Positions 1-34,005 of a stretch of DNA of 34,005 nucleotides are shown in pieces (position 1 is the stretch's first letter; each line of letters starts with the position of its first letter). The stretch is from Alistipes sp. GTDB taxonomy: Bacteria; Bacteroidota; Bacteroidia; Bacteroidales; Rikenellaceae. The DNA lies in the NCBI GenBank assembly GCA_017416915.1, contig JAFQAN010000021.1:1-34005 (forward strand), in the 5' to 3' direction. The notes under the pieces are model-generated. The model made no database searches. It was not told the DNA's origin and saw only the letters and a list, made by a program, of their open reading frames with translations. The translations under genes were made by a program, and so were the position numbers.

Positions 1-1
1 A

Positions 2-29
2 ATGGGACGTACGCCTTAGTACTACCCAT
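2..29. repeat. Hairpin unit H1 of the repeat element
   Basis: Outer stem ATGGG (2-6) pairs with CCCAT (25-29). The inner stem is GTAC (9-12) with GTAC (19-22), separated by the loop GCCTTA. A second perfect 8-bp hairpin (GCCGAGTG with CACTCGGC) follows at about 43-61. Confidence 0.7.
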
Positions 30-119
30 CGACGGCATTTTTGCCGAGTGTAGCACTCGGCGCCCTTCTGACACCAAGCCCTTGTCGTGATAGCGGCGCA
101 TCAGCGCCGCCTCAATCAT

Positions 120-162
120 TGGGCTGAATGGAATGTACGCTTAGTACTATCCATCCAGCCCA
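120..162. repeat. Hairpin unit H2 of the repeat element
   Basis: Outer stem TGGGCTG (120-126) pairs with CAGCCCA (156-162). The middle stem is ATGGA (128-132) with TCCAT (150-154). The inner stem is GTAC (135-138) with GTAC (144-147), and the loop is GCTTA. It has the same core as H1 but different outer bases that still pair. Confidence 0.75.
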
Positions 163-626
163 ATCTCTTTATCGGCGACACTGCTGCACCACTCTGACGC
201 CAAGCTGCCCCGCACAGCCCCGCACGACTGAGAATGACTGAGAACGACTGAGAACGCCTGTGTTTTTTAGGGTATCCCGTTGTCTCGCCGTCCCGTCGTC
301 CCGTCGTCCCGCAGTCTTATTGGCGCGCTTCCCAGTCATTCCCAGTCATTCTCAGGCATTCTCAGTCATTCTCAGTCAATCGCGCGCCACCCAGCCATCC
401 CCAGTTAATTGCGCGCGCCACCCAGTCTTTCTCAGTCAATCGCGCGCCCACCCAGCCATTCTCTGTCGTTCAGTTGTCCTGAAATTACCCCGTCTGGTAG
501 CGCAAAAATATCTCTCGCTCTCCTGCTATACAATATATCCCAAGATGCTTCGTTATATGTAGCGTGCAGCGATGATATGACATCTTTCGTTGTATTTTTA
601 TAAATCACTCAAATTTTTTTACTATT

Positions 627-1130
627 ATGAAACAGGTTTTTGGTTTTATTGCTGTGCTTGCTTGCGCAGGTTGCGTGGCGCTGACTGCGGTGTCGTGCGA
701 CAATGAGAAAGAGAGTATTTGGGATGTTCCTTCAACGGATACAGGCGAGTATGCCTTCACTCAGTCGGAGATTGTGGTGGATGTAACTCCCGACACGGAG
801 TCGTTCCGCGTAGAGCTGATATACACACGTACGCCCGAGAATGCGATACCTCTTGATAACAAGGATTTTGTCATATACATAAATCCTGAAAAGTCTTCCG
901 AGAATATCGAAGACTACTACAAGTTTGACTACGTGTATAAGTTTACTCGCGCCGAGGATGGTAGCTACTACTCAGATATTGAGATATATACGGAGAAGAT
1001 TACCGAGGAACTAACTCTATGTTTGGTAGCTCCCGACCCCAACGACCCCACCTACGACGACTACTACTCGCGTAGCGAGACGCCCAGCAAGGAACTTATC
1101 GTAAAGCTGCGTCCTGCGGCAGCTAATTAA
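627..1130 (+). CDS. Putative lipoprotein of unknown function (167 aa)
   Basis: I do not recognise the family. The N-terminus is a hydrophobic signal segment rich in Ala/Cys/Val, ending at a likely lipobox AVSC with Cys24. The residues after it (Asp-Asn-Glu-Lys-Glu) resemble the acidic export signal of Bacteroidota surface lipoproteins. Cys16 in CAGC is an alternative lipidation site. The mature part is acidic and rich in Tyr, Thr and Glu, with no transmembrane segment, and could be a small beta domain. The start follows an A/T-rich leader, as is usual in this phylum. A clear hairpin terminator lies 30 bases after the stop. The last 29 bases of coding sequence before the stop region recur after the next gene (3331-3359), which suggests a past duplication. 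No TAnnTTTG box is obvious upstream. Confidence 0.7.
   Translation: MKQVFGFIAVLACAGCVALTAVSCDNEKESIWDVPSTDTGEYAFTQSEIVVDVTPDTESFRVELIYTRTPENAIPLDNKDFVIYINPEKSSENIEDYYKFDYVYKFTRAEDGSYYSDIEIYTEKITEELTLCLVAPDPNDPTYDDYYSRSETPSKELIVKLRPAAAN
1095..1123 (+). repeat. 29-bp direct repeat, copy A (3' end of the first lipoprotein gene)
   Basis: This segment, from CTTATCG to GGCAGC, is coding here. It is repeated base for base at 3331-3359, where it is non-coding and lies just after the next gene. Confidence 0.9.
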
Positions 1131-1159
1131 ACACTTTTATCCATTAAGTTAGATAGATT

Positions 1160-1195
1160 GGGCTGGCTGAAACTATTTCGGTCAGCCCTATTTTT
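1160..1195 (+). terminator. Rho-independent terminator after the first lipoprotein gene
   Basis: GGGCTG...GTCAGCCC stem with an inner CTGAAA/TTTCGG stem (one G-T and one mismatch), followed by a T-rich tract. Confidence 0.75.
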
Positions 1196-1292
1196 ATCTG
1201 CATCGTACGTGGACACTATTGCCGCTATCACGTACAATTCTCGCGCTTTTACAATTTGTCAGCAAATTTCTGCTTTTCCACGATTTTTTTAT

Positions 1293-1300
1293 TACCTTTG
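1293..1300 (+). promoter_or_regulatory. Bacteroidota -7 box (TACCTTTG)
   Basis: Matches TAnnTTTG and lies 37 bases upstream of the 1338 start. No convincing -33 box is seen at the usual distance. Confidence 0.5.
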
Positions 1301-1337
1301 CATATTAATACGATATTTACTTCGTAAAACTGCATAA

Positions 1338-3326
1338 ATGCGAATAATTATGATGCGCAAAGTAACTACTATTGGATTGAGTGTTGTTTTAGTTATAGCA
1401 ATTTTCATCGTTGCTTGTACCCCCGAAATTGAGATTATACCCAATGATAGTGGTATTGAACAGACCCCCGACACCCCCGACACCCCTGATACCCCCGACA
1501 CCCCTGACACCCCCGACACCCCTGACACCCCCGACACTCCTGACTCCCCTGATACTCCTGACACGCCAATTATGGAGGGTTATCCCGAGGCAGATATGAC
1601 CATTGAGCCGTGGGCGGGCGCGTATGCTGACGATGCGGCAGACGATATTGTTGGCAATAACTCAGACATCTTCCATGAAATGAATAGTTTTACAAATCTT
1701 GTGGTTGTGAGGTACTCGGGTGCAACAGCCGAGGTAACGACGACAAACAGCGATATTGCAATCTACCAACAGGGGGCGTACGTAACTGTTGATATGCAGA
1801 GCAAAGGGGTATCAAATACCGAGATAGTCCTTGTGGGTCGAAGTGGTGATGGCGCTCTGAAAGTCTATTCTGACAGCAAGTATAAGCTATCGCTTTATGG
1901 TGTTGATCTAAGCTCTCAACGAGGCCCTGCCATCAACTCTCAATCTAAGAAGCGAGTGTTCATCAATATCTATGATGGCACGACAAACCGTTTAACAGAT
2001 TGTGCCACCTATGCAGAGGATAGCTACACTATGCCTGGAAGCTTAAACGAGGACCGTAAGGGAGCCTTTTTTGCGGAGGGTAATATCATCGTGGGTGGTC
2101 ATGGAGCATTGGTTGTATCGGGTCGCTATAACCACGCCATAGTGTCGGATGGTTGCTACTATCAGCGTCCTGGGGCTACGGTGGTTGTTGCCGAGAGCGC
2201 TAATAATGGTATTCACGCCAAAGGAGATAGCGATGATGGCACGGGGGTATATATTGCTGGTGGCGTGGTAGATGCCACAATAGGCTCTACGGCGGGTAAG
2301 GGTATTAAGAGTGATATGGATGTTGTGGTTGAGGGAGGCTCTATCAACATAACCACAAGTGGCGATGCTACGTACGATAGCCAGGAGCGCGATACAAAGT
2401 CGGCAGCAGGCATCAAGGCAGACGGAAATATTGATATTCGTGGGGGCAAGATTGCATTGAGCAGCAGTGGCACAGGCGGTAAGGGCCTAAATGCTGATGC
2501 GGATATAATCATCAGCGGAGGTAGCGTCGATGTCGCAACAAGCGGTGGTAAATACACCTATTCGTCGTCGCTAACATCTTCGCCAAAGGGCATCAAGGCA
2601 GATGGCGATATAGTCATCAGCGGAGGAGAGGTTTTGGTAGAGGTTACAGGGCGTAGCGATGGCTCGGAGGGTATCGAGAGTAAGTCCGCAATAACGATAG
2701 AGGGTGGTGAAGTCATCGTCAATGCCTATGACGACGGCGTCAATGCGGCATCTGGCATAACGGTAAATGGTGGTCGTCTCTTTGCACGCGCGACGAATAA
2801 TGATGGTATAGACTCCAATAGTAAGCTGACAATCAACGGAGGTTTGGTTATAGGTGTTGGCGCATCGGCACCCGAGGCGGGCGTCGATGTTGATAATAGC
2901 AACAACTTCATTGTCAATGGGGGTACAATTATCTGCTTGGGTGCATCGTTGCAGTCGGCACCTTCGACGCAGAGCAAGCAATGCTCGGTGGCGTATGGCG
3001 GCATCTTGGCGACAGAGGGTCAGATGGTGGCGCTTCTCGATGCTGCTGGGGAGATACTTTTTACGTTTGAGTATCCGCGTACGATAAGCAATTCAACGCT
3101 GTTCTTTTCTACGCCAGCTATCGTTACGGGCGAGACATATACGCTTAGTGGTAATGGCACGTTGCAGGGATATGTCGATAATTGGTTATACTGGTACTCG
3201 GGTGGTAAGTGGAGTGGTGGCACGGCGATAGGTAGCTTTACGCCAAGTAGCGTGGTTACTACCATAGGCTCATCAATGGGTGGTGGCCCTGGTGGCGGTG
3301 GTCATGGCGGCGGGTGGAGACCATAG
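1338..3326 (+). CDS. Surface lipoprotein with Cthe_2159-type carbohydrate-binding beta-helix domain (662 aa)
   Basis: The signal segment ends in IVAC with Cys27, a lipobox. Residues about 43-77 are a Thr-Pro-Asp tripeptide repeat, probably an extended stalk. The rest consists of short strand-turn repeats such as DIVISGGEV, AITIEGGEV and LTINGG, with alternating GIKADGD and DDGVN turns. These are characteristic of the Cthe_2159 family (DUF4353), a right-handed beta-helix whose founding member binds acidic polysaccharide. The C-terminus is a Gly-rich tail (GGGPGGGGHGGG). The likely role is binding of plant or host glycan at the cell surface; ligand and partners cannot be read from the sequence. 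Starts at 1350 or 1353 would give a more typical signal peptide. A strong bidirectional terminator lies downstream. Confidence 0.8.
   Translation: MRIIMMRKVTTIGLSVVLVIAIFIVACTPEIEIIPNDSGIEQTPDTPDTPDTPDTPDTPDTPDTPDTPDSPDTPDTPIMEGYPEADMTIEPWAGAYADDAADDIVGNNSDIFHEMNSFTNLVVVRYSGATAEVTTTNSDIAIYQQGAYVTVDMQSKGVSNTEIVLVGRSGDGALKVYSDSKYKLSLYGVDLSSQRGPAINSQSKKRVFINIYDGTTNRLTDCATYAEDSYTMPGSLNEDRKGAFFAEGNIIVGGHGALVVSGRYNHAIVSDGCYYQRPGATVVVAESANNGIHAKGDSDDGTGVYIAGGVVDATIGSTAGKGIKSDMDVVVEGGSINITTSGDATYDSQERDTKSAAGIKADGNIDIRGGKIALSSSGTGGKGLNADADIIISGGSVDVATSGGKYTYSSSLTSSPKGIKADGDIVISGGEVLVEVTGRSDGSEGIESKSAITIEGGEVIVNAYDDGVNAASGITVNGGRLFARATNNDGIDSNSKLTINGGLVIGVGASAPEAGVDVDNSNNFIVNGGTIICLGASLQSAPSTQSKQCSVAYGGILATEGQMVALLDAAGEILFTFEYPRTISNSTLFFSTPAIVTGETYTLSGNGTLQGYVDNWLYWYSGGKWSGGTAIGSFTPSSVVTTIGSSMGGGPGGGGHGGGWRP
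1464..1566 (+). repeat. In-frame 9-bp tandem repeat encoding Thr-Pro-Asp
   Basis: About eleven units of the type ACMCCYGAC encode the stalk of the lipoprotein. Unit gain or loss would keep the reading frame. One unit carries Ser instead of Thr. Confidence 0.85.
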
Positions 3327-3330
3327 GGTG

Positions 3331-3359
3331 CTTATCGTAAAGCTGCGTCCTGCGGCAGC
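3331..3359 (+). repeat. 29-bp direct repeat, copy B (non-coding)
   Basis: Identical to 1095-1123. It starts four bases after the stop codon of the beta-helix lipoprotein gene and is followed by another CAGCC-type terminator. Confidence 0.9.
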
Positions 3360-3388
3360 GATTTAGCCCACCTCTATATATAATATAC

Positions 3389-3413
3389 GGGGCTGACCAA
3401 TGCGGTCAGCCCC
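3389..3413. terminator. Hairpin terminator between convergent genes
   Basis: Perfect 10-bp stem, GGGGCTGACC (3389-3398) with GGTCAGCCCC (3404-3413). It sits between the rightward lipoprotein gene and the leftward nagB, so it may serve both. Confidence 0.75.
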
Positions 3414-3448
3414 GTTCTATGTGATGAGCATAATTAGCAGCTTACGCT

Positions 3449-4231
3449 CTACTTGTAGATGCTTTTGAAGTATTTATACGTTGCAACTCTCAACTCCTCG
3501 GCAGCGTCGTCATCACATACGATGATGCCCGCAGGGTGTACCTGCAATGCCGAGAGGGTCCAGCCGTGGTTGTAGCCCCCCTCGACAGCGTGGCGTATGG
3601 CGCGAGCCTTCTTGCGACCCGTAGCCAATATCATCACGCTCTTAGCCGAGAGTACCGTGCCTACACCCACTGTGAGTGCCATGGTGGGTACCTGCGAGGC
3701 GTCGTTATCGAAGAAGCGCGAATTGACGACGATGGTGTCCTGGGTGAGGTGCTTGATGCGTGTGCGTGAGGTGAGCGACGAGAATGGCTCGTTGAAGGCG
3801 ATGTGTCCATCTTCGCCTACGCCACCCATAAAGAGGTCGATGCCGCCCGCAGCCACGATAGCCGCCTCGTAATCGGCACACTCCTTCTCCACATCCTCGG
3901 CATTGCCGTTGAGGATATGCACATTTTCGGGCTTGATGTCGATGTGCTTGAAGAAGTTGTTCCACATAAACGAGTGGTAGCTCTCGGGATGCTCCTCCGC
4001 CAAACCCACATATTCGTCCATGTTGAACGTTACCACATTGCTAAACGACACCTCGCCAGCACGATGCTTCTCGATAAGCGCCTTGTACGTTGCCAGCGGC
4101 GTAGAGCCTGTGGGCAAACCCAATACAAAGGGGGCATCGGTAAGCGCTGCCTTCTTGTTAATCTGCTCCACAATGTGGTTTGCTGCCCACTGGGCAACAT
4201 CCTGACTCGTCTCTTTAATTACTACTTTCAT
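3449..4231 (-). CDS. nagB: Glucosamine-6-phosphate deaminase NagB
   Basis: Cytosolic enzyme converting glucosamine-6-phosphate to fructose-6-phosphate and ammonia, which feeds amino sugars into glycolysis. The 260 aa length is normal for the family. Landmarks include LPTGSTP (phosphate-binding loop, about 39-45), NMDEYVG with Asp72, and [13 protein letters not shown] with Asp141, His143 and Glu148. These match the catalytic residues of the E. coli enzyme at the same numbers. It lies 45 bases downstream of the NagB-like/PIG-L fusion gene on the same strand, so the two are probably co-transcribed in an amino-sugar operon. Nothing looks damaged. Confidence 0.96.
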
Positions 4232-4276
4232 AACTTTTGGTTTTTAGGTAATGCTTTGTCTTTCAAAGCTATATTT

Positions 4277-6226
4277 CTATATCAGTCGCACGAAAACCTC
4301 AATCGCCTGATACTCTGCCATACCCAAGCGGTCGTAGAGCATCGCCGTATTCTGCGTACGCTCCTCGGCACGTACCCAAAACTCGCGGGTGTCGTTGCCC
4401 TGGAACGGCACGATGTCCTTTTGCGAGAGGTGGCGATAGATGGCGTGGCGCTTCTTGATAAGCTCGTCGGGCGATAGGGGTACTGCCATGTCCACCACGC
4501 CGAGGTTCCACTCCATCCACGCGCCGCGGTAGAGCCATACGTGGCACTCCTTGCGCCACTCGTCGTCGCGCGTAACCTCCAAGGCGCGCCATATAGCCTC
4601 GATGCAGATACGGTGTGTGCCGTGCGGGTCGCGAAGGTCGCCAGCGGCGTATATCTGGTGGGGCTTAACCTCGCGCAGGAGGTTTACGATAATCTCGATA
4701 TCGCGGTCGGTAAGCTCCCCTTTGCGTATCCGTCCTGTCTCGTAGAACGGCATATTGAGGAAGTGGGCGTGGGTGTCGGGGTTGAGACCGAACGAGCGCA
4801 CCGCAGCACGTGCCTCCGAACGACGTATTGCCGCCTTGACGTCGAGTAGCTCACGAGGCTCACGCTCACCGCGCTTCTTGCTCTTAATAACGCTCTCGAT
4901 ATTGGCGTAGATGTCGCCGAGACCTATCTCGCGCGCCATATCCACATTCTGCAATACCACGTCGTCGTGTACTGCCACGCTACCCGAGGTCTGGTATGCC
5001 ACGTGTACGTCGTGTCCGTGTTCTACGAGGCGGATAAACGTGCCACCCATCGAGATAACGTCGTCGTCGGGGTGTGGCGAGAATATCACCACGCGCTTGG
5101 GGTAGGGCTGCGACGGCACAGGACGTGTCGAGTCGTCGGCATTGGGCTTACCTCCTGGCCAGCCTGTGATGGTGTGTTGTAGGTCGTTGAAGACGCTGAT
5201 ATTTATCTTGTCATAGCTGCCACACTTCTCCAAAAGCTCGCCCAACGAGTTCTCGATATAGTCCTTATGCGTAAGTTTAAGTATAGGCTTGTTCACTGCG
5301 CCGCAGAGCCATACCACAGCCTTGCGGACAAACTTGGGCGTCCACTCGCACGGTCCTACAAGCCACGGCGTAAGCTCACGTGTGAGGTTCTGTGCGGCAT
5401 TCTCGTCGATGACAACCTCCATTGCGGGGTGTTCTTGGAGGTGGCTGGCGGGAATCATATCGTCGATGTCGCCCTCGACAATCTTCTGTACCACATTTGC
5501 CTTGTCGTCGCCCCACGCCATAAGCACTATGCGGTCAGCGCGCATAACCGTACCAAGACCCATCGTGATAGCCATCTTGGGGGTGTGGTCGATGCCGCCA
5601 AACTGCTCTGCCTGCACCTTGCGCGAGTTGTACGATAGCTCGACGAGGCGTGTCTGCGACTTAACGTACGAGCCAGCCTCGTTGAAGCCAATCTGTCCCT
5701 GCTCACCCACGCCGATAATCATCAAGTCGATTTTGCGTATCGACTTCTCGTAGGCGGCGCAGTAGTCCGATACCTCGCTCTGAGGGATAGTGCCGTCGGG
5801 GATATGTATATTCTCGGGAAGAATATCGACGTGCTTCAAGAACTCGTCGTGGATGCGGTAATTACGGCTCTGTGGCTCGTTGCTACGGATGGGGTAGAAC
5901 TCGTCCAACGAGAATACCGATACCTCTCTAAAACTAACCTCGCCTGCCTGGTAGCGGCGCACAAGCTCGTTGTAGAGACCCAGCGGCGTACGACCTGTCG
6001 TAAGACCCAATACGAAGGGTGGTACCTCCTCGTAGATGTCGCGTGCTGAGGCATTCTGGCGATGGTTGTTAATCATACGGCAGATGATGTCGGCGACATA
6101 TTTTACCGCCTTGTACTCGCCCTCAAAGACCTTCGTCGGTATCTTCTCGTAGCGCTGCACTATATCTTTGGGTGCGGACTCCTTGATAAGGCCGCCATCC
6201 TTGGGAAGTTTGTACTTGTTGTTCAT
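4277..6226 (-). CDS. NagB-like domain fused to PIG-L (LmbE-like) deacetylase domain (649 aa)
   Basis: Two domains are visible. Residues about 30-290 are NagB-like: LTTGRTP at 75-81, SLDEF with Asp108, and GVGEQGQIGFNE at 172-183. Compared with true NagB, the catalytic Asp and His positions are Gln176 and Gln178, while Asp108 and Glu183 remain. Residues about 375-649 are a PIG-L/LmbE domain with the zinc motif HPDDD at 385-389 and DPHGTH at 533-538. PIG-L enzymes are zinc-dependent N-deacetylases of GlcNAc conjugates. The architecture corresponds to the 'glucosamine-6-phosphate deaminase-like' proteins of Bacteroidota. I infer deacetylation of an amino-sugar substrate and a sugar-phosphate-sensing or non-classical role for the first domain; its exact reaction is unknown. 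It is first in an operon with nagB. Confidence 0.85.
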   Translation of the reverse strand: MNNKYKLPKDGGLIKESAPKDIVQRYEKIPTKVFEGEYKAVKYVADIICRMINNHRQNASARDIYEEVPPFVLGLTTGRTPLGLYNELVRRYQAGEVSFREVSVFSLDEFYPIRSNEPQSRNYRIHDEFLKHVDILPENIHIPDGTIPQSEVSDYCAAYEKSIRKIDLMIIGVGEQGQIGFNEAGSYVKSQTRLVELSYNSRKVQAEQFGGIDHTPKMAITMGLGTVMRADRIVLMAWGDDKANVVQKIVEGDIDDMIPASHLQEHPAMEVVIDENAAQNLTRELTPWLVGPCEWTPKFVRKAVVWLCGAVNKPILKLTHKDYIENSLGELLEKCGSYDKINISVFNDLQHTITGWPGGKPNADDSTRPVPSQPYPKRVVIFSPHPDDDVISMGGTFIRLVEHGHDVHVAYQTSGSVAVHDDVVLQNVDMAREIGLGDIYANIESVIKSKKRGEREPRELLDVKAAIRRSEARAAVRSFGLNPDTHAHFLNMPFYETGRIRKGELTDRDIEIIVNLLREVKPHQIYAAGDLRDPHGTHRICIEAIWRALEVTRDDEWRKECHVWLYRGAWMEWNLGVVDMAVPLSPDELIKKRHAIYRHLSQKDIVPFQGNDTREFWVRAEERTQNTAMLYDRLGMAEYQAIEVFVRLI

Positions 6227-6323
6227 AATATCTCAATAATTCTCGGTTGTAGTAGTTTTCGGTAACTTAAAAAAGGGTGTTGTTGGGCATTTGTAGCCGC
6301 ATATCTTCACTCTTTTAGTGGCT

Positions 6324-6331
6324 CAAAGTTA
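6324..6331 (-). promoter_or_regulatory. Bacteroidota -7 box for the amino-sugar operon
   Basis: Reads TAACTTTG on the minus strand, about 100 bases upstream of the fusion gene start. The remainder of the 6227-6406 gap is A/T-rich with no other clear signal. Confidence 0.5.
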
Positions 6332-6406
6332 CAAATAATATAGTAATATTGTATCGCTTCGAGTCAATTTTTTTTGCTCAATATACCTACTTTTTTCGCC
6401 AAAGCC

Positions 6407-6751
6407 CTACTCGCGCACGTAGTGCGGCATCTCGGCAGGTATCTCCAACGAGAACTCCACTAAGCCCGCTACACATCCGCTATCGTCGTGCCACGGCGTC
6501 TGGTAGATAAGCTTGCGAAGGTCGCGCTTTTGGATGGTATAAGCATTATTCTCGCCATTGTTTATCAGGCGGTCGATAATTTGTCGTGAGCGCTCCGAGT
6601 GGCAGGGGAGCATCGAGCGTCCGCAGACATCGCCATTTACCTCTACCGAGCGGTTGTTTTGGTAGAGGACGATGCCCTCGCGGTCGCATACCGTGATAGC
6701 GCAGGTTTTAAGTGTGTCGCCCCACGGGCAACGTATCTCCGAGAAGTTCAT
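6407..6751 (-). CDS. Small single-domain PAS-like protein (114 aa)
   Basis: The sequence has PAS features: a beta strand with AITVCDREGIVLYQN, then NRSVEVNGDVCGRSMLPCH, and a late strand CVAGLVEFSLEIP. The protein is a lone sensor domain with no kinase, cyclase or DNA-binding part. It holds five Cys and several His residues that could bind a cofactor, but none is assignable. It lies 38 bases downstream of the rel-type gene on the same strand and is likely co-transcribed with it, so a link to stress or redox sensing is possible but not shown. Confidence 0.65.
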   Translation of the reverse strand: MNFSEIRCPWGDTLKTCAITVCDREGIVLYQNNRSVEVNGDVCGRSMLPCHSERSRQIIDRLINNGENNAYTIQKRDLRKLIYQTPWHDDSGCVAGLVEFSLEIPAEMPHYVRE

Positions 6752-6789
6752 AACGAAAGGTTTAAGGTTGTTTTGTATGTTTTTGTCGG

Positions 6790-9027
6790 TTAGTTTATGC
6801 GGAAGGCATTTTTTACCCCCTTGATGCGTCTGAGCGAGTGTAGAAGCGTATCGACGATGCCAGCACTCGGCACCTCGACGGTAAGCTCTGCCGATGCCGT
6901 GCCGTCGCCCTTGGGCGTGAAGTTTATGGAGCGTACGGCAAGCCCCAACTCCTTGGCTGCCACATCCATAATCGTTGTCGCCAAGCCTGGGATGTCGGCG
7001 GCAGATATGCGCACCGTTACGCGGAAGGCTCCCGCGGCGTCGCTGCGCCAGCGAGCCTCCATAACGCGGTAGGGGTAGCGCTCACGCATACGGCGGGCAT
7101 TGGGGCAGTCGGCACGGTGTATGGTGATGCCAGCGTTGATGGTAACGAAGCCGAAGATGTCGTCGCCCTTGATAGGGTTGCAGCAGCGCGCTAACTTATA
7201 CTCGATGTTGTTGATGCGCTCGTCGATTATCAGCGCATCGCTCGAACGGGGCTGTTCACGCTCCTCCTGGCGGCTACGCTTCTGCTCCTCGGCACGTGCT
7301 GCCGCCAGACGGCGCTCGTCGTCTGCCTCGCCCGAGAGCCAGCGTTGCAGCAGCTCCTTGATGCGTTGTAGTTCGAGCTTCTGGTCGGCGATGAGCATAT
7401 ATATATCGTTGCCACGGCGCTGTTTTAGCTCCTTGCAGAGGTATGCCACCGCCTCGTCCAATGATATGTCTATCTTCCAATTTTTTAGCTTGCGCTCCAA
7501 CTCCTCGCGCCCCATACGCGCATGCTTCATACGCTCCTCGCGCAGGTAGGCACGTATGCGCGAACGAGCCTTCGACGTAACGCATATCGAGAGCCAGTCT
7601 GCCTTGGGCGTCTGGTCCTTGCGTGTCAGCACCTCGCAGATGTCGCCATTGCGCAACGGCTCTTTGATAGGCACCACGCGACCGCCAATCTTGCCACCCA
7701 CGCATATCGAGCCTAACGAGGTGTGTATGTCGAAGGCGAAGTCCAGCACGGTAGCACCTACGGGCAGCTTACGTATGTCGCCCGAGGGTGTGAAGACGAA
7801 AATCTCGCCTGTCGAGGAGTTGCTGTCAAAGCGTCGTGCAATAGACTCCGAGGTGGTATTCTCCAACAACTCGCGCAGGCGGCGTAGCCACTCCTCGGCA
7901 CCCATACCGCCCTGCTTGATGCCCTTGTAGCGCCAGTGGGCGGCGATGCCTCGCTCGGCAATCTCGTCCATACGCTCGGTGCGTATCTGCACCTCTACCC
8001 AGCGACCCTCCTTCGTTACGACGGTGGTGTGCAACGACTCATATCCGTTGCTCTTGGGTATAGATATCCAGTCGCGCATACGCTCCGTATTGGGCGTGTA
8101 GAGGCTCGTTACGTGAGAATAGACCGTCCAGCATAGCGCCTTCTCGCGCTCTGGCTCGCAGTCGATGATGATGCGCAGGGCGAAGATGTCGAATACACCC
8201 TTGAACGGCACCTTCTGCTTGCGCATCTTCTGAAATATCGAATATACCGACTTGGTGCGGCTCTTGATGTGGTAGCGTATGTTGTCGCCGTCGAGCAGCT
8301 TGCGCACAGGCTCTAAGAAGCGCTCGATAAATTCGAGACGCTCCGCCTCGCTCTCCTTTAACTCGTGTACGATGTTGTGATAGGCCTCAGGTTCGAGGTA
8401 TTTTAGCGATAGGTCCTCCAACTCGCTCTTGATGTTGTATAGACCGAGCTTGTGGGCTATCTGGGCGTAGAGGTTGAGGCTCTCCCAGCTCTTCGTGCGG
8501 TGCTTCGCTACGGGGAACATATCGAGCGAGCGCATCACCTCCAACCTATCGGCAAGCTTGATAAGTATCACGCGTGGGTCTGTCGAGTACGACACTATCA
8601 TATCGCGGAAGTCCGCCGCCTGCTCCTTCGACATTTTGAGCTTTATATCCGAAATCTTGCATAGGGCGAGCGTTATGCCCAACACCTCGTCGCCAAACTC
8701 GTCGCGAATGAGCGTCGTGAGCGTCTCTAACTCGCCGTCGCGTCGTTGTGCGGCTATGCGCACGACGTCGTGTAGGATGGCTGCCACGGTCGAGTTACGA
8801 CCTAAGCCCACCTCCTCGACGACGATACGTGCCACGGCGACGTCGTGGTCGAGCATCGGCGTTCCGTTGTAGCGTCTAACATCCGCCATACGCTGCTCGG
8901 CGAAGCGTAGCGCACTATCTACCTTCGACTGTGTAAGCTCGGAAAATTGTGCCGCTATAAGCCCTCGAAAATCGGCATATCGCTCAAATAGTCGCATTGT
9001 TGTATCACTAATTACTACACCCTCCAT
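6790..9027 (-). CDS. Rel-type (p)ppGpp synthetase with degenerate hydrolase domain (745 aa)
   Basis: Full RSH layout: HD domain (about 40-190), synthetase (about 235-370), TGS (about 408-468), a Cys-containing helical/zinc-finger-like segment, and ACT at the C-terminus (about 665-745). The synthetase site looks intact: the GVFDIFALRI strand with Asp280, the RDWISIPKSNGYESLHTTV segment, and EVQIRT with Glu345. In the hydrolase domain His61, His86, Asp87 and Asp160 are kept. The HDxxED motif reads HDVVRI, so the two acidic residues that are Glu81/Asp82 in the Streptococcus enzyme are Arg90/Ile91, and the Asn of LADRLxNM is Val164. I infer a mainly synthetic, RelA-like enzyme, with hydrolysis done by another RSH elsewhere in the genome. 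It begins 9 bases after the methyltransferase gene ends. Confidence 0.9.
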   Translation of the reverse strand: MEGVVISDTTMRLFERYADFRGLIAAQFSELTQSKVDSALRFAEQRMADVRRYNGTPMLDHDVAVARIVVEEVGLGRNSTVAAILHDVVRIAAQRRDGELETLTTLIRDEFGDEVLGITLALCKISDIKLKMSKEQAADFRDMIVSYSTDPRVILIKLADRLEVMRSLDMFPVAKHRTKSWESLNLYAQIAHKLGLYNIKSELEDLSLKYLEPEAYHNIVHELKESEAERLEFIERFLEPVRKLLDGDNIRYHIKSRTKSVYSIFQKMRKQKVPFKGVFDIFALRIIIDCEPEREKALCWTVYSHVTSLYTPNTERMRDWISIPKSNGYESLHTTVVTKEGRWVEVQIRTERMDEIAERGIAAHWRYKGIKQGGMGAEEWLRRLRELLENTTSESIARRFDSNSSTGEIFVFTPSGDIRKLPVGATVLDFAFDIHTSLGSICVGGKIGGRVVPIKEPLRNGDICEVLTRKDQTPKADWLSICVTSKARSRIRAYLREERMKHARMGREELERKLKNWKIDISLDEAVAYLCKELKQRRGNDIYMLIADQKLELQRIKELLQRWLSGEADDERRLAAARAEEQKRSRQEEREQPRSSDALIIDERINNIEYKLARCCNPIKGDDIFGFVTINAGITIHRADCPNARRMRERYPYRVMEARWRSDAAGAFRVTVRISAADIPGLATTIMDVAAKELGLAVRSINFTPKGDGTASAELTVEVPSAGIVDTLLHSLRRIKGVKNAFRIN

Positions 9028-9036
9028 CTCGTATTC

Positions 9037-9816
9037 TTAATTAGTTTTCGGTTTATGAACAACAACCAAGTCATCGCCACCCGTAGCGTAGAGCCTCTGC
9101 TCGTCTGTCGAAAGTAGCTCGTCGCAGGTTATACGCTCCACCTCGAAGCCCGCCTCGCGCAGACGGTCGTCGTAGTCGCGACCATAGACGCGGCGGTGGT
9201 CGTACTGCCCAAAGAGGCGTGTGCGCTCCTCGGCGTCTGTGATGCTGTCATCCTCAAATGTCGTGCTGCGTCCACGCTCCTCTGGCACAATCATTATGCC
9301 CCAGCCGCCACGACGCATCGTGCGGTATAGCTCGCCCATAGCTCGTCTATCGTCGGCGACGTGCTCGAAGAGGTGGTTGCAGATGATAACATCGACCGAT
9401 TCGTCGGCGAGGGGTATCTGCTGCACGTCGAAGTGCATACGTGCCAAGGGCGACTCTAAGTCGGCGGTGAGGTAGTGGTCGCTACCCTTATACAGACGCT
9501 CGAAGTGGCGCATCAGCGATACCTCGGGGGCTATATGCAGCAGTGTGGGCAGCTCCGTACGTAGCGTTGTGTGGCGCTCTATCCATAGCCATATCAGGCG
9601 GTGGCGCTCCAACGACAGACAGCGAGGACATAGCGCATCCTCTCTCGACGATACGTAGCCGTAGGGCAGGAAGCGTCGGCGGCGCGCACCACATATCGGA
9701 CACTCTCTGCCACGACCGATGTAGGCGACACCCATAATGGGTACCACCCACCCCGCCATACGCTGCATCACGCCGCGAGGGATATGGTTTAATGCCCAAC
9801 GAATAATGCGCTTCAT
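9037..9816 (-). CDS. Class I SAM-dependent methyltransferase with N-terminal zinc ribbon (259 aa)
   Basis: A short hydrophobic/basic N-terminus precedes a zinc-ribbon-like pair, CPIC (Cys39, Cys42) and CPRC (Cys63, Cys66). The Rossmann methyltransferase core follows: LLHIAPE (motif I region), a DLE acidic strand end, and the post-I/II segment IPLADESVDVIICNHLFEHVADD, typical of the Methyltransf_11 fold. Substrate unknown. The zinc ribbon might bind RNA or another protein. The stop is 9 bases upstream of the rel gene start and the start is 3 bases after the xseB stop, so it is part of a tight leftward operon. Confidence 0.8.
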   Translation of the reverse strand: MKRIIRWALNHIPRGVMQRMAGWVVPIMGVAYIGRGRECPICGARRRRFLPYGYVSSREDALCPRCLSLERHRLIWLWIERHTTLRTELPTLLHIAPEVSLMRHFERLYKGSDHYLTADLESPLARMHFDVQQIPLADESVDVIICNHLFEHVADDRRAMGELYRTMRRGGWGIMIVPEERGRSTTFEDDSITDAEERTRLFGQYDHRRVYGRDYDDRLREAGFEVERITCDELLSTDEQRLYATGGDDLVVVHKPKTN

Positions 9817-9819
9817 CTC

Positions 9820-10032
9820 CTACTGCTCGTTGTTAAGCGACTCTCCCTTAATAAGGTTTTCGACCTCCACTTCGGTTGCCGTAAGACGGCTACGACACAG
9901 CGCTATAAGCTCTGTGGCGCGGGCTACCGAGCTGCTTAGCTCATCGACGCTAAGTTCTCCCGAGCGAAGATGCCCGACAATCTTCTCAACCTCGGCAATC
10001 GCCTCGGCGTAGTTTAACTCCTTGTTGCTCAT
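9820..10032 (-). CDS. xseB: Exodeoxyribonuclease VII small subunit XseB
   Basis: Small helical protein (70 aa from Met-Ser-Asn-Lys) with the family pattern YAEAIAEVEKIVGHLRSGELSVDEL followed by a second helix with ARATELIALCRSRL. It binds the XseA large subunit to form the nuclease that degrades single-stranded DNA. I chose the internal Met at 10032 because it follows the xseA stop by four bases and gives the normal family length; an upstream in-frame Met at 10068 would add a basic 12-residue stretch lying inside xseA. Confidence 0.92.
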   Translation of the reverse strand: MSNKELNYAEAIAEVEKIVGHLRSGELSVDELSSSVARATELIALCRSRLTATEVEVENLIKGESLNNEQ

Positions 10033-10036
10033 ATTA

Positions 10037-11320
10037 CTATTTTCGTTTCTTGTTTTTCGTCGTCTCATCTACGGTGGCGCGTATGCTGCCCCCTGCAATC
10101 TCGATGTGTAGGCTGTCGCCACGCGCTACTTTTTCGATGCTGCACACCTCGCCACGCTCGTTGCGCACCACCGAGAAGCCTAATGCGAGGATATTATCCA
10201 CCGAGCGGCTCTCAACAAATGTTGTGTGTAGCTCGATACGCTGACGCTCCGTGGCGATAAGGCTGCGGGCGCTGTCGAAGAGCTGATTTTCGATTGACTC
10301 CAAGCGGTGCGACGAGTTATTTAGTGCCACGATAGCCTGTCGTGCGAGCTCTCCTGCGAGGCGCTCCAAGCCCACGCGCTGCGCGGCTATGAGCGAGCGT
10401 GTGAGGTCGCCAAGCTGCTGCGCGAGGCTGTCGATGAGGTATATCTCGTTGTCGGCAAGCTCCGCAAGGGTGGTAGCTACGGCGGTAGGCGTCTTGCACG
10501 ATAGGTGTGCCACCATATCGCAGACACTAACGTCTTTGTCGTGTCCGATGCCTGTGATTACGGGTAGCGGAAATTGTGCTATGTGCGAGGCTATGCGGTA
10601 GGAGTCGAACAGAGCAAGGTCGCTCGTAGAGCCGCCACCACGTATTATCGCCACCACGTCGAACGACAGCTCCTCCTCGGCGATACGGTCTAAGGCGTCG
10701 ATGATGCTCTGCTCGGCACTATCGCCCTGCATAAGGCTCTCGAAGAGTGTTAGGCGGAAGGCGTAGGGTGAGCGCGCTATCTCGCGGCAGAAGTCGCGGT
10801 AGCCCGCCGCTGTGGCACTCGACACTATGGCAATGCGTAGCGTGGGGCGGGCAAGTTCCAGCTCGTGGTTCATATCCCACACACCGTCGCGGCGCAGACG
10901 CTCGATGGTCTCGCGACGACGACGCTCCACCTCGCCGAGTGTGTAGCTCGGGTCGATGTCGATAATCTGTAACGAGAAGCCATATACCTCGTGATAGGTA
11001 ACCACTACGCACACCAGAAGGCGTATGCCCGCGGCAAGAGATGCCCCCGTTGTCTGCTCAAAGAGGGGGGCAAGGCGTGCATAGCTGCTCTTCCATATCA
11101 CGGCACGAGCTTCGGCGCGCGGCGCTCCATCCGACGAACCCTTCTCCACGAGGTTGAGGTAGCAGTGTCCCGAGCGGTTTAGTTTCAACTCCGACACCTC
11201 GGCACTTATCCACACAGGCTCCGTAAAGCGCGTTTCGAGTGTCGAGCGCACCATACGTTGCAGGTCGAAGAGCGTGAGGCTTTCGTGGGCGGTGGTCGTT
11301 ATGTCGAGCGGTGTTGTCAT
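10037..11320 (-). CDS. xseA: Exodeoxyribonuclease VII large subunit XseA
   Basis: 427 aa, normal size. The N-terminal OB-fold (about 15-115) contains VWISAEVSELKLNRSGHCYLNL. The catalytic part includes IAIVSSATAAGYRDF, IIRGGGSTSDLALFD, PVITGIGHDKDVSVCDMVAH and KTPTAVATTL, which are signature segments of XseA. A coiled-coil region and the C-terminal ALGFSVVRN segment follow. It acts in the cytosol on single-stranded DNA in repair. xseB follows immediately, as expected. Confidence 0.95.
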   Translation of the reverse strand: MTTPLDITTTAHESLTLFDLQRMVRSTLETRFTEPVWISAEVSELKLNRSGHCYLNLVEKGSSDGAPRAEARAVIWKSSYARLAPLFEQTTGASLAAGIRLLVCVVVTYHEVYGFSLQIIDIDPSYTLGEVERRRRETIERLRRDGVWDMNHELELARPTLRIAIVSSATAAGYRDFCREIARSPYAFRLTLFESLMQGDSAEQSIIDALDRIAEEELSFDVVAIIRGGGSTSDLALFDSYRIASHIAQFPLPVITGIGHDKDVSVCDMVAHLSCKTPTAVATTLAELADNEIYLIDSLAQQLGDLTRSLIAAQRVGLERLAGELARQAIVALNNSSHRLESIENQLFDSARSLIATERQRIELHTTFVESRSVDNILALGFSVVRNERGEVCSIEKVARGDSLHIEIAGGSIRATVDETTKNKKRK

Positions 11321-11346
11321 CCCTCCAATTTTATGCGTCGAGGCGG

Positions 11347-11886
11347 TTAAAGTATTATCACTCCTTGCTCGGTGGGTAGTTGTTTACCTCTGGGGAGCTG
11401 GATGTTTACAAGATGTATGCTCTGTTGTGCTACGCCGTCGCGTGTGGCGGGTATCCAGCGCGGAGCGGCGTCGATGGCCTTCTGCACACGTTTGAGAAAT
11501 TGGCGTGAGGTGCTTTCGAGGATCTCGGCGATGGTTGCGTTGCCCTGCTCGTCTATTGTGAGGCGTAGCGATACACGTTCGGCGGGCATACGCTCGTCCC
11601 ATTTAACCGTTGCGGCAAGGTACTCTGTGAAGTTGTTGCAATTCGCGACCTCGAAACGCGCTGGGGTGTCGTAGCGAAGCGTTACGAGGATGACACCTTC
11701 GCCTGCTGCCGTACCCCAACGTGCGATGGTCTCTTCGTCGGCAGGCAGCACGTCGATACGCTCAATATCCTCGTGTGGGATATGCTCGATGCTCTCGACT
11801 ATCGTGCCATTGACCACATATAGTGGCTCTTGCGCACGTAGCGATGTGGCAGTGAGTAGCACGATAAACAGTAGAAGAGGTCGCAT
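11347..11886 (-). CDS. Exported protein joining a receptor-plug-like segment to a TonB C-terminal-like domain (179 aa)
   Basis: Signal peptide at 1-18 (cleavage near LRAQE). Residues 21-72 (YVVNGTIVES, then IERIDVLPADE, then GEGVILVTLR) look like the core of a TonB-dependent receptor plug, as found in SusC-like proteins, but no barrel follows. Residues about 85-165 (WDERMPAERVSLRLTIDEQGNATIAEILES, then APRWIPATRDG) resemble the TonB C-terminal domain. A periplasmic adaptor acting with TonB systems is possible, but this is inference. It starts 3 bases after the DUF2490 gene stop, so it is in the same operon. Confidence 0.65.
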   Translation of the reverse strand: MRPLLLFIVLLTATSLRAQEPLYVVNGTIVESIEHIPHEDIERIDVLPADEETIARWGTAAGEGVILVTLRYDTPARFEVANCNNFTEYLAATVKWDERMPAERVSLRLTIDEQGNATIAEILESTSRQFLKRVQKAIDAAPRWIPATRDGVAQQSIHLVNIQLPRGKQLPTEQGVIIL

Positions 11887-11889
11887 AAC

Positions 11890-12675
11890 TTATAGCTTAA
11901 ATTTGTACGATATGCCGAAGATGTGGCGTATCTGCCGCTCCTCGACGTAACCCTTCAAGTCGCCCTTATTGCCCTTGTAGTCGATGTTGTAGCCACGGTC
12001 GAAGTCGATGTAGTAGTAGAACTCCAAGCGGTGTGAGCGTGTGATACGGTACTTTGTGCCGACACCCAAGCGGTAGCGTGTGATGTAGTTGTCGGTTTGC
12101 AACGTCGCTTCAAGGTAGTTATCAACGACCTTGGGGGCGTTGAGCGTGTTGTTAAGCTCGAAGAGCAGGTAGGGCGACCACTTCGAGTGGCGAATGTTAT
12201 ATACAGCCTCGACACGCGAGCGCAGTATCAACTCGGGGTTCATCTTCTCGAAGCGGTTTACCGAGTCGGTACGGAATGTGGTTTGTAGCCTCTCGCGCAG
12301 CGATAAATCGAAGCGTCCAGCCTTGACAACGCCCTCGAAGTTGAGGTTGAGGCGGTGGCGTGGCTGCTTCCACGACCCCTTATCGTGGGGGTTGATAAGC
12401 ACATAGTCGGCGCCGAGGTTGAAGTATTTGCACACCTCGTAGTTCAAGCCTACCGAGGTCTGCAACCTATCGACGGTCGAAAAATCATCCTTCAAGCGCG
12501 CCTGAAATGACGCCTCCAACGATAGGTCGTTGATGGGCGACCACTCGAAAGCGGCCTCGACACGTCCGCGGAAGTCGTTGCTACGCTCAACGGCGGGCGT
12601 GTACTCCTGCGCAAAAAGCGAGGTGGCGCTAAGCAACGCAACACTGAGGGCGATATATCTAATTACTCTTTTCAT
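11890..12675 (-). CDS. DUF2490 family outer-membrane beta-barrel protein
   Basis: Starting at MKRVIRY gives a clean signal peptide (cleavage near SLFAQE) and a 261 aa precursor. The open frame extends 17 codons upstream but that part is not signal-like. The body has alternating amphipathic strands (SLEASFQARLKDD, YFNLGADYVLIN, HRLEFYYYIDFD) with aromatic girdles and ends in YKFKL, a barrel-like C-terminus. This matches DUF2490 proteins, which are of unknown function. Its place next to DUF4956 and VTC genes suggests an envelope role tied to that module. Confidence 0.75.
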   Translation of the reverse strand: MKRVIRYIALSVALLSATSLFAQEYTPAVERSNDFRGRVEAAFEWSPINDLSLEASFQARLKDDFSTVDRLQTSVGLNYEVCKYFNLGADYVLINPHDKGSWKQPRHRLNLNFEGVVKAGRFDLSLRERLQTTFRTDSVNRFEKMNPELILRSRVEAVYNIRHSKWSPYLLFELNNTLNAPKVVDNYLEATLQTDNYITRYRLGVGTKYRITRSHRLEFYYYIDFDRGYNIDYKGNKGDLKGYVEERQIRHIFGISYKFKL

Positions 12676-12709
12676 AACTATCTGTTCGTTAGTGATTAAA
12701 GGGTATGCC

Positions 12710-13438
12710 CTACTCGTTGAAGGCATTTTTTTCGTTTATTTTTAGTGTCTCATCTGGTAGCGAACGCTCGCCCTTTGTGGGGATGTAATATACTTTGAGG
12801 AACGCCACGTCGCGCAGTAAATCCACGTTGCCGACATCGACTCTTGTGGGCTTGATGCCTAAGCGCGCCTCCAAGTCGGCGAGAAGCTCGGCGCGACGTT
12901 CGGGGGTGATAAGCTCGATGCGCTCGTAGCATACCAGCTTCGATGCCTCACGACGTCCCCCGACGACGTACTCCACCACCACGAGTAGCGCCACGAGCAG
13001 CAGATTGGCGATAAGGAGCTGGTCGTTGATGAGGTTGATGCCGTTGATGACCGATGTGGCGATGGTGATAAAGAGGTAGGTCATCTCACGAATAGGTACC
13101 ATCTCGGTACGGTAGCGCATAATGCCGAATATCATAAACAGACCAAGACCTACGGTGATGTCGAGGCTCACGCCACCCATAAAGTAGAGCAGCATAAAGA
13201 CTGCCGCCGAGAAGAGCATAAATGTTGTGGCAAACTCCTTGCGGTGGCTCTTCGGGTAGTAGAATAGCCAGATTATCGCCGAGCAGATTACTATGTTGAA
13301 GATAAACTGTGTGGCGAGTAGCGCAATGGGTGATAGATTCATCGACGCGAGGTCGAAAAGGCTGCGATTGGCCGTCTCAATAGCAGACATCTCGCTATCG
13401 AGCATCGTGGGTGGTACTTCCAACTCTAAAAGGTGCAT
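12710..13438 (-). CDS. DUF4956 inner-membrane protein
   Basis: 242 aa. Four or more hydrophobic helices lie between about residues 40 and 165 (for example LLATQFIFNIVICSAIIWLF and LGLFMIFGIMRYRTE), followed by a soluble C-terminal domain of about 70 residues. The GIMRYRTEMVPIREMTYLF segment is characteristic of DUF4956. This family commonly sits beside VTC-domain polyphosphate polymerase genes, as here (11 bases downstream). It is plausibly the membrane partner of the polymerase. Confidence 0.85.
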   Translation of the reverse strand: MHLLELEVPPTMLDSEMSAIETANRSLFDLASMNLSPIALLATQFIFNIVICSAIIWLFYYPKSHRKEFATTFMLFSAAVFMLLYFMGGVSLDITVGLGLFMIFGIMRYRTEMVPIREMTYLFITIATSVINGINLINDQLLIANLLLVALLVVVEYVVGGRREASKLVCYERIELITPERRAELLADLEARLGIKPTRVDVGNVDLLRDVAFLKVYYIPTKGERSLPDETLKINEKNAFNE

Positions 13439-13449
13439 ATCATTAAGTT

Positions 13450-14268
13450 TTATTTTGTTTTACAAAAGTTGTCGTCGGCGCCGAGGCGCTTGCTAATATC
13501 GCGCAGTTTTAGCTTAAAGCGGTTCTTCTTGATATGCTCGACCGTGAGTGCCGTGCCGAGGCAGTATTTGCTCACTTTGAGCGGTGCGATGTGCATATCG
13601 CGCAGTATGCGCTTCATCGTCGAGAGGGCGTTGCCGTCCTGTTTAAGCTCGACAATTGCCATTCGCTCTATTGCGGCGGTGCGGCGTGTGCGCACATCCT
13701 CGTAGCAGAGGTCGAGGTCGATGGTTAGGCGCTCGGTAAGCTCCCTGTTTACCAGTGTTATGCGTGTAAAGCGTGTGGCAAGCGCAGGGGATAGCTCCTC
13801 TATGGCGTAACGGGCGAAAGTGGTGTAGAAGGCTGCCGCCTCGCTGTTGTGGTGAAAGCCCGTGAGTTCATCGTGCGAGATTGCTATGCGGCGCTTCTTG
13901 GTGCGACCACGGTTATTCTTATTCTTAATCTCTAAGAACGCCTGGTTTGTCTCAACGTAGAGGCGTGTGCGTACCTTCTGGCGTGTGAGCTGCTGGTTGT
14001 GGTGTACGATATACATATCGCGCTCGGCGGTGTCGTAGTATAGCGTGTTGTAGCGGCAGGCGCGTATGCCGTCGATAACCTGCACACGATAGCCGCACTC
14101 GGCTGCACGTTGTAGCATATCGAGTACCTCGCCCTCGGAGAGTACATACTTCGTGTCGATGCGGTTCATCAGCTTCACGCCGCACATCTGGTCGAGCGTG
14201 ATGGTCGCCATATTGCGCCACAACGGCAGGTTGTTAAGTAGGTCGTATGTAAGCTCGCTGCGTTGCAT
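13450..14268 (-). CDS. VTC-domain polyphosphate polymerase
   Basis: 272 aa, a single VTC (tunnel-fold, CYTH-like) domain. Conserved charged positions expected to line the tunnel are visible: NRIDTKYVL (Arg36, Lys40), YNTLYYDT, a basic strand with Arg96, Lys98, Arg100 and Arg102, FLEIK (Glu113, Lys115), VELKQ (Glu207, Lys209), and a late SKY lysine (Lys234). VTC-type enzymes make polyphosphate from ATP on the cytosolic face of a membrane. The membrane partner DUF4956 follows directly. Confidence 0.88.
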   Translation of the reverse strand: MQRSELTYDLLNNLPLWRNMATITLDQMCGVKLMNRIDTKYVLSEGEVLDMLQRAAECGYRVQVIDGIRACRYNTLYYDTAERDMYIVHHNQQLTRQKVRTRLYVETNQAFLEIKNKNNRGRTKKRRIAISHDELTGFHHNSEAAAFYTTFARYAIEELSPALATRFTRITLVNRELTERLTIDLDLCYEDVRTRRTAAIERMAIVELKQDGNALSTMKRILRDMHIAPLKVSKYCLGTALTVEHIKKNRFKLKLRDISKRLGADDNFCKTK

Positions 14269-14270
14269 CG

Positions 14271-14699
14271 TTACTCGTAGCTGTATTCAAACTGTCGGTA
14301 GGAGTTCAGCACACCATTTGCCGAGTAGTTCATTTGGCGCGTACATACGCCGTGTGCATCGTACTCGAAGGTGCGCACCTTCGAGAGCTTGTTGCGCTCG
14401 TTGAAGATGCGCTCCTTGATGAGCTGCCCCTTGTCGTTGTATTCGAACTCCGCGCGCCACGCCAAACGGGTGCCGAAGTCGCTATACTCCGCCTCCTCGA
14501 TAAGTTGCCCTTGGGCGTTGTATATCTCGGCGTGGTCAATCCATCGCTTCTTGCCATCGGGTGTGGTCTTCCACTCCTTGATGGTGAGCTGCTTGCCGCT
14601 TTTGCGCGCCATATCGGGACGTTCGGGACCCTGTGCTACGGCGGCGCTTATGCCTAAAATTAGGAGTGCGAAAATCGCTGTTATGCCTCTTGAAATCAT
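14271..14699 (-). CDS. Small exported YD/MORN-like repeat protein (142 aa)
   Basis: From Met-Ile-Ser-Arg there is a clear signal peptide (hydrophobic core AIFALLILGISAAVA, cleavage before QGPE). The mature part has about three repeats of the kind YNAQGQLIEEAEY, YNDKGQLIKERIF and YDAHGVCTRQMNY, resembling toxin-repeat/YD or MORN-like units. Function unknown. The upstream in-frame Met at 14759 lies within the hairpin after prfA, so I reject it. The stop is 2 bases from the start of the VTC gene, so this is likely the first gene of the polyphosphate operon. Confidence 0.75.
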   Translation of the reverse strand: MISRGITAIFALLILGISAAVAQGPERPDMARKSGKQLTIKEWKTTPDGKKRWIDHAEIYNAQGQLIEEAEYSDFGTRLAWRAEFEYNDKGQLIKERIFNERNKLSKVRTFEYDAHGVCTRQMNYSANGVLNSYRQFEYSYE

Positions 14700-14721
14700 A
14701 GATGTAGCTTGTCTATTAAGC

Positions 14722-14756
14722 AGTTTCGACCAAACCTGTGGGGTCTGGTCGAAACT
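14722..14756 (-). terminator. Putative terminator downstream of prfA
   Basis: Eleven-bp perfect inverted repeat AGTTTCGACCA / TGGTCGAAACT around a 13-base loop. The T-tract on the minus strand is weak, so it may act with other signals. Confidence 0.6.
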
Positions 14757-14827
14757 CAACTGTATTAGTCGTGGGCTTGAAATGTCGTTGTCGGCCCACT
14801 TCTCTTGCTTCCTTCTTCCTTACCCCT

Positions 14828-15913
14828 CTACAACTCGCTCTCTTTGAGACGCTCGGCATTCTCGGCTACGATAAGCTGGTCGATGACATCCTGAATGTCG
14901 CCATCCATAAATGCTGCGAGGTTATAGATTGTATAGTTGATGCGGTGGTCGGTAATACGACCCTGCGGGTAGTTGTACGTGCGAATCTTCGCCGAGCGGT
15001 CGCCCGTCGATACCATCGTCTTACGCTTCGACGCAATCTCGTCGAGGTACTTCGAGTATTCGAGGTTGAACACACGTGTACGCAGCTCCTCGAACGCCTT
15101 GTCGAAGTTTTTGAGCTGCGACTTCTGGTCCTGACACTGCACGACGATACCCGTAGGTATGTGGGTAAGGCGTATTGCCGAGTAGGTGGTATTCACCGAC
15201 TGACCACCAGGACCCGATGCACAGAAGATGTCCTTGCGGATGTCGTTCATCGAAATCTCGACATCGAACTCCTCTGCCTCGGGAAGTACCGCTACCGAGG
15301 CTGCTGAGGTGTGAACGCGACCCTGTGTCTCGGTCTGAGGCACTCGCTGCACACGGTGAACGCCCGACTCGTACTTCAACGTGCCATAGACGCTCTGACC
15401 CGTAACCTTCATCACCACCTCTTTGAAGCCGCCAACAGCGCCCTCCGACGACGAGGTAATCTCGTAACGCCACCCCTTCGACTCGATATACTTGGTGTAC
15501 ATACGTAGCAGGTCGCCAGCGAAGATTGCCGCCTCGTCGCCACCCGTACCGCCACGTATCTCGACAATAGCGTTCTTGTCGTCCTGTGGATCTTTGGGGA
15601 TGAGCAGAAGTTTGATGTCCTCCTCCATCTTGACGATGGCAGGCTCTAATGTAGCTATCTCCTCGCGCGCTATCTCGCGGAACTCCTCATCCTTCTCGTT
15701 TGCCAATACATCCTTCGCCTCGGCGAGGTTGGCAAGAGCCGTGCGGAAGCGCTCCGATGTCTCGATGATAGGCTCCAACTCCTTGTACTCTTTGGTGAGT
15801 TGCACAAACTGCTTAACATCCGAAATGACCTCGGGGTCGGTCAGTTTTTGACCTATCTCCTCGTATTTGAGGCGAAGACCATCGAGGCGTATGAGAATTG
15901 AATTATCTGCCAT
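14828..15913 (-). CDS. prfA: Peptide chain release factor 1
   Basis: 361 aa, normal length. The stop-codon-reading tripeptide PxT is PQT at 192-194 in HRVQRVPQTETQGR, which marks RF1 (RF2 carries SPF). The catalytic GGQ lies at 236-238 in SGPGGQSVNTTYS. Domain order is the coiled-coil domain 1, the GGTGGDEA segment (121-128), the recognition domain, and the GGQ domain. It releases finished proteins at UAA/UAG. It marks the chromosomal edge of the phage-like cassette. Confidence 0.97.
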   Translation of the reverse strand: MADNSILIRLDGLRLKYEEIGQKLTDPEVISDVKQFVQLTKEYKELEPIIETSERFRTALANLAEAKDVLANEKDEEFREIAREEIATLEPAIVKMEEDIKLLLIPKDPQDDKNAIVEIRGGTGGDEAAIFAGDLLRMYTKYIESKGWRYEITSSSEGAVGGFKEVVMKVTGQSVYGTLKYESGVHRVQRVPQTETQGRVHTSAASVAVLPEAEEFDVEISMNDIRKDIFCASGPGGQSVNTTYSAIRLTHIPTGIVVQCQDQKSQLKNFDKAFEELRTRVFNLEYSKYLDEIASKRKTMVSTGDRSAKIRTYNYPQGRITDHRINYTIYNLAAFMDGDIQDVIDQLIVAENAERLKESEL

Positions 15914-15939
15914 TTACCTTTGCTTATTATATTTCCGCG

Positions 15940-15947
15940 CAAATATA
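15940..15947 (-). promoter_or_regulatory. -7 box for prfA
   Basis: TATATTTG on the minus strand, 27-34 bases upstream of the prfA start, the right distance for a short leader. Lies back to back with the cassette promoter at 16047-16077. Confidence 0.6.
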
Positions 15948-16046
15948 ACGAATTTTTTTTAATTATGGTATATCGCGTAACGGACTGTGAATTAAAAAGT
16001 TTGATTTTGTGGTAAAATTTTTAGAACAAATTTTTAACTCAAACTC

Positions 16047-16077
16047 TTGACAAACGCTTTTTGATGTCGTATATTTG
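16047..16077 (+). promoter_or_regulatory. Promoter of the phage-particle cassette
   Basis: TTGAC at 16047-16051 and TATATTTG at 16070-16077, separated by 18 bases: a good Bacteroidota housekeeping-type promoter. Transcription would start near 16084 and leave a leader of about 240 bases before the first gene. Confidence 0.7.
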
Positions 16078-16137
16078 TACCGTCAAACAAACCCAAACGA
16101 TAGCGCTTATCTTGGAGTTATCAACATTTGGGACCAA

Positions 16138-16191
16138 TCTCAATTAACAATTTATTGTATATATAATATATTGTATATCCGTTAATTGAGA
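16138..16191 (+). promoter_or_regulatory. Inverted repeat with internal direct repeats in the cassette leader
   Basis: Perfect 11-bp inverted repeat TCTCAATTAAC (16138-16148) / GTTAATTGAGA (16181-16191). The loop holds two copies of TATTGTATAT (16153-16162 and 16169-16178). This could be a regulator site or an RNA attenuator; which one cannot be told from sequence. Confidence 0.6.
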
Positions 16192-16234
16192 AATATTGTG
16201 AACAATCATTGACCTACTATTAACAAAACTATCT

Positions 16235-16276
16235 ACACCTCGTTCGGCATTTGGCGACTGCAGCGCCAAGAGGTGT
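16235..16276 (+). promoter_or_regulatory. GC-rich leader hairpin upstream of the first cassette gene
   Basis: Outer stem ACACCTC (16235-16241) / GAGGTGT (16270-16276). Inner stem TTGGCG (16251-16256) / CGCCAA (16264-16269) with a 7-base loop. It is 46 bases upstream of the start codon. There is no clean T-tract, so it is a possible structured leader or weak attenuator. Confidence 0.55.
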
Positions 16277-16322
16277 TGTTAGACTTTTGAACGCTGATTT
16301 TTTAACATTAAACTATTGAACT

Positions 16323-17294
16323 ATGAAGTTTGTAACGATACCCCAAAATGGTGCGTCGTGGAACGAGGAGCTTATCTACGAATTTCTTTGTAGCGACGCT
16401 GCGCCGAGAGATGTTCGTTTCGAGATAATCAATGACGACCGCTCGGAGCTTATCGGCGAATTGGTGTTGCGTGGCGTTACGGGTGGCAGCTTCAATATCG
16501 CGCCGTATGTGCGTCGCTACCTCCTCCCGAAGCTCGCCCAGCCACCACAACAGGCAACGCTTATACCCAGCCATGCGGCGATAAACGTGGTAGTGCGCTC
16601 GGGTGATGTGCTGTCGCCGCGACGACTCCTCTTTCGCGCCCCGTTCGACTACTCGTCGGTTGGCGTGATGACAAAGTTCACTATGCCGCGCCGTGTGGCA
16701 CTCGGAGGCACAATTCTACTGACGGTATTTGCTATGCGTCGTGCGCAAGTGGAGCTATATGGTGTCGATGAGGCGATGCAGAGGTTTTCGACCTTTACGT
16801 CGATAACTGCGGGTCGCCCGATGGATATGTTTCTGAGGGTGGATAGCCGCTTCGAGGGCTTTCGACGCCTTGTAATGCGCATAACGACGGATGATAACCT
16901 TGTCGAGGAGCTTGTGTATGAGCTATTGCCGCCGTTGAGCGGTGGCTGCGAGGTGGTGTGGCACAACGCCTCGGGAGGTTACGAGGTGAGTACTATGCCC
17001 TTGGTGCGCCGCCTGAGTGATGTGGTAAAGGTGCGCTCTATGATGCTTGCCGAGGGTAGCGACAACCGCCTTGTCGAGGCCTACTCTACGTTGCGCCTTA
17101 GCTCCGCAATGGAGCATCCCGACGAGGTGCAACGTCTGGCAGAGATTATCCGCTCTCCTTATGTGTATATGGTTGAGAATGATGCTCTTAGTGTAGTAGA
17201 ACTTGTTGAGCGGCGTATCGACTACGATAGGCACGGCAGCTTGAAGCAGCTATCAATCGACATTCGCCGAGCGTTGAAGGGAGGTGGTCTATGA
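16323..17294 (+). CDS. Putative phage tail/baseplate-associated protein (323 aa)
   Basis: I cannot name a family with confidence. The protein begins with a beta-rich segment (FVTIPQNGASW, then VRFEIINDD), has no signal peptide or membrane helix, and continues with mixed beta strands such as GGTILLTVFAM and RLVMRITTDDN. It overlaps the next gene by four bases (ATGA), implying coupled translation with the larger tail-like protein, and it opens a transcription unit that otherwise encodes virion proteins. A distal-tail or baseplate role is therefore the best guess. GC content and codon use look like the flanking chromosome. Confidence 0.5.
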   Translation: MKFVTIPQNGASWNEELIYEFLCSDAAPRDVRFEIINDDRSELIGELVLRGVTGGSFNIAPYVRRYLLPKLAQPPQQATLIPSHAAINVVVRSGDVLSPRRLLFRAPFDYSSVGVMTKFTMPRRVALGGTILLTVFAMRRAQVELYGVDEAMQRFSTFTSITAGRPMDMFLRVDSRFEGFRRLVMRITTDDNLVEELVYELLPPLSGGCEVVWHNASGGYEVSTMPLVRRLSDVVKVRSMMLAEGSDNRLVEAYSTLRLSSAMEHPDEVQRLAEIIRSPYVYMVENDALSVVELVERRIDYDRHGSLKQLSIDIRRALKGGGL

Positions 17295-19612
17295 TGCGCC
17301 TATTAATTGACGATATAGAGTGCTGCCTATTGGAGCAACCCAAGTTGCCGCGCTATGATGCTGCACGTCTTCGCAACGTTGAGGCGTGGCGTGAGGGCTA
17401 CGACATAGAGGTCGTGGTGGCACATACACCCCAAAGCGACGCGCTATTTGGCGATACGGGCGAGTTGTACCGCACCACGGAGTTCAATGCCTCATACCAC
17501 ACGGCTCGCTTGGAGGCGGATGGAGTTACGCTCTTTGAGGGTATGGCGACGCTCTTGGGCGTAAGGCGCGATGAGGCGTTGGTGGGCTACCGTCTGCTAC
17601 TGCGTAGCGGTGGCGAGGAGTGGGCGAAGCTGGCGGCACGTACGAAGATTGGCGACTGCGGCATCGAGTACAGCGCGACGATGGATATGCCGACCATCGA
17701 GCGGTCGTGGGTGGGGGACGAGAAGGTGAGGTTTCTGCCCTTGGTGCGCGACAGCTACCCCGAGCCTGTCGATACCTCGCCCTACGCCGCGCACCGCCCC
17801 CTGGCTCCGAACGACTACTACCCCTTTATCTCGGTGAGAGCAATCATCGGGGAGTTGCTTATGAAGAGCGGTTACACGCTGCACAGCAGCTTCCTGAACT
17901 CTCGGTTCTTTGAAAAACTGCACGTTAGCGGAGCATATCGCACAATACGCAACGACAGCGCCTACTCTGCGATGGGCTTCAAGGCGTACCGCACAACATC
18001 GCTCACGGCGACAGCCGACCCTACGGGGCGTGTGAGCGTGTGGAGTCCCGTGGGGGCGTCTAACGTCGGCTGCATCGTCGATACGGTTAGCCCCAACGCC
18101 GTGGATGAGAACGGCGTACAGTTCGGCGATGCCTACGCCTCGGGTGGCTGTTTTTCGTTCGAGGAGGGCTATCCCGTGTTTCGCCCCAAGCGTGAGGTTA
18201 CGGCGGCCTTTGACTACCACCTGCGCTTTACCACCGACTACCGCATAGTGTCGAGCAGGGAGTTGCGAGGCTTCAATCGCCTGCGTATAGGTCCTACAAC
18301 GGTGGTGGATATATGCCTGACCAATACCCACCGCGACTGCCGCAAGCAGGTAACCCCTGGTATGTCGTACAGCATAATGCTCTTTGGCGACTTCTCGGCG
18401 GAGGATACCTACTTCATCCCAGGCTTTGGGACCTTTCGAGAGCAGTCGGTGCGTATGACCGCCGCTTCGGACTTCTCGGGCGAGGCAGTGCTGCTCTATA
18501 TGCCTGCTGGTAGCACCGCGTATCGCCCCTACACTGGCGATTGGGCGCTCTACGAGGGCTTTGTGTCGCCCACGAGCAGTCGCACCATCGAGCTTGACAT
18601 GCGCTCGGCATTTATGCACTATACGCCCACCTCGCCCGAGGAGTTCAACCACATCTACTTCGAGGGTGCGGAGGTAGGGCAGAGCCTGACACTCCACGCA
18701 GGGTGTAGCGTAAAGCCCGTATTCGGCAGCTCGGTAGGCGTGGGCGACAGCTTTACCTTTAAGGATATAGCGCAGAACGACTACTCGGTGGCGGAGCTGT
18801 TAGCGGCGTTGCAGCAGATGTTCAACCTCCGCATCTACTCCGATAAGCTCTCGCGCCGACTCTACATCGAGCCTTACGATGCGTTTATTGGCGGCGAGGA
18901 GGACCTGCGCAGCTATCAGCAGGGTAAAGAGGTGCTTCTTGACGAGGCCGTTACGGGGTGCTTCGAGCGGACGGTACTCGGCTACCAGGCGGGTGATGGA
19001 GTGCTTAGCCGTATGACCGACGATGACGAGATTTTGGGCGACTGGACCTTCACGGTCGAGGGCTACGCCGCCAAGCAGGGGACAAGGCGCATTACAAACC
19101 CGCTGTTTTCGCCTACGGCAAGCGTGTGTGATGTTATCGACATAGCCCCCTCGGCACAGCTACTCTCGGTGGGCGACCGTGATACAGTGGTCGAGGAGAC
19201 GAATATCGCACCGCGCATAGTCCTCTACGAGGGTCTTGTGCCGCTACCCGACGCAGAGCGGTGGGACTCGGCAAGCTCGACGGAGAGCTATCCGTTAGCC
19301 TACTTTTTCAACGAGCAAAAGAGCGACAGCCTCGCCTTTGAGCCGCGAGCGCAAAGCGAAGGACTGCACTGTTACCACCTCACCGAGCTACGCGAAGATG
19401 CCGAACGCCAACTGCTTAGATGCAATCTGCGTCTTACGCCGTTGGAGTATGCCGAGCTCTTCGATGCTGGCGACGCTCTACCTCGGCTATGCGCCCGCTT
19501 CCGTCTCGAAGTGGATGGCAATAGCTCGCTTTTCAGGCTGCATAGCATCGAGCGTTACGATGCCGACAGCCATATCGCCGACTGTGTATTTCGTCGTACG
19601 CTCAGCGATTAA
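17291..19612 (+). CDS. Large phage tail/baseplate-like structural protein (773 aa)
   Basis: The largest cassette protein, with no signal peptide. A segment near residues 490-545 (VAELLAALQQMFNLRIYSDKL, then RLYIEPYDAF) resembles a motif common in large tail proteins of Bacteroidota phages. The rest is beta-rich with many Ser/Thr/Tyr loops. The N-terminal 100 residues (LLIDDIECCLLEQPKLPRY, then EVVVAHTP) look like a domain that docks on a ring. I infer a tail-tip or baseplate hub. A long antisense open frame across 17597-18697 is a codon-bias shadow. It is translationally coupled to the preceding gene; the protease gene follows after 34 bases. Confidence 0.6.
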   Translation: MMRLLIDDIECCLLEQPKLPRYDAARLRNVEAWREGYDIEVVVAHTPQSDALFGDTGELYRTTEFNASYHTARLEADGVTLFEGMATLLGVRRDEALVGYRLLLRSGGEEWAKLAARTKIGDCGIEYSATMDMPTIERSWVGDEKVRFLPLVRDSYPEPVDTSPYAAHRPLAPNDYYPFISVRAIIGELLMKSGYTLHSSFLNSRFFEKLHVSGAYRTIRNDSAYSAMGFKAYRTTSLTATADPTGRVSVWSPVGASNVGCIVDTVSPNAVDENGVQFGDAYASGGCFSFEEGYPVFRPKREVTAAFDYHLRFTTDYRIVSSRELRGFNRLRIGPTTVVDICLTNTHRDCRKQVTPGMSYSIMLFGDFSAEDTYFIPGFGTFREQSVRMTAASDFSGEAVLLYMPAGSTAYRPYTGDWALYEGFVSPTSSRTIELDMRSAFMHYTPTSPEEFNHIYFEGAEVGQSLTLHAGCSVKPVFGSSVGVGDSFTFKDIAQNDYSVAELLAALQQMFNLRIYSDKLSRRLYIEPYDAFIGGEEDLRSYQQGKEVLLDEAVTGCFERTVLGYQAGDGVLSRMTDDDEILGDWTFTVEGYAAKQGTRRITNPLFSPTASVCDVIDIAPSAQLLSVGDRDTVVEETNIAPRIVLYEGLVPLPDAERWDSASSTESYPLAYFFNEQKSDSLAFEPRAQSEGLHCYHLTELREDAERQLLRCNLRLTPLEYAELFDAGDALPRLCARFRLEVDGNSSLFRLHSIERYDADSHIADCVFRRTLSD

Positions 19613-19646
19613 AGTCTATTTTTAAGTAACCATTAACCATATCTCA

Positions 19647-20846
19647 ATGAAAAAATCATCTAAGCGGGTGGCAACAGCCACTCTGCCACGCCCGTCGCGT
19701 CGATATGAACGCCTCATCGGAGAACTACTTTCAAATAGATTAATCGACTGGACGACGTGCCGTAAATATCTGATGCACAACCGAGTGATGTCGTTGTGTG
19801 GTGGTCGTAGGGGTCGTTGCCTCGCTATGGTGATTGTTGCCAAGGAGTTCTGTTGCTCGTACGAGACAGTGCGCAAGGCGATATACGAGATAGAAAAAGT
19901 AAACCTTAAAACAATGAATCAAACAATCAAAATTAAGAACGAAGCGGAGCAGACCGTCATCGACATTGAGGGTACGATAGGTCTCTCGGAGCAGTGGCAG
20001 TTCGACAACCCCGAGAGCCGTGTGGCGACCTACGAACGCTTCCGCGAGTGTGTCGCCCAGATTGCCGACATCAGCAATGCCAACATCTTGGTAAACATCC
20101 GTTCGACGGGTGGAGATGTGAACGATGCGATACTCATCTACGAGGCACTACGCTCGACAGGTGCGCATATTACCACCTGCTGCTATGGCTACACCGCCTC
20201 GGCTGCGACAATCGTTGCACAGGCGGCATCCGAAAATCGCCGCCTCATAGCTCCCTCATCGTTGTATCTCATCCACAAGTCGTTATGTTCTACTGAGGGC
20301 AATGCCGAGGAGCTGCAAAACGAGGTCGAGATGTTGCGCCAGACCGATAGTCGCCTTGCCGAGATATACGCAACGCGCTCGGGACGCAGTATCGAGGATA
20401 TTGCCGCGCTGATGGCAGAAAATGGGGGTCGCGGACGCTGGCTATCGCCCGCGGAGGCTATCGCCGAGGGCTTGGTCGATGGCGTCGTTGAGGATAGAGC
20501 GTGTGAGAGCGACACTAAGAGCGACGGCTCGGTAGGTGTACGCGCTATGAAGGGCATCAAGTCGCTGATGCGAGCCATAGGCATCGACATTGACCAGGAG
20601 CCTAAGGCTGAGGATGACATCAACTACGTCCCTCGTCAGAAGCCCGCCATTACGGACTCCACCAAGCCGCTCCCCACAGCCGAGCGTGAGCTTGCTGCGC
20701 AGTCGTCGATACTCTTCGACGAGCGACAGCGAGCCGTGAAGCCTACATCGGTAAAGGAGGTCGAAGACCCCTCGCCCGTGGACGTGTCGCACACGCCTCG
20801 CAGCATAGCCTATGAGCGCGATGCACAAGTATTTCGCAACCGATAG
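19647..20846 (+). CDS. ClpP-like phage head-maturation protease with N-terminal helix-turn-helix (399 aa)
   Basis: Residues about 100-285 form a ClpP/SppA-like serine protease: STGGDVNDA (oxyanion region), GYTASAAT with nucleophile Ser185, YLIHKS with His210, and WLSPAEAIAEGLVDG. In ClpP the catalytic Asp precedes the FLS of DRFLS; here that position appears to be Gly263 (GRWLS). The C-terminal 115 residues are disordered-looking and may act as a scaffold. Residues 1-89 are basic and contain a helix-turn-helix-like stretch (VIVAKEFCCSYETVRKAIYEIE), odd for this family. Met90 (base 19914) has a typical A-rich leader, so a second start giving the bare protease is plausible. The major capsid gene follows. 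Confidence 0.75.
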   Translation: MKKSSKRVATATLPRPSRRYERLIGELLSNRLIDWTTCRKYLMHNRVMSLCGGRRGRCLAMVIVAKEFCCSYETVRKAIYEIEKVNLKTMNQTIKIKNEAEQTVIDIEGTIGLSEQWQFDNPESRVATYERFRECVAQIADISNANILVNIRSTGGDVNDAILIYEALRSTGAHITTCCYGYTASAATIVAQAASENRRLIAPSSLYLIHKSLCSTEGNAEELQNEVEMLRQTDSRLAEIYATRSGRSIEDIAALMAENGGRGRWLSPAEAIAEGLVDGVVEDRACESDTKSDGSVGVRAMKGIKSLMRAIGIDIDQEPKAEDDINYVPRQKPAITDSTKPLPTAERELAAQSSILFDERQRAVKPTSVKEVEDPSPVDVSHTPRSIAYERDAQVFRNR

Positions 20847-20933
20847 GCAACCATCAAAACGCTTAATGCAACCAACTAAACGCTTAACTTTTAACCAACA
20901 CATTTTTATTAACCAATCTAAAACCTTACAATT

Positions 20934-21896
20934 ATGGGACAGATCGAAAACATCAAAATCTATTCGGGTAACGACCTTGAAACAATCTTTTTCCGCCCTA
21001 TGCTCGTCGGCCAGAATGCCGAGGAGCTCGGCATCCGCGTTCTCTACAATATGCCCGTGCCGACAACCATCCAGCTGTGGAGTCCTCAGACCGACATCTT
21101 GCAGCCCTACTCGACAGGTTGGTCGGGTGGCGATGGTGCGCAGCGCGTGCAGAAGACCATCTCTCTGACCAAGGTCAAGGCGGAGGTAGGCTTCTCGGCG
21201 TCGGACTATTTCAGTCAGGTGTATGAGCTTATCACCAACCGCGCAGATGTAAACCTCGACGACCTCACAGGCTCGGAGTTGGAGCAGGCAGAGACCGAGA
21301 TGTTCCGTGCTGCGGTGGCTGAGAACTTGCGCCTGATGATGTGGGCGGGCGATACAGATGCCAACAGCTACAACCTCTTTGATGGCATCTTGAAGAAGGT
21401 GCATACTTATATGAATGTTGGTGCCATCGACTTTTCTGTGGAGAGGGTGAGCAAGGATAACGTCATCTCGCTGCTTACACGAATCTGGGAGGAGGCATCG
21501 CCCCGCCTAAAAAGCCTCAAAAACGATGGTCAGCTCGCCTACTTCGTATCGACGGACGTGTGCGATGCCTACGAGCAGTATCTCGACTCGTTGGGTGCCG
21601 ATGGCGCATATACCGAACTTACCACGGGTCGTCGCGAGCTATCGTTCCACGGCATCAAGCTCATCGACATCAACATCTCGCACATTATGCCGTTGCACCT
21701 TCTGGATGGTCCGAGCTTCTGCTTCCTTACCGACCGCCGCAACCTCGTCTTGGCGGTAAATACTGCCGATTATCCTGGCTCGGAGGTGCGTATGTGGTAC
21801 AATCCCGACGAGATACAGAACCGTCAGCGCGCAATATTTATGGCGGGCTGCGAGCTTCTTGACGAGGAGTTGGTGGTACGCGCCGACTTTAACTAA
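20934..21896 (+). CDS. Putative major capsid protein, HK97-like (320 aa)
   Basis: The size, the position directly after a prohead protease and before a portal gene, and the sequence style (LWSPQTDILQPYSTGW, then TKVKAEVGFSASDYFSQ, then a spine-helix-like EQAETEMFRAAVAENLRLMMWAGD, and a C-terminal beta part ending MAGCELLDEELVVRADF) fit an HK97-fold coat protein. It would form the shell of the particle. There is no long N-terminal delta domain, so scaffolding may come from the protease tail. The leader is A/T-rich. The assignment is strong by context, moderate by sequence. Confidence 0.7.
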   Translation: MGQIENIKIYSGNDLETIFFRPMLVGQNAEELGIRVLYNMPVPTTIQLWSPQTDILQPYSTGWSGGDGAQRVQKTISLTKVKAEVGFSASDYFSQVYELITNRADVNLDDLTGSELEQAETEMFRAAVAENLRLMMWAGDTDANSYNLFDGILKKVHTYMNVGAIDFSVERVSKDNVISLLTRIWEEASPRLKSLKNDGQLAYFVSTDVCDAYEQYLDSLGADGAYTELTTGRRELSFHGIKLIDINISHIMPLHLLDGPSFCFLTDRRNLVLAVNTADYPGSEVRMWYNPDEIQNRQRAIFMAGCELLDEELVVRADFN

Positions 21897-21918
21897 CCCT
21901 TAAAAACGTGCATAAGTT

Positions 21919-23142
21919 ATGTCTGAAAAGAAGATAGCAACACGCATAACTACCACGTCAAACCGCACCGAGCCTCTCTTTGGCTCGGTGGCGGGTGGTA
22001 GCTGCTCGAACGATAAGATTTGGCGTTGGGGCGACGACAATATGCTGCCCTTCGCACTCTCGCTTATGGCACGTCGCTCGGTGGCACACCGTCGCATCAT
22101 CAACGATAAGGCGGACTACATCGCTGGCAAGGGTTTTAGTTACGACCAGAGTGAGCCGCTGCTGCGCCATATCGTAGAGCGCGCCAATGGCGATGGCGAC
22201 ACGCTACGCTCCATAATAGCGCGTCTTGCCTACGATGAAGCACTCTTCGGCAACGCCTTCTTGGAGGTGGTAACCGACCATCAGCACTCGTTCCTCTCGC
22301 TCTATCACCACGACGCCTCGACGTGCCGTGTGGCGCGAGACTCACAGCACGTCATCCTACACCACGACTGGCGAGCGTTCAACTCGGCGCAGGCGACGAG
22401 TCTGCCGCTATATCCTCTCTTCGAGGAGCAGGAGGATGGCACACTGCGCACCATCATCCACTACAAGGACTATGAGCCGCTATTTAGCCACTATGGCGTA
22501 GCCCCCTATATTGCGGGTATGGATGTGGCGGCAATAGCTTATAAGACAGATAGATGGAACATTTCGCGCATCGACAACTCGTTCCAGATGTCGGGTGTGA
22601 TGATGCTCGATAGCGTGGTCGATAGCGAGGAGGAGGCAGACCGTATGGTGCGCCTCGCCGAGCAGAAGTTTGCGGGCAACCCTGGTCAGGTGCTATTTGT
22701 GCTGCGCGACCACGCCGATGGCGACAACTCGCGCTTTATCCCTATCGACGCCTCGGCGGATGGCGATTGGCACTCGCTGCATACGCAGGCGGAGTCCGAT
22801 TTGGTGATTGCCCACTCGTGGTTTCGCTCGCTCAGCGGCTTAGATTATGCTTCGGGCTTCTCGACCGAGCGTATTCTTAACGAGTATGAGGTGGCTCTCA
22901 ACACGGTAATTCTTGCCGAGCAGGAGCAACTTTTGGAGCCTATACGTAGCATCCTCAGCGACCTTTTCGCCATTGATGCCTCATCGCTCGACATCATCAA
23001 CCGCCCGCCAACACGCTCCAAACCACTCTATATGAGGGTGTGGGAGGCGCGCAAGGCGGATGGCTTGGAGTACGACGAGAATGACCCAGCGCAGCAACTC
23101 TACCTCGCCGAGATTGGCAAAAACACTAAAACAACGCCTTAA
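21919..23142 (+). CDS. Phage portal protein (407 aa)
   Basis: The N-terminal part carries IWRWGDDNMLPF, followed by a helical clip/stem region (ARRSVAHRRIINDKADYIAG) and RLAYDEALFGNAFLEVV, which are typical of portal proteins of Bacteroidota phages. The portal is the twelve-subunit ring at one capsid vertex through which DNA passes. A long C-terminal helix region (TERILNEYEVALNTVILAEQ, then EPIRSILSDL) matches the crown/stem. No terminase gene, the usual partner of a portal, is present in the window. It follows the capsid gene by 22 bases and precedes the connector by 2. Confidence 0.8.
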   Translation: MSEKKIATRITTTSNRTEPLFGSVAGGSCSNDKIWRWGDDNMLPFALSLMARRSVAHRRIINDKADYIAGKGFSYDQSEPLLRHIVERANGDGDTLRSIIARLAYDEALFGNAFLEVVTDHQHSFLSLYHHDASTCRVARDSQHVILHHDWRAFNSAQATSLPLYPLFEEQEDGTLRTIIHYKDYEPLFSHYGVAPYIAGMDVAAIAYKTDRWNISRIDNSFQMSGVMMLDSVVDSEEEADRMVRLAEQKFAGNPGQVLFVLRDHADGDNSRFIPIDASADGDWHSLHTQAESDLVIAHSWFRSLSGLDYASGFSTERILNEYEVALNTVILAEQEQLLEPIRSILSDLFAIDASSLDIINRPPTRSKPLYMRVWEARKADGLEYDENDPAQQLYLAEIGKNTKTTP

Positions 23143-23144
23143 CT

Positions 23145-23621
23145 ATGGAGACAATTATTACCCCTCAGCAGGTCATCGACCTCGCCTTCTCGCCAAACGA
23201 GCTACTCACGCCCTCGATTATCACCGTGGCAGATATTACCGAGGCGGAGCACTGCTACATACGTCCCATCCTCGGCGAGGAGCTGTGGCGTATGCTCGTC
23301 GATGGCGACTACCCAGAGCTTACCATCGAGTATGCAGGACCCGCCATCGCCGCGTGGACACGCTATTTGGTGCAGCCGCTCCTCGAACAGCGCTGCTCGG
23401 CGTGCCTCACGGACGACAACCGCTCGATATACGACTCTACCACAGCGGGAAACAACCGCCAACGAGGTGTTCAGCGCACCCTGCGCCGCAAAGCCTCGAT
23501 ACTCTCTAAACGCCTTACCGACTATCTCAACCGAAATACGGATATGTACCCCGAGTACGTACCTGCGAATAACCCACTAAACCGCTGTTCAATCAATGGA
23601 GATATTATTCAAATACGTTAG
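23145..23621 (+). CDS. Putative head-tail connector (DUF6712-like, 158 aa)
   Basis: Small helical protein with the pattern ITEAEHCYIRPILGEELWRMLV, then AAWTRYLVQPLLEQRC, and a C-terminal RTLRRKASILSKRLTDYL. This resembles the DUF6712 proteins found after portal genes in Bacteroidota prophages, which are thought to be adaptor/connector proteins. It ends in IQIR and overlaps the holin gene by 26 bases. Confidence 0.6.
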   Translation: METIITPQQVIDLAFSPNELLTPSIITVADITEAEHCYIRPILGEELWRMLVDGDYPELTIEYAGPAIAAWTRYLVQPLLEQRCSACLTDDNRSIYDSTTAGNNRQRGVQRTLRRKASILSKRLTDYLNRNTDMYPEYVPANNPLNRCSINGDIIQIR

Positions 23622-24021
23622 CGGCTTACTTAGCGCCCTCGCTGCGCTGCTATGTCCTGTCGCCCCGCTTGTGGCTGCTGCCACAGCCTTTATCCTTATC
23701 GACTTTGTTACGGGCGTTGCCGCCTCCTCGGTGGTGGCACGTCGCAACGGCACAAAGTGGTGGTTTGAGAGCCGCAAGGCGTGGCGTACGCTCCTAAAAC
23801 TCGGCTTCGTCGCCGTGGCGATAGTGATGACGTGGGTCATAGACAGCCACCTGCTTGGCTTTATGCATCTGCACCTCGCCAACCTCTTTACGGGTTTTGT
23901 ATGTGGTGTGGAGCTGTGGTCGTTCTTGGAGAATGCCGCCTCGATAAGCCGTGCGCCGATATTTGTGTGGCTCGGCCGCTGGGTGAAACGTCGTGTAGAG
24001 AGGGAGGTGGGCAATGAGTAG
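23596..24021 (+). CDS. Phage holin (141 aa)
   Basis: The protein has three hydrophobic helices (about 8-40, 66-85 and 88-108) and a basic tail (KRRVEREVGNE). The segment ATAFILIDFVTGVAAS, followed by RNGTKWWFESRKAWRTLLKLG, is typical of the phage holin 4 type. It would form inner-membrane lesions that let the following lysin reach the cell wall. The gene overlaps its neighbours on both sides (26 and 8 bases). Confidence 0.8.
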   Translation: MEILFKYVSGLLSALAALLCPVAPLVAAATAFILIDFVTGVAASSVVARRNGTKWWFESRKAWRTLLKLGFVAVAIVMTWVIDSHLLGFMHLHLANLFTGFVCGVELWSFLENAASISRAPIFVWLGRWVKRRVEREVGNE

Positions 24022-24475
24022 AGGTCTTCGCAACTGCAACCCTGGCAACATCCGCCACTCGGCGACGCGCTACCGTGGCGAGGTGGTGCCGAGTAGAGAT
24101 AAGGCGTTCAAGGAGTTCGAGAGTATGGCGTGGGGCTATCGTGCGATGTTTATGCTCCTGGATAGCTATCGCCGTCGCCATCGCCTCGGCACTCTGCGTC
24201 AGATGTTATCGCGCTATGCTCCACCAACGGAGAACTTCACCGATGGCTACATACGCTTCGTCTCGCGCACGGCGGGTGTCGATGCTGATAAGACGCTCGA
24301 TACACGCTCGCCTCGCGATATGGTGCCTATTGTCGCCGCGATGTCGCAAATCGAAAATGGCGTGAAGGCTGTTATGGCGGATGTCCACGCGGGCTGGAAT
24401 ATCTTTGCCGAGGAGCATAACCTCAGCCGTGTGGCTCTGCTCGATACGGATACACCCTCCGATATGGCTCGATAG
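24014..24475 (+). CDS. Phage lysin / virion structural hydrolase-like protein (153 aa)
   Basis: The start GLRNCNPGNIRHSATRY, followed by SRDKAFKEFESMAWGYRAMFMLL and later YAPPTENFTDGYI, is the hallmark of the small lysozyme-like proteins in Bacteroidota prophages annotated as structural protein or lysin. No signal peptide, as expected for a holin-dependent enzyme. The catalytic Glu cannot be fixed with confidence. It is the last gene of the cassette; a strong terminator follows after 35 bases. Confidence 0.75.
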   Translation: MSRGLRNCNPGNIRHSATRYRGEVVPSRDKAFKEFESMAWGYRAMFMLLDSYRRRHRLGTLRQMLSRYAPPTENFTDGYIRFVSRTAGVDADKTLDTRSPRDMVPIVAAMSQIENGVKAVMADVHAGWNIFAEEHNLSRVALLDTDTPSDMAR

Positions 24476-24510
24476 CGAGTCGGTAAACATAAGTCGGAGT
24501 AGCAAAATTT

Positions 24511-24540
24511 GCGGGATAAAGATATTTATCCCGCTTTTTT
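24511..24540 (+). terminator. Terminator of the phage-particle cassette
   Basis: Perfect 10-bp stem GCGGGATAAA / TTTATCCCGC with a four-base loop (GATA), followed by six T. It closes the transcription unit begun at 16047-16077. Confidence 0.92.
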
Positions 24541-24564
24541 GTGCGATTTATGCAGATAAATTTT

Positions 24565-24572
24565 TATCTTTG
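24565..24572 (+). promoter_or_regulatory. -7 box for galE
   Basis: TATCTTTG, 30 bases upstream of the galE start. A TTTG at 24538-24541 in the terminator T-tract lies 23 bases upstream, slightly far for a -33 box. Confidence 0.6.
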
Positions 24573-24601
24573 TGAATTGAAACTTTTTTAAGCCTTAGAA
24601 G

Positions 24602-25627
24602 ATGAATAGAAAGGTACTCGTTACGGGTGGCGCAGGATATATTGGCTCGCATACCACCGTCGAACTTATAAATGCAGGTTACGAGGTTATCATCGTCGAT
24701 AACTTCTCGAATAGCGACCCCTCGTCGTTGGAGGGCGTAGAGCGCATCACGGGCGTTAAGCCCACTTTTATCGAGGTGGACTGCTGCGACAAGGAGGCGT
24801 TGCGCAAGGTGTTTGAGGCTCACGACTTTATGTCTGTCATCCACTTCGCCGCGTATAAGGCTGTGGGTGAGTCTGTCGAGAAGCCGCTGATGTACTACCG
24901 CAACAATATGCTCTCGCTTATCAACGTCCTCGACCTTATGAGCGAGTACAACCGCCCCAATATCGTCTTCTCCTCTTCGGCGACGGTATATGGCGATGCC
25001 GACGTGTTGCCCGTTACGGAGCTTACGCCGCGTAAGCCCGCTACCTCGGCATACGGCAACACCAAGCAGATGGCTGAGGATATATTGCGCGATGCCACCG
25101 CCGCTTCGGCGACGCTGCACGGCATAGCCCTCCGCTACTTCAACCCCATAGGGGCGCATCCCTCGGCACTCATTGGCGAGCTGCCACGTGGCGTACCCAA
25201 CAACCTTGTACCCTATATCACGCAGACGGCAGCGGGTGTTCGCGAGTGTCTCAGCATCTTTGGCGACGACTACGCCACGCCCGACGGCTCGTGTCAGCGC
25301 GACTTTATCGACATCGTCGATTTGGCGCGCGCTCATGTGGTGGCAATCGGACGTATGGTCGAGGGTCGTAGCAAGTCGCAGTACGAGGTCTTCAACGTGG
25401 GTACGGGACGCCCTGTGTCGGTGTTCGAGTTGGTAAATGGCTTTGAGAAGGCTAACAACCTTAAACTCAACTATAAGATAGCTGCACGTCGTTCGGGCGA
25501 TGTGCCTGCCGTGTGGGCAGATACCACACTTGCCAACGAGGAGCTCGGCTGGAAGGCGGAGCGCGAGTTGAACGACACGCTACGTGCCGCGTGGATGTGG
25601 GAGAAGCACGTTCGCGGCATCGAGTAG
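24602..25627 (+). CDS. galE: UDP-glucose 4-epimerase
   Basis: 341 aa, normal length. NAD-binding motif GGAGYIG at 9-15. The active site has the Ser cluster in FSSSATVYG (124-126) and Tyr151/Lys155 in SAYGNTK. Typical segments VIHFAAYKAVGES, LRYFNPIGAHP and DGSCQRDFIDIVDLA are present. It interconverts UDP-glucose and UDP-galactose for surface glycan synthesis and galactose use. It marks the right chromosomal edge of the phage-like cassette. Confidence 0.96.
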   Translation: MNRKVLVTGGAGYIGSHTTVELINAGYEVIIVDNFSNSDPSSLEGVERITGVKPTFIEVDCCDKEALRKVFEAHDFMSVIHFAAYKAVGESVEKPLMYYRNNMLSLINVLDLMSEYNRPNIVFSSSATVYGDADVLPVTELTPRKPATSAYGNTKQMAEDILRDATAASATLHGIALRYFNPIGAHPSALIGELPRGVPNNLVPYITQTAAGVRECLSIFGDDYATPDGSCQRDFIDIVDLARAHVVAIGRMVEGRSKSQYEVFNVGTGRPVSVFELVNGFEKANNLKLNYKIAARRSGDVPAVWADTTLANEELGWKAERELNDTLRAAWMWEKHVRGIE

Positions 25628-25640
25628 CAGACAATAAATC

Positions 25641-25671
25641 GGTTGCTACGGCGTTACTATCGTAGCAAACC
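25641..25671 (+). other. Hairpin between galE and the barrel-protein gene
   Basis: TTGCTACG pairs with CGTAGCAA around a 10-base loop; the flanking GG/CC pairs across one bulged A. There is no T-tract. It could be a weak terminator or an mRNA-stabilising structure. An upstream in-frame Met of the next gene lies inside it, which argues for the later start. Confidence 0.5.
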
Positions 25672-25684
25672 TAATAGCAATACT

Positions 25685-26314
25685 ATGAGACGATTTACAC
25701 TATTGGCACTCTTGGTGCTGATGATAGCTCCTCAGGCGGAGGCTAAGCGCCGCGAAAGCCCCGAGGAGATAGAGCGCAAGACGCGCCACTACGCGGGATG
25801 GGAGTTCGGCGCTGCGGCACGCTTCGACGTACTCTTCTATGAGCTTAACTATATGCGCATCACGGGCGAAGATGCCGTGCGCGCCTACCAGACGCAGGCA
25901 AAATTTGGCGGCAACATAATGCTCAATGCGGGCTACTTCCTCAACAACCACTGGAAGTTGGGTATCGAGGCGGGTGCGCAGATACAGTACGACAAGACCG
26001 TCGTAGTGCCTATATATGCCACGGCACACTACTACTATGGCAAGCGCAAAAACTGCTTGTTCAACTTCCTGAATATGGGTACAAACATCCTCTTTGACCA
26101 CGGTATGCGCTTTGGCTCTACCGTTGCGGGAGGTGTTGGCTATCGTATCCAGAAGCCAGATGCCGCTCACGCCTACGACATTATGGTAGGCTATCAGGCA
26201 CTGCTCCTAAATCCGCGTCCAGAGCTACCTGGCGACTACTCGTTCAGCAAGAACGAGGTAAATCGCAAGCGCTTCAACCAGGGGGTATTCATCGGATTCG
26301 GCATAACCTTTTAG
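25685..26314 (+). CDS. Outer-membrane beta-barrel protein of unknown function (209 aa)
   Basis: From Met-Arg-Arg-Phe there is a signal peptide (core LLALLVLMIAP, cleavage near AEA). The mature part has amphipathic strands rich in Tyr/Phe/Gly (GWEFGAAARFDVLFYELNYM, then YYYGKRKNCLFNFLNMG, then GGVGYRIQK) and ends with GFGITF, whose last Phe is typical of barrel proteins. This resembles small eight-stranded Bacteroidota barrels. It lies 57 bases after galE on the same strand and may be co-transcribed. Confidence 0.7.
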   Translation: MRRFTLLALLVLMIAPQAEAKRRESPEEIERKTRHYAGWEFGAAARFDVLFYELNYMRITGEDAVRAYQTQAKFGGNIMLNAGYFLNNHWKLGIEAGAQIQYDKTVVVPIYATAHYYYGKRKNCLFNFLNMGTNILFDHGMRFGSTVAGGVGYRIQKPDAAHAYDIMVGYQALLLNPRPELPGDYSFSKNEVNRKRFNQGVFIGFGITF

Positions 26315-26366
26315 TAATTTGTTGTGATAAGGGGTCATCTACTGCCGCTAACGAATTATCTCGTCA

Positions 26367-26394
26367 ATGGGCAGTACGTCTAAGTACAGCCCAT
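26367..26394. repeat. Hairpin unit H3 of the repeat element
   Basis: ATGGGC (26367-26372) pairs with GCCCAT (26389-26394). The inner stem is GTAC (26374-26377) with GTAC (26384-26387) and the loop is GTCTAA. An A faces an A between the two stems. Confidence 0.75.
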
Positions 26395-26480
26395 CGCCTC
26401 GAAATTCGCCGAGCGTTGTATCTGACACCCTTCTGACAACAAATTTTAGCTTGGCGTGATAAGGGCACATCCCAAGAAGT

Positions 26481-26525
26481 AAAGCACCACGGGCTGTACG
26501 TTTTAGTACTATCCCGTGGCGCTTT
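26481..26525. repeat. Hairpin unit H4 of the repeat element
   Basis: AAAGC (26481-26485) pairs with GCTTT (26521-26525), and CCACGGG (26487-26493) with CCCGTGG (26513-26519). The inner stem is GTAC (26496-26499) with GTAC (26506-26509) and the loop is GTTTTA. This is the longest outer stem of the four and differs in sequence from the others while still pairing. Confidence 0.78.
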
Positions 26526-26881
26526 CTTTTGCGATGCACCACATCTGCAACCCTTCTGACGCCAAGCTACCTCGCACAGCCTCGCACAGCCTCGCACGAC
26601 TGAGAATGCCTGAGAACGGCTGAGAACGCCTGGGTTTTTCAAAGTGCCCGTAGTCCCGCTGTCTCGTAGTCTCGCTGTCTCGCTGTCTCGCAGTCTCGTA
26701 GTCCCGTAGTCCCGTAGTCTCGTAGTCCCGTCGTCCCGTTGTCCCGTAGTCCCGCGGTCTCGTAGTCCCGTGTTCTCGTTGGCGCGCTTCCCAGTCTTTC
26801 TCAGTCTTTCCCAGTCTTTCCCAGTCATTCCCAGTCATTCCCAGTCTTTCCCAGCCGTGCGTGGCATCTTGGCGTGAGAAG

Positions 26882-27181
26882 CGAAAAAAAGAATGGAGGA
26901 GCAGCGTCTTCACAGATGGCCCTCCTCCCAGGTTAGTTAGGTTAATGAGAATTTTAGAGAACGATGGGCAAATTTGGTGTGTCCATGAGAATTATTCGAG
27001 ATGTGAACCCATCGTCTCCTGTTTGCACTACAAAGATAGAAACTTTAATCGTCTTTACCAAATAATTTCTCCGCAAAATTGCGAAAATATGCGGTTTTAA
27101 TACAAATGACCCCTATTCAACTACAAACGTAACCCCATTTGTAGCGCCGCTAATTGCATAAAATTTCAAACTTTTCAGGAG
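26882..27181. other. Intergenic region right of the repeat element
   Basis: No convincing gene. It contains an 8-bp inverted repeat ACGATGGG (26961-26968) / CCCATCGT (27008-27015), a minus-strand TAnnTTTG box (27031-27038) and a 7-bp inverted repeat CTACAAA (27121-27127) / TTTGTAG (27138-27144) near the end of the leftward membrane-protein gene. Confidence 0.5.
27031..27038 (-). promoter_or_regulatory. Minus-strand -7 box pointing into repeat copy 2
   Basis: TATCTTTG on the minus strand. If used, transcription would start near 27024 and run leftward through the 8-bp and 10-bp tandem arrays. Confidence 0.4.
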
Positions 27182-28159
27182 TTACATCGCCACGAAGGCG
27201 AGGATTAGCAGTACGATATAGCCGACAATAGATATGCTTATATTCATACGTTGCAGCAGTAGTGGCAGCATCGTAACTGCGATGAGCGACACCACCAGAA
27301 GCGACGCGGCAGATGCTGATGGCAGCAGCGCAAAGATTGCGATAAGCTGTATGGCGCATAGCTGCAACATCGTCCACGAGTTACGTGCCGTAAGCGTCAT
27401 CGAGAGGCGCTCGGAGCGGTATATCACCGCCGAACACAGCCCCAGGAAGAGGAGCGCTCCAACAAATATCAGGCGACTAAGTGTCAGCACCTCGACGATG
27501 GGTAGTTGAGCGTCGAGCAGCATATTATCCCACAGCGCCGTAGCCGTTGCAGAGAACTCTGCGCCGTTGCACCACACCACATAGCAGTATATGAAGAGTG
27601 GCAGCGCAGCGCCTACAATGGCAACTATCACCTCGCGCACACGTGCGCGTAATGATATAAGGAGTAGGGGCAGCAGGGTCATCATCCCGAGGGTTGAGCC
27701 ATCCACCAAGGGCATTGCGCCAAGAGCCATCATCGCCGTAAAGATATGGTGTGTGCGGGCGTTATGCTTCAAGCTATACAGCATACGGGCGATGAACTCG
27801 GCGGTAAGCACCCCAACAAGTAGCGTTGCAAGCAGGTTGCCTGCGGTGGCGATGCCCGCTATGGCGATGCCCGAGAGGGCTATCACGGCGACGGTAGTCG
27901 TGGGGTATATCTTGGCGCGTATGGTGGCGTGTGATAGGCGTATGGCGGTGTGCAGGATAAGCGCTATGCCCAGCAGTGCCGCAAGTATCGGGTGTGCTAT
28001 CTCGAACGCTGTGAGCAACGGTTGCAGCGGCGCTACCCCTATCGCCACGTCGGCGTGGGGTAGTGGCTGTGCCGTGCCTACGCTAACCACCGCGACGGCG
28101 ATGATAAGCAGCGTTAGCACCCCTTCGAGGAGCTTATGTCGTACAACGTCGATAATCAT
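27182..28159 (-). CDS. Polytopic inner-membrane protein of unknown function (325 aa)
   Basis: Nearly the whole protein is hydrophobic, with about nine to ten membrane helices (for example VLTLLIIAVAVVSVG, HPILAALLGIALIL, LLATLLVGVLTAEFIARML, LIFVGALLFLGLCSAVIY), short loops and few charged residues. It resembles Bacteroidota polytopic proteins of unknown function (DUF6427-like), but I cannot be sure. I chose Met-Ile-Ile-Asp at 28159: the next Met upstream (28177) lies above a TATCTTTG box (28174-28167), and transcription from that box would begin at about 28160. Confidence 0.6.
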   Translation of the reverse strand: MIIDVVRHKLLEGVLTLLIIAVAVVSVGTAQPLPHADVAIGVAPLQPLLTAFEIAHPILAALLGIALILHTAIRLSHATIRAKIYPTTTVAVIALSGIAIAGIATAGNLLATLLVGVLTAEFIARMLYSLKHNARTHHIFTAMMALGAMPLVDGSTLGMMTLLPLLLISLRARVREVIVAIVGAALPLFIYCYVVWCNGAEFSATATALWDNMLLDAQLPIVEVLTLSRLIFVGALLFLGLCSAVIYRSERLSMTLTARNSWTMLQLCAIQLIAIFALLPSASAASLLVVSLIAVTMLPLLLQRMNISISIVGYIVLLILAFVAM

Positions 28160-28166
28160 AACGACA

Positions 28167-28174
28167 CAAAGATA
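28167..28174 (-). promoter_or_regulatory. -7 box immediately upstream of the polytopic membrane protein
   Basis: TATCTTTG on the minus strand, 8 bases before the chosen start codon, which would give an almost leaderless mRNA. Confidence 0.5.
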
Positions 28175-28220
28175 CAAAAAAAATGGAGATAGCTCTCCCT
28201 TTTGCGCTCTATTTACAACA

Positions 28221-28253
28221 AGAGGCTGACTAAAATACTCTTAGCCAGCCTCT
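28221..28253 (-). terminator. Terminator after the gate-domain transporter gene
   Basis: AGAGGCTG (28221-28228) pairs with CAGCCTCT (28246-28253), with inner CTAA/TTAG pairs. The GGCTG/CAGCC stem resembles the terminators at 1160 and 3389. Confidence 0.65.
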
Positions 28254-28272
28254 CGTATGAAATGGAGTATCT

Positions 28273-30036
28273 CTACTCGGCAGCAACCTCCGTAGCAGCC
28301 TCCATAGGCTCAGCCTCGGCAGTAGCCTCCGCGGGTATCTCCTCGGCATCCTCCTCCGAGGTGGCATTTACAACCACCTGCTTGGGGGTGGTATCCTCGG
28401 CGATAATCTGCACGATGCCGCTGTTATCGGTGGTGCCAGCAAGTGCCGCACTATGCTCCTTAATCTCGATAAGCTCTTCGAGCTTTGCGTGCTGCTTCTG
28501 GTTCAGCAACGCGGGACCACGACTCCACAGGTCGCGAGATACCGTAGCGCGGTAGTTGTCGAGACCCACCGATACCTCCTCCTGCAACGATTGAAGCATT
28601 GCCTCGGGCATATCGTCGTCGTAGGTGATGGTTATAGTGCTATACTGAGCGTAGTTAGCGCCCTTGTCCTTGTTCTGAGATACCACATTCTCCTCCAATA
28701 TGTCGCTCAGATACCATGCCATCGAGCGTGGGTCGGTAGATCTATCCTCTACGCCATCCTCGAAGATGCGACCGCACTTAAACTCGTCGCCTACCCACAG
28801 AGTGGTGCATACCTTACCCTCGGCGAGGTACTCGATTTTTACCTCTACGGGGTCGATGTTCGAGTAGCCGTCGTGCTTATCGGGCGAGCCGAATATCAGC
28901 GTGAAGAGGAGGAAGAGCCAGTGTGCCGAGATACCTGCAACAAAACCGCCTACGGTGTGTGCCAAGATAGCTTTCGAGGTGAGCTTGCGGTAGCCAAGGG
29001 CATCGAGCATAGCGGTATGTGTGCTGAGGTAGCCACTCCAACACATACCGATAGCCGTAAACACGGCGATAGCATTGCCATCAGCCCATCCCTGCTCCAC
29101 GAAGCCTGGTACAAGACCGAGGGCTGCACCCACAGCACCCAATGCGGTGATGGGGAATGCCATAAGCTCGGGACTCTCGAAGCCGAATAGCCACTCGAAG
29201 ACGATGTTTACGTGTCCAAAGAGCCAAGGCAGGAACTTAACACCCTCGTATGCAGCACCCGTATAGCCACCCATATCGCTCTCGCCAAAGGTGAGAATCA
29301 TCACGAGGGTCGAGATAATAAGCACACCAGGGATAATCGACAGACCTACATCCACACCCGTTTTACCGCCGTCGAGTAGCGAGTTCAGAATACGTGTGAA
29401 CATCGAAGTCTCCTTAACCTCGGTCTGCTCCGAGTCGTCTGTCTCGTCGAGTACCGCAGCGAACTCATCCTTGAAGTTGGGGTACTGCTTGATGATGAAG
29501 CGCTGCATAAGACGTGTCGATACGATACATCCAATAAAGGCGCCCAAAAGACCGATGAATGGCTCCATATAGAAGCCGTTGCTTATCATAAAGACGATAA
29601 CCAACAGACCCATACCGAATGCCGTACCGAAGTTGGTGAGCGATATTAGCTGGAACTTCTTGAAGTAGGTACTAAAACGCTTATCCTTAGCCAACGATAT
29701 GATAGCGGGGTTATCCGACAGGAAGGTCATCACAGCGCCAAGTGATGCGACACCAGGCAGGTTAAACAGAGGCTTCATCAGCGGACGCAGTAGGCGCTCG
29801 AAGAGGCTGACAACGCCAAACTCCACGAAGATACGACCCAGCGCTCCCGTGATAACGCATATAGCCATAAGATAGAAGACGGTGTTGAGCAAGAGGTCGT
29901 GCGACGTCTTCATAATGGTATTGAGCATATTCGGCAGACCCATAACCGAGCCAATGCCGCCGAATAGACCTACAATGATAACGAGGCAAAAGATACCCGA
30001 GAGGTATTTCTTGAAGCCCTTATCCTTATTCTCCAT
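28273..30036 (-). CDS. Nucleoside-recognition/gate-domain membrane transporter with long acidic C-terminal domain (587 aa)
   Basis: The membrane part (about 10-383) has around ten helices and two inverted gate-like halves: one around NTVFYLMAICVITGALGRIF (51-70) with the re-entrant SDNPAIISLAK (107-117), the other around VGLSIIPGVLIISTLVMIL (230-248) with WSGYLSTHTAML (333-344). This fits the Gate (nucleoside recognition) family, including the CD0519/CD1768-like proteins; the substrate is unknown. Residues about 384-587 are soluble, with a mixed alpha/beta stretch (VKIEYLAEGKVCTTLWVGDE, later STITITYDDDMPEAML) and a very acidic Glu/Ala-rich tail. The outer-membrane porin gene lies 28 bases upstream, so the two likely form an import pair. 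Confidence 0.72.
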   Translation of the reverse strand: MENKDKGFKKYLSGIFCLVIIVGLFGGIGSVMGLPNMLNTIMKTSHDLLLNTVFYLMAICVITGALGRIFVEFGVVSLFERLLRPLMKPLFNLPGVASLGAVMTFLSDNPAIISLAKDKRFSTYFKKFQLISLTNFGTAFGMGLLVIVFMISNGFYMEPFIGLLGAFIGCIVSTRLMQRFIIKQYPNFKDEFAAVLDETDDSEQTEVKETSMFTRILNSLLDGGKTGVDVGLSIIPGVLIISTLVMILTFGESDMGGYTGAAYEGVKFLPWLFGHVNIVFEWLFGFESPELMAFPITALGAVGAALGLVPGFVEQGWADGNAIAVFTAIGMCWSGYLSTHTAMLDALGYRKLTSKAILAHTVGGFVAGISAHWLFLLFTLIFGSPDKHDGYSNIDPVEVKIEYLAEGKVCTTLWVGDEFKCGRIFEDGVEDRSTDPRSMAWYLSDILEENVVSQNKDKGANYAQYSTITITYDDDMPEAMLQSLQEEVSVGLDNYRATVSRDLWSRGPALLNQKQHAKLEELIEIKEHSAALAGTTDNSGIVQIIAEDTTPKQVVVNATSEEDAEEIPAEATAEAEPMEAATEVAAE

Positions 30037-30064
30037 AGTTTAGGTGTGTTATTTAAGTTATTGA

Positions 30065-31207
30065 TTATTGCAGTTTTGCTGCGCGTTTCGCGTGTGCCTT
30101 GTCGATAATCGACTCTACTGCCGACATCACGTCGATACGCCACGTGAGACCCACGGTGAGGTATGACTGTCTATCGCGCGCTGTTGCCGAGCCATCAAGC
30201 ATACGGCCATTTTCGCCGAATGAGTAGGCATAGGCGGCGTGTAGGCGGATGTCGCGGTTGCCACGACCACCGAGAGGGTAGTACTCGACACCGCCGCCAA
30301 CACGTGTCATATTGGTATTGGGATAGACAAACAGACCTACGGGATAGTTATCGCCCACCTTGTCGTAAGTGGCACGTGCAAAGACATTTACGCGGTCTGC
30401 GATAAGATACGAGAACTCGCCCATAATCGAGAAGTTGTCGAATAGCAGCTCCTTGGCGCTTGCGCCGCGGTTCATAAGGTCGAGCTGTATGGTGGCATCG
30501 CCAAAGCGGAAGCGGTTGCCTAAGGTTATGTAGGCTGCGTACTTGCCGCGGTGGTACTCCGAGAAGTTGAGCGAGTGCAGTGCCGTATAGCAACCGTGCG
30601 AACCCATCCAGTGGAGGTTGAAGGCGAAGAGGTTTTCATAAGCGTTGTCGTAGGGGCTTTGGCACACCTGCAAGGTGAGTTTATCGTTGCCCTTGTTCGG
30701 CATAAAGGCAACGCTTGCTCCAAACTGGTAGCAGGCGACGTTGTTCCAATACTCCGAGCAGAAGTAGAGGTCAATAGGTGCGCGGTCATACTCCCAGCCA
30801 CCAATCATAACCACCTGCTTACCTGCTGCAATCTCCCAATTCTGTGTCGGGCGGTATGCCAAATAGAGCCAGTCCATATTATCGACAAAGCTCTTTGCCG
30901 AGTACATCTTGTTGAGGCGCTGACGCCACGAGTAGCTGAATTTATCGCCAATGTTGCCGTCGAGCAACATATTGATATAGCGAACATTAAAGCCCGACAT
31001 ATCCTTGCGCTGGTCGGTGCCAATCATATCGTGGATGTAGTCGAAGCGAGCCTCGAATTTGAGCTTTACAATCTCGTTGATGTCGCGCTTTTCGCTCTCT
31101 TGTGCCGAGGCACTGCCGAGTGTGAGGAGCATAGCTACAAGGCTTAGTGTCATTGCTCGCGCTGCGCACGTGCGAAGAAATAGATTAGTGGTAAAGGGTC
31201 TCTTCAT
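30065..31207 (-). CDS. OprO/OprP-like outer-membrane porin (380 aa)
   Basis: Starting at Met-Lys-Arg-Pro gives a signal peptide (core LSLVAMLLTLGSASA, cleavage before QES). The earlier in-frame Met at 31267 lies in the promoter region. The mature protein shows barrel strands (FEARFDYIHDM, FSYSWRQRLN, WLYLAYRPTQNWEIAAGKQ, VEYYPLGGRG, YLTVGLTWRIDV) typical of the phosphate-selective porin family; in Bacteroidota these are general or anion-type porins. The last 30 residues form a basic helix after the final strand, which is unusual for a barrel. Predicted co-transcription with the gate-domain transporter downstream. Confidence 0.75.
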   Translation of the reverse strand: MKRPFTTNLFLRTCAARAMTLSLVAMLLTLGSASAQESEKRDINEIVKLKFEARFDYIHDMIGTDQRKDMSGFNVRYINMLLDGNIGDKFSYSWRQRLNKMYSAKSFVDNMDWLYLAYRPTQNWEIAAGKQVVMIGGWEYDRAPIDLYFCSEYWNNVACYQFGASVAFMPNKGNDKLTLQVCQSPYDNAYENLFAFNLHWMGSHGCYTALHSLNFSEYHRGKYAAYITLGNRFRFGDATIQLDLMNRGASAKELLFDNFSIMGEFSYLIADRVNVFARATYDKVGDNYPVGLFVYPNTNMTRVGGGVEYYPLGGRGNRDIRLHAAYAYSFGENGRMLDGSATARDRQSYLTVGLTWRIDVMSAVESIIDKAHAKRAAKLQ

Positions 31208-31264
31208 ATTCTCAATGTTTATCAATCTAAGGTTGGTTTTGCCCAATATGGCAGAATAATTATA

Positions 31265-31294
31265 CAAAGATAGTATAAAATTTCAGAATCCAAA
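31265..31294 (-). promoter_or_regulatory. Promoter of the porin/transporter operon
   Basis: On the minus strand TTTG (31294-31291), an 18-base spacer and TATCTTTG (31272-31265). Transcription would start about 50 bases before the porin start codon. Confidence 0.7.
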
Positions 31295-31317
31295 ATTCAA
31301 AATTCCATATTATTTCG

Positions 31318-31325
31318 TATATTTG
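31318..31325 (+). promoter_or_regulatory. -7 box for the Omp28-like lipoprotein gene
   Basis: TATATTTG, followed by an A/T-rich leader of about 170 bases before 31500. No clear -33 box. The porin promoter lies divergently 24 bases away. No other feature is seen in this leader. Confidence 0.55.
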
Positions 31326-31499
31326 CAAAAGATAATTTTGTAAGATGCGCTCTTACGTGGTAAAATCAATGTGGCGAGTTGCTATAAACTCGGTCGAGTT
31401 GAATTTTGAAGTCCACGAGCGACGAAAATTTAAGCTATTGATAACTAATAATTTATTGCTAATTTATAAATACCACTTCATTAGGTTAATCGAGAAATT

Positions 31500-33008
31500 A
31501 TGAAAAATCTCTTTTTTACACTTTTTACTATCGGCGTGATGCTCTTTACGGCGTGTGAGGAGCAGAGTAACACCCCCAATGATGGTCCGAATGATAACCC
31601 TATCGACAAGCCTATCGATAAGCCAGACACCCCGACAGGGTTGCAGGCTATTCAGTTTGCAGATGGTGCGGAGCTGTCGGTAAGTTATCCTGGCGATGTG
31701 TTGTCGGCGGCGCAGCTATCGCTTGATATTGTTGCCACTCCGAGTTCTGCGGCTGAGAGTTTAGTGCAGTACTACCAGGCGATGCTGAGCGTTCAGTCGA
31801 TGACGGCAGAGGGCGAGAGCGTGGCGTTGGATGTTGTTAAGTGTGAGGCTAATAGCACCGATGGTGGGGTTACGGCAACCTTGTCGGCAGAGGCTCTATT
31901 GCCCTACATCTATGGCGGTGAGCGTAGCTTCGATGTCGTAGCAGCTGTTGTCGAGGATGGCAAGACCTTTACGACCGATATGAAGAGGGTGGTTGCAGAG
32001 CCTTTGGCAATTGAGCTTAGCGCCCCTGAGACTGTCGAATTTGGCAAGCCTATTGAGTTTGAGGTAAAGATTGGCAGTCAGGTTATGGGCAGCGAGGTGG
32101 AGCTATACAATGCTGCAAATAGGTCAAAGATAACTAACCCTTACACCCCTGAGACCGTTGGTACGCATACGTTCTATGCACAGTATTATGCTACAACATC
32201 TGAGAGTGTTGCAGTAGAAGTCATCGGTGAGGGTCCCGTTGAGGATGTTGTTCTTGACCCTCAGGTGTCGAGTGTCGATTTCAAAAACCGAGTACTCATC
32301 ATCGAGCATACAGGTACGTCGTGCGTTAATTGCCCATATATGATGGATGCGTTGGAGGAGCTTAGCCAGAGCAACTATGCCGACCGCTACAACCTCGCGG
32401 CAGCACATTATAGCGCACTGGCAAGTGGCGATCCAGCCCGCTCGGCGGCGGCGACACTTATCGGCTTTGCTCGTGGTGTATCCAGCTTCCCCGCAGCAAC
32501 GTTCAACTATCGTTACTCTAAGATTGCAGGGTCGAGCCTCGCAAACTTGAAGACGCATATCGCCTATACGTGGAAGGCTACGGCACAGGCGAGTGCAGGC
32601 GTTGTAGTTGAGGATGAAGGCTCTTCGTTGAGTGTCGATGTGTTGGTTAAGTCGGGCGTTACACAGCCCTACCGCATAGCTTGCTGGCTCTTGGAGGATA
32701 ACATCTATGGTATGCAGAGTGGTGCAAGGCAGCCTAAGCACAACTATCACAACCACGCTGTGCGTGCGATTACGGGTGCTAACGAGCAGACCGCTGATAT
32801 TGTCGGCGAGGAGCTTGGCGAGATTGCGGCAGGCGAAAGCGTCTCATATTCGGTATCAATTCCCGTAGATGCCGCGTGGAATAACGATGAGTTAAGTGTT
32901 CTTGTGGTACTCGCGGCGCCAAGTGCCGACTATAACAATGAGTACGAGGTGGTAAACACCATCCTCTGCCACAACAATAGCACTAAGTGTATCGAGTACA
33001 ACGAGTAG
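31500..33008 (+). CDS. Omp28-like lipoprotein with thioredoxin-type CxxC domain (502 aa)
   Basis: The signal segment ends at the lipobox FTAC with Cys19, followed by an Asn/Asp/Pro-rich spacer (about 23-46) with repeated Pro-Ile-Asp-Lys. Two beta domains (about 48-165 and 168-243) precede a thioredoxin-like/Omp28 domain: VLIIEHTGTSCVNCPYMMDA with Cys275 and Cys278, then YRYSKIAGSS and a C-terminal immunoglobulin-like part. The family is found on the surface of Bacteroidales. The CxxC suggests disulfide or metal chemistry, but function is not established. A bidirectional terminator follows 25 bases after the stop. Confidence 0.82.
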   Translation: MKNLFFTLFTIGVMLFTACEEQSNTPNDGPNDNPIDKPIDKPDTPTGLQAIQFADGAELSVSYPGDVLSAAQLSLDIVATPSSAAESLVQYYQAMLSVQSMTAEGESVALDVVKCEANSTDGGVTATLSAEALLPYIYGGERSFDVVAAVVEDGKTFTTDMKRVVAEPLAIELSAPETVEFGKPIEFEVKIGSQVMGSEVELYNAANRSKITNPYTPETVGTHTFYAQYYATTSESVAVEVIGEGPVEDVVLDPQVSSVDFKNRVLIIEHTGTSCVNCPYMMDALEELSQSNYADRYNLAAAHYSALASGDPARSAAATLIGFARGVSSFPAATFNYRYSKIAGSSLANLKTHIAYTWKATAQASAGVVVEDEGSSLSVDVLVKSGVTQPYRIACWLLEDNIYGMQSGARQPKHNYHNHAVRAITGANEQTADIVGEELGEIAAGESVSYSVSIPVDAAWNNDELSVLVVLAAPSADYNNEYEVVNTILCHNNSTKCIEYNE

Positions 33009-33033
33009 TCGGGAGCGTGGTGTAAAACAAAAA

Positions 33034-33065
33034 AAACGGTTGCAGATGTGCAACCGTTTTTTTTT
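33034..33065. terminator. Bidirectional terminator
   Basis: ACGGTTGCA / TGCAACCGT stem with loop GATG, A-tract on the left and T-tract on the right. It serves the Omp28-like gene and, on the other strand, the tRNA gene. Confidence 0.92.
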
Positions 33066-33069
33066 GTTG

Positions 33070-33143
<74 letters not shown>

Positions 33144-33167
33144 AACGCTTTGAAGCATTTGTGGGTG

Positions 33168-33175
33168 CAAAGATA
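33168..33175 (-). promoter_or_regulatory. -7 box for tRNA-Met
   Basis: TATCTTTG on the minus strand, 25 bases upstream of the tRNA 5' end. Confidence 0.6.
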
Positions 33176-33234
33176 GTAAAAAAATCAATATACAAAGCCA
33201 AAATGCAAAATAATTTTATCGGTAGTGGAAATTA

Positions 33235-33470
33235 TGGGGCAACGGCAGTGCTGCTAAGCGTGGTTGGTGTGCGGTATTTGGGGTAGGTAGCCCCCTGTTC
33301 CTCTTGCTAGTCGATTCGACCCTCTCGCCCTCTCCTCGTATTGCCACCTTGCAGTCTCGTCATCCTCTTGTTCAGTCGCCTCGCTATCTTCTCGCCCCGT
33401 CGCTTTGTTGTATCCCCTGCTATTGGCGTCGCCTGCTCTGTTGTTCGCCTTTCTGCCCCCCCTTATATAT
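33235..33470. other. Pyrimidine-rich tract upstream of the rRNA promoters
   Basis: From about 33290 to 33470 the plus strand is mostly C and T, with recurring short words of the type CTCGYC and TCGCC. No gene, hairpin or promoter is evident. It may be relic low-complexity sequence related to the repeat arrays, or an upstream element of the rRNA operon. Confidence 0.4.
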
Positions 33471-33537
33471 ATAAATATAGGTATGCCTCCCCCTTTTTGA
33501 AAAAAGCAGATTATTTTGAAAATTTTTTAATAAAATG

Positions 33538-33568
33538 TTTGGATGATAAGAAATAAGTGCTACCTTTG
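33538..33568 (+). promoter_or_regulatory. rRNA promoter P1
   Basis: TTTG at 33538-33541 and TACCTTTG at 33561-33568, spacer 19 bases, followed by GCACCCGC. Confidence 0.85.
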
Positions 33569-33612
33569 CACCCGCAATCAGAAAGCAAGACGCTTCTGGT
33601 GGCACAGAAAAG

Positions 33613-33667
33613 GGTTCTTAGAGATATTTTGAAAAAAGTTTCCAAAATATTTGGTGGTTTCAAAAAA
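33613..33667 (+). repeat. Duplicated promoter block, copy 1 (P2 upstream part)
   Basis: Begins GGTTCTTAGA and ends GGTGGTTTCAAAAA. It is nearly identical to 33721-33777. Confidence 0.85.
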
Positions 33668-33681
33668 GCGTTTTATCTTTG
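33650..33681 (+). promoter_or_regulatory. rRNA promoter P2
   Basis: TTTG at 33650-33653 and TATCTTTG at 33674-33681, spacer 20 bases, again followed by CACCCGC. Confidence 0.88.
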
Positions 33682-33720
33682 CACCCGCTTTCGCCTCTAA
33701 AAACGGCGAGCAGCGCAAAA

Positions 33721-33777
33721 GGTTCTTAGAAAAACATTTTTTGAAAAAGTTTCCAAAATATTTGGTGGTTTCAAAAA
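33721..33777 (+). repeat. Duplicated promoter block, copy 2 (P3 upstream part)
   Basis: Second copy of the block at 33613-33667 with a few small differences. Confidence 0.85.
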
Positions 33778-33792
33778 TATGTCTTACCTTTG
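33761..33792 (+). promoter_or_regulatory. rRNA promoter P3
   Basis: TTTG at 33761-33764 and TACCTTTG at 33785-33792, spacer 20 bases, followed by CACCAC. A hairpin CGCTCAAA/TTTGAGCG (33803-33820) lies in the early leader. Confidence 0.88.
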
Positions 33793-33857
33793 CACCACTT
33801 TCCGCTCAAAAATTTGAGCGAAGTGAAATAGGAAGTTCTGATGAAAATTAGAATATC

Positions 33858-33866
33858 GTTCTTTGA
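33858..33866 (+). promoter_or_regulatory. boxA-like element in the rRNA leader
   Basis: GTTCTTTGA, often found in Bacteroidota rRNA leaders and similar to boxA antitermination sites. A small hairpin CATCTC/GAGATG with loop GCAA follows at 33894-33909. Confidence 0.45.
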
Positions 33867-33964
33867 AGATTTTGAGCAGCTATAAGTTTTATCCATCTCG
33901 CAAGAGATGATTTCAAAACAATACCTTTGAGATTAGAGCTACGATTTATAATTCAAAATTTTTT

Positions 33965-34005
33965 ACAATGGAGAGATTGATCCTGGCTCAGGATGAACGC
34001 TAGCG
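33965..34005 (+). rRNA. rrs: 16S ribosomal RNA, 5' end only
   Basis: The sequence from AGAGATTGATCC through GGCTCAGGATGAACGC is the conserved 5' end of bacterial 16S rRNA. The mature end is placed by analogy with E. coli numbering. The gene runs off the window. Confidence 0.95.

Follow-up and report, generated by a model that had tools for sequence, protein, structure and literature searches.

An intact phage-particle operon between two housekeeping genes

Why would an Alistipes chromosome carry, between two housekeeping genes, an operon for a phage particle with no terminase of its own, and what could such an operon be? The window analysed here, a stretch of 34,005 nucleotides, is a whole contig of a genome of about 2 Mb. 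Its positions 16323-24475 (forward strand) hold eight intact phage-structural ORFs, all rightward, with successive spacings from g1 to g8 of -4, 34, 87, 22, 2, -26 and -8 bases (negative values being overlaps). The genes on either side, at 14828-15913 (reverse strand, left flank) and 24602-25627 (forward strand, right flank), we take to be prfA and galE, by recognition and from the conservation of both. A promoter-like element, TTGACAA-N16-TATATTTG, stands at 16047..16077 (+), its -7 TAnnTTTG presumably being a Bacteroidota promoter element, and an intrinsic terminator at 24511..24540 (+) combines a 10-pair stem (24511-24534) with six T. The initial annotation had described just this arrangement, one promoter and one strong terminator around eight unbroken rightward frames, with a base composition like that of the neighbours; all of it is present, and the GC content of the operon does resemble that of its flanks. 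The 5' leader (16078..16322, +) contains an inverted repeat, TCTCAATTAAC...GTTAATTGAGA, at 16138-16191 and one TTATNMACA site at 16118, a sequence that we take to be DnaA-box-like. In whole-genome searches, a pattern of paired DnaA boxes matched at 12 places in 8 of 14 genomes, the reversed control pattern giving 5; only in G011, G017 and G023 did a match fall inside the leader of this cassette.

The first product, g1 (16323..17294, +; 323 aa), is by its predicted fold a multi-Ig-like phage structural protein (structure model pLDDT 93.3), whose best viral-library matches are uncultured tailed phages (E about 1e-16 to 1e-17), followed at about 1e-12 by Flavobacterium phage 23T and phages of Nonlabens and Cellulophaga; PDB fold searches returned generic Ig-like matches only. 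Neither g1 nor g2 matched a family in Pfam-type and phrog searches. The predicted fold of g2 (17291..19612, +; 773 aa) is that of a tail or baseplate hub of the Mu gp44/gp27/VgrG kind, into which a C1q/TNF-like jelly roll is inserted at about 222-480. The 399-aa ORF g3 (19647..20846, +) encodes a ClpP-like prohead protease (PF00574 6.9e-30, phrog_94 3.1e-39; from about 19914), preceded in frame by a small HTH-like segment, c14 (match from 19701); in many relatives c14 and the protease are separate ORFs. One Ser and one His column of the protease, which we presume to be catalytic, are invariant in 31 of 31 aligned sequences. The probable major capsid protein is g4 (20934..21896, +; 320 aa; phrog_1623 7.5e-08); a PDB sequence search with it gave no match, so we infer its HK97 fold rather than read it from a structure. 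The portal, g5 (21919..23142, +; 407 aa), is recognised by PF04860 (7.6e-11) and phrog_11226 (2.5e-20) and resembles TIGR01540 portal_PBSX with a score below the family cut-off. Then come g6 (23145..23621, +; 158 aa; DUF6712, PF20459 7.4e-06), probably a head-tail connector, the holin g7 (23596..24021, +; 141 aa; PF05105 7.3e-12) and the endolysin g8 (24014..24475, +; 153 aa; phrog_873 2.6e-40), whose motif N-x-N-P-G-N-I-R has its fixed positions conserved in 28/28 sequences. All eight genes of the initial annotation are there; one correction to it is the c14 segment inside the g3 ORF.

Family searches assigned none of the eight products to integration or replication, and none of the seven repeat families found supplies att-like direct repeats around the operon, a check that had been proposed for a plain prophage remnant. 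The bounded element with integrase or replication genes expected of a temperate prophage or satellite is not what we see at this operon.

A terminase and a repressor at a second locus

How, then, could such a particle be filled? The statement that packaging genes are missing holds for the operon, where no terminase lies among the eight genes, but not for the genome: the search elsewhere that the initial annotation had called for uncovered a TerL at G000:C5:173074-174432, on a different contig from the cassette. It was located with the TerL of a prophage in another Alistipes genome, G006, a query that gave matches, mostly single and at 55-61% identity, in 169 of 180 genus genomes. With the TerL of the window's genome as query, 107/111 family genomes and 14/16 genera matched. 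The columns of Walker A and Walker B, and the acidic ones that presumably belong to a nuclease, are invariant in 31/31 TerL sequences, the prophage included, and we take them to serve as ATPase and nuclease motifs; a PDB sequence search with TerL gave no match. The family PF03237, tried as a TerL probe, matched in 69/71 genomes but in 6/14 control genomes too and is therefore not TerL-specific. No TerS was recognised for the cassette; c14 and another candidate, t2, were dropped for this role because they have no family support and the prophage has a small ORF at the place of c14 plus a separate TerS.

The TerL elsewhere in the genome rules out a packaging-free device. It also bears on the earlier suggestion of a capsid exapted for non-DNA cargo, that is, a nanocompartment, or of a regulated lysis device. 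In encapsulin-type nanocompartments the capsid comes without portal and terminase, whereas here portal and TerL are conserved, and neither device would need a portal, a connector, a hub or a TerL whose ATPase and nuclease motifs are conserved. Such a device would fit the fact that two further genes, c8 and c9, are absent from half of the genus, where there may be next to no tail on the particle; since selection has not removed portal, connector, tail hub or TerL, we nevertheless regard it as very improbable.

In the six genomes compared that have TerL and capsid on the same contig (G051, G052, G053, G164, G169, G188), the two lie 0.11-2.6 Mb apart. Outside Alistipes, TerL sits about 4-10 kb from the same cluster (L318-L321, G377), and in the reduced clusters L313-L316 it adjoins it, so that the wide separation in Alistipes looks derived.

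What else is found beside TerL? In each of the 18 TerL loci fetched first, a gene for an HTH+S24 repressor (about 225 aa) lies divergent from TerL, and in 16 of them a clustered ORF of about 95 aa stands between the two; the repressor profile matches within 30/30 non-prophage TerL loci. With its family matches (phrog_4 1.8e-33, PF01381 1.7e-11, PF00717 1.9e-12) and with Ala-Gly, Ser and Lys columns conserved in 29/29 sequences, this protein, t0, has the HTH and S24 domains, the Ala-Gly site and the Ser/Lys pair of a CI/LexA-like repressor and is probably of the self-cleaving type. By analogy with its family, the conserved cleavage site suggests induction by the SOS response.

The two loci may also answer to a common signal. 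The cassette promoter, with a fixed spacer of 16 bases, is present in 30/30 prfA-side leaders (29 distinct, L155 and L292 being one contig). When a matrix trained on these leaders was run over 18 entire TerL loci, its best match in the locus lay at the start of the repressor in 8, including all but one (G129) of the five from the window's clade, with scores of 16 and lower against 60 and up for the training sites. This resemblance between promoters hints at joint control of the cassette and the TerL locus.

Conservation and inheritance in Rikenellaceae

In a scan of named genomes the close relatives (the best 80 of 251) belong to Alistipes and Rikenellaceae, many of them ruminant-gut MAGs, along with the isolate A. 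montrealensis kh20. This isolate has the cassette (L212); the genome G049 has the same contig and a TerL on its contig C7. The capsid gene was found in 173/180 genus genomes (68/70 of the better ones), as a single match in 168 of the 173 carriers, and the matches listed contain no internal stops. The portal is present in 107/111 family genomes and 14/16 genera, the two remaining genera being those that also lack TerL, and a sample of the order gave matches in 9/294 genomes, four of the nine in Rikenellaceae. We examined 98 loci, four pairs of which are the same or share identical stretches; 67 have enough flank, two of these (L014 and L178) being one contig. All eight genes follow in order at a coverage of at least 80% in 61 of the 67 fully covered loci, and in the other 6 a gene is short or was not found; the loci were retrieved through portal or capsid, so the sample favours carriers of those genes. 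Across the family the order is [c9]-g1-g2-[c14]-g3-g4-[c8]-g5-g6; in Alistipes, and in some genera besides, g7-g8 are part of it as well. The prfA-cassette-galE arrangement, for which conservation in related species had been asked, is only partly general: the window's clade keeps the prfA site, but many other Alistipes have the cassette in another common neighbourhood.

Losses do occur. TerL without portal is seen in G158 and G191, portal without TerL in G178 and G186, and neither in G482 and G485; the portal has internal stops in G178, G488, G495, G496 and G505, and TerL has an internal stop in G489 and is broken or fragmented in G480, G481 and G050.

Do these genes travel with their hosts? 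In 23 genomes with all markers, the trees of rpoB and capsid have 13/20 splits in common, those of rpoB and TerL 10/20 and those of TerL and capsid 11/20, where the random maximum is 3; no conflict among the three reaches a support of at least 0.95 in both trees. Distances correlate with those of rpoB, whose frames were motif-checked beforehand, at 0.74-0.86 for seven cassette genes (g1 left out; 20-24 genomes), 0.82 for TerL and 0.83 for the repressor, values reached in 0 of 2000 permutations each. The cassette genes are under purifying selection, looser than that on housekeeping genes: over pairs with dS 0.05-1.2, which are non-independent, median dN/dS ranges from 0.20 (portal) to 0.51 (g1, pairs of which reach 1.12), against 0.021 for prfA and 0.104 for galE. 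Maintenance by selection, which the intact frames had first suggested, is supported by conservation in genus and family, tree congruence and these medians below 1.

Could the cassette still be a prophage remnant, common by descent and slowly decaying? The loose dN/dS, the scattered losses and stops and the missing tail genes would suit it; against it stand the persistence of the genes in 14 genera, their conserved motifs, dN/dS values under 1, the 61/67 complete loci and the joint retention of TerL and repressor at another locus. We consider this explanation largely refuted and its probability very small.

Related phages and the lost tail parts

The second match in G006 (G006:C31) is a larger related prophage that encodes a reverse transcriptase of a DGR-like kind and a tape-measure-like protein in addition to TerS and TerL (phrog_38 1.5e-99). 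Its order is g1-g2-[tape measure]-protease-capsid-[c8]-portal-g6, with TerS and TerL beside the structural genes, so it differs from the Alistipes cassettes in the tape measure between g2 and protease, which they lack, and in the place of TerL, which they have at another locus. Marine IMG/VR phages such as L055, L060 and L082 have protease, capsid and portal in the order of the cassette, and the segment before their protease matches the tape measure of the prophage. Judged by these likenesses, the related phages show from what kind of source the cassette presumably came.

A larger prophage in the genus, and a TerL in G080 that is 95% identical to that of the prophage, would be in keeping with a phage satellite, or an element that is still mobile, relying on a helper to spread, and the initial annotation had thought of a satellite using a helper's terminase. 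Vertical inheritance, the lack of integrase and replication genes among the eight, the lack of flanking direct repeats and a TerL encoded in the same genome all disfavour it; the cassette is mostly in one copy, in two recurrent chromosomal neighbourhoods, and its trees follow rpoB. Of all the explanations weighed here, we give this one the least credence.

The tape measure of the G006 prophage is not genus-wide: its kind matched in 4/71 genomes, one of them that of the prophage and the other three with weak matches over part of the length. The cassette may still have a diverged or much shorter one. No tail tube was identified. The genes c8 and c9 are present in 37/71 and 35/71 Alistipes genomes and gave no match in the other 34 and 36, the window's genome included, where a search for relocated copies also gave none; the presence of c8 needs three changes on the tree. 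With no tape measure, TerS or tail tube recognised and c8 and c9 missing in half of the genomes, a working tail is not proven, and the tail of the particle may be very short and in some clades absent. The predicted g2 hub argues for some delivery tip.

A tail is also what the main rival turns on: a PBSX-like or bacteriocin-like particle derived from a domesticated phage, carrying host DNA or none, that uses its tail to kill related strains and owes its retention to competition instead of gene transfer. The jelly roll inserted in the hub could bind receptors, and g1 is the most variable cassette gene (21-30% identity to the window's copy, median dN/dS as given above); the PBSX-like portal and the holin and lysin fit as well, and PBSX-type behaviour and a gene transfer agent look alike at the level of sequence. 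However, a tail-only bacteriocin needs no capsid, protease, portal, connector or motif-intact TerL, all of which are kept, and the lack of a recognised tape measure and the absence of c8 and c9 from half of the genus also count against it. We hold a killing particle to be unlikely, though less so than the other alternatives.

A candidate gene transfer agent

We prefer, with a probability of roughly 0.7, to read the operon as the locus for the structure and lysis functions of a gene transfer agent (GTA), derived from a tailed phage whose domestication by Rikenellaceae would go back to the early days of the family. A GTA-like particle had been among the first options, and of these it is the one that conservation, tree congruence and dN/dS support. 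The operon is neither a remnant nor a packaging-free device but, on this reading, part of a vertically inherited and perhaps SOS-controlled GTA; with conserved particle genes and a packaging motor elsewhere in the chromosome, Rikenellaceae cells could well produce particles loaded with fragments of the host's DNA. As outlined in PMC9662315, a GTA has six features: a phage-derived particle, mostly random host DNA, endogenization, often over several loci, incomplete packaging of its own genes because of the head size, vertical inheritance and delivery. Three of these are seen here, namely tailed-phage descent (significant similarity of portal, protease, endolysin and TerL, and the hub fold), full endogenization over several loci (the cassette apart from TerL and repressor, chromosomal flanks that recur, none of the eight genes an integrase) and vertical inheritance with co-diversification (tree splits, distance correlations). 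The 0.11-2.6 Mb between TerL and capsid in six genomes also make joint packaging of both loci unlikely. The system is GTA-like in every respect that sequence can address; known here from its genes, it is put forward as a candidate, and we claim no membership.

How might it work? DNA damage would lead to RecA-assisted cleavage of the repressor beside TerL, upon which TerL and the capsid operon would be expressed jointly. Proheads would assemble on the portal and mature through the ClpP-like protease, and TerL would fill them with random host DNA, perhaps with little sequence choice, as no TerS was recognised. The g2 hub and the Ig-like g1 would form the delivery tip, holin and endolysin would lyse the producer cell, and the particles would deliver DNA to kin. 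Going further, we lean, by little more than even odds, towards a GTA common to the whole family, Alistipes of the gut included, which would be the first to be described from Bacteroidota: particle and lysogeny switch would have been captured together, split and kept for the host, and in the window's clade the particle would have been reduced to a near-tailless DNA carrier.

Among known systems, RcGTA of Rhodobacter capsulatus (Rhodogtaviriformidae) is under the control of host regulators. By its description in PMC9662315, it is likewise tailed-phage-derived, endogenized and vertically inherited, but its TerL is g2 of the RcGTA genome. The closest parallel, again by description in that text, is BhGTA or VSH-1 of Brachyspira hyodysenteriae (Brachygtaviriformidae), with a structural and lysis cluster, a single conserved terL outside it and co-diversification with the host genus (PMC9662315); the Alistipes system differs in phylum and in the CI/S24 repressor beside terL. 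FpGTA I, a candidate from the gut bacterium Faecalibacterium, has about 10 kb of head genes but belongs to another phylum and includes a TerL and possibly a TerS in its own cluster, according to PMC12946183, which does not mention Alistipes. Besides this recent candidate, the few lineages with known GTAs according to PMC9662315 are alphaproteobacteria, a deltaproteobacterium, a spirochete and a methanogen, and 'bacteroid' has 0 occurrences there. In the open-access literature, preprints aside, none of the matches listed describes a GTA from Alistipes, from Rikenellaceae or from elsewhere in Bacteroidota.

If the GTA reading is right, it adds a phylum to the GTAs, with a system conserved in 14 genera of a family common in the gut, mostly as a single copy and by vertical inheritance, and points to a dedicated route of gene flow among gut Bacteroidales that is testable in cultured Alistipes. 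The range of loci from clustered to split would let one trace the transition from phage to host organ. Without showing packaging, two virome studies touch on the genus: Alistipes is among the frequent genus matches of unassembled reads from a sorted stool virus fraction (PMC4568480), and a pig virome contains one Alistipes-like contig, thought by its authors to be free bacterial DNA (PMC9723715).

Sequence elements in the cassette leader

The region between the cassette promoter and g1 (16078-16322), taken together with 29 other prfA-side leaders, holds 58 TTATNMACA sites in 14.1 kb, a density about 26 times that of loci L148-L227 overall (0.156 per kb). At least one such site, which we take to be DnaA-box-like, occurs in 29 of the 30 leaders, and our guess would be that the sites place the cassette under replication-linked control. 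The leader also contains an inverted repeat, TCTCAATTAAC...GTTAATTGAGA (16138-16191), a possible operator.

Related and reduced systems

Six IMG/VR contigs (L038-L043) share the gene order of the cassette, with portal identities of 62-72% and no TerL match on any of them; these may be chromosomal fragments filed under viruses. In genera g191 and g194, the order is TerL-g3-g4-g5-g6 (L313-L316), with no g1 or g2 matches near these reduced clusters and stops in some portals of the group, representing either a cluster reduced still more or a separate element. Rare lineages have TerL without the portal, or vice versa (genomes G158, G191, G178 and G186), possibly reflecting recent losses of the system; the portal of G178 contains a stop. 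Finally, the larger prophage on G006:C31 (about 20-57 kb; loci L034, L031 and L035), which we regard as a relative of the cassette's ancestor, encodes a DGR-like reverse transcriptase, and its TerL is 95% identical to a TerL in genome G080.
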